NCBI GenBank assembly: GCA_031257295.1
Contig: JAIROX010000001.1
Location: 186,001 to 250,000, forward strand
Length of the DNA: 64,000 nucleotides
Source of the DNA: Candidatus Nomurabacteria bacterium
GTDB lineage: Bacteria; Patescibacteriota; Saccharimonadia; Saccharimonadales; Saccharimonadaceae
Direction of reading: 5' to 3'
Shown: one piece after another, positions 1 through 64,000 of the stretch
Layout of the letters: every line of letters starts with the position of its first letter
Position numbering within the stretch: position 1 is the first letter of the stretch
Program-made: the position numbers and the translations under genes
The notes under the pieces: generated by a model
The model's database searches: none
What the model saw: only the letters and a program-made list of their open reading frames with translations
What the model was told of the DNA's origin: nothing

Positions 1-2
1 CG

Positions 3-1145
3 GAGTTTGTCGAAATGTTTGCCGGTGTGGGCGCTAGCCGCGTGCGCGATTTGTTCAGCAAAGCCAAGAAGAACGCGCCGAGCATCATCTTCGTCGATGA
101 AATCGATGCGGTGGCACATAAGCGCGACACTCGTGGTGGCAATGGCCGCGAAGATGAGCAGACCCTAAACCAGATTTTAGTGGAGATGGACGGGTTTGAT
201 AACGAAACTGGCGTGATTGTGATTGCAGCGACTAACCGCGCAGATATGCTTGACCCAGCGCTGCTTCGCCCGGGGCGTTTCGATCGCCGCATCACAATAA
301 CCTTACCAGAACGGGCTGATCGCCTGGAAATTTTAAAGGTTCATTTTAAAAACAAGCCGTTAGATAGTTCGGTCGACTTAGACAAGCTGGCTGCCAAGAC
401 CGCTGGTAGTAGTGGTGCCGACTTAGCTAATATTGCTAACGAAGCGGCTATTAATACAGCGCGCGCTAACCGCAAAACCATCACGGGCGAAGATGTTGAT
501 TCAGCCTTTGAGAAGGTGGCCATTGGCCCGGAACGCAAGAGTAAGATCATGAATGACAAAGATCGGGAGCTGAGCGCTTATCATGAGGCTGGACACGCTA
601 TCGTGGGCCATATATTGCCCGACAGTGACCCTGTGCACAAGGTAACTATCATCCCACGTGGTCAGACTGGCGGCGTGACATGGTTCTTACCGCCCGAAGA
701 CAAAAGCTATACCAGCGTGTATGAATTTAAAGACATTCTAGCGCGAGCACTGGGTGGGCGCATGGCCGAAAAAATCGTATATGGTGATGACGGCGTGACG
801 ACTGGTGCTGGTTCTGACCTAAAACATGCTTCCGAGATGGCACGCAGTATGGTCACCGAAGAGGGAATGGGATCGGGCCTGCGCAACCAAGTGTTTACTG
901 AAGACCGTGACTTTTTCGGCGTAGTTAAGCCATATAGTGATCAAACGGCTGAAAAAATTGACGAAGAAGTTGCCAAGCTAATGGCTGAAGCTGGCAAACG
1001 CGCCGAGGTAGTATTGGCCGAGAACCGTAAATATCTAGATGGACTAGCTAAAGTGTTACTTGATAAAGAAACTATTGAAGAGGAAGAAGTAGGTAAGATT
1101 TTGAAAGGCACAACTTTGCCTGGTACGGCTAAGCTGCACAACTAA
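3..1145 (+). CDS. ftsH: ATP-dependent zinc metalloprotease FtsH, 3' part
   Basis: Membrane-anchored AAA+ protease that degrades misfolded membrane and short-lived cytosolic proteins. The gene enters from the left: the frame is open to base 3, so the N-terminal membrane segments and Walker A lie outside. Visible are Walker B (IIFVDEID, about nt 84-107), the second region of homology with its arginine fingers ([18 protein letters not shown], about nt 231-290), the zinc site HEAGH (nt 583-597) and the downstream acidic-ligand segment ([12 protein letters not shown], about nt 808-843). The C-terminal tail is of ordinary length. murJ follows after 2 nt, so the two are probably co-transcribed. The family call is secure; only the 5' end is missing. 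Confidence 0.97.
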
Positions 1146-1147
1146 AC

Positions 1148-2773
1148 ATGGCCAACGGGTTTAAAAAAGTTACAGAAAGGTTCGCCAGCACCAAGCTGTC
1201 AATCAAAATGGCGGCATTGGTGCTGTCTGGCTCAACGCTGATCTCGGCGTTGCTTGGCTTGTTCCGCGATCGCTTGTTGAACGGCTATTACCTGGATACT
1301 TACCCCACTGGTATTGACGCCTACACGGCGGCTTTTACGATTCCGGATTTCATGTTCTTTATATTAGTTAGCGGTGCGCTAAGCGTCACGTTTATTCCTG
1401 TGTTCAACCAGCGCTTAGTGGCTGGTAATAAAAAATCAGCCTGGGAATTGAGCTCCAGCATACTTAACTTAATGGCCATAGTGACACTTGTGGCTAGTGT
1501 TTTAATAATCATTTTTGCCGAGCCTCTGGTGCGCTATGTAGTCGGTCCAGGGTTCGACGAGGCGACACGAGCGTTGGCTGTTAGCATGATGCGCGTAATC
1601 GCAGTCAACCCATTTTTGTTCGCAATTAGCACGGTGCTGGCCAGTATGCAGCAAGCTGTGGGGCGATTTGTGTTTTATGCCTTAGCGCCAGCCATTTATA
1701 ACATTGGCATCATTATTGGTACGGTATTTTTCACAAGTGGTATTAACATTTTTGGCTGGCAGATTTTTGAGGGCGGCATTATGGGTGTGGCGTTAGGCGT
1801 GGTGCTTGGTTCGGTTATGCAGTTTGTAGTCAGCGTGATCGGCATAATTGGTATGGGGTTTGACTATCAATTTAAGATTTTTTGGAAAAACCTTGGCGTT
1901 CGCACAGTGTTAAAACTTTTGCCAGCTCGTTCTATGGACCAGGGTATTGACTATGTGAATGGTATTGTTGAAATTAACCTAGCCTCGCATATGGCAAGCG
2001 GTACGGTACGCGCTTATCAACAAGCGTTAACCTTGCATATGATGCCGATTAACTTGATTGGCGTAGCAATTAGTACTGCGTTTTTCCCAAAGCTAACTGA
2101 AAGCGTCGGTGAAGGTAAAGAGGCTGCCTTTGAAAAAGACCTGCGCTTGGCGCTTAGGATGATAGTTTGGATTGCTTTACCGGTGTCGGTAATGTTCTAT
2201 TTTATGCGCGGCTATATTGTCAATTTCATTAAAAATGGGGGTGATGTCTTAATTGCGGGTATATTGGGCGCACTGATCGTTTCAATTTTCTGCCGGTCAA
2301 TTTTTCACATTGCCAGCCGTGGTTTTTATGCGCACCAAGACACCAAGACACCTTTTAAGATCTCAATCTTTGCCATCGGGCTTAATATTCTACTGGCGAT
2401 ATTATTTACAATGGTGTTTAAGATGGGTGCTTATGGCTTAGCTTATGGTCAGTCGATTGGGGCAGCTATCGAAATTGCCATTTTGTTGTTTATTCTTGGC
2501 CATCGCAACAAGCGATTGTTTAACCCAGAATTTTGGGGCGCTATTGTTAGAATGACAGTTGCGGCAGCTATTGCTGGTGTGGTGACGTATATTTTCACAA
2601 GGCTTATGCCGCTTGAAGCAAGCGACCAGAGCTTCTTTGCTAGTTTTCCGAAGTTTATCATCATTGGCTGTGTGGGCGCACTCGGCTATGTTGTAGCTGG
2701 TTTTGCGCTTCAGCTGGGTGAAACGAAAAGTGCTATAGTTTGGATCAAGCAAAGGCTGTTTAAGAAGGTCTAA
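1148..2773 (+). CDS. murJ: Lipid II flippase MurJ (MviN family)
   Basis: Polytopic inner-membrane protein of 541 aa that flips the peptidoglycan precursor lipid II outward. The protein is hydrophobic throughout. It has the N-terminal family signature around residues 30-75 ([12 protein letters not shown], then FTIPDFMF and [14 protein letters not shown]) and repeated paired helices consistent with the 14-helix MOP fold. The length is usual for MurJ. It starts 2 nt after ftsH and its stop overlaps the lepA start (TAATG), which indicates translational coupling in one operon. Together with murA and murB elsewhere in the window it shows a peptidoglycan-building cell. Confidence 0.93.
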
Positions 2774-3618
2774 TGAAGCAGGAATCTATCCGCAACTTTT
2801 GTATAATCGCTCATATTGATCACGGCAAATCAACGCTGGCCGATCGTATGCTAGAAATAACCGACACAGTGCAAAAGCGTGACATGAAATCGCAACTACT
2901 TGATTCGATGGAGCTAGAGCAAGAGCGAGGCATCACTATCAAGCTGGCGCCAGTACGTATGCGCTGGCAAGGCTACGATCTAAACCTAATTGACACCCCC
3001 GGCCACGTTGATTTTTCTTACGAAGTGTCGCGTAGCTTGCAGGCCTGCGAGGGTGCGGTGCTGGTGGTCGACGCCAGCCAAGGAATCCAGGCGCAGACGT
3101 TAGCGAATGTATACCTGGCGATGGAGCAAGACCTTGCGATAATTCCGGTGCTTAACAAAATCGACTTGCCGGCTGCTGATGTGCTGCGTGTTAGCAAAGA
3201 GATCATTAACTTGCTGGGCTGCGACGAAAGCGACATTCTAAAGATTAGTGCCAAAACCGGTGACGGTGTGCGTGAGGTTCTGGACTCGGTAGTTGGTAAA
3301 GTGCCAGCACCGACTGGTGAGCCAACTCAGCCAACCCGGGCTCTGATTTTCGACAGTTACTACGACGATTATCGTGGTGTGATTTTGTATGTGCGCGTGG
3401 TCGACGGCTGCGTGAAAAAGAGCGACGCGATTTACATGATGGCGACGCACGCCAACGGCTTGGCTCTCGAAGTTGGGCATCTGTCGCCCGCGATGTCCGC
3501 CGACTCCGAACTGGCGACCGGTGAGATTGGCTATATCGTGACAAACTTGAAAACTACGCGCGACGCCAAAGTTGGCGATACAGTGACTTTGCAAAAGTAT
3601 TTTAAGGAGACGAAATGA
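2773..3618 (+). CDS. lepA: Elongation factor 4 (LepA), N-terminal fragment: GTPase plus domain II
   Basis: The first half of LepA/EF4, a ribosome-associated GTPase. All G motifs are present: G1 [10 protein letters not shown]2 region RGITIK, G3 DTPGH, G4 NKID and G5 SAKTG. The beta-barrel domain II follows (about residues 185-275, ending VGDTVTL). Normal LepA continues into domain III within about 600 aa; here a TGA ends the protein after 281 aa in the linker between domains II and III. The TGA overlaps the ATG of a GNAT gene (ATGA), and the remainder of LepA resumes at 4081 in the same reading frame. No conserved GTPase residue is missing, so this looks like a working split gene rather than decay. 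Confidence 0.93.
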
Positions 3619-4088
3619 ACGATTTTAAGATTCGCGAAGCGACCATCGATGACCTAAAAATGGTGCAAGACTTAAACTATAAGTTGTTCGTTTCTGATTC
3701 GTCTAGTGACCCACTATTGAACCTTGACTGGCCTTATGAAGAAGGGGGCGAGAAGTATTTTCGGAGTGCGATATTAGACGATGACAGATGTTGCTTTGTT
3801 GCTGAAGTGAAGGGTAAAGTCGTTGGCTATCTAGCGGGTGTGTTACGTGTACGCACTATCTGTCGAAAAGTTGTCCAAGCCGAGCTTGACAATACGTTGG
3901 TTGAGCAAGAGTACCGGAGTAAGGGTATCGGAAAAAAACTGGCGGAAGAGTTTTTTGCTTGGAGCAAGCGCAAGAACGCGCAGAAGATTTTTGTCAGTGC
4001 GTATGCGAAAAACGAGCGTGCGGTTTCTTTTTACAAAAGCGTGGGCTTTGAGCCGTATAGTGTTGGCCTAGAAAAGGACTGTGAATAA
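3615..4088 (+). CDS. GNAT-family N-acetyltransferase inserted inside lepA
   Basis: A 157-aa GCN5-related acetyltransferase that would use acetyl-CoA to acetylate an amine. The acetyl-CoA signature is clear: the motif A strand and loop [15 protein letters not shown] (about residues 99-113) and the C-terminal [14 protein letters not shown]. It resembles the RimI/ribosomal-protein group, but the substrate cannot be read. A good Shine-Dalgarno (AAGGAG) sits just before the ATG at 3615. The gene overlaps lepA-N by 4 nt and lepA-C by 8 nt, so the three are tightly coupled. It lies exactly in the hinge between LepA domains II and III. Confidence 0.92.
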
Positions 4089-5055
4089 AGTGGCTAGTTC
4101 GCACCAGGTCGTCGAACCACTCCCCGGCTATAAAGAAGTTAAGCCGTTCGTTTATGCCGGTTTCTTCCCGGTGTCAAACGAGGATTACCAAGACCTGAAA
4201 GATGCCGTCGAAAAGCTCAGCCTCAGTGATAGTGCTTTGCAATTTGCGCCAGAAAACTCACCGGTGCTGGGATTTGGGGTACGAATTGGTTTTCTCGGGT
4301 TACTGCACATGGACATTATCCGCGAGCGATTGGAGCGCGAGTTCGGCCTAGACCTGATTGTTACCAACCCGTCAACTGATTATGTAGTAGAACTTACAAC
4401 AGGCGAGACGCTAGATATCAAAAGTGCCAGCGACTTGCCAGACGTGAGCAAAGTAAAAGAGATTCGTGAACCTTGGGTTAAGGGCGAAATTATTGTTCCC
4501 AAAGAATACGTTGGCGCGGTGCTGCAGCTGATAGTTAACAAGCGTGGCTTGCACAAAAACCTCAGTTACATTGAGGGCCGTTCTCTGGTAAGTTTCGAGG
4601 CTCCAATGGCCAACTTGCTGACCGATTTTTACGATCAGCTAAAATCGGTTACTAGCGGTTATGGCACGTTCAATTATGAGCTCGACGATTACCGCGCCGA
4701 AGACCTAGTGCGCGTAGATTTTTATGTGGCGGGCGAGGTGGTTGATGCGCTAAGCGTGATGGCGCACCGCACAGAGGCTTTTGCAATCGGCAACGAAACC
4801 GTTAAAAAACTGAAAGAAGTCATCCCGCGCCAAAGTTTTCAGGTGGCTCTGCAGGCAGCCATCGGCGGCAAATTCATCGCCCGCGAAAACATCAGCGCTT
4901 ATCGTAAAGACGTCACGGGCTACCTTTATGGCGGTGATGTGTCGCGCAAGAAGAAGCTTCTCGCCAAGCAAGCCAAGGGCAAAAAGCGCATGAAGCGTTT
5001 TGGCAAGGTCGACATTCCGAGCGAAGCGTTTACTGTCATGCTAAAGAGGGGTTAG
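4081..5055 (+). CDS. lepA: Elongation factor 4 (LepA), C-terminal fragment: domains III, V and CTD
   Basis: The second half of LepA. The GTG start at 4081 lies inside the end of the GNAT gene. After about 13 non-conserved residues it picks up the domain III signature (EPLPGYKEVKPFVYAG), then GFLGLLHMDIIRERLEREF and PRQSFQVALQAAIG. It ends with the LepA-specific basic C-terminal domain (DVSRKKKLLAKQAKGKKRMK). Together with the N-terminal fragment every conserved LepA block is present once. The frame equals that of lepA-N, but the inserted GNAT gene uses another frame and there are stops between, so one continuous protein cannot be made by simple readthrough. Assembly of the two chains on the ribosome is inference. 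Confidence 0.92.
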   Translation: MNKVASSHQVVEPLPGYKEVKPFVYAGFFPVSNEDYQDLKDAVEKLSLSDSALQFAPENSPVLGFGVRIGFLGLLHMDIIRERLEREFGLDLIVTNPSTDYVVELTTGETLDIKSASDLPDVSKVKEIREPWVKGEIIVPKEYVGAVLQLIVNKRGLHKNLSYIEGRSLVSFEAPMANLLTDFYDQLKSVTSGYGTFNYELDDYRAEDLVRVDFYVAGEVVDALSVMAHRTEAFAIGNETVKKLKEVIPRQSFQVALQAAIGGKFIARENISAYRKDVTGYLYGGDVSRKKKLLAKQAKGKKRMKRFGKVDIPSEAFTVMLKRG

Positions 5056-5056
5056 G

Positions 5057-5632
5057 ATGCAAGTATTCATTATTGATAATCACACCACTACCCTCAGAAA
5101 ACTTAAAAAGCTATTAGCCGTGTTTAACCCAAAAGTAATTAAAGTTGAAGATATATACAAAACCGAAATTGATTCTGGCGCGCTGCTGGTTTTGTCTGGT
5201 AGTTCAACCACGCCAGTGTTGCACCACCACGTTTATGACGCTGAGCTAAAACTTATTCGTGATCACGAAGGCCCAATCGTCGGCGTCTGCCTGGGGTTTG
5301 AACTGATAGCCCATGCTTTTGGCGCACACCTTCACCAGCGTCAAAAACGTCAACATGGTTTGGTCCACCTGCACAGAACCAACTCAGCGGCAGCTGGCTT
5401 TCTGCCAATTGCACAGCAGCTGGTTTATGTGAATCACCACTATGATGTACGGCGCGTTGCCTCGCCGCTCATCAGCTTGGCAGAATCGGCCAGCGGCGTA
5501 CAGATTTTACGCCATGAGTCCAAGCCGGTTTTTGGCTTTCAGTTTCATCCAGAAGTGCGTCGTCATAGAAATAACGGAAAGCAGATTTTTAACCTCGTTA
5601 TAGGTCAAGTAGTAAGCTCGGCTAAATCATAA
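5057..5632 (+). CDS. Class I glutamine amidotransferase-like protein
   Basis: A 191-aa stand-alone GATase1 domain. The nucleophile elbow GVCLGFELI (Cys near residue 79) and the catalytic His-Glu pair in FQFHPEV (near residue 165) match the glutaminase triad of class I amidotransferases. It therefore probably releases ammonia from glutamine, or is a related peptidase-like member. It has no fused synthetase domain, and no cognate synthetase (GMP, anthranilate, CTP, MurT) is next to it, so the acceptor is unknown. It starts 1 nt after lepA-C behind a purine-rich stretch (AAGAGGGG) and probably belongs to the same operon. Confidence 0.82.
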   Translation: MQVFIIDNHTTTLRKLKKLLAVFNPKVIKVEDIYKTEIDSGALLVLSGSSTTPVLHHHVYDAELKLIRDHEGPIVGVCLGFELIAHAFGAHLHQRQKRQHGLVHLHRTNSAAAGFLPIAQQLVYVNHHYDVRRVASPLISLAESASGVQILRHESKPVFGFQFHPEVRRHRNNGKQIFNLVIGQVVSSAKS

Positions 5633-5677
5633 TTTTCTGTTATACTACCAGTAATTAACCATAAACGAGATCTTAAC

Positions 5678-6592
5678 ATGGACGAAGAAGAAAAACGCGA
5701 CAATACCGCTAATAATGAAGAGGGGCAGGATAAGCTAGAAGCGCCAGAGCCAAAAGAGACTATTGAGGCCACACCAGAGAAGCCAGAGCTGGAGTCAGCG
5801 CCGGAGGCTATTGAGATTGAACCAACCCCAACTACACCAGCCATCGAAGCTGCCCCTGCACTAGCCGAGCTACCAGCCACGGAGTCGGCCCTAGCATCCT
5901 CACCGTTCAAGCCAGTCAAAAAGAAAAAGTCCAAGAAGAAGCTGATTATCATATTAGTCACGGTGGCGGTTTTACTAGTCGCTGGCTGCGCGGCTTATTT
6001 TATGTTTTTCAACAATTCTAGTGATAAGCCAGCCAAGACTAAGAAATCCGAAACTAGCAAAAACGAATCTAAGAAGGACAGCTCAAAAAAAGAGCCAGCC
6101 GTCAAATACCTATCGTATACCACTAGTCATGACAAGCTGACTTTTGAGTACCCGGAGGGCTGGAAAGTTAACACTGAGACGCAAACTTTTAGCGGCGAAG
6201 ATGGTAAGAACTACAATACATATATTGAGTCTCCTTCAGGTTACAAGATATCTCTTATGGAGACTGAAGTAGGTGGTGTCGGCGGCGTGTGTAATCCAGA
6301 GGATGGTGTCATGATGATTGTTCATAAAGAAGCTAGCACCAAAATTACTGGTGTAAACGTGGTAAGCTACACTGCACCGTCCGATGATGCCGAATTCAAA
6401 ATTCACGCCTCAGTTTTTGCTGGTCCGTACGATACGCCAGTTAACACATGCTCAGTCGTGTACGATGTGTTTTTCCAACAAAAAATCGTTACCAAAGATA
6501 ATCTCGTGTCATTTGGTGGTAGCGGCAAACCTAGCCAAGCTGAATACCCAGAAGTAGTAAAGATTCTGGCTAGCATTCGCCAAGAGTCATAG
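5678..6592 (+). CDS. Single-pass membrane protein with acidic cytoplasmic region and external domain
   Basis: 304 aa, no recognised family. Residues 1-70 are Glu/Pro/Ala-rich and disordered-looking. A lysine cluster (KKKKSKKK, about 82-89) precedes one transmembrane helix (about 90-111). A Lys/Ser linker then leads to an exported C-terminal domain (about 145-304), which opens with a 'YPEGWKV' segment like those in PsbP/Mog1-type folds. The domain carries two cysteines that could form a disulfide. A TATACT box at about 5641 lies 30 nt before the ATG, so it may have its own promoter. The same acidic-TM-external plan recurs at 38762. Function unknown. Confidence 0.7.
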   Translation: MDEEEKRDNTANNEEGQDKLEAPEPKETIEATPEKPELESAPEAIEIEPTPTTPAIEAAPALAELPATESALASSPFKPVKKKKSKKKLIIILVTVAVLLVAGCAAYFMFFNNSSDKPAKTKKSETSKNESKKDSSKKEPAVKYLSYTTSHDKLTFEYPEGWKVNTETQTFSGEDGKNYNTYIESPSGYKISLMETEVGGVGGVCNPEDGVMMIVHKEASTKITGVNVVSYTAPSDDAEFKIHASVFAGPYDTPVNTCSVVYDVFFQQKIVTKDNLVSFGGSGKPSQAEYPEVVKILASIRQES

Positions 6593-6593
6593 C

Positions 6594-7202
6594 CTACTTT
6601 TGGCTCAACTCATGGAGCTTATCAATCACCGCAGTAAATACCTCATCACGAGACTGGTTAGCGTCGACCTTGCTTAGCAAACCCAGCTCTTGATAATACT
6701 CTAGCGCAGGCTCCACTTTATCAGCATACTCGTTTAACCTATGCTGCACTATGCTGCGATCTGTGCCGTCAAGCCGGTCGTCGCGATCGTGCAATTCAAA
6801 CGAAGCCTCCCAGCGTTTAAGAACTTCTGACTCCGGCAAGCTTAGCTCAAGCACCGCCTTAACTTCGTGCCCACTTTCTTTGGCGGCCATCAAAGTATCT
6901 TCTTCTTCACCGTGCCAGCGCCCAATCATGCTCAAAATCAACGGATGGCCCTTAAGATCAGCATGGTGAAAGTAGGGCAGAACTATCTCTAAAAATAGAT
7001 TAGTTGGCGTTAAGCTGCCAGACTCTTGGTTTTTTTCATGATGTTCACGCAGAATGTCGCCACTGCTAACTAGTTTGGCACCCAGTACTTCGGCCAGCCG
7101 CGCACCGACCGTATCTTTGCCAGCATATGGTAGGCCAAACAAGTTGATCGAACCGTTGCCCAGCCAGTACTTTATGGCACTAATTTTATCTTTTTCTTGC
7201 AT
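6594..7202 (-). CDS. Adenylate kinase-like nucleoside monophosphate kinase
   Basis: 202 aa, P-loop kinase of the adenylate kinase type, which would interconvert AMP/ATP and ADP. The P-loop reads GLPYAGKDTVG (about residues 22-32), where the usual adk sequence is GxPGAGKGTQ, so the loop is divergent. The NMP-binding motif SSGDILR follows. A LID-like arginine segment (RDDRLDGTDRSIVQHRL) is in the right place near residue 150. It is convergent with the preceding gene, with 1 nt between stops. The 180-bp region upstream (7203-7382) separates it from the divergent gene at 7383. The precise nucleotide specificity is not assured. Confidence 0.78.
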   Translation of the reverse strand: MQEKDKISAIKYWLGNGSINLFGLPYAGKDTVGARLAEVLGAKLVSSGDILREHHEKNQESGSLTPTNLFLEIVLPYFHHADLKGHPLILSMIGRWHGEEEDTLMAAKESGHEVKAVLELSLPESEVLKRWEASFELHDRDDRLDGTDRSIVQHRLNEYADKVEPALEYYQELGLLSKVDANQSRDEVFTAVIDKLHELSQK

Positions 7203-7382
7203 ATTTTTATTTTATCCTTAACTTACACCCAGTTCTAGTACTGAGCTAACTCTCTAACATTATAGCACAAGCGCTTTGTAAAGTCAATAGGCAAGTGCGA
7301 TTTCACTTGCTGTGAGTTTTTCAAACCATACCAAATATCTAGAATATGGGTTATTATTTATACAAAGAACCAAGGAGGGTTT

Positions 7383-8282
7383 ATGAAAAAAGCGAGATTA
7401 ATATTAACTGCTATCGCAGTCGCCTTTGCGTTAGCGTTCACGCTGGCGCCAATAGCACCAACATATGCTAGCACAGCAGACGACCTGCGGGCAGCTGATG
7501 AGTCATTGTCTACTTCAGTGGAGAAGTTTATGCGCGATGTACAGGGTGCGGCTGACAGTGAGGACGCTGGTGCTGTCGCAGCGGCGTTTGCTAGCCTGCA
7601 AGAGACAGCTGCCAAAGCCAAGGCTGAGTTCAAGCGCATTACAGATGAAGCACAGTCTGACGGCTGGCAAAAAATTGCCGACAAAATGACGGCGGCAGTT
7701 GATAAACTCTCTTCGTCGGCGGGTGCGCTTAAGGCGGCCTTAGACACTGAGGACGCAACGGCCTATAACACAGCAGCAACCGAATTCTCGAATGCGGCCA
7801 ACGATTACCAAAAGGCTATTGACGAGGCCAACGAGTATATGGTGAATAACCCGCTAGATAGCGGTGACACAAGCTATGCATTTTGGACTGTGTTGACGGT
7901 TGTTTCGGTGGCTTGTCTGGCTGCTGCCATTGTTGTAAATATCGTGACACGCAACCAGCAAGGAACGGCAACTATAGGTAAGCAAGAAATGTCGCTCAAG
8001 GGTGTGCGGCGCAATATCTTGATTGGCGCAGCCATCTTCGTGGCTTCAGCGGCCATCCCAACAGTTCAGATTTACTATGTTATGCACCAGGCTGGCGGTG
8101 GCAACTATTACTTTAGCTGGTACTGGCCAGTAGTTGGCGCCGTACTATTTGTCGCTGGTGCGGTACAGTACGCCATTGTTTACTCTAAGGTTAAAAAGGC
8201 TGATACACTAACTCATGCCGACAATGCCACCGAAGTAGCCAAAGCTGCAGCTTCGGCAGCTAGCCAAAAAACTAAAAAATAG
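7383..8282 (+). CDS. Secreted/membrane protein with signal peptide, helical region and C-terminal TM segments
   Basis: 299 aa. An N-terminal signal peptide (KKARLILTAIAVAFALAF, then ...PTYAS, predicted cleavage near residue 30) is followed by an Ala/Glu/Lys-rich helical, probably coiled-coil region (about 30-150). Three hydrophobic segments follow (about 165-185, 218-238, 247-268), then a charged tail. A strong Shine-Dalgarno (AAGGAGG) lies 6-12 nt before the ATG. The plan suggests an envelope protein with an exported helical domain held by C-terminal membrane helices. No family recognised. It sits directly upstream of the hrcA CIRCE element but is not itself behind one. Confidence 0.75.
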   Translation: MKKARLILTAIAVAFALAFTLAPIAPTYASTADDLRAADESLSTSVEKFMRDVQGAADSEDAGAVAAAFASLQETAAKAKAEFKRITDEAQSDGWQKIADKMTAAVDKLSSSAGALKAALDTEDATAYNTAATEFSNAANDYQKAIDEANEYMVNNPLDSGDTSYAFWTVLTVVSVACLAAAIVVNIVTRNQQGTATIGKQEMSLKGVRRNILIGAAIFVASAAIPTVQIYYVMHQAGGGNYYFSWYWPVVGAVLFVAGAVQYAIVYSKVKKADTLTHADNATEVAKAAASAASQKTKK

Positions 8283-8298
8283 GCAACTAGCTTACGGT

Positions 8299-8325
8299 TT
8301 AGCACTCGCCTTGCGCGAGTGCTAT
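8299..8325 (+). promoter_or_regulatory. CIRCE operator of hrcA-grpE
   Basis: Perfect CIRCE layout: TTAGCACTC, 9-nt spacer, then GAGTGCTAT. It overlaps the promoter: a TTGCGC -35 at 8311-8316 lies in the CIRCE spacer and a TAAAAT -10 at 8334-8339 follows with 17-bp spacing. HrcA bound here would block its own synthesis. Confidence 0.95.
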
Positions 8326-8346
8326 ATCTTTGGTAAAATATACAAC

Positions 8347-9054
8347 ATGACTGAAAGGCAAAAACAGATTTTGTTTGCTATTATTGAGCAATACGCCGAG
8401 GTGGCTGTGCCAGTTGGCAGTGTCACGCTAGCCAAGCTGTTTGACGTGTCTAGTGCTACTATTCGGGCCGAGATGGCTAAACTAGAAGAAATGGGTCTAA
8501 TTGAACAACCGCACACTAGTGCTGGCCGCATACCTTCGGACGCTGGCTACCGGCTTTATGTAAATAGCCTATCGGAAGACGGCACCTCAAGTGACACGCC
8601 TAAGCTTAATCGTAGTGCGAGAGCGATTGAGGCGCGCGTGGTCGGTGTGAGCCGAGCCGACCAAGCCATCCGCAGTGCTGTTGATAGCCTGGTGGAGCTA
8701 ACGGGTAACCTGGGCCTAGCTACAATTGGCGACCAGCTTTATATGAGCGGCATAGCCAACTTGTTTGCGCAGCCCGAGTTTGTCAGCAATGGGCACGTAC
8801 AGGCGGTGGCTGGCTTGCTAGATAATCTTGAACCGTGGCTACGTGAGGCTGCGCCCAACGAACCACTCAATGTGTTTATCGGCAACGAAAACCCCATCGG
8901 CAAAGCTTCTGGTGCGTCTTTGATTATTAGCCGTTTTCGTTCGCCATATTCTGATAAAAGCTACATTGGTGTGCTTGGGCCGACCCGCCAAAGCTATGGC
9001 CGAGTGATGCACTTGGTGCAACACGCTGGCGCCATGCTGGAGGAGGCATTGTAA
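8347..9054 (+). CDS. hrcA: Heat-inducible transcription repressor HrcA (short form)
   Basis: DNA-binding repressor of heat-shock genes at CIRCE sites. The N-terminal winged helix is typical (ERQKQILFAIIEQYAEVAVPVGS, then SSATIRAEMAKLEEMGLIEQPHTSAGRIPS). I chose the ATG at 8347, not the in-frame ATG at 8311: the latter lies inside the CIRCE element and upstream of the -10, while 8347 is 7 nt after the -10 and gives a leaderless mRNA. The product is 235 aa, about 100 aa less than usual for HrcA, so the GAF-like effector/dimer domain is reduced. Its stop overlaps the grpE start. Four CIRCE sites in the window define its local regulon. Confidence 0.92.
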   Translation: MTERQKQILFAIIEQYAEVAVPVGSVTLAKLFDVSSATIRAEMAKLEEMGLIEQPHTSAGRIPSDAGYRLYVNSLSEDGTSSDTPKLNRSARAIEARVVGVSRADQAIRSAVDSLVELTGNLGLATIGDQLYMSGIANLFAQPEFVSNGHVQAVAGLLDNLEPWLREAAPNEPLNVFIGNENPIGKASGASLIISRFRSPYSDKSYIGVLGPTRQSYGRVMHLVQHAGAMLEEAL

Positions 9055-9500
9055 TGTCTAAAAAAGATAACCAAAAGGTTACTGAGCTGACGGCTGACTT
9101 ACAGCGCTTACGAGCCGATTTTGAAAACTATCGCAAACGCATGGAAGGCGAAAAGGAGGCCGCTCGGGCTGCCGGCAAAGTGTCGGTGATTTTCCAGGTT
9201 CTGCCGGTGCTAGACGATATCGAGCTAGCCGCTGCTCATGTGCCGGCTGAGCTGGTTGGCGACGACTGGGCGAAAGGTGTGGCTAACTTGACTAAAAAAC
9301 TAGAGAAAAACCTCGAGGCCATGAATGTTCATAGAATCACTGCTACTCCTGGTACGCCATTTAACCCCGAGCTACACGAAGCCGTCACTATGGAAGATGG
9401 CGACGGTGAACACGAAGTGATCGCCGAGGAGCTGCGCACGGGCTATAAATTCGGTGCTGAAGTGATACGCCCAGCTATGGTGCGCGTCAAGCGCCAGTAG
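9054..9500 (+). CDS. grpE: Nucleotide exchange factor GrpE
   Basis: Co-chaperone that drives ADP release from DnaK. It has the short coiled-coil start (TADLQRLRADFENYRKRMEGE, about residues 12-33) and the C-terminal beta domain with the family hallmark (GTPFNPELHEAVTMEDG and the final GYKFGAEVIRPAMVRV). At 148 aa it lacks the long disordered head of larger GrpE proteins. Its start overlaps the hrcA stop (TAATG), so hrcA-grpE is one CIRCE-controlled operon. The partner dnaK lies 6.4 kb away, separated by the accessory block and xfp-ackA. Confidence 0.95.
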   Translation: MSKKDNQKVTELTADLQRLRADFENYRKRMEGEKEAARAAGKVSVIFQVLPVLDDIELAAAHVPAELVGDDWAKGVANLTKKLEKNLEAMNVHRITATPGTPFNPELHEAVTMEDGDGEHEVIAEELRTGYKFGAEVIRPAMVRVKRQ

Positions 9501-9501
9501 C

Positions 9502-9530
9502 TTTACAGATACGAACATCTGTGATATAAT
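9502..9530 (+). promoter_or_regulatory. Promoter of the 9702 gene with inverted repeat in the spacer
   Basis: TTTACA (9502-9507), 17-bp spacer, TATAAT (9525-9530). An inverted repeat ACAGAT-N6-ATCTGT at 9505-9522 fills the spacer and could be an operator. Confidence 0.75.
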
Positions 9531-9540
9531 CTAAGCAAAG

Positions 9541-9701
9541 GGTAGTAACTTAAGATATGCATTCTCTTGTCATCAAGAGTGGCGTTTTGGGTTCTAGCGT
9601 TCTAGAGCTCAGCGCGCCGTTCTTGATGAATATCAAGAGTACTTCGCACGCACCCGGCGTGTCGATACAAGACTGCGGCTGGTCCAAGAAGGAGGTCTGT
9701 T
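9541..9701 (+). promoter_or_regulatory. Structured 5' leader, copy 1
   Basis: Long leader between promoter and gene. It folds into an outer stem of 13-15 bp (9570-9584 with 9615-9629, including two G-U pairs) and an inner stem (about 9589-9597 with 9602-9610). A homologous leader with compensatory changes precedes the gene at 10527. Before the start codon both share a TGCGG-x-TG block and an AAGGAGG ribosome site. It may be a regulatory RNA or a stability/translation element. Confidence 0.7.
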
Positions 9702-10154
9702 ATGGGAACAGATAATAAAACTTTCGAAGGTGAATACTTCGAAAAGCTAAGATGGTTGGAGAAACGTTGTGCCGAGAAGGGGCTGACGTTCAATGATCAT
9801 CTGACTGGCTACGGCTGGTCGGTAAGCGCTCACCCCAACGCCAAATGGCCCATTAGCCAATCTTTAGGTCCAAATGATCTTAAGATGGTGGAGGAGAGCT
9901 CTATCGATACTGTTCGCCAGGCGGATGTGATACCATCGATAGAGGTGCTGCTCCTCTTCTGTCTTTATCTGGACGCGTGCCCCGTTGGCTTGCGCGTAGC
10001 ATCACCCGGTTTCATATTAACCCGGGAAGATGCAGACACGGGGATAAAAGAAGAAAAGGTTTTAGTCGTCGGCCGAGATAGTGACGGAGTCTACATCGAT
10101 GGCCAATACCAAAACCTGCTGTCCTTTTACGAGACGGCAACATTTTCCGCATAG
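9702..10154 (+). CDS. Unknown accessory protein, distant relative of the DGR-type target at 10527
   Basis: 150 aa, no family recognised. The ATG at 9702 follows a strong AAGGAGG site. No signal peptide or TM helix is seen. The C-terminal third runs in parallel with the end of the next gene's product: 'SPG' then hydrophobics, RDSDGVYIDGQ against RDSVEAYVNDNW, ending ETATFS against YSTVAFR. I read this as a diverged paralogue carrying the same terminal fold, but its DNA is too different from the template repeat to be a recent homing target. It has its own promoter, structured leader and terminator. Its C-rich codon choice differs from the heat-shock genes around it, which suggests acquired DNA. 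Confidence 0.6.
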   Translation: MGTDNKTFEGEYFEKLRWLEKRCAEKGLTFNDHLTGYGWSVSAHPNAKWPISQSLGPNDLKMVEESSIDTVRQADVIPSIEVLLLFCLYLDACPVGLRVASPGFILTREDADTGIKEEKVLVVGRDSDGVYIDGQYQNLLSFYETATFSA

Positions 10155-10165
10155 CACTTTTTCAA

Positions 10166-10197
10166 GAGCCGTCGCTCCATGCGGCGGTTTCTTTTTG
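10166..10197 (+). terminator. Rho-independent terminator after the 9702 gene
   Basis: GCCGTCGC, loop TCCAT, GCGGCGGT, followed by TTCTTTTT. Confidence 0.8.
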
Positions 10198-10218
10198 CCT
10201 CGAAACGGTGCTTCACTA

Positions 10219-10247
10219 TTGACTTTTTAAACTACTTATGCTACAAT
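10219..10247 (+). promoter_or_regulatory. Promoter of the DGR-type target gene
   Basis: TTGACT (10219-10224), 17-bp spacer, TACAAT (10242-10247) preceded by TATGC. The block from -35 through the spacer is almost the same as in the tRNA-Lys promoter at 21159-21187. Confidence 0.85.
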
Positions 10248-10526
10248 GTACCTACATGGGGATATTAGCCCCATGTAGGTACCAGATATAACTAATAATC
10301 GCACGTTTTAATGCGTGTATACACGCATATTTGTTTGTTAAAACAAATATGCCAAGGTTTAGTGTTGGTTCTGGTAAGTAACTTAAAATGTTTACTCCCT
10401 TATCAAGGGCGGCGTCTTGGGTTTTGCTAGTTAAAACCCGGCCCGCCGCCCTTGATGAAAGTTGAGGGTTTTGATGCCACAAAGGCGTTGAAATATAGAT
10501 GCGGTGTGTCTAAAAGGAGGCTTACC
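10248..10526 (+). promoter_or_regulatory. 280-nt structured leader of the DGR-type target gene, copy 2
   Basis: Four hairpins in series start near +1: a perfect 14-bp stem (10248-10261 with 10269-10282), a self-complementary ATGCGTGTATACACGCAT (10311-10328), an 11-bp stem (10326-10336 with 10341-10351) that competes with it, and the conserved element (outer stem 10402-10414 with 10444-10456, inner stem GGGTTTT/AAAACCC about 10420-10438). It ends in an AAAAGGAGG site before the ATG. This accounts for the 372 bp without a gene at 10155-10526. Confidence 0.75.
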
Positions 10527-11276
10527 ATGGCTAAGGACAATATTATCCGTTATTTCAACCAGCGTAACGAGCTGGATAAGCTTGTAGTGGCTGGAGATCG
10601 TGACCCTGAGGTAATCCGCCCGCATCTGCAGGCAATTATCGATGGGACTGCGCTGCAGACCAAGACCATCCCCTGGTCCCCAGTCTGCACCTACGTGCAG
10701 AAGATCGCGAAGCGTAACGCTGAGCGTGACTGGGGATTGACTGACACCCGACTCTTAGAGCTGGCTGTCAAGTTGCAGGACCACGCTGGCCCACTCCAGC
10801 CCGAGAGTATAACCCTCACACTGGGCAAGGGCCTTGCGCATGACTGGGCCGAAGCAGCCGCTTGGGCCAAAGACGCCCTAGCGGAGATCGGTGTAGATTT
10901 CACCGACTATCCGCAGAAAAACGGCGCGTCGGTCAAGCTCTATGGTGACATCACGTTACCGAATGAGCTAAAGCTCGCTCCTGCCCATCTAGATCTGAAA
11001 AAGTACTGGGACCGTGAAAACGGCACTAGTGCTGACCAGGTGCGTGCCATTGGCCAACGCCTGACGACACTCGAAGCCTATTGGCTCCTATGTCTCAACC
11101 CTGAGGTGTGGGACGCCATTGACTACGAAACTATGCCTGGGCTGATAAGCCCTGGCGTGGTCGTGGGCGACGACAACGTTCTGAGCTTCGAGCGTGACAG
11201 CGTTGAGGCTTATGTCAACGACAACTGGTCTGTCAATCAGTGGCACGACTACTCGACTGTCGCCTTCAGGGGGTAA
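10527..11276 (+). CDS. Unknown protein with C-terminal variable repeat: putative diversity-generating-retroelement target
   Basis: 249 aa. I chose the ATG at 10527 because an AAAAGGAGG site lies just before it; an upstream in-frame ATG at 10452 falls inside the leader hairpin. There is no signal peptide or TM helix. Residues 1-200 are helical-looking and unrecognised. The last about 40 residues are aromatic/Asp/Asn-rich (EAYVNDNWSVNQW, ending STVAFRG), like the C-terminal variable region of C-type-lectin-fold DGR targets, which end in a similar hydrophobic-F-R motif. The DNA encoding this end (11151-11271) is repeated at 11527-11647 with only A-directed differences. Codon use is C-rich, unlike the neighbours. 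Role unknown; a variable binding protein is inference. Confidence 0.75.
   Translation: MAKDNIIRYFNQRNELDKLVVAGDRDPEVIRPHLQAIIDGTALQTKTIPWSPVCTYVQKIAKRNAERDWGLTDTRLLELAVKLQDHAGPLQPESITLTLGKGLAHDWAEAAAWAKDALAEIGVDFTDYPQKNGASVKLYGDITLPNELKLAPAHLDLKKYWDRENGTSADQVRAIGQRLTTLEAYWLLCLNPEVWDAIDYETMPGLISPGVVVGDDNVLSFERDSVEAYVNDNWSVNQWHDYSTVAFRG
11151..11271 (+). repeat. Variable repeat (VR) of a putative diversity-generating retroelement
   Basis: About 121 bp at the 3' end of the 10527 gene, aligned without gaps to 11527-11647 (offset 376). Nine mismatches: positions 11166, 11167, 11185, 11190, 11203, 11233, 11244, 11250, plus the marginal 11272. The VR base is G, G, G, G, T, T, C, T, G; the other copy has A at every one. 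The last 19 bp are identical, as expected of the homing-initiation end. Confidence 0.8.
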
Positions 11277-11311
11277 TCTGGACCTAGGTTCTTGGAGCCT
11301 TGGTTCTTTGT

Positions 11312-11334
11312 CGAGCCGCACTATGTGCGGCTCG
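11312..11334 (+). other. GC-rich hairpin downstream of the variable repeat
   Basis: CGAGCCGCAC, loop TAT, GTGCGGCTCG: a perfect 10-bp stem 40 bp after VR. It may terminate transcription, although no T-run follows directly. It may also be the downstream hairpin/cruciform known to aid target recognition in studied DGRs. Confidence 0.7.
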
Positions 11335-11526
11335 CTTCCATTTTGATATGATAAACGTGGTGCTTTGCCTCTGCCGGAGCTTGGCTGCTTACGGGCTGCC
11401 AGGGAGCGCAAGTAAGGTTTTACCGAACACTCCGTGCAATCACTGGAAACAACCGACGTTTCGCAAAATATACAAGGCCCGGATGCGTCTAGGCCTGGTG
11501 GCATTGATGGTGGTTGTACAATTTCG

Positions 11527-11647
11527 CCTGGCGTGGTCGTGAACGACGACAACGTTCTGAACTTCAAGCGTGACAGCGATGAGGCTTATGTCAACGACAA
11601 CTGGTCTGACAATCAGTGGAACGACAACTCGACTGTCGCCTTCAGGG
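11527..11647 (+). repeat. Template repeat (TR) of a putative diversity-generating retroelement
   Basis: Second copy of the VR, in the 420-bp non-coding stretch 11277-11696. In the VR reading frame it is rich in AAC codons, which adenine mutagenesis can diversify without making stops. It lacks a start and ribosome site of its own; the short open frame over it (11434-11676) is best read as template, not gene. No reverse transcriptase or Avd-like gene is adjacent. Apart from TR and the hairpin at 11312, I see nothing else firm in this stretch. Confidence 0.78.
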
Positions 11648-11696
11648 ACTGTTTGGTATGGTGGTCTGTCGCCTAAGCGTGTGATAAAATATATCC

Positions 11697-14033
11697 ATGC
11701 AAGGGCGGGCAGACTTTCATCATGATATCAAGAAGTTTTTTCGGGCGGCCGAATACTTAACGGTAGCACAAATTTTCTTACAAGATAACTACTTACTGGA
11801 GCGGCCTCTAGAGTATAGAGATATTAAACCGCGGCTACTGGGGCATTTTGGCTCCACGCCCGGTATTATTAAGGCTTATGCGCACCTGAGCGCGCTGATC
11901 AAACGCACTGGCCAAGACATGATGTTTGTGCTCGGGCCGGGGCACGGTTACCCAGGGTTGCAAGCCGCGCTGTTTTTAGAGGGCAGCCTGCAAAAAGTTG
12001 ACCCCAAAGCCACGCTCGACGTAGCTGGCGTTGAATACTTGTGCAAGCAGTTTAGCTGGCCTTATGGCTACCCCAGCCACTCTAGCCCGCTCACACCTGG
12101 CGCCATCCTCGAGGGTGGTGAGCTCGGCTACTGCCTGAGCACGGCTTATGGCTCGGTGCTAGACAACCCAGACTTAGTCACCGCCTGCTTGATTGGCGAC
12201 GGCGAGGCCGAAACTGCCAGCTTGCTAGCGGCTCTCAATCTTGGTAAACTAGTTAGCCCCAAGCACAACGGCGTGGTGCTGCCGATTTTGCACCTAAACG
12301 GCTACAAGATTAGCGCCCCCACCATTTACGGCCGCATGAGTGACAAAGAACTGATTGACTTGTTCACTGGTTTTGGCTACGATCCGGTTATTGTGAACGA
12401 GGGTGAGGAGCCAGGTTTCGACGAGCAAATGGCCGCCGCACTGGACAAAGCAATGGAAACGATCCGCAGCATCAAGCAGTCGCCTGAAGACGGATTTTTC
12501 CGCACGCCGTTTATCGTCATGCGCACGCTTAAGGGTGAAACTGGGCCAAAAGAGTTGAATGGTGAAAAGATTGAAGGTAATTACCTAAGCCACCAAGTGA
12601 TTCTTACAGAGGCTAAAACTGACAAAAACCAACTGGCCATGCTCGAAAAGTGGCTAAAAAGCTATAAGTTCGACGAATTGTTTGACAAGCAGGTAGGCTT
12701 TGGCGATTTTATCAACGCTGTCATGCCAGAGCCCAAAAAGCGTATGGGCCAGAGCAAGCATGCTAGCCAAGAGCCCGAAAAGTTAAAACTCCCTGCGCTC
12801 AGCGGTGACCCTAAGTTTAGGGTGGGAGAGCCGTCGTCGTTGGCAATGAACTCGGTGGGCAAATATCTGCGCGATGTTTTTAAAGGTAATCCGCAAACTT
12901 TCCGTTTTTTCTGCCCCGATGAGACCAGTAGTAATAAGCTCGATGCAGTTTACGAAGCCACCAACCGCGCTTGGTTAAAGCCACTCAAAAGTTGGGATAA
13001 GTTCATGTCACCCGATGGCCGCGTGATTGAGATGCTCAGCGAAAACACTCTGCAAGGTCTATTGCAAGGTTATGTACTGACCGGCCGGCACGGCGTGATG
13101 AGTAGTTACGAAGCTTTTATGCCCATCGTTACTAGCATGGTCGATCAATACAGTAAGTTCTTGGCGCAGGCGATCAAGATCGACTGGCGGCCCGACTTGC
13201 CGTCTATCAACTACGTTCTAACTTCTACTGGTTGGCGGCAAGATCATAATGGTTTTAGCCACCAAAACCCGGGCTTTATTTCCGACATGCTGCTCAGGCC
13301 AAATAACTTAGTTAATGTGTTGTTGCCACTAGATGACAATTCTGCACTAGTAGCCACCGAATTTGCACTCAGCGCCGAAAATTGCATCAATATCATCACG
13401 GCTGGCAAGACTCCCGAAGGTCGCTATCTAAGTCTGGACCAAGCTCGTTTTCAATTGTTAAATGGCGGCGCTATGATATTTGATTTTGTTAGTGACGAGA
13501 AACCGCACGTGGTGCTAGCTGGGGCGGGCGACTATGTTAGCAAGGAAGCCTTGGCAGCTGTAGAGATTGTGCGCCAAGAGGCCCCGCAGGTTCGCTTGCG
13601 TTTTGTGAGCGTGTCGGCATTTAGCTATGGTGCAATTGGCACTAGCAAAATCAAACTTACTAAAGCGCGATTTGACGATATTTTCACACTCGATAAGCCG
13701 ATTGTTTTCACCTTCCATGGCTACCCGAGCACTATGAAACAGATACTATTTAATTACACCACGCCCGAGCGGCTCGATATCCACGGCTACAACGAGCACG
13801 GCAGCACCACCACGCCGTTTGATATGCAGGTGCGCAGCGAGACTGATCGCTATCACTTGGCAATCAGCATCTTTGAACGTGCCGCTGAACAAGGTATAAT
13901 AGGTACAGAAGAGCTGAGTGGGCTGGCCGACAGGTACGCGGCTAAATTGGCTTGGCATCAAGACTATATAAAACAACACGGCGATGATACGCCAGAGATA
14001 AAGGAATGGACATGGAAAAAACCGACCGCTTAA
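11697..14033 (+). CDS. xfp: Xylulose-5-phosphate/fructose-6-phosphate phosphoketolase
   Basis: Thiamine-diphosphate enzyme that splits xylulose-5-P (or fructose-6-P) with phosphate into acetyl phosphate plus glyceraldehyde-3-P (or erythrose-4-P). 778 aa, a full-length XFP. Family blocks: GPGHGYPGLQA (about 81-91), the TPP motif GDGEAETA (about 163-170), the phosphoketolase signature WRQDHNGFSHQ (about 516-526) and SYEAF. The ATG is 6 nt after a TAAAAT box (11685-11690), so the mRNA is probably leaderless. ackA overlaps its 3' end, and acetyl phosphate is passed on for ATP. It sits just after the template repeat, between grpE and dnaK. Confidence 0.96.
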   Translation: MQGRADFHHDIKKFFRAAEYLTVAQIFLQDNYLLERPLEYRDIKPRLLGHFGSTPGIIKAYAHLSALIKRTGQDMMFVLGPGHGYPGLQAALFLEGSLQKVDPKATLDVAGVEYLCKQFSWPYGYPSHSSPLTPGAILEGGELGYCLSTAYGSVLDNPDLVTACLIGDGEAETASLLAALNLGKLVSPKHNGVVLPILHLNGYKISAPTIYGRMSDKELIDLFTGFGYDPVIVNEGEEPGFDEQMAAALDKAMETIRSIKQSPEDGFFRTPFIVMRTLKGETGPKELNGEKIEGNYLSHQVILTEAKTDKNQLAMLEKWLKSYKFDELFDKQVGFGDFINAVMPEPKKRMGQSKHASQEPEKLKLPALSGDPKFRVGEPSSLAMNSVGKYLRDVFKGNPQTFRFFCPDETSSNKLDAVYEATNRAWLKPLKSWDKFMSPDGRVIEMLSENTLQGLLQGYVLTGRHGVMSSYEAFMPIVTSMVDQYSKFLAQAIKIDWRPDLPSINYVLTSTGWRQDHNGFSHQNPGFISDMLLRPNNLVNVLLPLDDNSALVATEFALSAENCINIITAGKTPEGRYLSLDQARFQLLNGGAMIFDFVSDEKPHVVLAGAGDYVSKEALAAVEIVRQEAPQVRLRFVSVSAFSYGAIGTSKIKLTKARFDDIFTLDKPIVFTFHGYPSTMKQILFNYTTPERLDIHGYNEHGSTTTPFDMQVRSETDRYHLAISIFERAAEQGIIGTEELSGLADRYAAKLAWHQDYIKQHGDDTPEIKEWTWKKPTA

Positions 14034-15217
14034 TATTAATCGCTAACCCCGGCAGCGCCAGCCGCAAATACGCCTTGTATCGCGGCGAAGAATTGCTGGC
14101 TAGCTTACATTTTGAATTTGTCGACAACAAACCGGTTTGCAACCTGCGCGACGCTGAAGACAATAAAACCCCAGTTAAAATTGACATCACAAAAATCGAC
14201 CAAGCGGTTGGCCTGATTCATGACATTCTGGTAAAACATGGCTACCTACACGAAGACGAAAGTTTCGACGCTATTGTGATTCGGATTGCGGCGCCAGGCG
14301 ATTATTTCACGGCCGACCACGTAGTAGATGACGAGTTCTTTAAGCAGCTTGAGACGGCCAAGAAAAACGCGCCACTGCATGCTCCAGTCACAGCGGCCGA
14401 GATTGAGCACCTAAGTAAGGCCTTCAAAGGCATCAAATTAGTGGCCGTCAGCGACAGCGCTTTTCACGCCAGCAAGCCCAAACTGATGCAATATTATCCG
14501 TTTGATACCGACATTGCCGATAAGTACGGTTTGAAGCGCTATGGCTACCATGGCCTGAGTGTAGCCAGCATTGTGCGCTATATGAAAGAGCAGGGCATCT
14601 TGGCCGACAAGATGATAGTCTGTCATATCGGTAGCGGTTCAAGCATCTCGGCGGTTTACAAGGGCGAGAGCATGGATAATTCGATGGGTTTTTCACCACT
14701 TGAAGGTGTGATGATGAGCACGCGAGCTGGCAGCCTAGATGTGGCGGCGGCGCTGCGCATCAAGCAATACCTGGGTCTTGACGACGACGGGCTAGAGAAG
14801 TACCTAAATAAACAAGCTGGGTTACTCGGTGTGACTGGTTTTACAGATGACATGCGCCTGGCTGTGCAGGCCCGCGATGAGGACAACAACGCCAAAGCTT
14901 CATTCGCGATTGCGCTCTATGTGCACCGCATTCAGTGCCTGATCGGTCAAATGGCTGCCGAAATGAACGGTGTTGATGCCATTGTGTTTAGCGGCACGGT
15001 TGGCGAGCGCGGTTTTGAAGTTCGCCTGCCGATCATGGAAAAATTAGGCTACCTTGGCTTTAAGATTGATGCTGAGAAAAACAACGCGACTTATTTGGAG
15101 TCGGGTTACGCCAACGTGGCCGCCAGTGAAGACGATAACCCGATTTATGTTGTCAAAACCGACGAAGCCCGTCAAATGGTGTTTGCCGCCAACCAGCTTA
15201 TTGACAAGTTAGCTTAA
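14012..15217 (+). CDS. ackA: Acetate kinase
   Basis: Converts acetyl phosphate and ADP to acetate and ATP, completing the phosphoketolase branch. 401 aa. It has the ASKHA phosphate-1 motif near the N-terminus (ANPGSASRKYALY), YGYHGLS in place of the usual FHGTSH, HIGSGSSISAV and SPLEGVMMSTRAGSLD. It is therefore a divergent but complete member; the His/Ser differences in the second motif are worth noting. I prefer ATG 14012 over 14006, because AAGGA at 14001-14005 is better spaced for it. The start lies inside the end of xfp, which couples the two. Confidence 0.92.
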   Translation: MEKTDRLILIANPGSASRKYALYRGEELLASLHFEFVDNKPVCNLRDAEDNKTPVKIDITKIDQAVGLIHDILVKHGYLHEDESFDAIVIRIAAPGDYFTADHVVDDEFFKQLETAKKNAPLHAPVTAAEIEHLSKAFKGIKLVAVSDSAFHASKPKLMQYYPFDTDIADKYGLKRYGYHGLSVASIVRYMKEQGILADKMIVCHIGSGSSISAVYKGESMDNSMGFSPLEGVMMSTRAGSLDVAAALRIKQYLGLDDDGLEKYLNKQAGLLGVTGFTDDMRLAVQARDEDNNAKASFAIALYVHRIQCLIGQMAAEMNGVDAIVFSGTVGERGFEVRLPIMEKLGYLGFKIDAEKNNATYLESGYANVAASEDDNPIYVVKTDEARQMVFAANQLIDKLA

Positions 15218-15229
15218 CTATGCTACAAT
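15201..15229 (+). promoter_or_regulatory. Strong promoter inside the end of ackA
   Basis: TTGACA (15201-15206), 17-bp spacer, TACAAT (15224-15229) with TATGC before it. No coding sequence follows on this strand before a terminator, so it appears to drive a short RNA. Confidence 0.75.
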
Positions 15230-15235
15230 GTAGGT

Positions 15236-15322
15236 AATCGCCGAAGGGTGGGGTACTTGGTTGTACTCGAAAACTTCAAAAATAAGTGCGCCCTCCAGGG
15301 GGCGCACTTAAGTTTTTTATTT
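15236..15322 (+). ncRNA. Candidate small RNA between ackA and the DUF4234 gene
   Basis: About 80-85 nt from the predicted start after the 15224 -10 box to a strong intrinsic terminator: AAGTGCGCCC, short loop, GGGCGCACTT (about 15283-15310), then TTTTTTATTT. A second small hairpin (GTAC...GTAC, about 15253-15266) lies in the body. No known family recognised. The terminator may also serve the convergent gene. Confidence 0.55.
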
Positions 15323-15332
15323 AACTTTTAGG

Positions 15333-15647
15333 CTATGCTTTTTCTGACAATTGCCTATTGAACGTGTCTTGAACGATGGCATAGCCGATCAGGGTTAGCA
15401 GCCAGATCAACAAGAAGGTCACTGGGGCACTGAGTTTGCCTTTGGTGAACTGGTTTACGCCAACTGAGTATTTCCAGAACCACCAGATTCCACCCACGAC
15501 CGGGATGAGCCAAATCCATGCAGTAGGGATGTGCTCTACACCTTGCTCGTTTAGTTCGTTTTTAGTCTTGACTAGCCAGTACCAAGAGTATAGGCCGCAA
15601 GTGATAAACGAAAATATAAATACCGCTATAGGACTACGTTGTTTCAT
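15333..15647 (-). CDS. DUF4234-family small membrane protein
   Basis: 104 aa with two to three hydrophobic helices. The opening RSPIAVFIFSFITCGLYSWYWLVKTKNEL is split here for reading as RSPIAVF... and ...CGLYSWYWL, the pattern I associate with DUF4234. Its function is unknown. A good site (AAGGAG) precedes the ATG. Its promoter on the minus strand contains a run of nine C between -35 and -10, the same plan as two surface-protein promoters in this window, so its expression is probably phase variable. Confidence 0.75.
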   Translation of the reverse strand: MKQRSPIAVFIFSFITCGLYSWYWLVKTKNELNEQGVEHIPTAWIWLIPVVGGIWWFWKYSVGVNQFTKGKLSAPVTFLLIWLLTLIGYAIVQDTFNRQLSEKA

Positions 15648-15675
15648 TTTATGCTCCTTAAATTACTTAGTTACA

Positions 15676-15703
15676 AGTATAGCCATTTTCGGGGGGGGGT
15701 CAA
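15676..15703 (-). promoter_or_regulatory. Promoter with homopolymer spacer (DUF4234 gene)
   Basis: Read on the minus strand: TTGACC (15703-15698), 16-bp spacer starting with the rest of a C9 run (15699-15691), TATACT (15681-15676). One added base gives the optimal 17-bp spacer. Confidence 0.75.
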
Positions 15704-15732
15704 GTGTCTAATAGATTCCGCAAGGTTTTTGT

Positions 15733-15759
15733 TTAGCACTCTATTGACATGAGTGCTAG
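15733..15759 (+). promoter_or_regulatory. CIRCE operator 1 of dnaK
   Basis: TTAGCACTC, 9-nt spacer, GAGTGCTAG. The spacer holds the TTGACA -35 (15744-15749) of the dnaK promoter; the -10 TACAAT is at 15767-15772 with exact 17-bp spacing. Confidence 0.95.
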
Positions 15760-15779
15760 TTTGCTCTACAATGGAGTTA

Positions 15780-15806
15780 TTAGCACTTGGAGCATCCGAG
15801 TGCCAG
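15780..15806 (+). promoter_or_regulatory. CIRCE-like operator 2 of dnaK
   Basis: TTAGCACTT, 9-nt spacer, GAGTGCCAG: two mismatches to the ideal arms. It begins at the predicted transcription start, 47 bp after operator 1, so HrcA could bind on both sides of the -10. Confidence 0.85.
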
Positions 15807-15828
15807 CATAAGTTAAATCATAATTATC

Positions 15829-15849
15829 TTGCAAGCTCCGTTCTTGCAA
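15829..15849. repeat. 21-bp palindromic element in the dnaK leader
   Basis: TTGCAAG-N7-CTTGCAA type palindrome with spacer CTCCGTT read on this strand. It lies between CIRCE 2 and the ribosome site AAAGGAGAGG. The same element occurs in tsaE and three times in folD. Confidence 0.85.
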
Positions 15850-15866
15850 AGGAGAGGAAAACCACA

Positions 15867-17759
15867 ATGGGAAAAATAATTGGTATAGACTTGGGCACAA
15901 CTAACAGCGCTATGGCCTACATGGTGGCAGGCAAGCCAGAGGTGATTACGAATGCCGAAGGCAGCCGAACTACACCAAGCGTGGTGGCTATCAAAAAGGG
16001 TGAACGCCTGGTAGGCCAGGTAGCACAGCGTCAGCGTGTTACTAATGCTAGTGATACAGTCTATGGTATCAAGCGCCTGATTGGTCGTAAATTTAACGAC
16101 AAAGAAGTGCAGAGCGATCTTAAAATTATGCCGTATAAGATTGTTGACAATAAAGGCAATGCAGCAGTTGAGATCGGTGGCGAAGTCAAAAGCCCCGAAG
16201 AAGTTTCGGCTATGATTCTGAGCAAACTCAAGGCTGACGCCGAGGCGTTCCTCGGTGAACCAGTCACTGAAGCGGTGATTACTGTGCCGGCTTATTTTGA
16301 CGATAGTCAGCGCCAGGCCACTAAAGATGCTGGTAAGATTGCTGGGTTAGAGGTGAAGCGTATCATTAACGAGCCAACTGCGGCCGCCTTGGCCTATGGG
16401 CTCGAGAAAAAGGCTGAGGAAAAAATCGCTGTGTTTGACCTTGGTGGTGGTACTTTCGATGTATCGATTTTGGAACTAGGCGACGGGGTGTTTGAGGTCA
16501 AGTCAACCAACGGCGATACGCACTTAGGTGGTGAAGATTTCGACAACCGGATTGTTGACCACTTTTTGGAATACTTTAAGAACGAAACTGGCATTGATCT
16601 TAAGGGTGACAATGCTGCCTTGCAGCGCCTAAAAGACGAGGCCGAAAAAGCCAAGAAAGAGCTCAGCACCACTAATGAATACGAAATTAACCTGCCGTTC
16701 ATCACGGCTGATGCCAGCGGGCCAAAGCATTTCGAGTACAAGCTAACTCGCGCTAAGCTAGAAGAATTAGTAGCCGATCTATTGAATCGTCTGGCGGAGC
16801 CTTGCGAAAAGGCTTTAAGCGACGCCAAGCTTAAGAGCAGCGATATCAACGAAGTAGTGTTGGTGGGCGGTATGACTCGCATGCCAGCTGTTGTTGAGCG
16901 CGTCAAAAAGATTTTTGGTAAAGACCCCATGCAAGGTGTTAACCCAGACGAGGTTGTGGCCGTAGGCGCCGCGATTCAAGGTGGCGTGTTAGCTGGTGAT
17001 GTCAAAGACGTACTGCTGCTAGATGTTACGCCACTGACGCTAGGTATTGAAACGGCTGGTGGTATCCGTACGCCGATGATCGACCGTAATACAACCGTTC
17101 CAACCAGCAAGTCGCAGGTTTTCAGTACTTTCGCCGACAATCAACCACAAGTTGAAATCCATGTGCTGCAGGGCGAGCGCGAGGTGGCCGACGGCAATAA
17201 GAGCTTGGGCACGTTCGTACTAGATGGTATTGCGCCAGCACCACGCGGCGTGCCACAGATTGAAGTAACATTCAACATTGACGCTAATGGTATCTTGAAT
17301 GTAACCGCCAAAGACAAAGGTACAGGGAAAGAGAATAACATCACTATTCAAAACAGTGGTAATCTTAGCAAGGACGACATTGCAAAGGCTCAAAAAGATG
17401 CCGAAGCCCACGCCGACGACGACAAAAAGAAGCGTGAGCTAACCGAGGCACGCAATCAGCTGGAGAATATGATTTACCAAGCTAAAAAGATGCCCGATGA
17501 GCTGAAGGACAAGATTAGTGATGATGATAAAAAAGCCATCGAAGGTAGCGTAAAAGAGGCTGAAGAGAAGCTGAGTTCTGACGACAAGGATGAGCTAGAA
17601 CAAGCTTTCAAAACCTTAAGTGAGCGCGTACAACAGATTGGCGCCAAGATGTATGAGTCGGCCGCCAAAGAAGAGTCTAAGACTGAAGGCGAGAGCGAAA
17701 CCAAGCCGGATGACAAAGCAGACGAAGCTGTTGAAGGTGAAGTTGTCGACGAAAAATAA
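15867..17759 (+). CDS. dnaK: Chaperone DnaK (Hsp70)
   Basis: ATP-driven Hsp70 chaperone, 630 aa. The ATPase domain has GIDLGTTNS at the N-terminus, [31 protein letters not shown] and VGGMTRMP. The substrate domain has [10 protein letters not shown] and HVLQGERE, then a helical lid and a short acidic tail ending EVVDEK, typical of bacterial DnaK. I chose ATG 15867 because AAAGGAGAGG lies before it and GKIIGIDLG follows; an in-frame ATG at 15753 lies in the CIRCE region. Two CIRCE sites indicate control by HrcA. grpE and dnaJ lie in separate CIRCE-controlled units on either side. Confidence 0.98.
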
Positions 17760-17780
17760 AAGATAGGTTCACCCTAGCAC

Positions 17781-17814
17781 AAGAATAAGTCTCCTAAGCG
17801 TGGGGCTTATTCTT
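17781..17814. terminator. Bidirectional terminator between dnaK and the 17807 gene
   Basis: AAGAATAAG ... CTTATTCTT stem with an interrupted inner stem, T-rich on the plus side. It overlaps the last codons of the convergent gene. Confidence 0.7.
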
Positions 17815-18139
17815 TAGCTTTCTCGGCTGTAAGCTTGTCTATTTTAGTGTGTAGGTCGTTAATTGATTGTTGCATCTGGTCATGTTTGACGCGATGTTCT
17901 TTGATATCTTGATGGACGCTGACGCCCGCCAACGAAGCAATCGAAGCGCCAAGTGCCGCTAACACTGAAGTATAATTATCGCCCACCAACATAGCGGCGG
18001 TTGTTGGCATTAGCCACTCCATACCAGGTAGCATAGCGACCAACGGCACCGGCACTAGATAGATAAACATTAAGACGTAAATAGCGATCGAAATCTTACT
18101 AGCTAATACTGCGGTTATAATTTTATTTAATCTTTCCAT
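17807..18139 (-). CDS. Small membrane protein with C-terminal coiled coil
   Basis: 110 aa, unrecognised. Hydrophobic segments lie at about residues 15-40 and 55-75, followed by a charged helical tail (about 78-110, heptad-like ...QMQQSINDLHTKIDKLT) that should face the cytoplasm. The size and plan resemble small holin-like or coiled-coil membrane proteins, but there is no convincing family match. It lies between dnaK and the dnaJ CIRCE site on the opposite strand. Confidence 0.6.
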   Translation of the reverse strand: MERLNKIITAVLASKISIAIYVLMFIYLVPVPLVAMLPGMEWLMPTTAAMLVGDNYTSVLAALGASIASLAGVSVHQDIKEHRVKHDQMQQSINDLHTKIDKLTAEKAKE

Positions 18140-18182
18140 AGTCCCTATTGTATCACTTTTATGCTAAACAAAGACATCCAAG

Positions 18183-18209
18183 TTAGCACTCTTGCAATCC
18201 GAGTGCTAA
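18183..18209 (+). promoter_or_regulatory. CIRCE operator of dnaJ
   Basis: Perfect CIRCE: TTAGCACTC, 9-nt spacer, GAGTGCTAA. The -35 TTGCAA (18192-18197) is inside the spacer; the -10 TAGAAT (18215-18220) follows after 17 bp. The dnaJ ATG is 8 nt later. Confidence 0.96.
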
Positions 18210-18228
18210 AAGTGTAGAATAGTTTTAT

Positions 18229-19332
18229 ATGTCACAAAGAGATTATTATGAAGTGCTGGGCGTGTCGAAAGGCGCCAGCGACGATGAAATTAAAAAAGCT
18301 TTTCGCAAGCTGGCTGTTAAATATCACCCAGACAAGGAGGGTGGTGATGAAGCCAAGTTTAAAGAGGCTAATGAAGCCTATGAGGTACTTAAAGATTCCA
18401 AAAAACGCCAGCGCTACGACCAATTTGGCCACGCAGGCGTAGGTGGCGCTACGGGCGGTGGCGCTAGCGGCGGGAACCCGTTTGAAGGTTTCGGCGGTCA
18501 GGGTGTCCACTTTGACTTTGGCGATGGCGGCTTAGGTGATATCTTTGGTAGCTTTTTTGGTGGTGGTATGGGCGGACGGCAGCGCGGGCCAGTCAAAGGT
18601 CGCGATGTTGAAGTTAGCCTAACGCTTAGTTTCGAAGAAGCGGTATTTGGTACTGAGGATGAAATTACTCTAACACTTGACGACGAGTGCCAGCACTGTA
18701 AAGGTACGGGTGCTGAGCCAGGATATGGTATGAAAACTTGCCCTACCTGCAAGGGTGCGGGCCAAGTTAACAAAGTGGTTAACACATTATTTGGTGCAAT
18801 CCAGCAAGTGGTGCAGTGCAGTACCTGCCGCGGTAAAGGTAAGGTGCCAGAAAAAGACTGCACGGTGTGCGGTGGCAGCGGTATTGAGCGTCGCCGCCAA
18901 ACTATCAAACTCAAGATCCCAGCTGGTATCGACGACGGCGCAACTATTCGATTAGAAGGTCGCGGTGAGGCTATTGCGGGTGGTAAGAAGGGCGACTTGT
19001 ACGTTCACATTAAGGTGAAAGCTCACAAAAAGTTCACCCGCGAGGGTGACCTGATTCTTAGCGAGCAATCTGTAAACATGATAGACGCTGCGCTTGGCAC
19101 CGAGATCGACGTAGAAACGGTGGACGGCAAAGTACGCATGAAAGTACCAGCTGGCACGCAGTCTGGCACTGATTTTAAACTCAGCAACCATGGTGTACCA
19201 CACCTGCGGAGCAACACTCGCGGCGCTCACATCGTAACCATTAAGGTTGGAACACCTGTAGGCCTAAGCAAAAAGCAAAAAGACCTGCTCGAAGAGTTCA
19301 AGGCTGCCAAAAAGCGCGGGCTGTTTAGCTAA
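18229..19332 (+). CDS. dnaJ: Chaperone DnaJ (Hsp40)
   Basis: Hsp40 co-chaperone that feeds substrates to DnaK and stimulates its ATPase. 367 aa. J-domain at residues 1-65 with the HPD motif (YHPDKEGG), a Gly/Phe-rich linker (about 68-120), and four zinc-finger repeats ([32 protein letters not shown], about 148-220). The C-terminal substrate-binding domains follow. The ATG is only 8 nt after the -10 box, which gives a nearly leaderless transcript repressed at the CIRCE. A poly-G promoter for the next gene starts right after the stop. Confidence 0.97.
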
Positions 19333-19338
19333 AGCGGT

Positions 19339-19368
19339 TTGACATTATTTTCTGGGGGGGGGTATACT
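19339..19368 (+). promoter_or_regulatory. Promoter with G9 spacer (surface protein at 19427)
   Basis: TTGACA (19339-19344), 18-bp spacer ending in nine G (19354-19362), TATACT (19363-19368). Loss of one G gives 17 bp. Confidence 0.8.
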
Positions 19369-19426
19369 TGAACCGTAGAGTAACAAACATGTAACCTAGT
19401 GCGAGGGAGTTAAGGATATTTCATAT

Positions 19427-20683
19427 ATGCGTAAGTTGTCTGTTGGCTTATTTATAGCTTTGGTATCGTCTTTTGCAGCCACGGCATTAGTGAGCGCCCT
19501 AGCTATAACTAACATCACCCCCAACACTGGCACAGTCAATGGCGGTAATATAGTGACTATTACCGGTAGTGGCTTTGAACCCGACGTCCCAGCATTACAG
19601 AATTTTGGTGCTGACAGGTGCACCACAATGACCGTATATAATGGCAGCAACATCGGTGCGCTCTTAGTTCTCAAAGACACTCGTGGCGGCCAAATTTACA
19701 CCGTTGGTAAATTAGCCGACGGCAACTGTTGGATGTTGAACAATCTCAAATTGGGCTCGGAAACCAACTCAACACCGCTTACAACAAGTGACACCAACAT
19801 TACGCGCAACTGGACATTGCCTCAAGTCAGCGGTGCAGCAGTCTCGTATAGTTACACCGCCCCCTTGGTTTTCACGTATAGCCCACAATCCAGCGACATC
19901 AACGACCCAACTTTTTACGGCTACTACTACAACTGGTGTGCTGCTACTGCTGGCGACCCAGCCACCTGTACGGCTAGTGGTGTCACGCCGGCTGATGCTA
20001 CCCAGGACATTTGCCCAGTCAATTGGCGTTTGCCGCGAGGCGGTCCCGACACGGACGCTAATAATGAATTCTCTCAACTTAGTGCCGCTATGGCCGGTGT
20101 AAGTTTCAGTAGTTATGCTAACGACTGGACCATGAAATATGCCGCCAACTGGCAATTTGACGGGCCTTTTAGAGGTGTTTTCTCTGGTGGTTATGGGAAT
20201 AGCGACCAAGGTACTATTGGCACCTTGTGGTCTTCGTCGTATTCGCGTTATTCCGCACCTAGCCAAGCGCACTTCTGGTACCTAGGTGCGACGTTCGTCG
20301 GCCCCGAAGGCTCGGCCAGTCGCGGCTACCCATACTCGGTGCGTTGCTTGGCTAAAACTGGCACTGTTGATACTAATCCGCACTACGATTTGAAGCCGTC
20401 TGTGACCGTGGGCGGTGCAGCGGTCGATGCGGGTGATGTGGAGGTGGTTTCTGGTACCGAGTTGCGGGTGAAGATGCCGGCGCACGCGGCTGGGGTGGTG
20501 GATATCGCAATCACTTTGGGTGGCGTTTCGCAAACTGTCCAGTACGAATATCTTCCTAGCGCGCCGAATACTGGTGTGGGCAGAATTACAACCGATATTG
20601 TGGTAGTAGAGATTGGCGCAGCAATCGTGGCGTCCCTAGGTGCCACACTCGCCTGGCGCAGGCTGGTGCGCAGCAAGCGCTAA
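19427..20683 (+). CDS. Surface protein: IPT/TIG domain, FISUMP-like domain, LPxTG-like anchor
   Basis: 418 aa. Signal peptide at residues 1-28 (VGLFIALVSSFAATALVSA). An IPT/TIG beta-sandwich start (ITNITPNTGTVNGGNIVTI, about 27-45) is followed by a FISUMP-type region (about 60-310) with paired cysteines and the hallmark 'DGNCWMLNNL', 'CPVNWRLP' and 'SVRCL'. A short beta domain leads to a sorting signal: SAPNTG, a hydrophobic helix, then RRLVRSKR. The motif is a variant of LPxTG, so covalent wall anchoring by a sortase is likely. Expression is probably switched by the G9 promoter. Likely an adhesin or host-contact protein (inference). Confidence 0.82.
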   Translation: MRKLSVGLFIALVSSFAATALVSALAITNITPNTGTVNGGNIVTITGSGFEPDVPALQNFGADRCTTMTVYNGSNIGALLVLKDTRGGQIYTVGKLADGNCWMLNNLKLGSETNSTPLTTSDTNITRNWTLPQVSGAAVSYSYTAPLVFTYSPQSSDINDPTFYGYYYNWCAATAGDPATCTASGVTPADATQDICPVNWRLPRGGPDTDANNEFSQLSAAMAGVSFSSYANDWTMKYAANWQFDGPFRGVFSGGYGNSDQGTIGTLWSSSYSRYSAPSQAHFWYLGATFVGPEGSASRGYPYSVRCLAKTGTVDTNPHYDLKPSVTVGGAAVDAGDVEVVSGTELRVKMPAHAAGVVDIAITLGGVSQTVQYEYLPSAPNTGVGRITTDIVVVEIGAAIVASLGATLAWRRLVRSKR

Positions 20684-20700
20684 AGTAGTATAATACACTT

Positions 20701-21162
20701 ATGATTATCGGCTTTGTTTTCATCGGGTTGTTCTTACTGTTCTTCCTTTTAGGGCGATATTCTGGCCCAGCACACTTGGCATCGATTGCCGGTGTGGCAG
20801 TTAACGTCGAATTTGGCGGTCAATTAGTCGACTGGATAACTAAGCTATCTGGTGAATCCACCCGTGACCTCGTCACTATGATAGTTTACCTAGTTTTTGT
20901 GCTGGGCTTCCCGATGATCCTGTATCTTAAAAGCCATCGTTTTAGACATGGCCCAGTTGAGGCTTTGCAAACGGCTGTTTTTGCCCTTCTAGTAGTTACT
21001 ATTATCGCTGACCCATTAGCCAAGTTGGTAACTTACGATAGTCTCTCGGTTAATATCACGAACATACTTGACTCTTTATTGCCATATATATTAGTGGTGG
21101 CTACAGCAACTGGTTATGTTGATATCTTGATGTACCGCCGCCACCGCGAACGACGCTATTGA
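20701..21162 (+). CDS. Small polytopic membrane protein
   Basis: 153 aa with four predicted TM helices (about 1-22, 55-80, 92-115, 125-145) and a basic C-terminus (YRRHRERRY). CvpA/colicin-V-production-like proteins have this size and an early Gly-rich helix, but I cannot confirm the family. The ATG lies 6 nt after TATAAT (20689-20694), so the transcript is predicted leaderless. The stop overlaps the -35 of the tRNA-Lys promoter. Confidence 0.65.
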   Translation: MIIGFVFIGLFLLFFLLGRYSGPAHLASIAGVAVNVEFGGQLVDWITKLSGESTRDLVTMIVYLVFVLGFPMILYLKSHRFRHGPVEALQTAVFALLVVTIIADPLAKLVTYDSLSVNITNILDSLLPYILVVATATGYVDILMYRRHRERRY

Positions 21163-21187
21163 CTTTTTAAGCTGCTTGTGCTAATAT
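21159..21187 (+). promoter_or_regulatory. Promoter of tRNA-Lys(UUU)
   Basis: TTGACT (21159-21164), 17-bp spacer, TAATAT (21182-21187). -35 and spacer nearly match the promoter at 10219. Confidence 0.8.
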
Positions 21188-21193
21188 AAGGAA

Positions 21194-21242
21194 GTGGGTT
21201 GCAAAACCCTAGGTTAAGTAGTACCATTATTTAAGCTGATGC
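21194..21242 (+). other. Conserved 5' leader of tRNA-Lys(UUU)
   Basis: Starts near +1 with GTGGGTTGCAAAACCC, a GGGTT/AACCC stem closed by a GCAA (GNRA) tetraloop, then CTAGGTTAAGTAGTACC. The same leader precedes tRNA-Lys(CUU) at 36283-36329. Confidence 0.75.
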
Positions 21243-21319
21243 GGGTCCATAGCTCAGCTGGTTAGAGCACCTGCCTTTTAAGCAGGGTGTCGTGGGTTCA
21301 AGCCCCACTGGACCCTCCA
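21243..21319 (+). tRNA. tRNA-Lys (anticodon UUU)
   Basis: Complete cloverleaf with acceptor GGGTCCA/TGGACCC, anticodon loop CTTTTAA, T-loop GGTTCAAGCC and encoded CCA. Confidence 0.97.
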
Positions 21320-21320
21320 A

Positions 21321-21350
21321 AAAGAAACCATCCTTCGGGTGGTTTCTTTG
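21321..21350 (+). terminator. Terminator after tRNA-Lys(UUU)
   Basis: AAGAAACCATCC, loop TTCG, GGTGGTTTCTTT. It abuts the TATAAT box (21353-21358) of comEC. Confidence 0.88.
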
Positions 21351-21365
21351 TATATAATGGTACTT

Positions 21366-22820
21366 ATGTTTTTATGGCGGTTGGAAGTCCGGCGTCATGT
21401 ATCGGACGTGGTGTTGGCTTTTGCTGGTGGCGTGGTTGCTGGCACTGTGCTGTCGTTCTGGCTTAGTCTGCCATATTTCACATCGGTGGCTTGGTGCCTG
21501 TTGGCTGTAGGGCTGCTATTACTGGCTATGATTAATTGCCGTACTTATGCGCTGGCTGTGGCTGTGCTGGCCGGGATACTACTGGGCTTTTTTAGAACCG
21601 ATTCTACGTTGGTGGATATCAAGAACATCCAGCGTTTTGACGACCAGGTCATAACGGTGAGCGGCACTGTGTTTGAAGATCCAGATACTGGCAGTGATGG
21701 GTCATTTGCGGTTAAGATCAATAATCTGGCGATAGGTGACAGGGCTTTGTCTGGCAGTATTTATGTTGGTAAGTTGAAAAACCAAGACATTAAGCGCGGT
21801 GACAGCGTGACGTTTAGCGGCAAGCTGGGCGGTGGGTTTGGCAGTTTTGCTGGAGCCATGTGGCGGCCGAGTGTTGAGGCAGTTGATCGGCCGGTGCCAG
21901 GTGACTTGGCGCGCCAAGCGCGCGACTGGTTTGGCAGTTTGATTCGCCAGGTGATAGGTGAGCCAGAAGTTGACTTAGGCCTGGGCTACCTGCTCGGCCA
22001 GCGGCGCAGCTTGTCTGATCATATGGTGGATATTTTAAAGATCACTGGACTAACACATATTGTGGTGGCCAGCGGTTATAATTTGACGGTTCTGGTGCGG
22101 TTTTCGCGCCGAACCTTTTATAAACTATCTCGCTTTGCGGCCTTGTTTGCTGCGCTAGTGCTCATTGTCTGTTTTATCATGATCACAGGCGTTAGCCCAA
22201 GTATGCTTAGAGCTGGACTGGTGTCGGTGCTGAGCTTACTGGCTTGGTACTATGGGCGCAAATTCCATCCGGTCAATCTGCTAGTTTTGGTGGCCGCTGC
22301 TACACTGCTGCTTAACCCGAGCTATATCATGGACCTAGGGTGGCTGCTAAGCTTCGGGTCGTTTGTGGGTGTGATGATTTTCGCACCCTTGCTATACGCC
22401 TACTTTTTCGGCAAACGTAAGCCAAATTTTCTGGTGCAAGTCTTGTTCGAGACCTTTTCGGCGCAACTGCTGGTGCTACCGATTTTAATTTACTTTTTTG
22501 GCCAGATTTCCGTCGTGTCGATATTCGCTAACATGCTAGTTTTGCCAACTATTCCTATCACCATGCTGTTGACGTTCTTAGCTGGCCTGTTTGTGCTGGT
22601 GGTTTTCCCTCTCGGACAATTATTCGGTTGGCTGGCCAATATCATTTTAGGCTACCATTTAAACGTGATGGAGCACTTTGGCTCGCTAGAGTGGGCCATG
22701 GTGCCGGCCGAGCTAAACGCGGTTGGCGCGGTGGTTTGTTATGCCGCGTTGATCGCCCTGGGGCTGTATCTGTCGAGAGTAACGGGCTATAAACTACATA
22801 ACGCTAATGTTGTAGAGTAG
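21366..22820 (+). CDS. comEC: ComEC/Rec2 DNA-uptake channel, without the hydrolase domain
   Basis: Inner-membrane channel for uptake of single-stranded DNA in natural transformation. 484 aa from ATG 21366, chosen because TATAAT ends 7 nt before it. It has N-terminal TM helices, then an OB-like external domain (about 90-160, with 'VSGTVFEDP'). The competence domain carries the family blocks YLLGQRRSLSD, GLTHIVVASGYNLTVLV and GVSPSMLRAGLVS, and then further helices. The C-terminal metallo-beta-lactamase-like nuclease domain of longer ComEC proteins is absent. Uptake could still work with a separate nuclease. Confidence 0.9.
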   Translation: MFLWRLEVRRHVSDVVLAFAGGVVAGTVLSFWLSLPYFTSVAWCLLAVGLLLLAMINCRTYALAVAVLAGILLGFFRTDSTLVDIKNIQRFDDQVITVSGTVFEDPDTGSDGSFAVKINNLAIGDRALSGSIYVGKLKNQDIKRGDSVTFSGKLGGGFGSFAGAMWRPSVEAVDRPVPGDLARQARDWFGSLIRQVIGEPEVDLGLGYLLGQRRSLSDHMVDILKITGLTHIVVASGYNLTVLVRFSRRTFYKLSRFAALFAALVLIVCFIMITGVSPSMLRAGLVSVLSLLAWYYGRKFHPVNLLVLVAAATLLLNPSYIMDLGWLLSFGSFVGVMIFAPLLYAYFFGKRKPNFLVQVLFETFSAQLLVLPILIYFFGQISVVSIFANMLVLPTIPITMLLTFLAGLFVLVVFPLGQLFGWLANIILGYHLNVMEHFGSLEWAMVPAELNAVGAVVCYAALIALGLYLSRVTGYKLHNANVVE

Positions 22821-22858
22821 TTGAAAAGTCCACCGGTAAAGAGTATAATACTGCTACT

Positions 22859-24073
22859 ATGAGATTGCTCCAAAAAGGCTGTTTTTTTATGTTCACACTG
22901 CTGCTGGCAGCTATATTATTGCCAGGTTCAGCAGCTGATGGATACGGCGTTAGGGCCATTTCTACTAGCGACAGCAGATTGACTTGGAGCCCCTACAACT
23001 GGCATAGCCACAAGGGTTACAAAAGCACCATTACGGCCGGGGCTTATGTAAAAGTTGGTTTTGAAGGCTCGCACCTAGGGTTAAAAATTAAGGCCGACCG
23101 CATGACCGAAGCGGCCAAAAAAGGCTATAAGCTAAGGGCTTATATTGACGATGACAAGAAGCCGGTTGAGCGTGATCTAACCAAAATTGAAGCTGGTGAA
23201 TTGGTTTTTGCGAATGCGCTATCAATAGAGCCGCACCAAGCCAAGATAGTTGTAGCTCAGTCTAACCCAGTCGGCCACTGGCAGGCTGATGATACTAATC
23301 GCTTGACTGTTAGCGCGGTGGCAGTTGAGTCGCTAACTGATGCGAACGCTCGGTCGAGCAAGGTATTGGTCTATGGTGACTCAATTGTTGAGTCTGTAGA
23401 ATTTGGTGCAGAAACTAGCTTCGCTTCGGTGTTGGGTGAAACCCTTGGGGCGGAGTATGGCGCAGTTGGTTTTGGTGGACAGGGTTGGGAGCAGCCTGGC
23501 GTGGCTGGTCGTCCGCTTAAAAATAGCTGGCAGTGGCACTATGCTGGCGCCAAGCGAGACTTGAGCCAAGATACGCCAGATGCTATTTATAATAATATGG
23601 GCATTAATGACGCGAATACTGGTGTTAATCCCGAAGTGATGCGCCGTGATATCACAGATTGGCTTGAGGCAGCGCGGGCGGCTAGTGGTTCTCAGACTAA
23701 GATATATATGGTTGTGCCGTTTAATTTTGGCCGAGCCGAAAAGTACGCTAACTACCTAGGTGTCTATCGCCAGGGTGTGCAAGGCTATCTAGATAGCAAC
23801 CCAGAAGATGGTCAGGTTTATGTGATTGATCTTGGTCGGGCTGGCTGGGAGGCGGTGCGCGATGGTAGCTGGGACGCCTTGCATCCGCATGTAGTTGGCT
23901 CGAAAAAGTTAGCAAAGATGATCCATGGTGAAGTGGAGCGGCTGACTGTTGAACCGCAGCCGGCGGTTGAACCAGAGCCCACAGAGCCGGCACTTAGTGG
24001 TTATGAGAAATTAGTTTTGCCATGGGCATTGCCGACTTACCTAAAGTCTGCAATTGCTTGGCTGGGTTTGTAG
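22859..24073 (+). CDS. Secreted SGNH-family esterase, CE2-like two-domain layout
   Basis: 404 aa. Signal sequence at residues 1-26. An N-terminal beta-rich domain (about 30-155) is followed by an SGNH hydrolase domain (about 160-365) with block I VYGDSIVES (nucleophile Ser), block III-like NNMGIND and block V DALHPH (catalytic Asp and His). A beta-sandwich before an SGNH domain is the plan of carbohydrate esterase family 2, so sugar deacetylation of wall or host polymers is plausible. The Pro/Glu-rich stretch (...EPQPAVEPEPTEP) and short hydrophobic tail may tether it. A TATAAT box lies 9 nt before the ATG. Confidence 0.8.
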   Translation: MRLLQKGCFFMFTLLLAAILLPGSAADGYGVRAISTSDSRLTWSPYNWHSHKGYKSTITAGAYVKVGFEGSHLGLKIKADRMTEAAKKGYKLRAYIDDDKKPVERDLTKIEAGELVFANALSIEPHQAKIVVAQSNPVGHWQADDTNRLTVSAVAVESLTDANARSSKVLVYGDSIVESVEFGAETSFASVLGETLGAEYGAVGFGGQGWEQPGVAGRPLKNSWQWHYAGAKRDLSQDTPDAIYNNMGINDANTGVNPEVMRRDITDWLEAARAASGSQTKIYMVVPFNFGRAEKYANYLGVYRQGVQGYLDSNPEDGQVYVIDLGRAGWEAVRDGSWDALHPHVVGSKKLAKMIHGEVERLTVEPQPAVEPEPTEPALSGYEKLVLPWALPTYLKSAIAWLGL

Positions 24074-24090
24074 CTGATACAATTACATAG

Positions 24091-24528
24091 ATGAAAGTTG
24101 ATGACGAAAAAGCAATGATCAAGCTGGGCGAGCGCCTGGCGGAGCTAGTCACGGCGCCGGCTTTGATTGAGTTAACTGGTGATGTTGGAGCCGGCAAGAC
24201 CACTTTGGTAAAAGGCTTGGCGCGTGGTTTGGGTGTGGTCGACGAGGTTACTAGCCCGAGTTTTACAATCAACAAGACGTACCAGTTTGCAAGCTCCGTT
24301 CTTGCAAAGGGTGAGGGCACGTTGTCACATTACGATTTTTACCGTCTTGAAGATGCGGGCATCATGAAGAATGAAATTATCGAGGTTCTGACTGATCCGG
24401 GCGCTATCGTGGTGGTAGAATGGGCTGGCGCAGTACAAGATGTGTTACTGACTGAGCGTATTAAGATCAATATAGCTTACAATAAAGATGGTAGCCGCAC
24501 GGTTACGGCAAGTGGAGTGGAGCTATGA
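24091..24528 (+). CDS. tsaE: tRNA threonylcarbamoyladenosine biosynthesis ATPase TsaE
   Basis: ATPase of the t6A-synthesis complex (with TsaB/TsaD), which modifies A37 of ANN-decoding tRNAs. 145 aa. Walker A is GDVGAGKTT (about residues 31-39). Then come the TsaE blocks 'SPSFTI' and 'HYDFYRL' and a Walker B-like 'IVVVEWAGA'. The residues ASSVLAK (about 66-72), between SFTINKTYQF and HYDFYRL, are encoded by a copy of the 21-bp palindromic element and lie in a loop where the family tolerates length changes. The ATG is 7 nt after TACAAT. It overlaps the tsaB-like gene by 4 nt. Confidence 0.92.
   Translation: MKVDDEKAMIKLGERLAELVTAPALIELTGDVGAGKTTLVKGLARGLGVVDEVTSPSFTINKTYQFASSVLAKGEGTLSHYDFYRLEDAGIMKNEIIEVLTDPGAIVVVEWAGAVQDVLLTERIKINIAYNKDGSRTVTASGVEL
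24287..24307. repeat. 21-bp palindromic element inside tsaE
   Basis: TTGCAAG...CTTGCAA, same orientation as the dnaK-leader copy, in frame and read as (F)ASSVLA(K). Confidence 0.88.
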
Positions 24529-24899
24529 GGTTATTTTTGAAAACAGCCGATTCTAAATGTGAGGTCTGGCTGGATGATGTGCGCTATGAGTGGGAAGCTG
24601 GCCGCGAATTAGCGCGTGATTTGCTAAAGTTTCTGCATGAGTGCTTACAAAAACAAGCTGCAAGCTGGCCAGACCTAGATGGTATTGGGTTTTTCGAAGG
24701 CCCGGGTAGTTTTACGAGCCTGCGCATTGGCGCGACCGTGGCAAATACGCTGGCGGACTCCGAGGGGATTCCGATCGTGGGCGCTCGCGGTGACGATTGG
24801 TTGGGACAAGCTCGCCAAAAGCTTGCTGCACACGAAAACCAAAAACTGGTGCTACCATTTTATGGTGCTGAGGCTAATATAACTAAACCTAAAAAGTAG
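24525..24899 (+). CDS. tsaB: TsaB-like protein, short form
   Basis: 124 aa. Residues 50-80 carry the TsaB hallmark (FFEGPGSFTSLRIGATVANTLA; the family norm is GPGSFTGLRIG), and the N-terminus matches the first strand pair of the ASKHA fold. Normal TsaB is about 200-230 aa, so the second lobe is missing. The product could still provide the TsaD-binding surface, which is in the N-terminal lobe, or it may be decaying. It is translationally coupled to tsaE. A tsaD gene is not in the window. Confidence 0.75.
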   Translation: MRLFLKTADSKCEVWLDDVRYEWEAGRELARDLLKFLHECLQKQAASWPDLDGIGFFEGPGSFTSLRIGATVANTLADSEGIPIVGARGDDWLGQARQKLAAHENQKLVLPFYGAEANITKPKK

Positions 24900-24923
24900 T
24901 ATGTTGTAAATATAACAACATAC
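24899..24923 (+). terminator. Hairpin at the tsaB stop codon
   Basis: GTATGTTGT, 7-nt loop, ACAACATAC. Only a weak T stretch follows, so termination is uncertain. Confidence 0.5.
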
Positions 24924-24954
24924 TTAACTATTCCAAATCACGACAAAAAAGCAT

Positions 24955-25069
24955 ATAATAGGCCTAACCAGAAATGGTTTTTAAAGGTTAAATTTTAATA
25001 CACTTATAGATTGATATCAGTGACATTCAGTAGTAGGGTGTCCGCAATTCTAGAGTAGGAAGGGCAAAT
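24955..25069 (+). promoter_or_regulatory. rny promoter (-10) and 110-nt leader
   Basis: TATAAT at 24955-24960. A small hairpin AACCA-GAAA-TGGTT lies just downstream (about 24966-24979). The ribosome site is AGGAAGG before ATG 25070. Unlike many first genes here, this one has a long leader, in keeping with possible autoregulation by RNase Y. Confidence 0.55.
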
Positions 25070-26581
25070 ATGATAGAAGCAATTATTGCTTTTGTGGTAG
25101 GTGCTGGTTTGGCAGGCGGTGGCGCAGTCGTTTATCGCCGTGTCAAGAAAAACCAGAGTGAAGAAAAACTTGACGGCTTGGTGTCTAAGGCCAAAAACGA
25201 AGCTAGCGACATTGTATTGAAGGCGAAAAACGACGCTAGCAAAATCACCGATGAGGCCAGGAAAGAAGAAAGCGAACACCGCAAAGAGTGGAAAAAAACT
25301 GAGCAGCGTCTGGCTGATCGCGAGACCAACCTCGATAAAAAGCTTGAGCAGCTCGACCAGCGGGCTGAAAAATTACGCAAGCAAGAGTCTGAGGTTGATG
25401 GCCTAAAAGACGAAATTCATAAGATTCGTGACAGGCAGCAGGAAAAATTAGAAAAAATCGCTGGCCTTAGCAAAGCTGACGCCAAGGATAAACTGTTGCA
25501 AATGACCGAGCGTGATATTAAGCACGACCTGGTGGGGTTAGTCGAAAAAGAGCAAAAGAACATGGCTGAAGACACCGACGAAGCGGCTCAAACGGTTCTA
25601 CTAACTGCCATGGAGCGCATGAGCAGCGAGGTAACGGCCGATCGTACGGTAACAGCTCTTAAGCTGCCCGACGACGAAATGAAAGGCCGTATCATTGGTA
25701 AAGAAGGCCGCAATATCCAAGCTTTGCAGCGCGCTACGGGTGTAGATATTTTAGTCGATGATACACCTGGCATGGTGGTGCTAAGTTCGTTTGACCCAGT
25801 GCGTCGCCAGGTGGCACGGCTGAGCTTAGAGCGCCTTATGAAAGATGGCCGCATCAACCCGAGCTCAATTGAAGATGCCGTCGCTAAAGCCGAAAAAGAA
25901 ATCGACAAGGAAGTCATCCGGGCTGGTGAAGATGCTGCCCGTGAGGTTGGTATTGTAGGCATCCCTAAAGAGATTGTGCACTTGCTGGGTGAACTAAAAT
26001 TCCGCACCAGCTATGGCCAAAACGTGCTAATGCACAGCATCGAGATGGCTCACGTGGCGGGTATGATTGCCGAAGAGATTGGCGCCGATAAACGCATCGC
26101 TAAAACTGCCACCTTGCTACACGATATCGGCAAGGCCGTAACACACAAAATTGAAGGTAAGCACGCCGAGATCGGGGCTGAGCTGGCTCGTAAATACGGC
26201 ATTGAAGAAGCTGTGGCGCACGCCATGGAGGCCCATCACGAAGATGTTGAGCCAACCACGCCTGAAGCAATTATCGTGAAGGTGGTAGATGCTATCAGCG
26301 CCGCCCGCCCGGGTGCGCGCAATGTTAGCGCCGAGAACTTTGCCGAACGTATGCGCGACTTAGAAAACATCGCCAACGGCTTTGATGGCATCGAAAAGTC
26401 CTACGCTATCAGCGCAGGCCGCGAGATTCGCGTGGTTGTGTCGCCAACTTCCATCGACGACCTGAGTGCTATCAAACTGGCGCGCGATATTGCTAACAAG
26501 ATTGAATCGACCATGCAATATCCGGGTATTATCAAGGTAAATGTTATCCGCGAAACGCGGGCCATTGAATACGCCAAATAG
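25070..26581 (+). CDS. rny: Ribonuclease Y
   Basis: Membrane-bound endoribonuclease that starts mRNA decay. 503 aa. One N-terminal TM helix (1-22), a long charged coiled coil (about 28-150), a KH domain (GRIIGKEGRNIQALQRATG, about 205-223) and an HD phosphohydrolase domain with LLHDIGKA (about 346-353) and a distal 'AHHEDVEP'. The layout and length are those of the family. It has its own promoter and leader and is followed by a hairpin at 26598-26628. Confidence 0.96.
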   Translation: MIEAIIAFVVGAGLAGGGAVVYRRVKKNQSEEKLDGLVSKAKNEASDIVLKAKNDASKITDEARKEESEHRKEWKKTEQRLADRETNLDKKLEQLDQRAEKLRKQESEVDGLKDEIHKIRDRQQEKLEKIAGLSKADAKDKLLQMTERDIKHDLVGLVEKEQKNMAEDTDEAAQTVLLTAMERMSSEVTADRTVTALKLPDDEMKGRIIGKEGRNIQALQRATGVDILVDDTPGMVVLSSFDPVRRQVARLSLERLMKDGRINPSSIEDAVAKAEKEIDKEVIRAGEDAAREVGIVGIPKEIVHLLGELKFRTSYGQNVLMHSIEMAHVAGMIAEEIGADKRIAKTATLLHDIGKAVTHKIEGKHAEIGAELARKYGIEEAVAHAMEAHHEDVEPTTPEAIIVKVVDAISAARPGARNVSAENFAERMRDLENIANGFDGIEKSYAISAGREIRVVVSPTSIDDLSAIKLARDIANKIESTMQYPGIIKVNVIRETRAIEYAK

Positions 26582-26597
26582 CATAAGTAGCGCAACG

Positions 26598-26628
26598 AAG
26601 AGACTGGGCCCTAAATGCCTAGTCTCTT
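26598..26628 (+). terminator. Hairpin after rny
   Basis: AAGAGACT, inner GGC/GCC, AGTCTCTT. The T-run is poor. Confidence 0.55.
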
Positions 26629-26635
26629 ATGCTTA

Positions 26636-26666
26636 TTGACTTACCTTAGCGGGGGGGGGGTATACT
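26636..26666 (+). promoter_or_regulatory. Promoter with G10 spacer (surface protein at 26701)
   Basis: TTGACT (26636-26641), 19-bp spacer ending in ten G (26651-26660), TATACT (26661-26666). Loss of two G gives 17 bp, so the sequenced state may be weak or off. Confidence 0.8.
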
Positions 26667-26700
26667 TAGTAGTAAGTAAAATGTGACTAGTGAGGTTGAT

Positions 26701-28584
26701 ATGAAGATAAAAATAAGTTTGCTCCAAAGAATAAAGTTCCTAACCGGCGCACTATGCGTGGTGGTGTTATTGCCACTAATAGCGTGGCTGGTCATCAGCC
26801 ACCAGCCCAACGCTCACGCGGCCGCCCCTGACGCCACTGCCAACGACTTCACGTCGCTACAATCGGCCCTCGCCGCCGCCCCCAACGACGGCACGAATTA
26901 CGACATTGAAATCACCGCTGACATCCCCATCACCGCGGCGCTGACGCTGCCGACCAACCAAAAAATCTCGCTCCATTCCGACGCCACGCGCCGCACGCTC
27001 CTGCGCGACCCGTCTTATACTGGCGCGCTCATCACGTCGCCGAACACGGCCGTGTCAACCTCGGAACTGACCATCACCAACCTTGTCCTTGACGGCAACA
27101 AAGCCAACGTCACCGCCGCGGCTTCGGCATCGATGATCCAGTTCGTCAGCGGCAGCAAGGCCACCCTCAACATCGGCAACGGCGCTATCCTGCGCAACGC
27201 CGCCATCGCCAGCGGCTACGGCGCAGCGGTCTATTCATACAGCAACACCAACATCTACGGCGACGCCATCATCGAAAACAACAGCGGCCAACACGGCGGT
27301 GCCATGGCGTTTCGCTCGGCGGCCGCTACCACGCCATACACCGTCAACATCCACGATGATGTCAAGATTCAGGATAACACCTCTACTTCGTATGGCGCCG
27401 GACTTTTGGTGTGGGGTCAAGCCACCACCATCAAAGTCAATGTTTATGGCCGCACAACTTTTCGGGGTAATACTGGTCGAACTGCTGGGTTAGGGGCGAT
27501 TGGCTTGGTTGACTTGGATGTTTATGATGACGTGCTAGTAACCGAAAATACCAACACTGATAACGGTGGCATAATTGGGATTTGGAGTGATGCCGATGTG
27601 GAACCGCCCCACGTTAGTGTGCGCGACAATGTTAAAGTCATTAACAATGCATCCGGGGCTCACGGTGCCGGTCTCTATCTGCGGGCTGTAACTTGCGAAA
27701 TGTCGGGCAATGTTGAAGTTAGCGACAACACAGCGGGAACTTACGGCGGCGGGGTAATTTTTTACGCCTGTGGCACGGGTTCGCGGCTGGACGGTAATGC
27801 GAAGATTTTGAATAATAAAGCAACATTTGGCGGTGGTCTGTATATAGTTAACTCTACGATGACGATTGGCGGTAATGCCGAAATCAGCGGCAATGTTGCG
27901 ACGGGGCGCTTTATATCGGCCGATGGTCAGATGGGCGTTGGCGGGGTGGCGGTTGTTGGTGTGGCGGTTAACGTGACGATTACTGATAATGTCAAAATCA
28001 CGCGCAATCGGGCCGAGGTGGGCAGCGGCGGCGGGATTGGGGTGTGGCGCAACGTGCCGAATCCGGCGCTGACGATTTCCGGCGCGGTGCAGATTACTGA
28101 TAATTACTCGGCCGAAAATGGCGGCGGGATTTTTATCGAACCGCAACAAAACCAATCGATTGCGGCGACCGATTACGAAAAAATGACGGTCGGCCCGGGC
28201 GTGGTGTTCGCGCGCAACCGTGCGCAGGCGGCGTATCAGATTGCCGCAGCGGATATTCCTTTGCACGATGCGCAGATTGCGACGCGGTCGTTCACGGCGC
28301 CGTTTGGGTATGGGTATAATAATTATGATATCAACTATACTGGCGGCACGCAGGTTTTTGCGGCGCTGTTTGATGCCGCGGGCGGTTCGGCTGTTTCTGG
28401 TCAATTGGTGCCGGTGGGCGGTGCGGCCACGCGCCCGAGCGACCCTGCGCGGAGTGGCTATCGGTTCGTCGGGTGGTATTTGGGCGATAACCTGTATGAT
28501 TTTGGGGCGGTTTTGATGGGGGATGTTTGGTTGGTGGCGAAGTGGGAGGTAATTCCACTAGCGCCAAATTCGGGTGTGCGCTAG
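26701..28584 (+). CDS. Large secreted beta-helix surface protein with InlB-type repeat, anchor tail missing
   Basis: 627 aa from ATG 26701 (GAGG site before it). Signal sequence at about residues 1-40. A long region (about 60-530) has repeated GGG/GGA and N-N-x-A patterns typical of right-handed beta-helix, polymorphic-outer-membrane-like repeats. Then comes a Listeria-Bacteroides (InlB B) repeat (GYRFVGWYLGDNLYD, then WLVAKWEV). It stops with LAPNSGVR, right after a motif equivalent to the sorting signal of its neighbours, without the hydrophobic helix and basic tail. Third-position C is very common in the first third and falls later, so the gene is compositionally mosaic. It may be released instead of anchored, or be truncated. 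Confidence 0.78.
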   Translation: MKIKISLLQRIKFLTGALCVVVLLPLIAWLVISHQPNAHAAAPDATANDFTSLQSALAAAPNDGTNYDIEITADIPITAALTLPTNQKISLHSDATRRTLLRDPSYTGALITSPNTAVSTSELTITNLVLDGNKANVTAAASASMIQFVSGSKATLNIGNGAILRNAAIASGYGAAVYSYSNTNIYGDAIIENNSGQHGGAMAFRSAAATTPYTVNIHDDVKIQDNTSTSYGAGLLVWGQATTIKVNVYGRTTFRGNTGRTAGLGAIGLVDLDVYDDVLVTENTNTDNGGIIGIWSDADVEPPHVSVRDNVKVINNASGAHGAGLYLRAVTCEMSGNVEVSDNTAGTYGGGVIFYACGTGSRLDGNAKILNNKATFGGGLYIVNSTMTIGGNAEISGNVATGRFISADGQMGVGGVAVVGVAVNVTITDNVKITRNRAEVGSGGGIGVWRNVPNPALTISGAVQITDNYSAENGGGIFIEPQQNQSIAATDYEKMTVGPGVVFARNRAQAAYQIAAADIPLHDAQIATRSFTAPFGYGYNNYDINYTGGTQVFAALFDAAGGSAVSGQLVPVGGAATRPSDPARSGYRFVGWYLGDNLYDFGAVLMGDVWLVAKWEVIPLAPNSGVR

Positions 28585-28600
28585 TTATCCACAGAAAGCC

Positions 28601-28630
28601 TTGACATTTTAGGACGGGGTAGCGTAGAAT
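28601..28630 (+). promoter_or_regulatory. Promoter of the interrupted surface gene
   Basis: TTGACA (28601-28606), 18-bp spacer containing GGGG, TAGAAT (28625-28630). It resembles the poly-G promoters with an eroded tract. Confidence 0.7.
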
Positions 28631-28708
28631 TAGTGACGTATAGCACAAAAAACAAAAATAAGCAAAAACAAAAACAAACGTTTGTAGTGGTCGAGAGAGA
28701 GGATCACT

Positions 28709-30270
28709 ATGACAAAAACAAAAAAATCAAAATAATATTATTCGACATCCGTAAGTGGATGTTTGTAACGGGAGCTTGCGCTTTGGTGGTCTTGGTCGCA
28801 GTAAGTGGGCTGGTAATGCTTAGGTGATACAGCGAGGCCGACGCCACATTGGCCCCAGACGGCACAACACCATCAAGCGTCACTTGCACCACGCCAGGGC
28901 CGCGCGGGCCAAGTTCTTGCTATGTTGACGCAAGTGCCATTGATTCCGGGCTGTCTGGCACCATCGGTTTTGATTTCAGCGGCTCCGCGCCCGCCGGAGA
29001 GGCCGATATTGTTTCTGGGTCTGTTACCGGCAGTGGCACTTTGGCGATTCCGAAAAGCATCAATGTGGATGGTAGCGGCACGATCAAGACTGTCACCAGA
29101 ATGTGGCAAGGCGGGTTAAGCAACAGTAGCACATTTTCTGGTACGATAATCATTCCTAATACTGTGCAGACTATCAGGGACAGTGCTGTTGGGAGTGCCC
29201 AAAATATTTCAACAATTTTGTTTGAGGATGGAGGAACGGCTGCGTTGACGATTGACGCGGGTGCTTTTCATAGCTCCAAAGCCACCAATGTGGTTGAGTT
29301 TCCTGGTCGGCTAACTTATATGGGCAGCGGGGTTTTTAACTATTCAGCAATTACCGGCGTGATTTTTAACGAAGGGCCATATCCGCTCACACTAACACAA
29401 GGGGCTTTTACCAACACCACGGATCTAACTGGTGCTATCAACTTCCCGGCCAATCTTAACACGGTGGCGGCGGGTGCTTTTCATTCAGATGACGACTGCC
29501 AGTGGTTTACGCCTGGCCAAGATACTGCGATTGACACGGTGAAGTTCTTGGGCGATTCTATCACTGGGGTAGACAACGACGCGTTTAAATCTGGCGTGAA
29601 ATTTATCACGACTTGCAACGCCAACGCGGCCAAAACAGCCGACATTCGGTTCTTGAAACGCGATGGTTCGACGACGGCGCACCAGGAAAACAATTTTGGT
29701 TGCGGCGCCTACGTTGACCAGCCAAGTGTGAGTGAAGCTGGGTATAAACTGCTGGGTTGGCACCTCAGGGCCGACCTTTCCGATGCGGCCTTGACCTTCC
29801 CGTGGACGCCATATGCGGGCGCAACTTTGGTGGAAAATCTGCCAGTGTACGGCGATTATACACCACTTGAAGAAGTCGACGTGGCTGTGCCGAAAACCAG
29901 TTTTGTGGTTGGTGAAAGTGTTAATGTCAGCGTATTTGCTAAGTATGGCGATGCTTCACGGGATGATGTCACTAATGCTTCTACCCCGACGATCACCTCG
30001 AAAGACACTGCTAGCGGCCAAGCAGATAATGTCTCTGGCACAAAAGTGACATTTACTCACGCCTCGGAGCACCAGATCTGTGCGACGTATGACGGCAGGA
30101 CGGGCTGCGTAAATGTAGAAGTTAGAAGAGTTGGAGCGCCAGACACTGGCTTTATGGCCCAAGTTGGTAAGTTTGGTATTGGCCTGGCCGTTGCAGCGGC
30201 AGTGGCGGTAGCGTTCGCCTTTGCGCTAAAAAGAAAACCCAGGCGCAAGATGGGCTTGGGCGGCAAATAA
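28709..30270 (+). pseudogene. Interrupted LRR_5 (BspA-like) surface protein gene
   Basis: The ATG with a purine-rich site (GAGAGAGGA) is at 28709 but runs into a stop after 8 codons. Adding one A to the A7 run at 28721-28727 would put it into the frame that encodes a basic start and signal helix (KWMFVTGACALVVLVAVSGL). That frame meets a single TGA at 28825-28827 and then stays open to 30270. The remaining 473-aa frame (from ATG 28849) has BspA-type LRR_5 repeats (IIIPNTVQTI, VEFPGRLTYMG, INFPANLNTVAAGAF), an InlB-like piece, a beta domain and a sorting signal: APDTG, Ala/Val helix, KRKPRRK. Without repair the product has no signal peptide. It could be a recent pseudogene or a slippage-switched gene. 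Confidence 0.72.
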
Positions 30271-30296
30271 AAAGACAACAGGCTAGAAAAGCATAT

Positions 30297-30327
30297 AAAA
30301 ACACCTATCATTTAGATAGGTGTTTTT
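30297..30327. terminator. Terminator after the surface gene (bidirectional)
   Basis: AAAAACACCTATC, loop, GATAGGTGTTTTT. It also suits the convergent tRNA cluster. Confidence 0.9.
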
Positions 30328-30339
30328 GCGATCTTTATC

Positions 30340-30416
30340 TGGTACCTCCGGCAGGACTCGAACCTGCGACACGTGGGATAGAAGCCCACTGCTCTAATCC
30401 GCTGAGCTACGGAGGC
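30340..30416 (-). tRNA. tRNA-Arg (anticodon UCU)
   Basis: Full cloverleaf on the minus strand, anticodon loop CTTCTAT, T-loop GGTTCGAGTCC, encoded CCA. Confidence 0.96.
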
Positions 30417-30453
30417 TCGTTGGACCAGACATATCGTTGGAGGTTGCTAAACT

Positions 30454-30528
30454 TGGTGCGGGTGACCGGAATCGAACCGGTAGCGCCTGCTTGGAAGGCA
30501 GGCATATTAGCCGTTATACGACACCCGC
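30454..30528 (-). tRNA. tRNA-Gly (anticodon UCC)
   Basis: Acceptor GCGGGTG/CACCCGC, anticodon loop CTTCCAA, encoded CCA. Confidence 0.96.
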
Positions 30529-30606
30529 CTGCAAGCAACACCCAACAAGCACTGAATCTACAGCTTGCGTACATTGTAGCACAAGCGTAATGATTTGTCA
30601 AGATGC

Positions 30607-30681
30607 TGGTGCGGGTACGGGGAGTCGGACCCCGGTCTTATGCTTGGGAAGCACACATAATAGCCGTTATACGATACCCGC
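30607..30681 (-). tRNA. tRNA-Gly (anticodon CCC)
   Basis: Acceptor GCGGGTA/TACCCGC, anticodon loop TTCCCAA, encoded CCA. Close relative of the tRNA-Gly(UCC) next to it. Confidence 0.95.
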
Positions 30682-30707
30682 TTCACTTAATTTTATCATG
30701 TGCGACG

Positions 30708-31673
30708 CTAAACGTAGATAATTTCGACACCCGACATGGTCATGCTGCCGGTGATGGTGACGGTTTTCCCGCTTCCTTTGTCGACAAAGCGCGGTGTGTT
30801 CTTTTCGTTAACGCCCGACATAGTGTTGCTTACGCTATCAACCACGCGCCAGTTTTTGGGTATATAAAGTTCAAAACCCGACATAAAACCGTTGACTTCG
30901 ATGATGGCCGAATCGCCCTTAACTTTGGCGTTGTCGAAATAGGCTTTGATTGAGCCGAGGCGGCAGTTCAAAACAGCGCGCTGGAAATCTTCGGTGTTAA
31001 TGTATTTGATGGTTGCGCCCATGTTGACATCTACGAACACTTCGCTGTCGTCGTCTTGATTGATAACATTTTCGTACTTGTCTGGATTGTGGCGGTCGAA
31101 GTGAGTGTGGCCGTCGTGATATGCGTGGAGATGCTTACTAGGCCGGCTACGATGGAATAATACGCTAAACGCGATAGATAGCAAAATCGCCGCACCCCAC
31201 ATCCACAAAACTTGTTGGGTGTTCATCGAAAACGGTAGCCAATCTGTTTGGTAATTAGCGATTGTTAGCAGTCCGGCGACTGACCCAAAAGTGAAAAACC
31301 ACACACGACCAATTGCTGTTGCAATGCCGAACGCCACCAAAAATGTGGCTAGCACTAACCACCAGGGGTTAACGGCAAAAGTGTAGACATCGAATGCTTG
31401 CACGCCAAGTATGCCAGCTGCGACTAACAATAGCACACCCCAAAAGATTCGGGCGCCTAGGTTTGGGCGATGTATGGCCTTATTGTTGATATTATGTCTT
31501 GCCGCACGTTGCACAGCGCGGCTCTTTGCTCGTGCGTCCATCTCGTCTTCAACGACTTTTGCGGCTTCTTCGGGGCTTTTGCCCTCAAACTTTTTGCGGT
31601 ACTCTTCTGGACCTTCGGTGACAAGACGCGCAAATTTTCGTGCTGCGCCATCTTCTTTTTTAGTTTTACTCAT
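30708..31673 (-). CDS. LiaF-like membrane protein
   Basis: 321 aa. A charged N-terminal cytoplasmic part (1-70) is followed by four to five TM helices (about 75-180) and a C-terminal beta-helix-like domain (about 215-321). That domain has the Gly-rich short repeats of the LiaF/VraT 'cell wall-active antibiotic response' family (NCRLGSIKAYFDNAKVKGDSA, MSGFELYIPKNW, and the terminal SMTMSGVEIIYV). LiaF-type proteins report envelope stress to a regulator. Here the gene lies 2 nt after a LytTR regulator, a pairing seen in other bacteria, so an envelope-responsive switch is likely. Confidence 0.8.
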   Translation of the reverse strand: MSKTKKEDGAARKFARLVTEGPEEYRKKFEGKSPEEAAKVVEDEMDARAKSRAVQRAARHNINNKAIHRPNLGARIFWGVLLLVAAGILGVQAFDVYTFAVNPWWLVLATFLVAFGIATAIGRVWFFTFGSVAGLLTIANYQTDWLPFSMNTQQVLWMWGAAILLSIAFSVLFHRSRPSKHLHAYHDGHTHFDRHNPDKYENVINQDDDSEVFVDVNMGATIKYINTEDFQRAVLNCRLGSIKAYFDNAKVKGDSAIIEVNGFMSGFELYIPKNWRVVDSVSNTMSGVNEKNTPRFVDKGSGKTVTITGSMTMSGVEIIYV

Positions 31674-31675
31674 TT

Positions 31676-32128
31676 TTAAACCCTTTCGTTTAACTTATCC
31701 TTCAATTGCTTAAAATAACTGCGCGAAACATTAACTTGCTTGTGGCTGCTGCGAAATTGCACGGTGCTGGGGCCGGTCAGGTTGCGGGTGATGGCTAAAA
31801 TATACTTAGTGCCGAGCACCACCGATTTACCGGCTCGCACAAAGCTGCTAGGCAAACTATCTTCGAGCTCGTATAATTTTTGCTTAGATTCGAAAATGTC
31901 GCTTGGCGTGTGCGCAAAGGTTTTGCCGTCGACCGCTTCAAAAAACAGCACGGCTTCGGGCGACAAATAATATTCTTTGCCATCTTTCAAAAGTGCTAGC
32001 TTGCGGTTTTTGCTCAGGGCGTCCAAAATCGCGGTTTGAACCTTGACCGCTTCGCCATCAATGTCACGGCAGCGAATGATGACTTCGGGCTCGCTAATTT
32101 TATCGTCAGTTTCGATACGGATTTTCAT
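31676..32128 (-). CDS. LytTR-domain DNA-binding regulator
   Basis: 150 aa. The C-terminal half (about 50-148) is a LytTR domain: 'YYLSPEAVLFFEAVDGKTFAHT', the helix 'QKLYELEDSLPSSFVRAGKSVV', and an end with 'NVSRSYFKQLKDKL' matching the recognition strand-helix. There is no receiver domain, so it is not a response regulator of the AgrA type; it resembles the short LytTR proteins that pair with membrane partners. It is first in a two-gene minus-strand unit with the LiaF-like gene. A DNA target is not known. Confidence 0.85.
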   Translation of the reverse strand: MKIRIETDDKISEPEVIIRCRDIDGEAVKVQTAILDALSKNRKLALLKDGKEYYLSPEAVLFFEAVDGKTFAHTPSDIFESKQKLYELEDSLPSSFVRAGKSVVLGTKYILAITRNLTGPSTVQFRSSHKQVNVSRSYFKQLKDKLNERV

Positions 32129-32230
32129 GCAATTTATCCTACGTTACTTATATATTAACAGCTTTACGTCGTCTAGCAAAAACCGCTGAGTGGTCAAAAC
32201 TTGGGTTTATGTGGTAAAATATGCAGGCGT

Positions 32231-32308
32231 GGCGAGCGTGGCTTAGCTGGTTAAAGCATCGGGTTGTGGTTCCGAGGATCGTGGGTTCGAATCCCATCGC
32301 TCGCCCCA
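32231..32308 (+). tRNA. tRNA-His (anticodon GUG)
   Basis: Has the His-specific extra G(-1) opposite discriminator C (encoded), acceptor GCGAGCG/CGCTCGC, anticodon loop TTGTGGT and encoded CCA. Confidence 0.95.
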
Positions 32309-32370
32309 AAACCAGATGACAATCTTCATGGTTACTATCTGGTTTCAGCATGATATGATTATCTTGATAT

Positions 32371-33285
32371 ATGAAACCTAAAAAGCAAACGTCCGAACGA
32401 CAAAGAATCGGCCAAAGAGTCGGCCTAGTTAGTCTTTTTTTGAGCATTGTTCTATCAGCAGCTAAGTTTATCATTGGCGCGCTCAGCAATAGCATTGCCG
32501 TCATGGCTGATGCTTTCAATAATTTGACTGATTGCGTGTCGGCTATCGCTAGCTTTTTGGGATTTCGCTTGGCACATCATCGCGATCAGAACCACCCTTA
32601 CGGCCACGGTCGCATGGAATATGTGGCGGGTCTGACGGTTTCGATGGTAATTATCGTGACGGCCTTTAGCGTAGGCGAGGCAGCGATTCGTCGGCTGGTT
32701 AGCCCAGAGCCGGTTGATGCCTCATCGGTTGCGCTAACAGTGTGCGTTGTGGCCATAGCTGTAAAAATTGGTATGGCGGTTTTTGTAAAACTTAGCAATC
32801 GCAAAGTGCACTCGCAGACTTTGGCAGCAGCAGCGCGTGATAATATCTCTGATACGTTGGCCACGTCGGTGGCTTTGTTGTCGTTGTTACTGGCGCCACA
32901 CACGGATTTACCAGTGGACGGTCTACTGGGTATCGTAGTGTCGGCCTTTATCCTGTATTCTGGTATCAAGTCATTTCTTGATAACTTGGAGCTGATTTTG
33001 GGCAAAGGATTGACACCTAAAGAAGCCCGTGAAATTCGGGCCATTTTAGGTGATTATGATATCGTTGAATATGCTACCGATCTAGACGTGCACGACTATG
33101 GACCTGAGTCGAAGATTCTGCTAGCTAAGGTGCATCTGGCTAAAAGCCCGCATAGTAAAGAGTTTAAAAACGAAATGATGCGCATTAAGCGCGAAATCAA
33201 TAAGGGGTTTGGCTTTGACGAAACAATTATTTATTGGCCTCCAGCTTTCCATGAGGCTGATGGTGACAGCGCTAAATCCCGGTGA
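32371..33285 (+). CDS. Cation diffusion facilitator (zinc/iron/manganese efflux)
   Basis: 304 aa, proton-coupled metal exporter. Six TM helices in about residues 15-200. The metal site in TM2 reads ADAFNNLTD (Asn replaces the first Asp/His of the usual HxxxD), and the TM5 site is DNISDTLATS. A cytoplasmic HP-Y-GHGR loop follows TM2 (HPYGHGRMEY), as in the FieF/MntE groups, and a C-terminal domain lies at about 210-295. Metal specificity cannot be read. It converges with murA: the last 14 bp overlap. Confidence 0.92.
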   Translation: MKPKKQTSERQRIGQRVGLVSLFLSIVLSAAKFIIGALSNSIAVMADAFNNLTDCVSAIASFLGFRLAHHRDQNHPYGHGRMEYVAGLTVSMVIIVTAFSVGEAAIRRLVSPEPVDASSVALTVCVVAIAVKIGMAVFVKLSNRKVHSQTLAAAARDNISDTLATSVALLSLLLAPHTDLPVDGLLGIVVSAFILYSGIKSFLDNLELILGKGLTPKEAREIRAILGDYDIVEYATDLDVHDYGPESKILLAKVHLAKSPHSKEFKNEMMRIKREINKGFGFDETIIYWPPAFHEADGDSAKSR

Positions 33286-34810
33286 GCGTTTCGATATGAG
33301 CGCCTAGCGAATTTAGGCGATTAGCTAGATCTTCGTAGCCGCGATTTATAGAATAGACATTACGCAAGATAGATTCACCGGGAGCGGCCAGCATGCCAAG
33401 CATAATAACAATTGCTGGGCGCAGAGCCGGTGGTGCAATAATTTCGGCTGGTCGCCAGTTGGTCGGCCCTTCAATTATTGCTCGATGGACGTCTAGAAGC
33501 TGCACGCTGACGTTAAGTTTAGACAGCTCTGTTAAGTATATGGCGCGATTTTCAAACACCCAGTCATGCAGGAGCGTTTGGCCATTAGCCGAAGCGGCTA
33601 CTACGGCGAAGAACGGCAGGTTATCTATATTCAGGCCAGGAAACGGCATGGGCGCAACCTTGTCTTTGGGCTCCACTAGATCACTCTTTTTGATAGTTAG
33701 GTCAACTAGGCGAGTGTGCTTATTGTGCGCCATGTACTCGCTAGAAAGCTCGAATTTCAGCCCCATGCTGCGTAGGGTCTCAAGTTCTATCTCGAGGAAT
33801 TCAATCGGCGCACGCTTGATGGTAATTTCTGAATGGGTCACGATGCCAGCGGCTATAAAGCTCATAGCCTCAATCGGGTCTTCGCTTGGCCAATACTCAA
33901 CCACCTCGTCGATTTCGGGTTTGCCGTGCACCTTGAGCGTAGTTGTGCCAACCCCTTCAACTTTCACGCCAAGTTTTTCTAGGTAAAAACAAACGTCCTG
34001 CACCATGTAGTTACTACTGGCGCCGCGAATGGTAGTAACGCCGTCATGTAAGGCAGCGGCCATCAGTACATTTTCAGTCACGGTATCGCCGCGCTCGCTC
34101 AGTACTACATTTACTTCGCCTGGCTCAATAGGCTTAACGCGACAGCCGTAATAGTCGCCGCAATGTGAGTTGAGCGATAGGCCAAACTGTTCCAGGCCTT
34201 GCAAGTGCGGCTCGACAGTGCGCTTGCCCAGGTGGCATCCACCAGCGTGAGGCAAGTTAAAGTTGCGCGCCAAGTGAATCAGCGGCCCCATCAGCATAAT
34301 AACGCTGCGAGTGCGCAGGGCAGCCTCGGTGTCTAGCTTGCTGAGTTGTAACCTCTTGGGCGTACTTATCTCAAGGTCTTTTTCGTCATCGCCAATCCAG
34401 CGGACTTTGACTCCAATACTTTCTAGCACTTCAATAATACGGTAAACTTCTTCAATTTTGGCCACCCGCCTAAGAGTAGTTTTGCCACGATTGAGTAGTG
34501 ATGCACACAGCAAGCCTACGGCGGCGTTTTTGCTGGTGTTAACATTGATGGCACCATGCAGTTCTCGGCCACCGTTAATTTTAAAGCTTACTGTGCCGGC
34601 CTGATTAACGGACAGGATTGTGCTATCTAGCACATCGCTTAACTTAGCAATCATATCAAGGCTGATATTTTGCTTACCCTTTTCGATACGGTTAATTGCG
34701 CTCTGCGAAGTACCAAGCTTTTTCGCCAGCTCGGCCTGAGTCAAGCCACGGTCCTGCCGTATCTCTTGAATTAGGTCGCCAATCTCTACTTTGTAGTCTT
34801 CTGTATCCAT
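33272..34810 (-). CDS. murA: MurA-type UDP-GlcNAc enolpyruvyl transferase with N-terminal HTH (XRE) domain
   Basis: 512 aa fusion. Residues 8-65 form an XRE helix-turn-helix (IGDLIQEIRQDRGLTQAELAKK, then SQSAINRIEKGKQNIS). From about residue 75 the EPT fold of MurA begins: substrate lysine in NTSKNAAVG, catalytic-loop cysteine in GGCHLGKRTVEPH, and SERGDTVTENVLMAAAL. MurA makes the first committed peptidoglycan precursor from UDP-GlcNAc and PEP. Ordinary MurA is about 420-440 aa with no DNA-binding part. The fusion could let the enzyme control genes, or the HTH may only be a structural add-on. No frameshift separates the parts. Confidence 0.9.
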   Translation of the reverse strand: MDTEDYKVEIGDLIQEIRQDRGLTQAELAKKLGTSQSAINRIEKGKQNISLDMIAKLSDVLDSTILSVNQAGTVSFKINGGRELHGAINVNTSKNAAVGLLCASLLNRGKTTLRRVAKIEEVYRIIEVLESIGVKVRWIGDDEKDLEISTPKRLQLSKLDTEAALRTRSVIMLMGPLIHLARNFNLPHAGGCHLGKRTVEPHLQGLEQFGLSLNSHCGDYYGCRVKPIEPGEVNVVLSERGDTVTENVLMAAALHDGVTTIRGASSNYMVQDVCFYLEKLGVKVEGVGTTTLKVHGKPEIDEVVEYWPSEDPIEAMSFIAAGIVTHSEITIKRAPIEFLEIELETLRSMGLKFELSSEYMAHNKHTRLVDLTIKKSDLVEPKDKVAPMPFPGLNIDNLPFFAVVAASANGQTLLHDWVFENRAIYLTELSKLNVSVQLLDVHRAIIEGPTNWRPAEIIAPPALRPAIVIMLGMLAAPGESILRNVYSINRGYEDLANRLNSLGAHIETLTGI

Positions 34811-34893
34811 GGTTTATAGTTCTCGCAAATCTCTGAAAAATATACCACATATGATATAAGGATGTCTATAGTTTTTCGTGTTAAAATGTAACT

Positions 34894-36168
34894 GTGGATA
34901 AGATTTTTGAACTAATTAAAGCCGAAGAACAGCGCCAGCATAGTGGGCTGGAGCTAATTCCGAGCGAGAACTATGTGAGCCGCGCGGTTTTAGACGCCAT
35001 GGGTTCAGTGCTAACTAACAAATACAGCGAAGGTTACCCTGGTAAGCGCTATTATGGAGGCCAAGAAAACACCGACCAAGTGGAGATGCTAGCTATAGAG
35101 CGCGCCAAAAAGTTATTCGGTGCCGATCACGCTAATGTGCAGCCGCACTCAGGCGCTAACGCTAATGAAGCGGTCTATTACGCGTGGTTAGGGCCAGGTG
35201 ACACGGTGTTAGCTATGGACCTCGGCCATGGTGGCCACTTAACACACGGTGCACCAGTTACGCGCAGCGCCAACATCTATAATTTTGTGCGCTACAAAAT
35301 GAAAGATATCGAAACTGGCGAGATTGACTATGACGAGTTGGAGCGCTTGGCGCTGAAGCATAAACCTAAGATTATTTTGGCTGGCTTTAGCGCCTACCCG
35401 CGCGATCTGGACTACGACCGCATGGCCGAGATTGGGGCGCGCGTTGGCGCACTGATGGTAGCCGACATGGCGCATATTGCGGGCTTGATTGCGGCTGGCG
35501 TGCTGCCCAACCCGCTAGAGCATGGTTTTCATGTTATTACTACCACCACGCACAAAACTTTGCGCGGGCCGCGTGGCGGGTTGATCTTGAGCCGCGGTAA
35601 AATAAGCAACCCACTCAAAAAACCCGACCATACCATCGAAAACATTCCAACTTTGATTGACCGCGCGGTTTTCCCGGGCACGCAGGGCGGGCCGCTCATG
35701 CATGTGATTGCCGCCAAGGCTGTGGCGTTCGGCGAGGCTCTGCAGCCCGAGTTCCGCAGCTATGCTCAGCAAGTGGTTAAAAATGCCGCTGTGCTGGCTG
35801 ATGAACTAAGAAAACGCGGCTTTAAGTTGGTTACGGGTGGCACATCGAACCACCTGATTCTAGCCGATGTCTACAAGAGCTTTGGAATTGATGGCAAGGA
35901 GGCCGAGGTAGCGCTCGACGAGGTTGGTCTAACGCTCAATGCTAACGCTGTGCCTGATGATGAACTACCGCCATTCAAGCCTTCGGGCATTCGCCTGGGC
36001 ACACCGGCTGTCACCACGCGCGGGCTGAAAGAATCCGATATGGTGCAATTGGCCGAGTGGATAAAACAGACCATCGACAATCGCCACAATGCACACGTGT
36101 TATCAAAGCTACGACAAGAAGTCGAAGTTTTTGCGGAGCGGTTTCCACTGCCTAGTGATCGGTCCTAG
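34894..36168 (+). CDS. glyA: Serine hydroxymethyltransferase
   Basis: PLP enzyme converting serine and THF to glycine and 5,10-methylene-THF, which feeds FolD in the same window. 424 aa. N-terminal SGLELIPSENYVS, then NVQPHSGANAN, the PLP-lysine motif TTTTHKTLRGPRGG (about 224-237) and GTPAVTTRG near the C-terminus. The start is GTG, 6 nt after a TAAAAT box (34882-34887), so the mRNA is predicted leaderless. A hairpin serving the opposed tRNA-Lys follows. Confidence 0.97.
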   Translation: MDKIFELIKAEEQRQHSGLELIPSENYVSRAVLDAMGSVLTNKYSEGYPGKRYYGGQENTDQVEMLAIERAKKLFGADHANVQPHSGANANEAVYYAWLGPGDTVLAMDLGHGGHLTHGAPVTRSANIYNFVRYKMKDIETGEIDYDELERLALKHKPKIILAGFSAYPRDLDYDRMAEIGARVGALMVADMAHIAGLIAAGVLPNPLEHGFHVITTTTHKTLRGPRGGLILSRGKISNPLKKPDHTIENIPTLIDRAVFPGTQGGPLMHVIAAKAVAFGEALQPEFRSYAQQVVKNAAVLADELRKRGFKLVTGGTSNHLILADVYKSFGIDGKEAEVALDEVGLTLNANAVPDDELPPFKPSGIRLGTPAVTTRGLKESDMVQLAEWIKQTIDNRHNAHVLSKLRQEVEVFAERFPLPSDRS

Positions 36169-36175
36169 CAAAACA

Positions 36176-36200
36176 AATACCACCCGTAAAGGTGGCTATT
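36176..36200 (-). terminator. Terminator of tRNA-Lys(CUU)
   Basis: On the minus strand: GCCACC, loop TTTAC, GGGTGGT, then ATTTGTTTT. It lies just after the tRNA 3' end. Confidence 0.7.
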
Positions 36201-36205
36201 AGTTG

Positions 36206-36282
36206 TGGAGGGCCAGGAGGGACTTGAACCCTCGACACCCTGCTTAAGAGGCAGGTGCTCTAACCAGCTGAGCTACTGGCCC
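36206..36282 (-). tRNA. tRNA-Lys (anticodon CUU)
   Basis: Acceptor GGGCCAG/CTGGCCC, anticodon loop CTCTTAA, encoded CCA. Near-copy of tRNA-Lys(UUU) at 21243. Confidence 0.96.
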
Positions 36283-36329
36283 ACATTAAGTATTTATAGT
36301 ACCACTCAACCTAGGGTTTTGCAACCCAC
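36283..36329 (-). other. Conserved 5' leader of tRNA-Lys(CUU)
   Basis: Begins GTGGGTTGCAAAACCC (GGGTT-GCAA-AACCC hairpin) and continues CTAGGTTGAGTGGTACTA into the tRNA. The -10 TATAAT is at 36341-36336. Homologous to 21194-21242. The rest of the gene-free stretch (36330-36475) holds small inverted repeats (ACGAGC/GCTCGT, GTGTTC/GAACAC) of unknown role. Confidence 0.75.
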
Positions 36330-36475
36330 TGTTCTATTATACTGCGTGTAATAGAACGTGTTCTCGGAAAACTACGAGCAAGCTCGTGTTCTCTCTCGAA
36401 CACTTCTATTATATCAAAAAATATCGGTATTGTCAATACTCAGTAAATGTGTTAGGATGGTTAGGGTAAAAGAAA

Positions 36476-38071
36476 ATGACTACAAATTCTAAAACTTATA
36501 AAACTACCACCTCGACAGATGAGCTTATCAAGCGAGTCGCTGCCTTGGATGCCCTAAAACAGCATGATACGGCAGATAAGGAAGCCTTGACCACTTTTCA
36601 TGTTGATGGGCTAGGTAAGTCAATTGTGTCGGGATATGAATCTTTGCGTAATGCTGCCGAATATACTGAAAGCCACACTTTATTTCAGCGTGCCATGGTG
36701 CGTTTTTTTGTGCGCAACTTTCACAGCGCGAACGCTAAGCGAATTGATAGCCTAGCTAAAGAACTGGTGGTCGAGCTAACACTCTCAGGCTATATCGAAA
36801 ACGATTCTGTCACCGAAAAGAAGATGGACCAAATTAAAGAGCTAGCCAAAACTTACTGGGATTTTTACAGCCGTCACAGGCAGTCGCGCAGTATAGACAT
36901 GAAGGCCTATGTGTTTGGCCCACTGGCGGCCAGGGTTGAAGATGTGCTCTTCCCATACAACAAAGGCTTCACGATGGTGCAATTTGCCTATGAGTACTTT
37001 GCTAAGAGATACGAAGGGGAGTTGTCTAAGTCGCTTGATAAGCGCCGAGCTCACTTGACGCTACTAATTGCTACGGCTATGGCACTGATCAAGCCGACCG
37101 AAGGTGCAATTCGTCACGATATATTATCGCGCTACCGAGTTTCGATTAAAAATGACTCTGAATATATTGCCATGAACCGTGAGCTAGACGGTATTTTTGA
37201 GGATCGGCGTACTAAGCGCGTGGTGCGCAAAGTATCTAATCGCTGTACGCCATTTAGGGTCTTGCTGCGCCAAGTCGAGAAAACTGGCGACATCAGTAAT
37301 ATTCAGGGCGATAAAGAGCGTTTTATGACGGAATGTGGCTGGACGATTAAGGAGGTTTATGAGGAAACTGGCAGGGCGGTTCGTTCGGGTATTGTCAAAA
37401 GCATCGTTTTTCTTATTATCACCAAGATGGTCATTGGCATAGCTATAGAAGTGCCTTACGACCTGGTTGTGGAAGATAAGATAATTTGGTTGCCGCTGAT
37501 CATCAACCTGCTATTCCCGCCAGTCTATATGTTTATGCTTAGTCTAACGCTGGTCTTGCCAGGTGAACACAATACCAAACTACTGGAGAACCAAATTGAA
37601 GAAGTCTTGTATGAAACAGACGAAGACATGGTGCTCAATCGGTCTGATAAAAACGACAGCGTGTTTAGCTCAACTAATTACGGCGCGGTGTTCAACTTTT
37701 TCTACTGGCTGTTTTTCATTGCAATTGTTGCTCTGACATCTTGGGGACTGGTGTCGCTGGGCTTTAGCTGGCCGGCCTTTATCATCTTTTTCATATTTGT
37801 TTCGACGGCGTCGTTCTTGGCTTTCCGCTTGAGCCGCTTAGTGCGCGAAGTCGAAGCTCGCGGCGAAAACAATCAGTCAATCGGCCAGTCGATGCGGGAC
37901 TTCTTATACATGCCGTTCGTAGTTATCGGCCAATGGGTTTCCGAAAAGTACGCCAAAATTAACCTAGTGTCAAACCTGTTAGATATTTTTGTCGAACTGC
38001 CCATGAAAGACCTACTGCGCGCCGTGCGGCGTTGGAACGGCTTTTTATCGTCTAAAAAAGACGAATTGTAA
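36476..38071 (+). CDS. Large membrane protein of unknown function
   Basis: 531 aa, no family recognised. A mostly soluble, charged, helix-rich N-terminal part (1-300) is followed by two TM helices (about 305-325, 338-360), a charged loop, and two more (about 408-428, 432-452), then an amphipathic C-terminal region (about 460-531). The large N-terminal part should be cytoplasmic. Two more membrane proteins follow in the same direction with short gaps, so the three may form an operon for an envelope function. Confidence 0.65.
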   Translation: MTTNSKTYKTTTSTDELIKRVAALDALKQHDTADKEALTTFHVDGLGKSIVSGYESLRNAAEYTESHTLFQRAMVRFFVRNFHSANAKRIDSLAKELVVELTLSGYIENDSVTEKKMDQIKELAKTYWDFYSRHRQSRSIDMKAYVFGPLAARVEDVLFPYNKGFTMVQFAYEYFAKRYEGELSKSLDKRRAHLTLLIATAMALIKPTEGAIRHDILSRYRVSIKNDSEYIAMNRELDGIFEDRRTKRVVRKVSNRCTPFRVLLRQVEKTGDISNIQGDKERFMTECGWTIKEVYEETGRAVRSGIVKSIVFLIITKMVIGIAIEVPYDLVVEDKIIWLPLIINLLFPPVYMFMLSLTLVLPGEHNTKLLENQIEEVLYETDEDMVLNRSDKNDSVFSSTNYGAVFNFFYWLFFIAIVALTSWGLVSLGFSWPAFIIFFIFVSTASFLAFRLSRLVREVEARGENNQSIGQSMRDFLYMPFVVIGQWVSEKYAKINLVSNLLDIFVELPMKDLLRAVRRWNGFLSSKKDEL

Positions 38072-38126
38072 CCTTGTTATAATCTCAAGCTAGGGCTATA
38101 ATTAGGGTATTAATAGGAGACTTATA

Positions 38127-38753
38127 ATGAAAAAATTACCGCAACCATTTATCGTGGCTTTGAACACGGTGTCACTTAGTTTGGCTGGAGTTTTGAGCGT
38201 GTTTAGCGTTCTTACGGCCGCTGCTAACTTTACAAAAGGCGAGTGGCTATTCACCAGTCCATATTTTAATGGTCTGACGAACATACCGCTAACGCTAGTG
38301 TTGTCCGTCGCGGCTGTTCTGTTTGCCGTCATTGCTACCATTACTTTGAAGAAAATAACTGACGCCGACATACTGAAGAAGGCTTATAGTATTGTGGCTG
38401 TGGTTGCAATCACGGCTACTGTTATCGCTCTATCTGCTGCTCTATCTGCCGTCTTACTATCTCTGTTGACGGTAGGTGTCGAAGGTAATGACCAGGGTGC
38501 TATCTGGCTATCTGGTTTCTTGCCGGCTATGATCGTAGCTGTTATAACCACTGGTTTGGCTTTACTAGCTAAGGCGGTAGCTTGTGGTAAGATTAGTATT
38601 CTGCCAGTTGTTACCTATGCGGTTTTAGGTATTGCCAGCTTTTCGTTGCTGCTTTGGATCATCTCCGACCTGGTGTATCTATACTCAGACAACGATGCAT
38701 CTGAGTATTCAAGGTTGAAAGACCGACTATATGAATATAAGGATTCATTCTAG
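38127..38753 (+). CDS. Four-helix membrane protein
   Basis: 208 aa with TM helices at about 10-32, 50-72, 85-115, 122-145 and a last one near 155-178, and a Tyr/Asp-rich tail. Shine-Dalgarno TAGGAG lies before the ATG. No family recognised. It sits 8 nt before the 38762 gene and is likely co-expressed and perhaps a membrane partner. Confidence 0.65.
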   Translation: MKKLPQPFIVALNTVSLSLAGVLSVFSVLTAAANFTKGEWLFTSPYFNGLTNIPLTLVLSVAAVLFAVIATITLKKITDADILKKAYSIVAVVAITATVIALSAALSAVLLSLLTVGVEGNDQGAIWLSGFLPAMIVAVITTGLALLAKAVACGKISILPVVTYAVLGIASFSLLLWIISDLVYLYSDNDASEYSRLKDRLYEYKDSF

Positions 38754-38761
38754 GAGGACGT

Positions 38762-40144
38762 ATGGCAGATTCACTATTTGATAAGAAGAAAGACGTTAAG
38801 GAAAAATCATTATTCGATACTCCGAAACAACCAGAAAAAACAGGCATTTTCTCTAAGCCAGACGGTACTGCAAAACCGGTCGCGCCAAAAGCTAGCGAGC
38901 CTGCTGCGGTGTCCGGTGGGGCCAAGGCTCCAGTAGCCAAGAAAAAGCCTGTCAAAAAGATCATCGCTATCATTGCTGCGGCGCTAGTGGGTGCGGGCCT
39001 GGTTACAGCTGGTGTTGTCTTTGCTGTTTGGTACAACTCGCCAGAAACAGTTTTTCGGCAGTCTTTATCCAAACTGGTCAACACTAGCGACCTGAAGGTT
39101 AACGGCAGCTTTTCGTTCCCTACATGGTCTAGCTCGGATAGTAAGTATACTACTAGCACAGCCAAATTCGACATAGCCGTGTTAGAAAAAGGTGATGATG
39201 CTAAACTGTCTTTTGGCTTAGACTATAAGTATAAGCACAGAAAATATACCTCATCAAGGTATGAGTATACTTGTGGTTCCAAAAAATACGACAGTTTTAG
39301 TGATGCTTATAAAGACTGCAAGTCTAATTATAAGTCCAAGTATACGCCTGGTAAGTACGAAGATACTACCGATACCTACAAGCTATCGGCCGACGCCGTT
39401 AAAGTGGGCGACAATTACTACGCTAAGGTGAATCTAAACGATATCAAGGTTGGCGGCGAGGAGTTGCCCAAGGAGGTCAAAGAGTATAGCAACAAGTGGT
39501 ATCACGTTTCTAGAGAGTTCCTGGACAAGAAACTTGAAGACAGCAGCGACAAGGCTAAGGACATCTCTAAATGCACCGAAGGTGTTTTGAAAGGTAGCCG
39601 CCAGTCTCTGTCACAAGATATTTTGGATATAACTACGTCAGGTGATAGCGCGCTATTGAAGGCCGAAGCAGGAGATAGCAACGGCGGCGAAGTAGATTAT
39701 AAAATCACGATATCGACCAACGTGGATAGGTACGTTAATTCAATTAAAAAGCTCTACAAACTTGAACTGGTTAAAAAGCTGCTGGCTTGCGATGATGGCT
39801 ACAGAGATAAGGTTGATGAGGCTTACAATGGACTGATTGAGTCTTACGATAAGCTAAGCGATACTGACAAAGAACAGAGTTCAGATAGCTTGAAAAGGTA
39901 CCTGCCACGCATCACTTTGACCATCAACAAGTCTAGCCGTGAGATCACAAAAATTACCGTCAAGAGCAATTCCAAAACCTCAAGTAGTAGCAAGTTTTCT
40001 GTAACGCTAAACCTTAAGTATGACACCCAAAAAGATGACAGTATCAAAGCTCCATCGAAGTACACAACCATAGACGACAAATTCTTGAAGGACAAGGGCG
40101 TCGATACTAAAGATATCAGCTTGCCAAAAAGCTTGTCAATTTAA
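38762..40144 (+). CDS. Single-pass membrane protein with large external domain
   Basis: 460 aa. The N-terminal 60 residues are Lys/Pro/Ala-rich with short repeats of SLFDxxK type. One TM helix (about 74-98) is followed by an exported domain (about 105-460) rich in Lys, Ser, Tyr and Asp, with three or four cysteines. The plan matches the protein at 5678. It may be a lipoprotein-like or polymer-binding domain, but I recognise no family. A site AGGAGG precedes the ATG and a strong terminator follows. Confidence 0.65.
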   Translation: MADSLFDKKKDVKEKSLFDTPKQPEKTGIFSKPDGTAKPVAPKASEPAAVSGGAKAPVAKKKPVKKIIAIIAAALVGAGLVTAGVVFAVWYNSPETVFRQSLSKLVNTSDLKVNGSFSFPTWSSSDSKYTTSTAKFDIAVLEKGDDAKLSFGLDYKYKHRKYTSSRYEYTCGSKKYDSFSDAYKDCKSNYKSKYTPGKYEDTTDTYKLSADAVKVGDNYYAKVNLNDIKVGGEELPKEVKEYSNKWYHVSREFLDKKLEDSSDKAKDISKCTEGVLKGSRQSLSQDILDITTSGDSALLKAEAGDSNGGEVDYKITISTNVDRYVNSIKKLYKLELVKKLLACDDGYRDKVDEAYNGLIESYDKLSDTDKEQSSDSLKRYLPRITLTINKSSREITKITVKSNSKTSSSSKFSVTLNLKYDTQKDDSIKAPSKYTTIDDKFLKDKGVDTKDISLPKSLSI

Positions 40145-40160
40145 GACTAGGTGCCAAAAT

Positions 40161-40191
40161 AAAAAGGCTGCGCAATTTGCGTGGCCTTTTT
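40161..40191 (+). terminator. Terminator after the 38762 gene
   Basis: AAAAAGGC, imperfect CGCAA/TTGCG inner stem, GCCTTTTT. Confidence 0.88.
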
Positions 40192-40220
40192 GTAACCATA
40201 ACTGGTATAATAGAGGCACC

Positions 40221-41555
40221 ATGCCAACAAGACACCAGGTCTCAAAGCCAGTTGCTGCTATTATTGCGCTTGTTGTTGTGGTTGCGACCATAGCAACTGC
40301 TTACCTTTTCTACAGAAATGCTAGGTATAATATCGAGAACGTTTCGATAGAGGCCGTCAGTACGATCGCTCTAACTATTGAGCCTAGCACCGTGCGAGCC
40401 TTGCACGGTAATTATGAGAAAGATAAAAATAACCCAGTTTATAAAGAACAAAAAGCGTTGTTTAAGAAAATCACTGATGTAAATGACGAGTTTGTTTTCT
40501 TATATTTGATGGGAGTGAACAAAAGTCATGAACTATTTTTCTATATTGATTCTGACGATGGCCCCGAACAGGCTCTGCCGGGTGAGATTTATGACACTCC
40601 CACCACTAAAATGTGGAAGGCAATTGACACTGGCGCTAGCCAGTTTGACGACTTGTATGATGGTGAGGACACTGATGACTGGGGCACCTGGATTTCCGCT
40701 TACGCCCCTGTTAAAGACGAAAATGGTAAGGTGATTGCCTTGCTGGGTATTGATATAGACCAGGATAAATATCTGGCCAACATTATTATCGAGACTTCGC
40801 CACCTATCTTGATTTTCTTGGTTTTTGCCGGTATCTTGCTAACATATCGTCATAATACCAAGAAGACCTTGCGGCAAGTTGAGCGTGAAAAAGAGCTGCT
40901 GTCAGTGGCATCTCATGAAGTCCGCAGCCCATTGATTAGCATTAAGTGGGTGCTAGACGACCTGCTAGAGCGCACCGACGGTCTACCCGAGGGCGCTAGG
41001 AAAACTCTCAAGGCTGTTGATGACAACGCCGCTAAGGTGATTGCGAGCATTAATGGCATTTTGAGCAGTACACCAACCTGGGGCAGCGGCCATAAAGGCA
41101 ACGACGATATTAACATGCGTGAGCTGTTCCAGGATATTGCTGAGACATTGGCGCTGGTGGCCAAGGAGCACAAAGTTTGGATCCACCTGGGTGACAGCTT
41201 AACAGGTGATATAGTTTTGAAGGGGGATAAGCAGAGCTTAAATCATGCTTTCTACAACATCGTTAACAATGCACTTAAATATGCCTACCCTGACACTGAG
41301 GTTGTGATTAAGTATGCTAAGCTCGACAAGTATCATCAGTTCAGAATTATTGACCATGGCCCAGGCGTTAAGCCTGAAGATAGAGATAAGATTTTTCAGG
41401 GGTTATACCGCACCGAAGAGGCCATAAACTCTAAGCAGCCTGGCACGGGCCTGGGGTTGTATTTTGTAAAACGAATTATCGACGACCATGGTGGCAAAAT
41501 TTACGTTGATCCAGACTACACAGACGGCACAGCTTTTGTGGTGGAGCTACCTTAA
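40221..41555 (+). CDS. Sensor histidine kinase
   Basis: 444 aa. TM1 (about 10-32), an extracytoplasmic sensor domain (about 33-180, Cache-like size with a Trp/Asp-rich end), TM2 (about 186-206), then HisKA with the phospho-accepting His in SVASHEVRSP (about 232), and HATPase with N-box NNALKYAY, G1 DHGPGVK and G2 GTGLGLYFVK. It is autophosphorylating and passes phosphate to a response regulator. None is adjacent; the nearest is at 44331. TATAAT lies 9 nt before the ATG. Confidence 0.93.
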   Translation: MPTRHQVSKPVAAIIALVVVVATIATAYLFYRNARYNIENVSIEAVSTIALTIEPSTVRALHGNYEKDKNNPVYKEQKALFKKITDVNDEFVFLYLMGVNKSHELFFYIDSDDGPEQALPGEIYDTPTTKMWKAIDTGASQFDDLYDGEDTDDWGTWISAYAPVKDENGKVIALLGIDIDQDKYLANIIIETSPPILIFLVFAGILLTYRHNTKKTLRQVEREKELLSVASHEVRSPLISIKWVLDDLLERTDGLPEGARKTLKAVDDNAAKVIASINGILSSTPTWGSGHKGNDDINMRELFQDIAETLALVAKEHKVWIHLGDSLTGDIVLKGDKQSLNHAFYNIVNNALKYAYPDTEVVIKYAKLDKYHQFRIIDHGPGVKPEDRDKIFQGLYRTEEAINSKQPGTGLGLYFVKRIIDDHGGKIYVDPDYTDGTAFVVELP

Positions 41556-41648
41556 ATAAAAAAATCACCAAACCGGCAGGCGTGGTGACCATGCTCACAT
41601 TGTAGCATACTGTTTATGTTTTGTCAATATCTGGTACTTAATTTTACC

Positions 41649-41724
41649 TGGTATGCCCGGCAGGATTCGAACCTGCGACCCCTTGGTTCGAAGCCAAGTA
41701 CTCTAATCCGCTGAGCTACGGGCA
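41649..41724 (-). tRNA. tRNA-Arg (anticodon UCG)
   Basis: Acceptor TGCCCGT/ATGCCCG region, anticodon loop CTTCGAA, T-loop GGTTCGAATCC, encoded CCA. Confidence 0.93.
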
Positions 41725-41738
41725 CATGTAGAGTTATT

Positions 41739-42311
41739 TTAACACTTTACGCCGAGTTTTGCTAGCTCGCTCGTTAATTGGCTGGGTGATTTAAAGTCTA
41801 TAGCATACATACCTAAGCCACGTGCTGCGGCGGTGTTGGCGGCTTTGTCGTCGATAAACACCGTAGCTTCTGGCTTGACGCCAAGTCGGCTGAGCGCATA
41901 TTGATAAATCTCGGGTTGAGGCTTTATCATGCCAAGCTCGTGGGACAAAAACATCCGGTCGAACAGCTTATCAATGCCGTGTTGTTCTATGTAAGGAAGG
42001 GTAGACTGAGTGGAGTTGGATAATAGCGCGGTTTGATAGCGTTCGTGCAACTTAGCAATGATATTTACTACTGGTGAATTTAACTTTGGCGCCTGGCTGA
42101 TGCGTTCCAAAATAAAGTCTGAGTCGTATTTGGTGAGTCGGCTAAGATGGGTTAAGTATTCTTCACGCGTTAGCCGGCCGGCGCAACGTTCGTCATCAAT
42201 ATGCTGAATCTCTTTGTCGTCGGCTAAACCGATTTCGGTTAGCCACGCCAACAAACCATCGCCGCGAACCACGCCATAAAAGTCGAAAATGATAGTTGTG
42301 ATGTTTGTCAT
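41739..42311 (-). CDS. HAD-superfamily hydrolase
   Basis: 190 aa from ATG 42311. HAD motif I IIFDFYGVV (nucleophile Asp, but the second Asp of DxD is Tyr), motif II LLSNSTQ, Lys in GMIKPQPEIY, and motif IV VFIDDKAAN. It resembles the haloacid dehalogenase/YihX subgroup acting on phosphorylated small molecules; the substrate is unknown. A longer frame reaching 42407 would run through tRNA-Arg(CCG), so I rejected it. The start codon is only 7 nt past the CCA end of that tRNA, so the mRNA is probably made by tRNA 3'-end processing. Confidence 0.85.
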   Translation of the reverse strand: MTNITTIIFDFYGVVRGDGLLAWLTEIGLADDKEIQHIDDERCAGRLTREEYLTHLSRLTKYDSDFILERISQAPKLNSPVVNIIAKLHERYQTALLSNSTQSTLPYIEQHGIDKLFDRMFLSHELGMIKPQPEIYQYALSRLGVKPEATVFIDDKAANTAAARGLGMYAIDFKSPSQLTSELAKLGVKC

Positions 42312-42318
42312 AAATTCT

Positions 42319-42394
42319 TGGTATGCCCGAGACGATTTGAACGTCCGACCTTTGGTACCGGAAACCAACGCTCTATCCAGCTGAGCTACGGGCA
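42319..42394 (-). tRNA. tRNA-Arg (anticodon CCG)
   Basis: Acceptor TGCCCGT region pairs with CGGGCA, anticodon loop TTCCGGT, encoded CCA. It is directly upstream of the HAD gene on the same strand. Confidence 0.93.
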
Positions 42395-42437
42395 CACATA
42401 AGGCCATAATACCACTTTATATGCTACAATAACAGAT

Positions 42438-43445
42438 ATGCAAGAAAATGTTTTGATATCTAAGTTGACTACTATGCGCCTGGGCGGGCCGGCTAGGTAT
42501 GTGCAGGAAGTTACCGAGCCCAAACAAGTGGCCGAAGCTTACGATTTTGCCAGAAAGAACAGCCTGCCGGTTTATGTGTTGGGCTATGGTAGCAATGTGA
42601 TTGGTCGTGACGAAGGTTTCGACGGTTTAGTGTTGGTCAATAAGCTAAAAGGTGTCGAGACCGTTAGCGAGACGGGTGACGAAGTGGTGATTAAAGCAGC
42701 TTCTGGCGAAATGCTAGACGACCTATGTGGCTTTACGGCCGAGCGTGGTTACACCGGTATTGAGGCCATGAGCGCTATCCCAGGCACGGTGGGCGCAGCG
42801 CCGGTGCAAAATGTCGGAGCGTACGGCCAAGAAATTGCAAACGTGCTGGTGGGCGTTAGCGCCTACGACACTTCGCAAGGTCGCACCTTGTGGATTGATG
42901 CGGCGGATTGCCAGCTGGGCTATCGGCGGAGTATTTTTAACACGACAGAATTTGGGCGGTATTTCATCACGGCCGTGACTATCAAGTTGCGTAAGGGCCA
43001 GCTGCGGCCACCTTTTTATATTTCACTGCAAGCTTTTGTCGAGCAGAACGGTTTGACGGATTTTAGCCCGATGGCGATTCGCCAGGCCGTGACGGCGGTG
43101 CGGGCTGGTAAGCTGCCCGACCCAAAGCAGATTGCTAGCAGCGGCTCGTTTTTCAAAAATGTGGTGGTAGATGATGCGACGGCAGCTAAAATGCAGCGCG
43201 AAGGTGTGCGGACTTATGAAGAAGGCGGTCGCAACACTGTGCCGAGTGGTTGGCTGATTGAACAGACTGGGCTAAAGGGCAAAGAGTTCCACGGCATGCG
43301 AGTTAGCGATAAGGCGGCGTTAATTTTGATTAACGAATCAGCGCATAGTTACGCTGATCTAGCGGCAGCTCGGCAAGAAATCAGCGACGCAGTTTATAAG
43401 AAGTTCGGTTTTCGGCTAGAACAAGAGCCGGTGGAATTAGCATGA
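42438..43445 (+). CDS. murB: UDP-N-acetylenolpyruvoylglucosamine reductase MurB
   Basis: FAD/NADPH enzyme that reduces the MurA product to UDP-MurNAc. 335 aa, type I. FAD-binding blocks LGYGSNVIGRDEGFDG (about 48-63) and IPGTVGAAPVQNVGAYGQE (about 115-133); proton-donor Ser in ASSGSFFKN (about 234-242), and the substrate-side end 'PSGWLIEQTGLKG'. The ATG is 7 nt after TACAAT (42425-42430). It overlaps folD by 4 nt (ATGA). Confidence 0.96.
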   Translation: MQENVLISKLTTMRLGGPARYVQEVTEPKQVAEAYDFARKNSLPVYVLGYGSNVIGRDEGFDGLVLVNKLKGVETVSETGDEVVIKAASGEMLDDLCGFTAERGYTGIEAMSAIPGTVGAAPVQNVGAYGQEIANVLVGVSAYDTSQGRTLWIDAADCQLGYRRSIFNTTEFGRYFITAVTIKLRKGQLRPPFYISLQAFVEQNGLTDFSPMAIRQAVTAVRAGKLPDPKQIASSGSFFKNVVVDDATAAKMQREGVRTYEEGGRNTVPSGWLIEQTGLKGKEFHGMRVSDKAALILINESAHSYADLAAARQEISDAVYKKFGFRLEQEPVELA

Positions 43446-44296
43446 AAGAACTAGATGGCGCTGAACTAGTTGATTTTATTAAGGAACGACAAGCGCACCA
43501 GGTGCGTGGCTTGCGCCAGACGCACGGTATCGTACCCAAGTTGCTGATTTTGCGCGACTCGGATAACCCTGTGATTGAAAGGTATGTGGGGCTAAAAAAG
43601 CGCTACGGCGAAGAAATCGGCGTCGAGGTGGAAGATGAAGTTTTGCAAGGCCATTTCTTGCAAGAACGGAGCTTGCAAGACAGGATCGAGCAAGCAAACG
43701 ACGACGATTCTATCCACGGCATCATTGTGCAACTTCCCTTGCAAGAACGGAGCTTGCAAAAAGTGGACGAGGTTTTGAGCAAGATTGCACCAGCCAAGGA
43801 CGTTGACGGGCTGGCCGCTTTTGCAAGAACGGAGCTTGCAAAGAGTGGGTTTATTTCGGCGACAGCTACGGCGATTGATTGGTTGCTCAGCGGTTACAAC
43901 ATTGACCTGCGTGGTAAGCGAATCGCCATTGTGGGGCAGGGCCGGCTGGTTGGCGCGCCGCTCACTAAGCTATGGCAAGATGAATATGATGTGCGCGGTT
44001 TTGATATCAGTGATGCTGATGACCTGGCAGGTGAACTCACAAGGTACGACCTTGTGGTTTCGGCGACGGGTGTGCCGGGATTACTTAAACCTAACATGAT
44101 CAAGGAAGGTGCTGTGGTTGTAGATGCTGGCACGGCCAGCGAAGGCGGCGTGCTAAAAGGCGACGCCAGTGACGAGCTGCGCGCCAGGCGAGACATAACT
44201 ATTACACCCAAGATAGGCGGCGTTGGGCCACTTACCGTAGCGGTGTTGTTCGACCACGTGATCCGGGCTGCTATTGACAAGACAAAGAAAGTGTGA
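43442..44296 (+). CDS. folD: Bifunctional methylene-THF dehydrogenase/cyclohydrolase FolD
   Basis: Interconverts 5,10-methylene-THF, methenyl-THF and 10-formyl-THF for purine and formyl-Met synthesis. 284 aa. Catalytic YVGLKKRYG (Tyr/Lys pair), SIHGIIVQLPL, KDVDGL, the dinucleotide site VGQGRLVGAPL (usual VGRSxxVGxP) and the C-terminal PKIGGVGPLTVAVL. Three copies of the 21-bp palindromic element lie in frame: LQERSLQ at about residues 73-79, LQERSLQ at about 100-106 directly after IVQLP, and ARTELA(K) after KDVDGLAAF. They replace or extend loops where other FolD proteins differ, so activity may be kept. GlyA in the same window supplies its substrate. Confidence 0.95.
   Translation: MKELDGAELVDFIKERQAHQVRGLRQTHGIVPKLLILRDSDNPVIERYVGLKKRYGEEIGVEVEDEVLQGHFLQERSLQDRIEQANDDDSIHGIIVQLPLQERSLQKVDEVLSKIAPAKDVDGLAAFARTELAKSGFISATATAIDWLLSGYNIDLRGKRIAIVGQGRLVGAPLTKLWQDEYDVRGFDISDADDLAGELTRYDLVVSATGVPGLLKPNMIKEGAVVVDAGTASEGGVLKGDASDELRARRDITITPKIGGVGPLTVAVLFDHVIRAAIDKTKKV
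43658..43678. repeat. 21-bp palindromic element, folD copy 1
   Basis: TTGCAAG-AACGGAG-CTTGCAA; read in frame as LQERSLQ. Confidence 0.9.
43739..43759. repeat. 21-bp palindromic element, folD copy 2
   Basis: Identical to copy 1, again read as LQERSLQ, 60 bp further on. Confidence 0.9.
43821..43841. repeat. 21-bp palindromic element, folD copy 3
   Basis: Identical 21 bp but in another codon phase, read as (F)ARTELA(K). Confidence 0.9.
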
Positions 44297-44330
44297 TATA
44301 CTGATACTAATCGATGTGAATCGGGCAAGT

Positions 44331-44711
44331 TCAGTGTTGCTCGATGACTTCTTTAACTTTTGCTACCACTTGGCGCGGTGTTAGCTCAGCTTTTAAGATA
44401 TATCCAGATATGCCTAGGCTTTCGAGTTCCTTTGATTTTTCCTCTTTACCGGTATTGGTCAGGACAATCACTGGTATATCTTTGCCCCAGTCGTGAGCGC
44501 GAATTTCGGCCAAAGCTTCATCACCGTTCATTTCGGGCATCTGAATATCAAGCAAGATAATATCTGGCGAGAAGTCTTTGACTAGTTCAATACCGGCTTT
44601 GCCGTTCGAGGCCAGTTCGGTGTTCAACCCTTCAGCCTCAAACTTTATACGATACATTTGGGAAATCGTAGGATCATCTTCGATAATGGCGATTTTTATC
44701 TGTTCAACCAT
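44331..44711 (-). CDS. Response regulator, receiver domain only
   Basis: 126 aa CheY-like receiver. Acidic pocket IIEDDP (about 9-14), phospho-accepting Asp in IILLDIQMP (about 54-62), Thr in VLTNTG (about 86) and Lys in YILKAEL (about 107). It has no output domain, so it acts by protein contact or as a phosphate relay. It lies between two orphan histidine kinase genes (40221 and 45920), either of which could be its partner. A TACAAT box lies about 27 nt before the ATG. Confidence 0.93.
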   Translation of the reverse strand: MVEQIKIAIIEDDPTISQMYRIKFEAEGLNTELASNGKAGIELVKDFSPDIILLDIQMPEMNGDEALAEIRAHDWGKDIPVIVLTNTGKEEKSKELESLGISGYILKAELTPRQVVAKVKEVIEQH

Positions 44712-44801
44712 AAGTGCTTTAATAATAAGCTATTGTAGCCGAAAAGTAAACTTACGTGCGCCACTGTGGTAAAATATGTTTTAGGAAGTTAGTCAATTGC
44801 T

Positions 44802-45905
44802 ATGAAGAAGAAAAGCCATAATGACGGTGGGCTTGAAATTGAAACGATTGTTTATGATGGTCAAGATGAATACGCCACGTTGGAGGCCAGCGCGCGCGTA
44901 GTAACAGACATGCGCCGAGCGGTTGACATTAACGAAGAGTTTGTCGAAAAAGGCCAAACAATTACACCAGAATGTAACCCCGGGCTAGGCTATATCTTGT
45001 CGGTGGCACCAGGTGTAGCGGCTTGGATGGCCTCGGCTAAGATCTCGCCGTCTTTAGCGCTTGACCCATTTTATATGCCTGGGCAAGCCACGGTTGGCTC
45101 GATTTTTAAAGTTGATAGTGCGTCGGCTGAGTGGTTAACTAATAAGCCGCTGTGTATCGCTCTTAGGTATCGCGCTAAAATAGAAACCGAACTGTCTCTC
45201 GAGCACTACCTGGCGCAGCCAAAGGGCGCAAAAGTAAATAGCCTGGTTTTGGCGGCAGGCCGGGGCAGATATCCGCTATTAGCGGCCGCTGAAGCTAAAA
45301 AAGCTGGCTGTGAACCGCACTTGACCTTTGTGGATATCGATAAAAAAGCCTTGCATCAGATTCGGGCTTTAGCTAACGATTGCGACTACCAAGATATCAG
45401 CCTGGTGGATCGTGACATTTTAGACCTAAAAGGTTTTCGTTATCAAAATAGCCTGTCGCGCGCTTTAAGGCGTCTAGCAACTGGCAGCTGGCCGCTTGAT
45501 ACCCCAGAAGAGGTCAGACCGCGGTACTACGATATCGTAAGTGGTATTGGGATTAGCATGTACATTGAAGACAGCGTGTGGCAATACCCTCTACCGCATA
45601 AGGTGCTAGGCCGAGAGTCGGCCAAAAAAGCCGGTGTAGAGCAGCTGCTTGGGCAAATGTGGCGGCATGTTAAGCCGGGCGGTATCATGCTGGTGGATGC
45701 AATTAACCAAGGCGAGCCGGATAATTTCGTTGGTCTACAATTAAAAACTATCCAGACAATTGGTTGGAAAGAAATGCAACAGCGCAGCCCTGAACAGGTG
45801 CAAAGATTGATCAGCCGAGCTGGTATAGAGCCAGCCAAGATCACGCGCCACGCCGACCCGACTGGGTTTTTCAGTGTCTATAAGCTACAAAAACCGCAAG
45901 CGTGA
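44802..45905 (+). CDS. Probable class I SAM-dependent methyltransferase
   Basis: 367 aa. Residues 140-270 hold a Rossmann-type methyltransferase core: motif I LVLAAGRGRYPLLAA, acidic end of strand 2 in LTFVDIDKKALHQIR, then 'ISLVDRDIL', and a post-motif 'HVKPGGIMLVDAIN'. A family-unassigned N-terminal 130 residues precedes it. The substrate is unknown. The 14-nt gap to the following histidine kinase and same strand suggest linked expression, although the kinase has its own -10 box. A TAAAAT at about 44773 lies 25-30 nt before the ATG. Confidence 0.72.
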   Translation: MKKKSHNDGGLEIETIVYDGQDEYATLEASARVVTDMRRAVDINEEFVEKGQTITPECNPGLGYILSVAPGVAAWMASAKISPSLALDPFYMPGQATVGSIFKVDSASAEWLTNKPLCIALRYRAKIETELSLEHYLAQPKGAKVNSLVLAAGRGRYPLLAAAEAKKAGCEPHLTFVDIDKKALHQIRALANDCDYQDISLVDRDILDLKGFRYQNSLSRALRRLATGSWPLDTPEEVRPRYYDIVSGIGISMYIEDSVWQYPLPHKVLGRESAKKAGVEQLLGQMWRHVKPGGIMLVDAINQGEPDNFVGLQLKTIQTIGWKEMQQRSPEQVQRLISRAGIEPAKITRHADPTGFFSVYKLQKPQA

Positions 45906-45919
45906 TACAATAGAAGTAA

Positions 45920-48076
45920 ATGTTGTGGGCAGAACGTTCGATTCTTTTGGTGGCTGCGACTGTGGCGGTTGTTATTGGTTTGGTTGCTTTATTTCAGCGT
46001 GGATCTTTCTTAAGGTCTCTGTTTTTCTTTATCTCTAATATGGCCTGTGCTGTGTGGTCGGCGGGTATTGCTGTATTTTTGTCAGTTAGCGACGAGGGCG
46101 CACTAGTGAGTGCTGCTCAAGTTTACTACATAGCTGCGGCAGTTATTGCTTGGTCTCTAGTGCCGTTATCGTATGTGTTTTTTCAGTCTCGCAAAGACGT
46201 AGCTGTACCGGCATTTATGACTGCCTTACCTCTAGCCTATATCATCGTGATGATATTATGGCGGCCGGGCAGCTTGATATCTTCGGTTAGCGTTGGCGAG
46301 CATAACTCCGTGACAATTGATTCTATGGGGTACGCCGTGTATAGCTTATATTTTGTGGCCTGTTGTTCGGTGGCGGCCTATTTCTTGTATCGGGAAGCCA
46401 AAGATACTAAAGATCGAGCCTTGAGGCGCCAGATTTATTATATTTTGGGCGCTTATGCGGTAGATTTTGTGATTGGTGTAACGTTTAATCTGATCATGCC
46501 GTGGCTTGGAAATTACAGTCTAATCTGGATCGGCCCGATCAATATCCTGGTGCTGGCTATTATGTTTTACTGGGCTATTATCCACTATAAACTGTTTGAC
46601 TTTAAGGAGCTGGCTATCAGAGCCATGTCCTACATCATGGTCGTGGCAGCTGTGGCGGTGGTTTACCTGATTGTTTTTGGCTTCGCCGCAAACATGATTG
46701 GTGCAGGTGATGTGAGCTGGGAGCTGAATGCACTAAATGCCATCATGATAGCTGTCGTAGTGATGTTGCTACCGTTGATAAATAAAATTAACTACCACTT
46801 AGATAAGATCTTCCACCCAGATGGCTACCGCTTAGATAATATCATATCGAAGCTTAATCGAGTGATTATTAAAAATCACGACACAAAGCAGCTACTAGTG
46901 CATAGTGCTCGGTTGGTCAACAACGCTCTGGGTACACGCTTTGTGAGCTTTGCCACATTGCGTCGCTCGCAGCATATACTTGTGGCGAGCTCACCGCGCC
47001 GTTCGCTTACTGATAAAGAAGCCCTGGCGTTAGCAAGCTTTATCGGTAGTCGTGAAGATAGGGTCATATTTGTTGACACGCTGCCAGAAGATAGTGAAAT
47101 TTCGCCTATCGTGAGTAAGCACAAGGTGAGTATGTTGGTCCAAATTAGATACCAGTCGGACACTGAAGATGGCGACACGGTGGGATATATGATGGTTGGC
47201 TACAAAGTTAAAGACAGGCGGTTCTCGCAAAGAGATGTTGAACTATTAAACGCAGCATCTGGATTGGTGGCGCTAGCAATCGAAAACGCTAATTATTACC
47301 AGCAAGTGAGAAGCTTTGACGAGAACTTGCGCAAGGAGATCGCTGTGGCCACCAGCAAACTACGCGATAGCAACCATAAACTACAAAAATTTGACGAGGC
47401 TAAGGACGAGTTTATGTCAATGGCCTCACACCAGTTGCGTACGCCGTTAACTAGCATAAAAGGCTATCTGAGTATGGTGCTAGATGGTGATGGTGGTAAG
47501 GTAAATGCTACGCAGCGACATTTTTTAACTGAGGCTTATCAAAGCAGCAATAATATGCTCAGGATCATCAACGACCTGCTTAGCGTGTCACGGATTCAAA
47601 CTGGTAAGTTTATTTTAGATAAAACAAATCAGGATCTATCTGAAATTGTGCGTCACGAAGCGGGCGAGTTGGTAGATCTAGCGGTGGGTCGTGGTCTAAA
47701 GATTGCGGTGCAGATTGACGACGGTAACTACATGATGAATATTGATGAACTGAAAGTTCGTCAGGCTATAGATAATCTCATAGATAACGCACTTTTTTAT
47801 TCGAACGATGGTGGTACGGTATCAGTGCGCTTGTCTCAAGAGCCAAAAAAGATCATTTTTAAGGTGGTGGATACTGGAATCGGCGTGCCAGAAGCGGAGG
47901 TAGCCAAGTTGTTCACGAAATTTTCCAGGGCCACTAACGCTCGTAAACGCCGCCCCGACGGCACGGGCGTGGGGCTATTCTTGGTCAAGCGTGTAGCTGC
48001 CACGCATGGCGGTGGTGTGATTATAGAATCCAAGGAAAACCAAGGTAGCACCTTTGGCTTTTGGCTGCCACGCTAG
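45920..48076 (+). CDS. Multi-TM sensor histidine kinase with GAF-like domain
   Basis: 718 aa. Eight or so N-terminal TM helices (1-285; an N-terminal 7TM-type histidine-kinase sensor), a GAF-like region (about 310-455), a short coiled coil, HisKA with His in SMASHQLRTPLTSIKGYL (about 500-517), and HATPase with N-box DNLIDNALFYS, DTGIGVP and GTGVGLFLVK. A TACAAT box lies 8 nt before the ATG. Membrane-embedded sensing is likely; the ligand is unknown. The terminator at 48092 ends the unit. Confidence 0.93.
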   Translation: MLWAERSILLVAATVAVVIGLVALFQRGSFLRSLFFFISNMACAVWSAGIAVFLSVSDEGALVSAAQVYYIAAAVIAWSLVPLSYVFFQSRKDVAVPAFMTALPLAYIIVMILWRPGSLISSVSVGEHNSVTIDSMGYAVYSLYFVACCSVAAYFLYREAKDTKDRALRRQIYYILGAYAVDFVIGVTFNLIMPWLGNYSLIWIGPINILVLAIMFYWAIIHYKLFDFKELAIRAMSYIMVVAAVAVVYLIVFGFAANMIGAGDVSWELNALNAIMIAVVVMLLPLINKINYHLDKIFHPDGYRLDNIISKLNRVIIKNHDTKQLLVHSARLVNNALGTRFVSFATLRRSQHILVASSPRRSLTDKEALALASFIGSREDRVIFVDTLPEDSEISPIVSKHKVSMLVQIRYQSDTEDGDTVGYMMVGYKVKDRRFSQRDVELLNAASGLVALAIENANYYQQVRSFDENLRKEIAVATSKLRDSNHKLQKFDEAKDEFMSMASHQLRTPLTSIKGYLSMVLDGDGGKVNATQRHFLTEAYQSSNNMLRIINDLLSVSRIQTGKFILDKTNQDLSEIVRHEAGELVDLAVGRGLKIAVQIDDGNYMMNIDELKVRQAIDNLIDNALFYSNDGGTVSVRLSQEPKKIIFKVVDTGIGVPEAEVAKLFTKFSRATNARKRRPDGTGVGLFLVKRVAATHGGGVIIESKENQGSTFGFWLPR

Positions 48077-48091
48077 TGCTAAGCAAGATAC

Positions 48092-48125
48092 GAAAAGAAC
48101 CTCCCTGTTACAGGAGGTTCTTTTC
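48092..48125. terminator. Strong bidirectional terminator
   Basis: GAAAAGAACCTCC, loop, GGAGGTTCTTTTC, between convergent genes. Confidence 0.92.
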
Positions 48126-48176
48126 TGTATTATGAGCCCACTCGCTCTAGAGATCTCTCGGTAGAGCGGTCAACTC

Positions 48177-49817
48177 TTAAACAATTTGACGTCGACTTGC
48201 TACGTAATACCAAGTAGCAGTTGTCAAAGCACCTGCGCCCACGATCACGCTTACAACTTCGCCTGGGCCAGTAGTTGGCAGGTCAGAAGGTGTGCCTGGG
48301 CCACCGGGTGTTACGGGTGGTGTTACAGGCGGATCGTTTTTACAGTTTGGATCATCCGGTGGCAAGTATTCTTTGCCAGGAATCTCACAAGTTGGTTTGC
48401 CATCTGGTACAACTGTGAAATTACTCTCACAAGCCTTACCAGTAGCCGTTTTTTCTTGGCCATTCACCTTGACTGTCACCACGGCTACTACGGTGTAGTC
48501 ACCAGTAGTGGTAGTTTCGAAGGTGTTTTTGGTACTTTCTTGTACAACTTTACCGTTCTTGTCTTTCACGGTGTAAGTGGTTTTAACATACTCAGCACCA
48601 TCTTTAGCGGTGTACTGGTTGTTAAACTCAAACTTGGTACGAGTGATCTTCTTGATACCCAAAGCATCGCAGGTATAAACCGGAACTTGTGGGCAGTCAG
48701 GAGTCTTCACTGTAACTGTAGCCGTATCGGTGTTAGCACCATTCGGTGTGTCAACACGACCGGTGTTAATTAGGCTTAGGTTTTTGCCACACTCTAGTTT
48801 ATCGGCAGCATCTATCTTGGCTTTAAACCAAACGTAAGCCACAGCGCCTGGAGCGTAGTTACCAATATTCAAGCCTTTGGTGGTTACACCATCTGGCATC
48901 ACTTGGTTAGCGCCGTTACCGTTGCTTAGCTTAGTAGAGCCGGCTACATAAGTAACGCCACTTGGCAAAGTATCCGACACAACAACGTTTTCTTGGTTAA
49001 CACTACCAGTGTTCTTGTAGGTGATCAGATATTCGATCTCATCACCAGGGTTGGCAGTCATATTGTCGACCCATCCACCACTGGTTGTGCCGCCCTTGCG
49101 TACATCTTTTTGAACGCTAAAGTTTGGCTGCACGGCTTTAATCTTAAAGGTTACATAACCAGAATAACGGTTACAACCAGGCAGGTCGCCGTTCATCGAG
49201 TCAAAACCGATGGCAGCGCCACCGCCGACAATTGAGTCGGGCAGGTTAAAGCTTCTGAGCGTGTTGTCTGTATCGCTCTTAAAGTTGGTGAGCACAGCCG
49301 AGCCTTGTACATAACGCAAAGTTATATCAGCACCCGTGCTGTTAGCAAAGTAAATGTTATCAAATACTTGGGTAGGGTTAGCGTTGCTAGCGCCGATAAA
49401 TATATTACTACCAGCGTTAGTTGCACCCTTGTTCACAACGGCAGGCAATTCTGCCTTAATGTAAGCACCGTGGGCTACGCCCTTGCCGCTAGCATTAAGA
49501 CTGGCATCTGCGTTGTTGTGATAATAAACAAAAACCGTGTATTCTTGACCGGCTTTTAGGTTAATTTTGTTAGTATAAGTGCTGTCGGCAGCACCAGATT
49601 CCTTAATATGGGCGAAATTGCGTTCGTCGCCATATTTGGGGTTGTTTGTGATTGAGTTAAACGTGACGTAATCTGCAGGTTTTTCGATGGTAAAGGTCGG
49701 GCGATCGCTCGGCCCCCACGCACCAATGGCCGCAGGTACTATCACGGCTGCAAGCACAGCTACCAGAGCGATAAAACGCTTGGGAGCTCGGCGAACAGCA
49801 GCAATGACTTGTTTCAT
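48177..49817 (-). CDS. LPxTG-anchored surface protein with DUF11-type repeat
   Basis: 546 aa. Signal peptide at about residues 1-32 (KRFIALVAVLAAVIVPAAIG). Beta-rich region I (about 40-235) is followed by a DUF11 / isopeptide-type domain (about 238-375: DEIEYLITYKNTGSVNQENVVVSDTLP, noted here as EYLITYKNTG and VVSDTLPSG), a PKD-like beta domain (about 385-475) and a Pro/Gly/Thr-rich wall-spanning stretch. The sorting signal is LPTTG, a hydrophobic helix, then SRRQIV. It is a classic wall-anchored stalk or adhesin. Shine-Dalgarno GGAAGGAG before the ATG. No poly-G tract is seen upstream. Confidence 0.88.
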   Translation of the reverse strand: MKQVIAAVRRAPKRFIALVAVLAAVIVPAAIGAWGPSDRPTFTIEKPADYVTFNSITNNPKYGDERNFAHIKESGAADSTYTNKINLKAGQEYTVFVYYHNNADASLNASGKGVAHGAYIKAELPAVVNKGATNAGSNIFIGASNANPTQVFDNIYFANSTGADITLRYVQGSAVLTNFKSDTDNTLRSFNLPDSIVGGGAAIGFDSMNGDLPGCNRYSGYVTFKIKAVQPNFSVQKDVRKGGTTSGGWVDNMTANPGDEIEYLITYKNTGSVNQENVVVSDTLPSGVTYVAGSTKLSNGNGANQVMPDGVTTKGLNIGNYAPGAVAYVWFKAKIDAADKLECGKNLSLINTGRVDTPNGANTDTATVTVKTPDCPQVPVYTCDALGIKKITRTKFEFNNQYTAKDGAEYVKTTYTVKDKNGKVVQESTKNTFETTTTGDYTVVAVVTVKVNGQEKTATGKACESNFTVVPDGKPTCEIPGKEYLPPDDPNCKNDPPVTPPVTPGGPGTPSDLPTTGPGEVVSVIVGAGALTTATWYYVASRRQIV

Positions 49818-49884
49818 AAAACACTCCTTCCAAAAAATGTCTATAGTTGCTATATGTCAAATATGATTAAAATTAAAAAAGTCA

Positions 49885-49901
49885 ACAACTTTAAAAGTTG
49901 T
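49885..49901. promoter_or_regulatory. Palindromic site upstream of the LPxTG gene
   Basis: ACAACTTT-A-AAAGTTGT, a perfect inverted repeat about 70-85 bp before the ATG of the minus-strand gene and beside a TTGACT box. It could be an operator. Confidence 0.4.
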
Positions 49902-49959
49902 CCTTGATGGACGCCAAATTGTTAAACTTCATCTGACATAAAGAACCAAAACAAATCAG

Positions 49960-50045
49960 ACCACTACAGAAAATAACTTGGGGTGCCCCCGCCGTCGCTT
50001 ATAAAGCTAAGGCGGGGGACCTAAGGTGCTAGCGGTTGTCGCGAA
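49960..50045 (-). terminator. GC-rich hairpins after the 50066 gene
   Basis: On the minus strand AGCGGTT/AACCGCT (about 50032-50051) and a CCCCCGCC/GGCGGGGG stem (about 49984-50017). Probably transcription end of the two-gene unit. The rest of 49818-50065 shows no gene. Confidence 0.55.
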
Positions 50046-50065
50046 CCGCTCGCACATGTGATGGG

Positions 50066-51310
50066 TTAGGGGGCTGGGACTACGTCCTCGCCCCCGGAGA
50101 TGACTCCAGTCCCTTGTCCGCCGTCAGCGGCACCACTGGTGTCGCGTGGCGGTTGGGTGCCAGGTGCCTGTCCGCCACCGTTCCCGGTATCAACCGGGGC
50201 GGTGGGCGGGGTAGTTGGCTGCACTGTGCCGCCACTACCACCATCTTCACCGGTGCCGACGTTAATCGGCGTGGTGCGCGGCGGGTTAGCTGGGTCGGTG
50301 ACAGTGCCCGGAGGCACCGTCCCCTCTCCAGGATACCAATCGGGATCGGTATCCTTGCCGCCGCCGCTAGGCGGTGGTGTAGGGCCATTTGGTGGCGGTG
50401 TGCCACCGTCTGTGGGGGGCGTTTCGCTCTCCGGCGTTTCGGGCTCCCTTGGGAACTCGATACGCTTATCGAAGAGGTTTACCCCCACGATACCCGTACG
50501 GCCGTCCTTTAGGACGACCTCGAACCAGATAGCCTCGCGGCTCTCCAGCTCGGTGTTCATCCCCGAACGATGGAGCGTTACGCTACCTTGCGGCAGCATG
50601 TTCCAGTTCAGAGCCGAACGTGCATCGACTGACACAATAGGTAGGCAGTCAAGCAGGTAGATGTACGCTGTTGCGTACGTTCTGTACTGCTCGTTGACGT
50701 ACGTTACCTTGCCGTCGAGTATAAGTGCATCAGCCCTTTGGGGCGTCGTCACGTACTCGCCGGTGGCGCTGTTCTTGCGCCATTCCATGAATACCGTCCA
50801 CCCAGCGTCGCCAGCCATGTTTCGGTCGACGAGGCTCAGAGCTTCCCGCATCCACGGGTTGGCCTTTACAACCTCGGCCACAACAGGGTCGTCGCCGTTG
50901 TCCGCCATCCAGGCCCACCCTTGCAGGTGGTTGTCTAGCAGTTCCGGCGTTGTGAGCAAGGAAACATAGAGTTCCCTTCTGCGCTCGTTGTTGGTCGTAC
51001 CGCCGAACGGGAAATTAACCGGGTCACTAAACCCAGTGGCTTTCGCCCGTTCCTCATTGCTTTGGGGCATGGACAGGTTCGACCATTCCCAGGTCGGCTC
51101 CATCCAATCCAAAGAATGGGCTTGGATCCCGTCTGGATCAACTACCGGCACGCCGGTGGTCTCGTCCAGGTTGACACCCGTAGGCAATTGCTCGCCCTGG
51201 GGTGATGGGGTAGTGCTTGGGGAGCTGTCATGAGACACTCCCCAGATTATTGCAATGGCGGCTATGATCACGAAGATCGCGGCCGCAACCAATAGAACGG
51301 GTCGTCTCAT
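50066..51310 (-). CDS. Membrane-anchored protein with Pro/Gly-rich tail, unknown function
   Basis: 414 aa. An N-terminal signal-anchor helix (about 5-26) is followed by a soluble region (about 60-275) with Trp/Asp-rich patches (SLDWMEPTWEWSNL, HLQGWAWMADNGDD) and then a 135-residue Pro/Gly/Thr-rich low-complexity tail. No family recognised. The ribosome site is very strong (AAGGAGGAGAGG). It follows the 51330 gene by 19 nt as its operon partner. Codon use is C-rich, like the accessory genes at 9.7-11.3 kb and unlike the neighbouring metabolic genes, which suggests acquisition. Confidence 0.62.
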   Translation of the reverse strand: MRRPVLLVAAAIFVIIAAIAIIWGVSHDSSPSTTPSPQGEQLPTGVNLDETTGVPVVDPDGIQAHSLDWMEPTWEWSNLSMPQSNEERAKATGFSDPVNFPFGGTTNNERRRELYVSLLTTPELLDNHLQGWAWMADNGDDPVVAEVVKANPWMREALSLVDRNMAGDAGWTVFMEWRKNSATGEYVTTPQRADALILDGKVTYVNEQYRTYATAYIYLLDCLPIVSVDARSALNWNMLPQGSVTLHRSGMNTELESREAIWFEVVLKDGRTGIVGVNLFDKRIEFPREPETPESETPPTDGGTPPPNGPTPPPSGGGKDTDPDWYPGEGTVPPGTVTDPANPPRTTPINVGTGEDGGSGGTVQPTTPPTAPVDTGNGGGQAPGTQPPRDTSGAADGGQGTGVISGGEDVVPAP

Positions 51311-51329
51311 GATCCTCTCCTCCTTTTTC

Positions 51330-51677
51330 CTATGGTCTCGACGGCCTGCTTGCCGCCCAGTTGTCTAGCTCATCTCCGTAGGCTGCCGCCTCGGGAGTGA
51401 TAACAATACCGACGCTGCCGCCGGTGAAATAGCCACCAGCTGCTGCCGCCGGAGTTGCCGGAGCTGCTGCCGCCGGAGTTGCCGGAGCTGCTGCTGCCGT
51501 TAGTGCACGGTGGGCTTCAGCCCACTGATCCGACGGTAGAGTTGGCCTTACACCAAACACGTTACCAACTATGTTGACAACGCGTTCATTAAAAGCGCGT
51601 CGATCAATGAGATACAACACGATCAGAACGGCGGCTATAATAAGCACCGCTCCTGCCAAGAATAGCTCTGTAGACAT
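51330..51677 (-). CDS. Small membrane protein with Ala/Pro tandem repeats
   Basis: 115 aa. One TM helix (about 5-24) is followed by a basic stretch and a region with 'VVNIVGNVFGVRP'. Then comes a tandem Ala/Pro/Thr repeat (two copies of an 8-residue APATPAAA unit) and a Gly-rich end. First gene of a two-gene unit with 50066, behind a long structured leader. Site AAAGGAAG before the ATG. No family recognised; a small envelope or secretion-linked protein is a guess. Confidence 0.6.
   Translation of the reverse strand: MSTELFLAGAVLIIAAVLIVLYLIDRRAFNERVVNIVGNVFGVRPTLPSDQWAEAHRALTAAAAPATPAAAAPATPAAAAGGYFTGGSVGIVITPEAAAYGDELDNWAASRPSRP
51439..51495. repeat. 24-bp tandem repeat in the 51330 gene
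   Basis: GC-rich unit containing GCTGCTGCCGCCGGAG, two full copies plus a partial one, encoding Ala/Pro repeats. In-frame copy-number change is likely between strains. Confidence 0.75.
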
Positions 51678-51886
51678 AGTACACTTCCTTTCTGGTGGGA
51701 TTACGCGCCCACCCCCGCATATTATTATTTGTATAAAACTACGAGGGGTGCGCGACCACCCACTCGGAAGTTAATGGGAGTCACATCACATGTGACATTG
51801 CAGATAGAACGAATCTTTCTGCAATGGTCTGACTTGTTAATGGTCTTCTTGATAGAGCAGTTCAAACGGTCTGCTTATCTCAGACT
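51678..51886 (-). promoter_or_regulatory. 209-nt structured leader of the 51330-50066 unit
   Basis: On the minus strand at least four hairpins: TGCAGA/TCTGCA (51799-51823), GTCACA/TGTGAC (51780-51796), a GAG-GGGTG/CACCC stem (about 51743-51765), and GGTGGG/CCCACC (51694-51713) right before the ribosome site. This fills most of the gene-free stretch 51678-52022. A similar design, with different sequence, precedes the 10527 gene. Confidence 0.6.
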
Positions 51887-51892
51887 GCCCCC

Positions 51893-51921
51893 ATGTTATC
51901 ACAAAAAATAAAATTTGTCAA
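51893..51921 (-). promoter_or_regulatory. Promoter of the 51330-50066 unit
   Basis: TTGACA (51921-51916), 17-bp spacer, TAACAT (51898-51893) on the minus strand. Confidence 0.8.
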
Positions 51922-51985
51922 TACTTTTCACCCATTTTATACATAAACGCAATAAAATGTTTATGTTTACATCTGGAACAGCAGG

Positions 51986-52014
51986 TTTACAGATTAAAAA
52001 AATCTTGTTACTAT
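51986..52014 (+). promoter_or_regulatory. Promoter of tRNA-Glu
   Basis: TTTACA (51986-51991), 17-bp spacer, TACTAT (52009-52014). The transcript would start within about 2 nt of the mature tRNA end. Confidence 0.65.
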
Positions 52015-52022
52015 GACTACAC

Positions 52023-52097
52023 GGTCCCGTCGTCTAACGGTTAGGACACCAGGTTTTCATCCTGGCAACAGGGGTTCGATTCCCCTCGGGATCACCA
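52023..52097 (+). tRNA. tRNA-Glu (anticodon UUC)
   Basis: Acceptor GGTCCCG/CGGGATC, anticodon loop TTTTCAT, T-loop GGTTCGATTCC, encoded CCA. Confidence 0.97.
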
Positions 52098-52103
52098 CAA
52101 AAC

Positions 52104-52130
52104 ATCCACCTTTTAAGGGTGGGTATTTTT
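52104..52130 (+). terminator. Terminator after tRNA-Glu
   Basis: ATCCACC, loop, GGTGGGT, then ATTTTT. Confidence 0.8.
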
Positions 52131-52156
52131 GTTTAAAAGTGTTAAAATGCTTAAGT

Positions 52157-53590
52157 ATGAGCAAAAAATTCAAAAGAACCAAAATTTTAGCAACTATCGG
52201 GCCGGCGGTGTTTTCAGGCGAAATGATCGAAAAGCTCTTAAGAGCGGGTGTTAATGGCTGTCGCATGAACTTTAGCCACGGTAGCCACGAAGAAAAAGAC
52301 GAACAAATCAAGTGGATCCGTGATGCTAGCAAAAAAACTGGCAGAGCCGTGGCGATTGTACAAGATTTGCAGGGGCCAAAAATTCGCCTAGGTAGCATCA
52401 AAAACGATCACCTGGACGTTAAAAATGGTGATGAGCTGATTTTAGATTACGCCATGAAGCAACATGATGGTGGTAAAACCTTACCGGTGCAGTACAACCT
52501 AGCCGAAAAGGTCAAGCCTGGCGAGCCACTTTATATTTTTGACGGCAGGATCCGCACCGAGGTGGTGGGTTCAGTGTCTAAGACAGCCATAAAAGTAAAG
52601 GTGCAGAACGACGGTTACCTGATGAGCAAAAAGGGCATTAACCTACCCGATACCGACATGGGTGGCGACATCTTGACACCTAAAGACCTAACAGACATAG
52701 AATTTGGTGCCACACGTGATTTTGACTACGTGGCAGTGAGCTTCGTGCAGGTGGCTGAAGATATTGAAAAGGTTCGCCAAACTTTACTAACTTATGGTTC
52801 AGAAGCCCAGATTATTGCCAAAATTGAGACCAAGAAGGCCGTAGAGTCAGATGAGGCCATGGAAGAAATTGTTAAAGCCACAGACGGAATTATGGTGGCA
52901 CGTGGTGATATGGCCTACGAAGTTGGCCTAGAGGTGGTGCCAGTGATTCAGCGTAAACTAGTGGCGCTATGCCGCAAGCATGGCAAGTTGTGTATTATTG
53001 CCACTCAGATGATGGCCAGCATGGTAGACAGCCCATCACCGACGCGTTCAGAGGTGAATGATGTGGCAACGGCGGTTATCCAAGGTGCTGACACTGTTAT
53101 GCTGTCGGACGAGTCGACCGTTGGTAAGTATCCGATTGAAACAGTGATGGCCATGAAAAAGGTGATTTTGTACACGCAAGATAATTGCGCAGTAGATGCA
53201 TGCCTCGGCACGACGGTTGAGGGCCAACAGGGTATTAAATATGACGCCATTGCCGAAACCGCCGTTAGCTTAGCCGAACGAATTGGCGCTAACGCTATCA
53301 TCTGCGAAACAAAGACTGGCATGACAGCCACAGCAGTGGCGGCCAACCGGCCGAATTTACCGATCTACACTGTTACCAGCGATCCGCGAGTGGCGCAACA
53401 ATTGGCACTATGCTACGCCAACTCGGCCTTTGTGCGCACCTACAGCGACACTTACGGTTTCGATATGGCTAAAGAGCTAAAAGATATGGGCAAGTTCGAA
53501 ATTGAAGTACCAACAGTAGTAATAGTGTCGGGCCGACATAAAAACGTGGTGGGTGGCACAGATACTATTCAGCTACGTAAAATACGTTAA
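52157..53590 (+). CDS. pyk: Pyruvate kinase
   Basis: Converts PEP and ADP to pyruvate and ATP. 477 aa from ATG 52157; a longer frame to 52013 would cover tRNA-Glu, and a TAAAAT box ends 8 nt before 52157, so the mRNA is probably leaderless. N-terminal TKILATIGPAV, MNFSHGSHEEK (K+/ATP site), VQDLQGPKIRLG, active-site KIETKKAVE and MVARGDMAYE (usual GDLGVE). The C-terminal domain is present. First of a pyk-pgk-tpiA lower-glycolysis operon. Confidence 0.97.
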   Translation: MSKKFKRTKILATIGPAVFSGEMIEKLLRAGVNGCRMNFSHGSHEEKDEQIKWIRDASKKTGRAVAIVQDLQGPKIRLGSIKNDHLDVKNGDELILDYAMKQHDGGKTLPVQYNLAEKVKPGEPLYIFDGRIRTEVVGSVSKTAIKVKVQNDGYLMSKKGINLPDTDMGGDILTPKDLTDIEFGATRDFDYVAVSFVQVAEDIEKVRQTLLTYGSEAQIIAKIETKKAVESDEAMEEIVKATDGIMVARGDMAYEVGLEVVPVIQRKLVALCRKHGKLCIIATQMMASMVDSPSPTRSEVNDVATAVIQGADTVMLSDESTVGKYPIETVMAMKKVILYTQDNCAVDACLGTTVEGQQGIKYDAIAETAVSLAERIGANAIICETKTGMTATAVAANRPNLPIYTVTSDPRVAQQLALCYANSAFVRTYSDTYGFDMAKELKDMGKFEIEVPTVVIVSGRHKNVVGGTDTIQLRKIR

Positions 53591-53602
53591 AGGGGTAAAA
53601 GG

Positions 53603-54835
53603 GTGGCAGTTTTTAATAAAAAGACTATCGAAGACGTTGACATTAACGGTAGGGTTGTTTTAGTGCGAGTAGATTACAATGTTCCGCTAAATGACAAGGG
53701 TGAGATAACCGACAATTACCGTATCGCTACGTCGCTGCCGACGATTCGCTACTTGCTGGGCCACGGTGCAAAAAGGGTGGTTCTGGTTAGCCATCTGGGG
53801 CGTCCAGGCGGTAGGGTGGATAGCAAGTATTCTTTAGGTGTTGTGGCTGATTGCCTGCGTGAGCTGCTTAGCGGCACCCAGGTTGAGTTTATCAAGTTCG
53901 TGCCAGGGGTGGCTGGCGGCAGCTCAGAGTTTCTAGATAAGGTAGCTAGCAGCTCAAGCGGCAGTGTGATACTGCTGGAAAACCTGCGTTTTAACCCTGG
54001 TGAAGAGGCTAATAGTGAGGCGTTCGCGCGCGACCTGGTGCAATTAACAGACGCAGACTTATTTGTGCAAGATGGTTTTGGGGTGTTGCACCGCGAGTCA
54101 GCTACTACAAACGCCATTACGCGGCTTTTGCCAAGCGTAGCTGGGCTTTTGGTGGAAAATGAGGTTAAAGCTCTCCAGAAGGCCATATATGACCCTATGC
54201 GGCCATTTTTGTCAATAAATGGCGGTGCCAAGGTTAGCGATAAGGTTGGTATTCTATCTAATTTGATGAGCCTGGCCGATAGCATGCTGATTGGTGGCGC
54301 CATGGCCAACTGTTTCCTTAAGTACAGTGGTAATGATGTGGGTGTCAGTAAGGTAGAAGAAGGCCAAGGCTCAGCGCTTAACACCTTTTTTGCTACTCGA
54401 GCTGCTAGGCGTATACCGCTATTTTTACCACAGGATGTATTAACCGTTAAAGAGATAATCGCCACGGCCAAAACGGAGGTTAAGCCAGTTAGTAAGCTAG
54501 CCAAGGACGACATCATAGTGGATATTGGCCCGAAAACTACCGAATTATTCTTGCGGGAGATAGAAAAAGCTAGCACAGTGGTGTGGAATGGCAACCTGGG
54601 GATAACTGAGATTGAACCATTTGCAAACGGTTCAAAGGCAGTGGCTGAAGCAATTGGCCGTAAACAGGGCGCGCTGACTATTATCGGTGGGGGTGATACG
54701 GCTGGCTTTGTGCGCGGGCTGATGCAGCAAGATTCTAGCTTGAGATATTCCTTAATTTCCACTGGCGGCGGCGTAGCACTTGACTTTATCGCCGGCAAGC
54801 CACTGCCGGGGCTGGTCAGTTTGCAAGACAGATAA
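53603..54835 (+). CDS. pgk: Phosphoglycerate kinase
   Basis: Transfers phosphate from 1,3-bisphosphoglycerate to ADP. 410 aa with a GTG start 12 nt after pyk (AAAGGGG-rich upstream). RVDYNVPL (substrate Arg/Asp/Asn), SHLGRPGG, ENLRFNPGEEAN, 'NGGAKVSDKVGIL' and the C-terminal GGGDTA nucleotide loop. The length is normal. tpiA follows after 34 nt. A long antisense open frame over it is a codon-bias shadow. Confidence 0.96.
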   Translation: MAVFNKKTIEDVDINGRVVLVRVDYNVPLNDKGEITDNYRIATSLPTIRYLLGHGAKRVVLVSHLGRPGGRVDSKYSLGVVADCLRELLSGTQVEFIKFVPGVAGGSSEFLDKVASSSSGSVILLENLRFNPGEEANSEAFARDLVQLTDADLFVQDGFGVLHRESATTNAITRLLPSVAGLLVENEVKALQKAIYDPMRPFLSINGGAKVSDKVGILSNLMSLADSMLIGGAMANCFLKYSGNDVGVSKVEEGQGSALNTFFATRAARRIPLFLPQDVLTVKEIIATAKTEVKPVSKLAKDDIIVDIGPKTTELFLREIEKASTVVWNGNLGITEIEPFANGSKAVAEAIGRKQGALTIIGGGDTAGFVRGLMQQDSSLRYSLISTGGGVALDFIAGKPLPGLVSLQDR

Positions 54836-54869
54836 GAAAGGTGTAAAGTAGGCATAAACGGGATGAACC

Positions 54870-55655
54870 ATGATAAAGTCTAAAAAATTGATAATCGGCA
54901 ACTGGAAGATGAACTTCACGGTGGATGAAGCCAGCCACCATTTACATCGCTTGGCTGGCAAAGCTAAGCCTAGCGCGGATGTAGAGGTAGTATTGGCGCC
55001 GGCCTTGTTCACGATTCAGTCGCTCAGTTTACAGGTTAGCCGTAAGCAGTTTAAGCTGGCGGCTCAGAATTTTTACCACCGAGATTTCGGAGCCTTTACG
55101 GGCGAAACTTCTATTGCACAACTGAGAGGCTTTGTGGATTATGCAATCGTCGGCCACAGTGAGCGGCGCTATATTTTCGGTGAAACTGCGAATGACGTGC
55201 GGCTTAAAGTGGCAGCTGCGGTGCGCTCTGATGTGTCGCCAGTTTTGTGTATTGGCGAGACGGCTACCGAAAAGATGCTGGGCGAAACTGCCGATGTGAT
55301 TTACGATCAACTAGTGGGCGGCCTGAGTGACGTAACGAGTGAAGATATCGAGAATGTAGTGGTGGCCTACGAGCCAGTTTGGGCCAAAGACGCCAAACCG
55401 CCATTGCCGGATGATATCGCTAAGACTGTTAAAACTATTCGAAGGCACATTGAGCATCTGTATGGCAAGAAAGCTGCTACTATAGTCCGCATAGTATATG
55501 GCGGCAGCGTAGATGCTATTAATGCCGAATCGTATCTAAAGGTTACTGGCGTGGATGGCCTGCTGGTGGGCGGCGCTAGCTTGAATGTTGAAGAATTTTG
55601 TGAGATTATAGACATAAGCAATAAACTAACTAAAAACACGAGAGGTGGAAAGTGA
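54870..55655 (+). CDS. tpiA: Triosephosphate isomerase
   Basis: Interconverts DHAP and glyceraldehyde-3-P. 261 aa. IGNWKMNFT (catalytic Lys), VGHSERRYIF (catalytic His), VAYEPVWAKD (catalytic Glu), IVYGGSVDA (phosphate loop) and LLVGGASL. Glyceraldehyde-3-P also comes from Xfp, so the enzyme links the phosphoketolase route to the pgk-pyk steps. Its stop overlaps the GTG of the next gene. Confidence 0.97.
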   Translation: MIKSKKLIIGNWKMNFTVDEASHHLHRLAGKAKPSADVEVVLAPALFTIQSLSLQVSRKQFKLAAQNFYHRDFGAFTGETSIAQLRGFVDYAIVGHSERRYIFGETANDVRLKVAAAVRSDVSPVLCIGETATEKMLGETADVIYDQLVGGLSDVTSEDIENVVVAYEPVWAKDAKPPLPDDIAKTVKTIRRHIEHLYGKKAATIVRIVYGGSVDAINAESYLKVTGVDGLLVGGASLNVEEFCEIIDISNKLTKNTRGGK

Positions 55656-56611
55656 ACGATTTAGACTTTGATGAACTCGACAAAGCTATCGGTGGCGCAG
55701 GCGGTGACACGCCTCCAGCTGATGGTGATGCCGTTCCAGCAGGTGCAGACCCGGTTGTTCTTGCAGATGATGCTGTGGCACCAGCCGAGCCGGCAGTAAC
55801 AGACGACCCTGCTTCAGCGGCTTCTGGAGGTGACACGACGCTGGCTGATGTTGAAACGATGGCGGCGATGAACTTGCCGGCAGACGATGCTACACCTGAA
55901 CCAGAATCAGAACCAAGCGAAGATGCGGCCACAGACGGTCAAGCTATTGCAAGGTCACAGGGTAAGTTCATGGATATGGTGCATAGCAGTTCAGATATGA
56001 CTGTTGAGCGCCCAACTGCTGTGCCACCCGTTGCCGCTCCAAGCGAAACCATTTCACGCGAGGCTCCAGACCTAGCGCCGGTCGACGAGACCGAAGCTCC
56101 AGCCCCAGAGGCAGAGTCGGCTGCGCCGGATACGGTTGAGGATGCTTCAGCGCCAGTCACCACTGACGAGTCGCCAGAGGCGGCTTTGAGTGACAGTATT
56201 GGATCAATTGATTTTTCTGCATCTGAGCCAGCTGACCAGCCAACTGAAGATGCTCTGGCGACCGATGCGCCTGCTGAAGATGTAGCGTCAGAAGATGCTG
56301 ATCAGATGAATTCGCCATTTATACCAGATGCTCAGGTGGATAAGCGGCCACTTGGTGGTGCTCCATCACCAGAAGATACGATAGATAGCACCGAAAGCAC
56401 TCCGGCTGATGCACCTGCCCCAGTGGTAGCGCCAGCAGCCGACCAACCTCAGCCTGCGTTTGTGCCTGGTGGCACAGCTCCTGCCGTAGCGGCGGTCGGC
56501 GGTGCGCCTAAAAAAGGCAAGGGCGGTTTGATATGGATCCTTGTGATAGTCGCTGCAGTCGCCTTATTGGCGGTCGGCGGTGCATTAGTTTATAGTTTCT
56601 TGCTGAAATAG
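55652..56611 (+). CDS. Acidic, Ala/Pro-rich protein with C-terminal TM anchor
   Basis: 319 aa from a GTG start behind AGAGGTGGAAA, overlapping the tpiA stop. Residues 1-275 are highly acidic and low in complexity (Asp, Glu, Ala, Pro, Thr) and should be disordered. A Gly/Lys junction (GGAPKKGKGG) then leads to one TM helix (about 292-316) at the very end. It is a tail-anchored layout with a large cytoplasmic acidic region; a bacterial scaffold role is a guess. Its coupling to glycolytic genes is unexplained. No family recognised. Confidence 0.65.
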   Translation: MNDLDFDELDKAIGGAGGDTPPADGDAVPAGADPVVLADDAVAPAEPAVTDDPASAASGGDTTLADVETMAAMNLPADDATPEPESEPSEDAATDGQAIARSQGKFMDMVHSSSDMTVERPTAVPPVAAPSETISREAPDLAPVDETEAPAPEAESAAPDTVEDASAPVTTDESPEAALSDSIGSIDFSASEPADQPTEDALATDAPAEDVASEDADQMNSPFIPDAQVDKRPLGGAPSPEDTIDSTESTPADAPAPVVAPAADQPQPAFVPGGTAPAVAAVGGAPKKGKGGLIWILVIVAAVALLAVGGALVYSFLLK

Positions 56612-56615
56612 CTTA

Positions 56616-56700
56616 AGCTTGACTTTTATACATAAGTATGCTACAATTGAACCTTAACGAACCGTTGAGGCTCAATCGTTAGGCGTGGTACAATTGTTCT
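56616..56700 (+). promoter_or_regulatory. Tandem promoters of uvrD
   Basis: P1: TTGACT (about 56618), 17-bp spacer with TATGC, TACAAT (about 56641). P2: TACAAT at 56689-56694, 7 nt before the ATG. Between them an inverted repeat CCTTAACGA...TCGTTAGG (about 56651-56683) could be an operator. Confidence 0.55.
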
Positions 56701-56701
56701 A

Positions 56702-58897
56702 ATGAATATTTTCAAAAATCTTAACGACGCCCAGCGTGAAGCCGTAGAGGTGACTCGTGGCCCGCTTTTGATTCTGGCTGGTGCTGGTAGTGGCAAAACT
56801 AAAACTTTAACGCATCGTATAGCTAACCTAGTGGTCAATCACGGAGTTCAGCCTGGTGAAATACTAGCTGTGACGTTTACTAATAAGGCAGCTGGCGAGA
56901 TGCGGGAGAGATTGGGCAACTTGCTGGGCGGCGCTTCGGAGCATGCTACTCCAGGGAGCGCTCAAGGCCGCTTGGCCGAGGTTACTCCCTCTCGTAGCAG
57001 CTCCTTCAGCGCTAACTCGCGAAACTTCTTCCCCTATATGGGCACGTTTCATTCAATTTGTGTGCGGATCCTCAAGATCGAGGCCGAAAACTTGGAGCAT
57101 GTGCCGAAAAACTTTGTGATTTATGACGACGATGATCGCCAGGCTCTAATTAAACGTGCTATGAAAGAGCTTAGTATCGATGACAAGCAGCTTAAACCCC
57201 GCGCTGTAAGCAGCATGATTAGTAAAGCTAAGAATGACTGTGTGGGGCCCGATGAGTTCGCAGCCGCCGCTAATCACCCTATCCAAAAGGCCGTGGCCCA
57301 AATCTATGCACGCTATGAGCGAGCTCGCCGTGACACTGGCGCGTTGGATTTCGACGACTTACTGCTTGAGACAGTGCGCATGCTCAAGAATCACCCCGAG
57401 ATCCGCCAGCACTGGCAGGGGCGTTTTAAGTATATCCTGATCGATGAGTATCAGGATACCAACGCCGTGCAGTACAAAATGGTCAAACTATTGGTTAACA
57501 AAGACAAAAATATTTGCGTAGTGGGCGACGATTGGCAGAGTATTTATAGTTGGCGGGGCGCGGATTTTACCAATATTTTGAACTTCGAAAAGGATTTTCC
57601 GGGTGCCAAGGTGATAAAACTAGAGCAAAATTACCGCAGTACTCAGCCCATTTTAGACGCGGCGCATAAGGTGATAACCAAAAATAAAAATCGTACCAAC
57701 AAAAAGCTCTGGACGGCCATAGAACAAGGCGAGCAAGTGCAAATTACGCGCTTAAATGACGAAACCGAAGAAGCGGCTATGGTGGCAGCGCGAATTCTGC
57801 AACGAGTGAGTGCTGGCGTGCGCAAATTTAGTGATTTTGCGATTTTATATCGTGTGAACGCTCAAAGCTACGCTTTTGAGCGGGCTTTTATGCAAGCCCA
57901 TGTGCCGTATCGGCTAGTGGGCGGCGTGCGGTTTTATGATCGCCGCGAGGTAAAAGACATTATCGCGTATCTACGTCTGTTGTATCAGCCGAACGATCTG
58001 GTGAGTTTTAATCGCATAGTCAACATGCCAGTACGCGGTGTGGGCGAGGCTAGTTTGCTTAAATTCAATACCTATTGGGCTAATAGTGGTGCCAGTATTG
58101 TTGAGGCACTGGTTGCGGCCGACGAAGACAGCGGCTTAACCGCCAGGGCGCGTCAAAACCTAAACAATCTGGGCAACCTACTCTACCTATTGCGCGATAA
58201 GGTAGAAAACGGTACGGCCACACCTGGTGAGGTTGTGGAAGAGTTGGTCAAAGAAATTGGCTACAAGGAACATCTCAACGACGACACGCCGCAGGCCGAA
58301 GATCGGCTAGAAAACCTTGGGGCTTTAATCAGTGAGGCGGCACACTACGAAACTTTGGATGAGTTTTTGAACGACGTGGCACTGCTTACCAGTGCCGACG
58401 AAGACACTGGCGATAAAGATAAAGTAACCCTGATGACTTTGCACGTGGCCAAAGGTTTGGAATTTCCGGTGGTTTTTGTGGTTGGTCTCGAAGAAGGGCT
58501 GCTGCCGCACGCGCGGGTGAATGACTACACGGGCGATGATAGCGAGCTAGAAGAAGAACGACGTCTACTATATGTAGGGATGACACGCGCTAAAGAAGAG
58601 TTGATTATGACTCACGCCAGCTCGCGTTTTGTCTATGGTAAGCGTCAATATGTTTTGCCGTCACGCTTTTTAGAGGATCTGCAAGAGGGCGCTGGGAACT
58701 TCTTTGCAGGGTCGACCCCTGCAAATACGTTTGAGGATTTTGAGATTCAACCTTACGAAGTTGGCGATAGGGTGAAATCTATGCAGTTTGGCGTAGGCTC
58801 AGTGGTGGATGTGGACGGCCTGGCGGTGCGGGTTAATTTCGACGATGGCGTATCAAAACTACTCAACGTGCAATATGCACGGTTAGAGAAATTGTAG
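56702..58897 (+). CDS. uvrD: UvrD/PcrA-type DNA helicase with palindromic in-frame insert
   Basis: SF1A 3'-5' helicase for repair and replication-fork clearance. 731 aa. Motif I GAGSGKTKT (about 25-33), Ia VTFTNKAAGEM, TFHSICVRIL, II DEYQDTNAV, III VGDDWQSIYSWRGAD (Trp where most have Asp), IV LEQNYRST, V TLHVAKGLEFPVVF and VI LLYVGMTRAKEE. Between GEMRERLGNLL and the TFHS block about 35 extra residues (about 77-112) are present; the DNA for 77-104 is an 82-bp palindromic element. A short Tudor-like tail is kept (VGDRVKSMQFGVGSV). TACAAT lies 7 nt before the ATG. Confidence 0.95.
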   Translation: MNIFKNLNDAQREAVEVTRGPLLILAGAGSGKTKTLTHRIANLVVNHGVQPGEILAVTFTNKAAGEMRERLGNLLGGASEHATPGSAQGRLAEVTPSRSSSFSANSRNFFPYMGTFHSICVRILKIEAENLEHVPKNFVIYDDDDRQALIKRAMKELSIDDKQLKPRAVSSMISKAKNDCVGPDEFAAAANHPIQKAVAQIYARYERARRDTGALDFDDLLLETVRMLKNHPEIRQHWQGRFKYILIDEYQDTNAVQYKMVKLLVNKDKNICVVGDDWQSIYSWRGADFTNILNFEKDFPGAKVIKLEQNYRSTQPILDAAHKVITKNKNRTNKKLWTAIEQGEQVQITRLNDETEEAAMVAARILQRVSAGVRKFSDFAILYRVNAQSYAFERAFMQAHVPYRLVGGVRFYDRREVKDIIAYLRLLYQPNDLVSFNRIVNMPVRGVGEASLLKFNTYWANSGASIVEALVAADEDSGLTARARQNLNNLGNLLYLLRDKVENGTATPGEVVEELVKEIGYKEHLNDDTPQAEDRLENLGALISEAAHYETLDEFLNDVALLTSADEDTGDKDKVTLMTLHVAKGLEFPVVFVVGLEEGLLPHARVNDYTGDDSELEEERRLLYVGMTRAKEELIMTHASSRFVYGKRQYVLPSRFLEDLQEGAGNFFAGSTPANTFEDFEIQPYEVGDRVKSMQFGVGSVVDVDGLAVRVNFDDGVSKLLNVQYARLEKL
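56931..57012. repeat. 82-bp palindromic element inside uvrD
   Basis: Nested inverted repeats: GCGCT/AGCGC, GGAGC(A)TGCTAC/GTAGCAGCTCC, GGGAG/CTCCC and a central GGCC-GCTT-GGCC. It stays in frame and encodes an insert absent from ordinary PcrA/UvrD. Confidence 0.75.
58703..58725. repeat. 23-bp palindrome near the 3' end of uvrD
   Basis: TTTGCAGG-GTCGACC-CCTGCAAA, in frame in a linker before the C-terminal Tudor-like tail. Arms resemble, but do not match, the 21-bp element. Confidence 0.6.
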
Positions 58898-58904
58898 CTG
58901 GCAG

Positions 58905-58940
58905 AAAAAGAACCACCTTGCAAAAAAGGTGGTTCTTTTT
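58905..58940. terminator. Terminator between uvrD and the DUF4352 gene
   Basis: AAAAAGAACCACCTT, loop, AAGGTGGTTCTTTTT; works in both directions. Confidence 0.92.
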
Positions 58941-58954
58941 GTGAGAACTGCAGA

Positions 58955-59512
58955 TTATAGCTTAATTGTAACTTCTTTGTTCGACCAAAAACCAGGCTGA
59001 TAGTGTAGCGTAAGGGCGTCGCCGAGTGGTGCTTCAAAGACAATTGCACCAGATTTTTTACCGTTTTTGGAAAGTTCACCAGAACTTAAGGCGTCGTCAA
59101 TCGTAAAAGATAGCCCATCCGCATCTTCAATGGCTCCGTTACCATCTTCAATTTTCCACTCAAGCACATTGTATGATGCTGTACTGTCTGACTTATTCTC
59201 AATTAATACGTTAACTTTCACATACTCCTTGCCTTCAGCGGGTGTTATGAACTGATTACCTGAGTTATAGTTTCTTTCGACAGATGTTACGGTCACCTCC
59301 TTACCGTCGAATGCTATAATGTCGCCAACTTTGAACTCAGTCTTCTCTTCTTGTTCAGTGGTGTTGTTGGCTCCTTGCGATGTACTTTTATTTTCACCGA
59401 CTTTTTGTGCTTCGTCCTTACTGCCACCCGCTGCTGCAGCAACGCCTATTATTATCACGACAATGATTAGCCAAAACCACCATTTTTTAAAGACTGACTT
59501 TTTCTTTTCCAT
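58955..59512 (-). CDS. DUF4352-type exported protein with N-terminal TM anchor
   Basis: 185 aa. A basic start (EKKKSVFKKWW) precedes a TM helix (about 12-30). A Ser/Asn/Glu-rich linker (about 32-60) is followed by an immunoglobulin-like domain (about 62-185) with the DUF4352 pattern: 'VTSVERNYNSGN', 'EGKEYVKVNVLIENKSD', 'GKKSGAIVFEAP' and 'LHYQPGFWSNKEVTIKL'. Such domains sit outside Gram-positive-type cells; the role is unknown. The ATG follows AAAGGAG, which itself lies just after an 11-bp hairpin (CCAGAAACAAA arm). A candidate structured RNA precedes it on the same strand. Confidence 0.8.
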   Translation of the reverse strand: MEKKKSVFKKWWFWLIIVVIIIGVAAAAGGSKDEAQKVGENKSTSQGANNTTEQEEKTEFKVGDIIAFDGKEVTVTSVERNYNSGNQFITPAEGKEYVKVNVLIENKSDSTASYNVLEWKIEDGNGAIEDADGLSFTIDDALSSGELSKNGKKSGAIVFEAPLGDALTLHYQPGFWSNKEVTIKL

Positions 59513-59520
59513 ACATAACT

Positions 59521-59562
59521 CCTTTGTTTCTGGTTATTATCTCTGCGCCTGCTGTCGCCAGA
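59521..59562 (-). promoter_or_regulatory. Hairpin next to the ribosome site of the DUF4352 gene
   Basis: Minus strand TTTGTTTCTGG (about 59565-59555) pairs with CCAGAAACAAA (about 59532-59522), perfect over 11 bp, ending at the GGAG site. It could control translation. Confidence 0.6.
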
Positions 59563-59563
59563 A

Positions 59564-59696
59564 ACAAAAACGACACCGCAGGGGTGTTCTAAACCTATTC
59601 ACAAACTAGAGCTTTTGGCTCAGCCTGCTATGCGGTGCCGTTTTGATCGGCTGAACCGCTAGCGTGCTACTAGTCTGCGATTTAGGTTTAGAACAC
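59564..59696 (-). ncRNA. Candidate rod-shaped structured RNA or riboswitch-like leader
   Basis: On the minus strand, 7 nt after TATAAT (59707-59702). Closing stem of 13 bp (59696-59684 with 59596-59584), then an internal loop, then CAGACTAG/CTAGTTTG (8 bp, one G-U), a large internal loop, GGTTCAGCC/GGCTGAGCC (9 bp, one G-U) and an apical region. The 3' side overlaps a terminator hairpin ACACC-CCTGC-GGTGT plus TTTTT (59587-59566). There are no motifs of SRP RNA, RNase P or tmRNA. The rod with a central bubble is 6S-like, and the overlap of closing stem and terminator could also be a switch for the DUF4352 gene. Confidence 0.55.
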
Positions 59697-59701
59697 TTTA
59701 G

Positions 59702-59727
59702 ATTATAGCATAGAGGCGTGCTATAAT
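59702..59727. promoter_or_regulatory. Divergent overlapping promoters
   Basis: ATTATAGCA-N8-TGCTATAAT: the two -10 boxes are arms of one inverted repeat, one facing the candidate RNA (minus), the other the YabE-like gene (plus). They should compete for polymerase. Confidence 0.65.
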
Positions 59728-59738
59728 AGTACATACAA

Positions 59739-60929
59739 ATGCGAGAGTTATTGCGAAGTAAAAACTTTTTGATCGCGACTTTTTTTGGGGCGGCATGTTT
59801 GGTGTTTGTTGGCTTGGCCACTGGTGTAGCCGCGCGAGCCGACGATGGCGCTAACGGTGCGGCGCATCTGGTAACAATTTATGATCGTGGCGACAAAAAA
59901 GTCATTCGCACTGATGCTAAAACCGTGAGCGAAGCACTAAAACAGGCCGAAGTTGAAGTTGATGATATCGACAAGGTAGAGCCTGCCAAAAACGAACCGA
60001 TTTTAAGTAGCGACTTTAATATCAATATCTATCGCGCTCGACCAGTGGTGATTGTTGATGGTGCGGCACGCTATCGATTACTCACTCCTGCTCAAACACC
60101 TGCCGAGGTAGCCCAGGAGGCTGGCATTGAACTTAAAAATAAAGACGAAGTAAAACTGGAGCTAGCGCACGATCATGTAGCAACTGGTGTTAATAGTCAG
60201 TATGTGGTACACCGCGCCAAGACCGTCCACTTGAGTTTTTATGGCAAAGCTACCGAGTTGCGAACTCAAGCCGATACGGTGGGCGAGTTTTTGAGCGAAA
60301 ATCGCTTAAAAACCAGCACTGGTGATTATCTGTCGGCCGATAGGTCAGCTAAGATTATCGATGGCATGAACCTTGAAATTTGGCGCAACGGTAGCAACTT
60401 GGTTACTAAGGACGAAGAGGTAGCCTTTACGGTGCGCCAAGTTAAAGACTATGACCGCCCGCCGAGCTATCGGGCTGTACAGACGCCGGGGCAAAACGGT
60501 TTGCAGACGGTAACTTATGAGTTGGTGATGCAGGGCGGACAGGTGCTGGAGCGGCGCGAAGTAAGCCGCGTTGTCACCAAACAGCCGGTGGAGCAAGTCG
60601 AAGTGGTAGGTGCCAAACCTGGCACTGGGCTAACGGCCAGCAAGGGCGTGAATTTCTTCCAGGACAGCAACGGCGTGATGCATCGTGAAACTTATTACAA
60701 TTTAAATATGAGTGTCGTGATGCGTAATTGCGGACAGGGCGGTCACTATACAGTACGCGAAGATGGCGTAAAAGTTGATCGCGACGGTTATGTGATAATC
60801 GCGGCCAACTTGGCCAAGTACCCACGCTGTTCGATAGTCGAAACTAGCTTAGGGCCTGGCAAGGTGTATGACACGGGCGGGTTTGTAGCTAAACACCCTG
60901 ATGGCTGGGATATCGCCACAAACTGGTAA
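59739..60929 (+). CDS. YabE/Rpf-like secreted protein: DUF348 repeats, G5 domain, 3D domain
   Basis: 396 aa. N-terminal signal/TM helix (about 8-32). Three ubiquitin-like DUF348 repeats lie in about residues 42-225 (e.g. VTIYDRGDKKVIRTDAKTVSEAL). A G5 domain (about 228-295, VTYELVMQGGQVLERREVSR) is followed by a 3D (double-psi barrel) C-terminal domain with DGYVIIAA..., YDTGG and WDIAT, whose aspartates fit the MltA/3D catalytic pattern. Such proteins remodel peptidoglycan. The next gene is rsmA, the same order as yabE-(rnmV)-ksgA in Bacillus and rpfB-ksgA in actinobacteria. TATAAT lies 11 nt before the ATG. Confidence 0.85.
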   Translation: MRELLRSKNFLIATFFGAACLVFVGLATGVAARADDGANGAAHLVTIYDRGDKKVIRTDAKTVSEALKQAEVEVDDIDKVEPAKNEPILSSDFNINIYRARPVVIVDGAARYRLLTPAQTPAEVAQEAGIELKNKDEVKLELAHDHVATGVNSQYVVHRAKTVHLSFYGKATELRTQADTVGEFLSENRLKTSTGDYLSADRSAKIIDGMNLEIWRNGSNLVTKDEEVAFTVRQVKDYDRPPSYRAVQTPGQNGLQTVTYELVMQGGQVLERREVSRVVTKQPVEQVEVVGAKPGTGLTASKGVNFFQDSNGVMHRETYYNLNMSVVMRNCGQGGHYTVREDGVKVDRDGYVIIAANLAKYPRCSIVETSLGPGKVYDTGGFVAKHPDGWDIATNW

Positions 60930-60931
60930 CC

Positions 60932-61723
60932 ATGAAGAATAGAAAATCACTCGGGCAACACTGGCTAAAAGATCGGGGCATATTGACAAAAATTGCCGCT
61001 TATGCTAATATAGAAGGAAGTACCGTTCTGGAGATTGGTCCAGGGCTGGGGTTCTTGACTAGTGTGTTGCTAAAAAGTGCCGCTAAGGTGGTGGCAGTGG
61101 AATTTGACACTGAACTAGCGCGCAAATTGCCAGCTAGTTTTCCGGGTAAAAATCTTGAAGTTATTAACGCTGATTTTTTGCAGTATGACCTGGGACAATT
61201 GCCGCAGGGCTATAAGGTGGTAGCTAACGTGCCTTATTACATAACGAGTAAAATTGTGCAAAAACTGTTAACGGCCAAGAACAAACCGAGCGAGATCGTG
61301 TTATTAGTACAAAAAGAGGTAGCGGAGCGCATGGCGGCAAGGCCAGGCGAGTTGAGTATTTTGGGCGTTTCGGCGCAAGTTTATGCTGATGTCGAATTGG
61401 CTGAGGTTGTGCCAGCCAAGATGTTCACGCCACCACCAAAAGTGGATTCGCAAGTTGTGATCATGCGTCCACATGGCTCTTGCAAGGTCGCATCACATAA
61501 AGAGAAAGATTTTTTTAGGCTAGTTAAAGTTGGGTTTTCTAGCCCACGCAAAAAGGTTGTGAGCAATCTGGTAAATGGGTTGCACCTTGAGCGCGCCGAA
61601 GTTGAGGCCTGCTTTAATCGGTTGGGGTTAAGTATCAACCTGCGCGCTCAGGATTTGTCTATTCCAGACTGGCTGGCGATTCTTGCGGCAGTCGACCCCA
61701 GGAAGGCGAGTGATGAGAAATGA
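60932..61723 (+). CDS. rsmA: 16S rRNA dimethyladenosine transferase RsmA (KsgA)
   Basis: Dimethylates two adjacent adenines in the 3' hairpin of 16S rRNA using SAM. 263 aa. SLGQHWLKDRG (usual GQNFL), motif I EIGPGLGFLT, VEFDTELA, NADFLQYD, catalytic NVPYYITSKI (usual NLPYNIS/TT) and FTPPPKVDSQVV near residue 170. It starts 2 nt after the YabE-like gene and overlaps the next gene by 11 bp, so the three form one operon. Confidence 0.95.
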   Translation: MKNRKSLGQHWLKDRGILTKIAAYANIEGSTVLEIGPGLGFLTSVLLKSAAKVVAVEFDTELARKLPASFPGKNLEVINADFLQYDLGQLPQGYKVVANVPYYITSKIVQKLLTAKNKPSEIVLLVQKEVAERMAARPGELSILGVSAQVYADVELAEVVPAKMFTPPPKVDSQVVIMRPHGSCKVASHKEKDFFRLVKVGFSSPRKKVVSNLVNGLHLERAEVEACFNRLGLSINLRAQDLSIPDWLAILAAVDPRKASDEK

Positions 61724-62420
61724 TCCGATAATTTTTGCTGATGGCAAGGTGGTTATTGGCCTAAGTACGGTGACTGACGGTGATATGCGCCTGGCTGAAA
61801 AAACTGGTGATGCGCTGCTTGCAGTGCGGGCGAATATTGCTAACTTTTTGCACCGCACGGGATTTTCTTTAGAGGGTACGGCATTGGTGCTGATGCGCTA
61901 TGACAAGGACGATTTTACGCAGTACCAAGTGATAGATGGCGCTTGGGCCGGCAAGGGCATGACTTTGGCGGAAGCAGTGCCAGCTGCTGACGGTTTGGCA
62001 ACTACCGCGCGCGATTTGGGGTTGTTTTTACCTTTGGCGGACTGTTTGGGCGTGGTATTATACGATCCTGAACATCAAGCCTTGATGGTTAGTCACTTGG
62101 GGCGGCATAATTTGTTGCAAAATGGTGCTACGCGAAGTGTGGAGTTTATGACCAAACAGTTTAGCTCCAAGCCCGAGAGGTTGCAGATATGGTTGTCACC
62201 AGCGGGTGGCAAAGAGAATTTTCCGATTTGGGCACGCGACAACAAAGGCTTGCGCGAATTAGCCCTGGAGCAATTTGCGGCAGCGAGCGTAAACTCAAAA
62301 AATATCACTAGTGACGAAACCGACACTACCATCAGCCATGATTATTTTTCGCATTCGCAGTCGCTCAAGACTGGCGAGGGTCTTAATAAACGCTTTGCTA
62401 TTGTAGCCAGGTTAACTTAA
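61713..62420 (+). CDS. YlmD/YfiH-family (DUF152) protein
   Basis: 235 aa from ATG 61713 (AGGAAGG site inside rsmA). The core block PLADCLGVVLYDPEHQALMVSHLGRH matches the family signature ADCxPVLLxD...HAGWRG, with the zinc-binding Cys and His in place but the GW pair replaced by GR. The family was first called laccase-like; characterised members act on purine nucleosides (phosphorylase/deaminase-type activity) or in wall-precursor proofreading. The role here is not decided by sequence. No good terminator follows; 62421-62469 is the metG promoter area. Confidence 0.82.
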   Translation: MRNDPIIFADGKVVIGLSTVTDGDMRLAEKTGDALLAVRANIANFLHRTGFSLEGTALVLMRYDKDDFTQYQVIDGAWAGKGMTLAEAVPAADGLATTARDLGLFLPLADCLGVVLYDPEHQALMVSHLGRHNLLQNGATRSVEFMTKQFSSKPERLQIWLSPAGGKENFPIWARDNKGLRELALEQFAAASVNSKNITSDETDTTISHDYFSHSQSLKTGEGLNKRFAIVARLT

Positions 62421-62469
62421 CTCCGCGAGGCGGGTCGTTTTGCACCTCTAAAAATGATACAATGTAACC

Positions 62470-64000
62470 ATGAGTAAAAAGTTATACATCACCACGGCTA
62501 TTCCTTATGTCAATGCAAAACCGCACGTTGGTCACGTGATGGATTACTTGATTGCTGATATTTGGGCGCGTTACCAAAAACAAATGGGGCACGAGGTGCG
62601 CTTTCAGGTGGGGACAGACGAACATGGCAACAAAATTGCCGCCAAGGCTCGCGATGTAGGCCAGAACCTGCAGGTTTTTGTAGACGAAAACTACGCTGAA
62701 TTCAAAAAATTCGTTGACAGTATGAATATTAGCTATACTGATTTTATACGCACGACTGATCCCAAACACCAGGCGGCCGTGCAGTACATCTGGCAACAGC
62801 TGACTCCGTATATCTACAAAGGCACCTACGAAGGCTGGTATTGCGAAGGCTGCGAAAGTTTCGTAACTGATAAAGAAGCGGCGGCGACCAATGGCGTGTG
62901 CCCGGATCATGGCAAATCGTACCAACGTTTAAGCGAAGAGAACTATTATTTTAAAGCTAGCGAATTTAGCGGCAAAGTGCGTGAGGCGATAGAAGCGCAT
63001 AAGCTAAAAATTGTGCCGGAATTTCGCCAAAAAGAATTTCTAAACTTAATTAAAGATGGTATGCCTGATGTGTCGATTAGCCGACCCAAAAAGTCGTTGA
63101 GTTGGGGCGTGCCAGTACCGGGAGACGACACACAAGTGATGTATGTGTGGTTGGACGCGTTGGCGAACTATATTACAGTGCTGGGTTACCCTGAAGATGC
63201 GGCCTGGAAGGACTATTGGCCAGCTGATGTGCAAGTAGTGGGCAAAGATATTATGCGGTTTCATGCTGGATTGTGGCCGGCTATGTTGGTTGGGCTTGGT
63301 CTGCCGTTGCCCAAGGTGCTGCTGGTGCATGGTCACGTGACGGTGGGTGGTGCCAAAATGAGTAAAACCATGGGTAACGTGGTTGATCCAGTCGAGATTA
63401 TTAATAAGTTTGGCGCAGAGGCTTTGCGTTATTACTTTTCACGACACGTAAGTACCACCGAAGACAGTGATTTTAATTGGCGTAAGTTTGAGGATGCTTA
63501 TAATAATGAGCTGGCTAACGATCTTGGTAATCTGGTGAGTCGAACGGCTAATATGGTAACGCGTTATCAGGCGGGTGTTGTGGGTGAGATACAAAAGGCC
63601 GAACATGACATGTTTGCTTACAACGAAGCCATGCGCGAGCTGAGGTTTTCAGATGCGATCGATGACGCTTGGGTGTTGGTGCAAGGTGCTAATCAGTTTA
63701 TCGATCGTGTGAAGCCGTGGGAGATTGCCAAATCAGCAGCTGATGACCCTGAGGAAAAAGAACATCTCGACGAAGTTTTGGCACATGTGGTGGGTTCATT
63801 GTTGCAGGCAGCTAGCATGCTTTATCCGTTTTTACCTGCTACTAGCGAGAAGATTACTGATATGTTTGGTACGGGTGTGATTAAGCCGGCAGAAGGTGTG
63901 CTGTTTCCGAAAACCAAATTAGAAACGGCTGAGGCACAGCCGGCGCCAGTAGCTGAGCCAGTAGTGGAAGCGGTTGCGCCAGCGCCAGAACCAGAACCTG
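62470..64000 (+). CDS. metG: Methionyl-tRNA synthetase, 5' part
   Basis: Charges tRNA-Met. The frame is open to the window end (510 codons visible). Class I signature 1 is AIPYVNAKPHVGH (HIGH variant HVGH), the zinc knuckle is CEGCESFVT...GVCPDHGK (Cys4/His type), and KMSKS is GAKMSKTMGN at about residues 295-304. The anticodon-binding helices follow, and an Ala/Pro/Glu-rich linker begins near residue 480, suggesting a further C-terminal (tRNA-binding, EMAP-like) domain beyond the window. TACAAT (62458-62463) ends 6 nt before the ATG, so the mRNA is predicted leaderless. Confidence 0.97.
   Translation, partial: MSKKLYITTAIPYVNAKPHVGHVMDYLIADIWARYQKQMGHEVRFQVGTDEHGNKIAAKARDVGQNLQVFVDENYAEFKKFVDSMNISYTDFIRTTDPKHQAAVQYIWQQLTPYIYKGTYEGWYCEGCESFVTDKEAAATNGVCPDHGKSYQRLSEENYYFKASEFSGKVREAIEAHKLKIVPEFRQKEFLNLIKDGMPDVSISRPKKSLSWGVPVPGDDTQVMYVWLDALANYITVLGYPEDAAWKDYWPADVQVVGKDIMRFHAGLWPAMLVGLGLPLPKVLLVHGHVTVGGAKMSKTMGNVVDPVEIINKFGAEALRYYFSRHVSTTEDSDFNWRKFEDAYNNELANDLGNLVSRTANMVTRYQAGVVGEIQKAEHDMFAYNEAMRELRFSDAIDDAWVLVQGANQFIDRVKPWEIAKSAADDPEEKEHLDEVLAHVVGSLLQAASMLYPFLPATSEKITDMFGTGVIKPAEGVLFPKTKLETAEAQPAPVAEPVVEAVAPAPEPEP

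Follow-up and report, generated by a model that had tools for sequence, protein, structure and literature searches.

The Target Gene and Its Two Repeats

The window analyzed here is a stretch of 64,000 nt (C1:186001-250000) from genome G000, a MAG of 747,608 bases in 6 contigs that is 97% complete. The locus of interest lies between grpE and xfp and comprises a target gene with a hairpin leader, a variable repeat (VR) at the 3′ end of this gene, an inverted repeat, a terminator-like hairpin, a structured RNA, and a template repeat (TR), all on the forward strand (table 1). The last position of this part, assigned below to a diversity-generating retroelement (DGR), is 11657, some 10 nt beyond the TR, and xfp begins at 11697.

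Table 1.— Features of the target and template locus, in window coordinates.
Feature	Position	Strand	Remarks
5′ leader of target gene, strong hairpin (arms 10402-10425 / 10433-10456)	10377..10459	+	Kept in same-genus relative
Target (variable protein) gene, 249 aa	10527..11276	+	No family match in Pfam, NCBIfam, or PHROGs
VR (variable repeat)	11151..11271	+	3′ end of target gene; repeat alignment
Inverted repeat just 3′ of VR	11282..11304	+	DNA fold; position comparable to stem-loop 3′ of IMH in BPP-1
Terminator-like hairpin, between target mRNA and template RNA	11312..11334	+	10-bp stem, T-rich tail
Structured leader of template RNA	11360..11522	+	163 nt, 50 bp, 7 helices
TR (template repeat)	11527..11647	+	31 A's, zero at third codon positions; repeat alignment
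IMH*-like TR 3′ end, 17-nt TTCAGGGACTGTTTGGT	11641..11657	+	Only other genomic copy C4:73379-73395

The first-pass annotation had aligned the two repeats without gaps, and this alignment was recovered with 93% identity over 121 nt. As it had claimed, the downstream copy carries A at every mismatch; the count is 8 rather than 9, however, because the ninth (11272 G vs. 11648 A) falls just outside the repeat and the adjoining position (11273 G vs. C) is not A-directed. All eight mismatches thus stand opposite an A of the TR (A>G 4, A>T 3, A>C 1), which with 31 A's in 121 nt is indeed very unlikely by chance (hypergeometric p = 8.8e-6, or 7e-5 once any base and either copy are allowed for). The identical 3′ end that had been noted extends over the last 21 nt, not 19, up to a GGG that is followed by GG in the VR and by AC in the TR, the IMH / IMH* feature of DGRs.

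In the frame of the target gene, the A's of the TR number 12, 19, and 0 at codon positions 1, 2, and 3 (p = 3.5e-7; 40 third positions), and therefore each sits where a change usually alters the protein. The seven codons that differ between TR and VR (N>G, N>S, K>E, D>V, D>V, N>H, and N>Y) are all nonsynonymous without a single stop, and the VR ends 2 nt ahead of the stop codon of the gene. The annotation's reading of the pair as TR and VR is upheld by the A-directed differences and the codon-position design, by the DGR reverse transcriptase (RT) and Avd that the genome encodes, and by homologous DGRs that are complete in relatives. Together with the conserved DGR leader RNA, the same evidence refutes an ordinary tandem duplication or gene conversion with no DGR involved, which is practically excluded even though two direct repeats do lie close together. 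A genome-wide repeat search found no further copies of the VR/TR pair in the rest of the genome, nor, at the sensitivity used, a remote VR for the window TR.

Homologues of the target are encoded in 11 of the 394 genomes of the family. Profile–profile comparison matches it to RT-linked DGR targets (prob 95, E 2.8e-8), whereas the same profile against the PDB gave chance hits only, and a single-sequence pattern scan found no close relatives in GTDB contigs or IMG/VR. The C-type lectin or Ig-like fold of the variable domain that the first-pass annotation had envisaged was not confirmed: profile searches gave no hits, and the AlphaFold models had low confidence (pLDDT 41 from the single sequence and 37 from a four-sequence alignment), too low to base a fold search on. 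The product is probably a binding protein, as had been proposed, and DGR targets of the CPR are reported to be without recognizable domains (Roux et al., PMC8144416).

Downstream of the VR, the DNA fold of 11262-11356 has a z of -4.1 for the whole stretch, terminator included. A hairpin similar to the one at the VR is present in the same-genus relative (L028), which matches 10306-11310 at 70% by blastn.

A Structured RNA Upstream of the Template

The interval between terminator and TR aligns to the VR–TR interval of complete loci in relatives. Folding an alignment of five sequences with RNAalifold gave 50 pairs in this leader, 17 of them with a compensatory change. With ten sequences, 94% of cells are paired, against 37-48% in all slid controls, and 32 of the 50 pairs have changed on both sides; this set includes two weak partial matches, and its alignment is biased toward the model. 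A covariance model built from the five sequences also matches genomes outside its training set, namely G050 (E 7e-34) and DGRs of Parcubacteria (L089, 3e-16; L091, 0.004). An Rfam search of 9000-12500, leader included, returned no match. The leader is a covarying structured RNA that has been kept in the window locus.

Reverse Transcriptase and Avd Lie on Another Contig

RT, TR, and VR in one locus are typical of DGRs but not required, and remote and trans-acting cases have been published. The claim of a DGR cassette in the window had to be given up: the window is not a complete one, because there is no reverse transcriptase within it. Neither RT nor avd lies near the repeats, and both occur instead at a single remote locus that has no template of its own.

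This locus, on contig C4, holds the only RVT_1 match in the genome. The best PDB match of the encoded RT is 8ub7 (E 1e-41), which we take to be the BPP-1 DGR RT, followed by a group II intron RT (3e-19); the aligned motifs are IPLGNVTSQ (LGxxxSQ, catalytic SQ) and YCDD (YxDD). On these grounds it is a DGR-type RT. The avd gene is antisense to the RT gene, slightly overlaps its start, and is the single copy in the genome; its product of 122 aa matches Pfam bAvd (PF22296, E 2.4e-18) and phrog_3206, "Avd protein of DGR" (1.9e-20). Both genes are intact, and their excess of third-codon-position differences to relatives indicates constraint at the codon level. Relatives of the RT in viral contigs reach only 32-36% identity and the pattern scan gave no close viral relatives of the target, so that this is not an obvious prophage system.

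Upstream of avd and RT on C4 lies a second target-like gene, target2 (L001:198-938), for which no template copy was found anywhere in the genome at the sensitivity used. It is joined directly to a TR-side flank, the 17 nt TTCAGGGACTGTTTGGT also listed in table 1, after which avd and RT follow, and this joint is the only sequence common to the window and C4 halves. Neither locus is complete, TR and VR being on C1 and RT and avd on C4.

Similar hairpin leaders were observed at 9544-9629 (ahead of a gene of unknown function at 9702), at 10377-10459, and at L001:1-130 (ahead of target2), and they also precede both targets in the same-genus relative G040. Those ahead of 9702, 10527, and target2 are possibly a shared regulatory RNA or a cassette boundary.

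Complete and Decayed DGRs in Relatives

Other Saccharibacteria, including UBA6572 and Ca. Microsaccharimonas sossegonensis, have RTs 55-62% identical to the one on C4, in loci with the order target (VR), leader, TR, avd (antisense), RT. Four complete loci have both VR and TR (L066, L068, L070, and L086), and the three that were scored show A-directed differences of 12/12 before the repeat edge, 14/15, and 16/16. In all four, the antisense avd lies between TR and RT, and its C-terminus runs into the 3′ end of the TR. Measured against this order, the window retains target1 (the 10527 gene), leader, and TR, and C4 retains target2, avd, and RT. A conserved segment that separates TR from RT in the relatives was also considered as a BPP-1-like spacer RNA; this was rejected, as the segment proved to be avd, read from the opposite strand.

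Decayed DGRs are plainly frequent in this clade. In G220, the RT is a fragment that contains a stop; G050 (L143, contig C40) has the leader, TR, and about 180 nt of avd but no RT, on a contig that ends just upstream of the leader so that the target is missing; and Ca. Microsaccharimonas sossegonensis (G142) and G008 carry target–TR fusions. In these fusions (L067, 4712-5044 oriented, and L069, 4434-5237 oriented), the target runs into a single A-rich TR copy, with avd and RT after it, so that these DGRs have just one repeat.

This record, to which the mere TR remnant of G040 can be added, speaks for the chief rival of the split DGR proposed below, an explanation in which a complete cassette diversified the VR in cis and then, very recently, lost avd and RT by a deletion reaching up to xfp; TR and VR would be a fresh fossil, and the C4 RT unrelated or dead as well. 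Such a recent loss in cis would leave the same picture as a split DGR, and the BPP-1 mechanism requires RNA 3′ of the TR. We nevertheless regard this explanation as unlikely: the RT and Avd on C4 are intact and constrained, the target1 locus of the same-genus relative likewise lacks avd and RT, and the time available for such a loss is short, as the following comparison indicates.

Recent Activity and the Same-Genus Relative

The nearest relative is G040, another species of the genus (86% complete). At fourfold-degenerate sites of xfp, ackA, hrcA, grpE, and the target, 52-64% differ between G000 and G040, whereas VR and TR are identical at 90 of 90 non-A sites although one copy is noncoding. 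The last homing event is therefore recent on the scale of the divergence from G040. With no change in about 90-120 free sites, the upper bound would be about 3%, which would place the event in the final few per cent of the period since the species diverged, and a deletion of avd and RT would have to fall in roughly that same interval.

The target orthologue of G040 shares 63% amino acid identity with the 10527 product. At codon positions 1 and 2 the two genes differ at 13 of the 31 template-A sites versus 6 of the 50 others (p = 0.003), so the same template-A sites vary in G040. The expectation of the first-pass annotation that changes in related genomes would favor the template A's is thus matched in the one same-genus species compared, and the third positions have drifted. 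In the VR of target2, differences between the two genomes are distributed over the codon positions as 13/17/11, versus 13/12/25 upstream, a pattern that is again characteristic of DGRs.

In G040, the target1 locus occupies another chromosomal place, beside a gene that is presumably UTP-glucose pyrophosphorylase-like, and consists of the target with half of the leader and a TR remnant. Because it too has neither avd nor RT, the RT-less state of the target1 locus may be older than the species split. The target2 locus of G040 is also without avd and RT and ends in a VR-type flank.

An assembly or population artefact, in which the cassette is complete in the cells but the MAG consensus left out hypervariable repeats or misjoined two loci, is very improbable. 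Population-variable repeats are hard to assemble and the genome is a MAG of 6 contigs, which leaves a small chance of an assembly error; however, both loci are far from the contig ends (197 kb into the 262 kb of C1 and 74 kb into the 135 kb of C4), the flanking genes (grpE and xfp at the window locus, rpsA at the C4 locus) are the same in G040, and the shared 17 nt are too short for usual assembly k-mers.

We also considered an inversion that swapped both loci at the 17-nt joint and judged it unlikely; the grpE to xfp flanks and those of C4 are both collinear with G040.

The interval between grpE and xfp is a variable insertion spot. In G040, the two genes are neighbors across the insertion site with one unrelated gene between them, a gene of 1175 aa on the opposite strand (L074:2339-5866); in G000, this position is taken by the 9702 gene together with the DGR half.

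A Probable Split DGR

Our preferred reading is that the window is the template and target half of a split DGR, on whose TR the remote RT and Avd of C4 act in trans; we consider this probable. It is supported by the A-directed TR/VR pair, the sole RT and sole Avd elsewhere in the genome, and the conserved leader RNA, and further by the complementary losses (leader and TR at the RT locus, avd and RT at the TR locus) and the recent homogenization of the non-A sites. The window would supply the RNA part, structured leader and TR, as a transcript of its own after the terminator, and also the VR with which the 10527 gene ends. RT and Avd would be made from the one remote locus on C4 and act in trans; they would make cDNA of the TR RNA, erring at A, and this cDNA would replace the VR, so that the C-terminus of the 10527 protein would be continually varied. 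We infer that the C4 pair is what acts on the window TR and that it still does so.

In BPP-1, it is the RNA downstream of the TR, termed Sp, that recruits RT-Avd and also primes the synthesis of cDNA (PMC12875486). A structured spacer of this type is absent directly 3′ of the window TR in cis. On its 3′ side, the part of the 17-nt joint that does not overlap the TR leaves only about 10 nt, so a mechanism like that of BPP-1 would not work here unless the upstream leader does the job. In this clade, avd occupies the 3′ side of the TR, on the other strand, whereas the structured RNA lies 5′ of the TR and is the part that the window retains. A more specific reading, for which we see the case as evenly poised, is a functional two-locus DGR in which a mobile RT-less "satellite" module of target, leader RNA, and TR is diversified in trans by a template-less RT-Avd locus, with the upstream leader, not a downstream spacer, recruiting the RT and positioning initiation.

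Comparison with Known Systems

By its features rather than by a tree, the system resembles the cellular DGRs of the Patescibacteria/CPR (DGR clade 2; Roux et al. 2021, PMC8144416), which share the A-directed TR/VR pair, a DGR RT, a cellular rather than viral setting, and a small, soluble-looking target with a C-terminal VR and no known domain; it differs in that RT and avd lie away from the TR/VR locus. BPP-1, a Bordetella phage, has a homologous RT and Avd, A-directed changes, and an inverted repeat after the VR. Its avd is in sense and upstream of the TR and its structured RNA downstream, whereas here the structured RNA is upstream and avd, antisense and downstream in the relatives, is absent at the window TR.

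Trans action of DGRs has precedents in Thiohalocapsa (PMC10907252) and Pseudogulbenkiania (PMC3521204). Thiohalocapsa PB-PSB1 likewise has RT-less or TR-less degenerate DGR loci within one genome, and identity at non-A sites was likewise used there as an argument for trans action; each class keeps one complete locus, however, whereas none is complete here and template and enzymes occur only apart. DiGReF (PMC3521204) describes "inverted" DGRs and the remote VRs of Pseudogulbenkiania sp. NH8B; RT and TR need not share a transcript. In NH8B, one of the RTs of a duplicated DGR has disappeared, and distant VRs are served by the enzyme that is left. One RT there stays with its TR, and a separation of TR and RT was not described, whereas here it is the TR that is remote.

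Targeted self-mutation of the DGR type is known; what is of moderate interest here is the split, which had escaped the first-pass annotation, and the structured RNA upstream of the template. If RT-Avd indeed uses a template RNA from another locus that has hardly any sequence 3′ of the TR, the requirement derived from BPP-1, a downstream spacer in cis, would not be valid for all DGRs. The 163-nt upstream RNA would then be a candidate recruiting element and the module a portable template for targeted mutagenesis, and surveys that demand an RT beside the repeats would miss DGR targets in CPR genomes.

Elsewhere in the window, the product of 19427-20683 looks secreted and has a FISUMP-like domain (TIGR02145, E 2e-8, short of the family cut-off).
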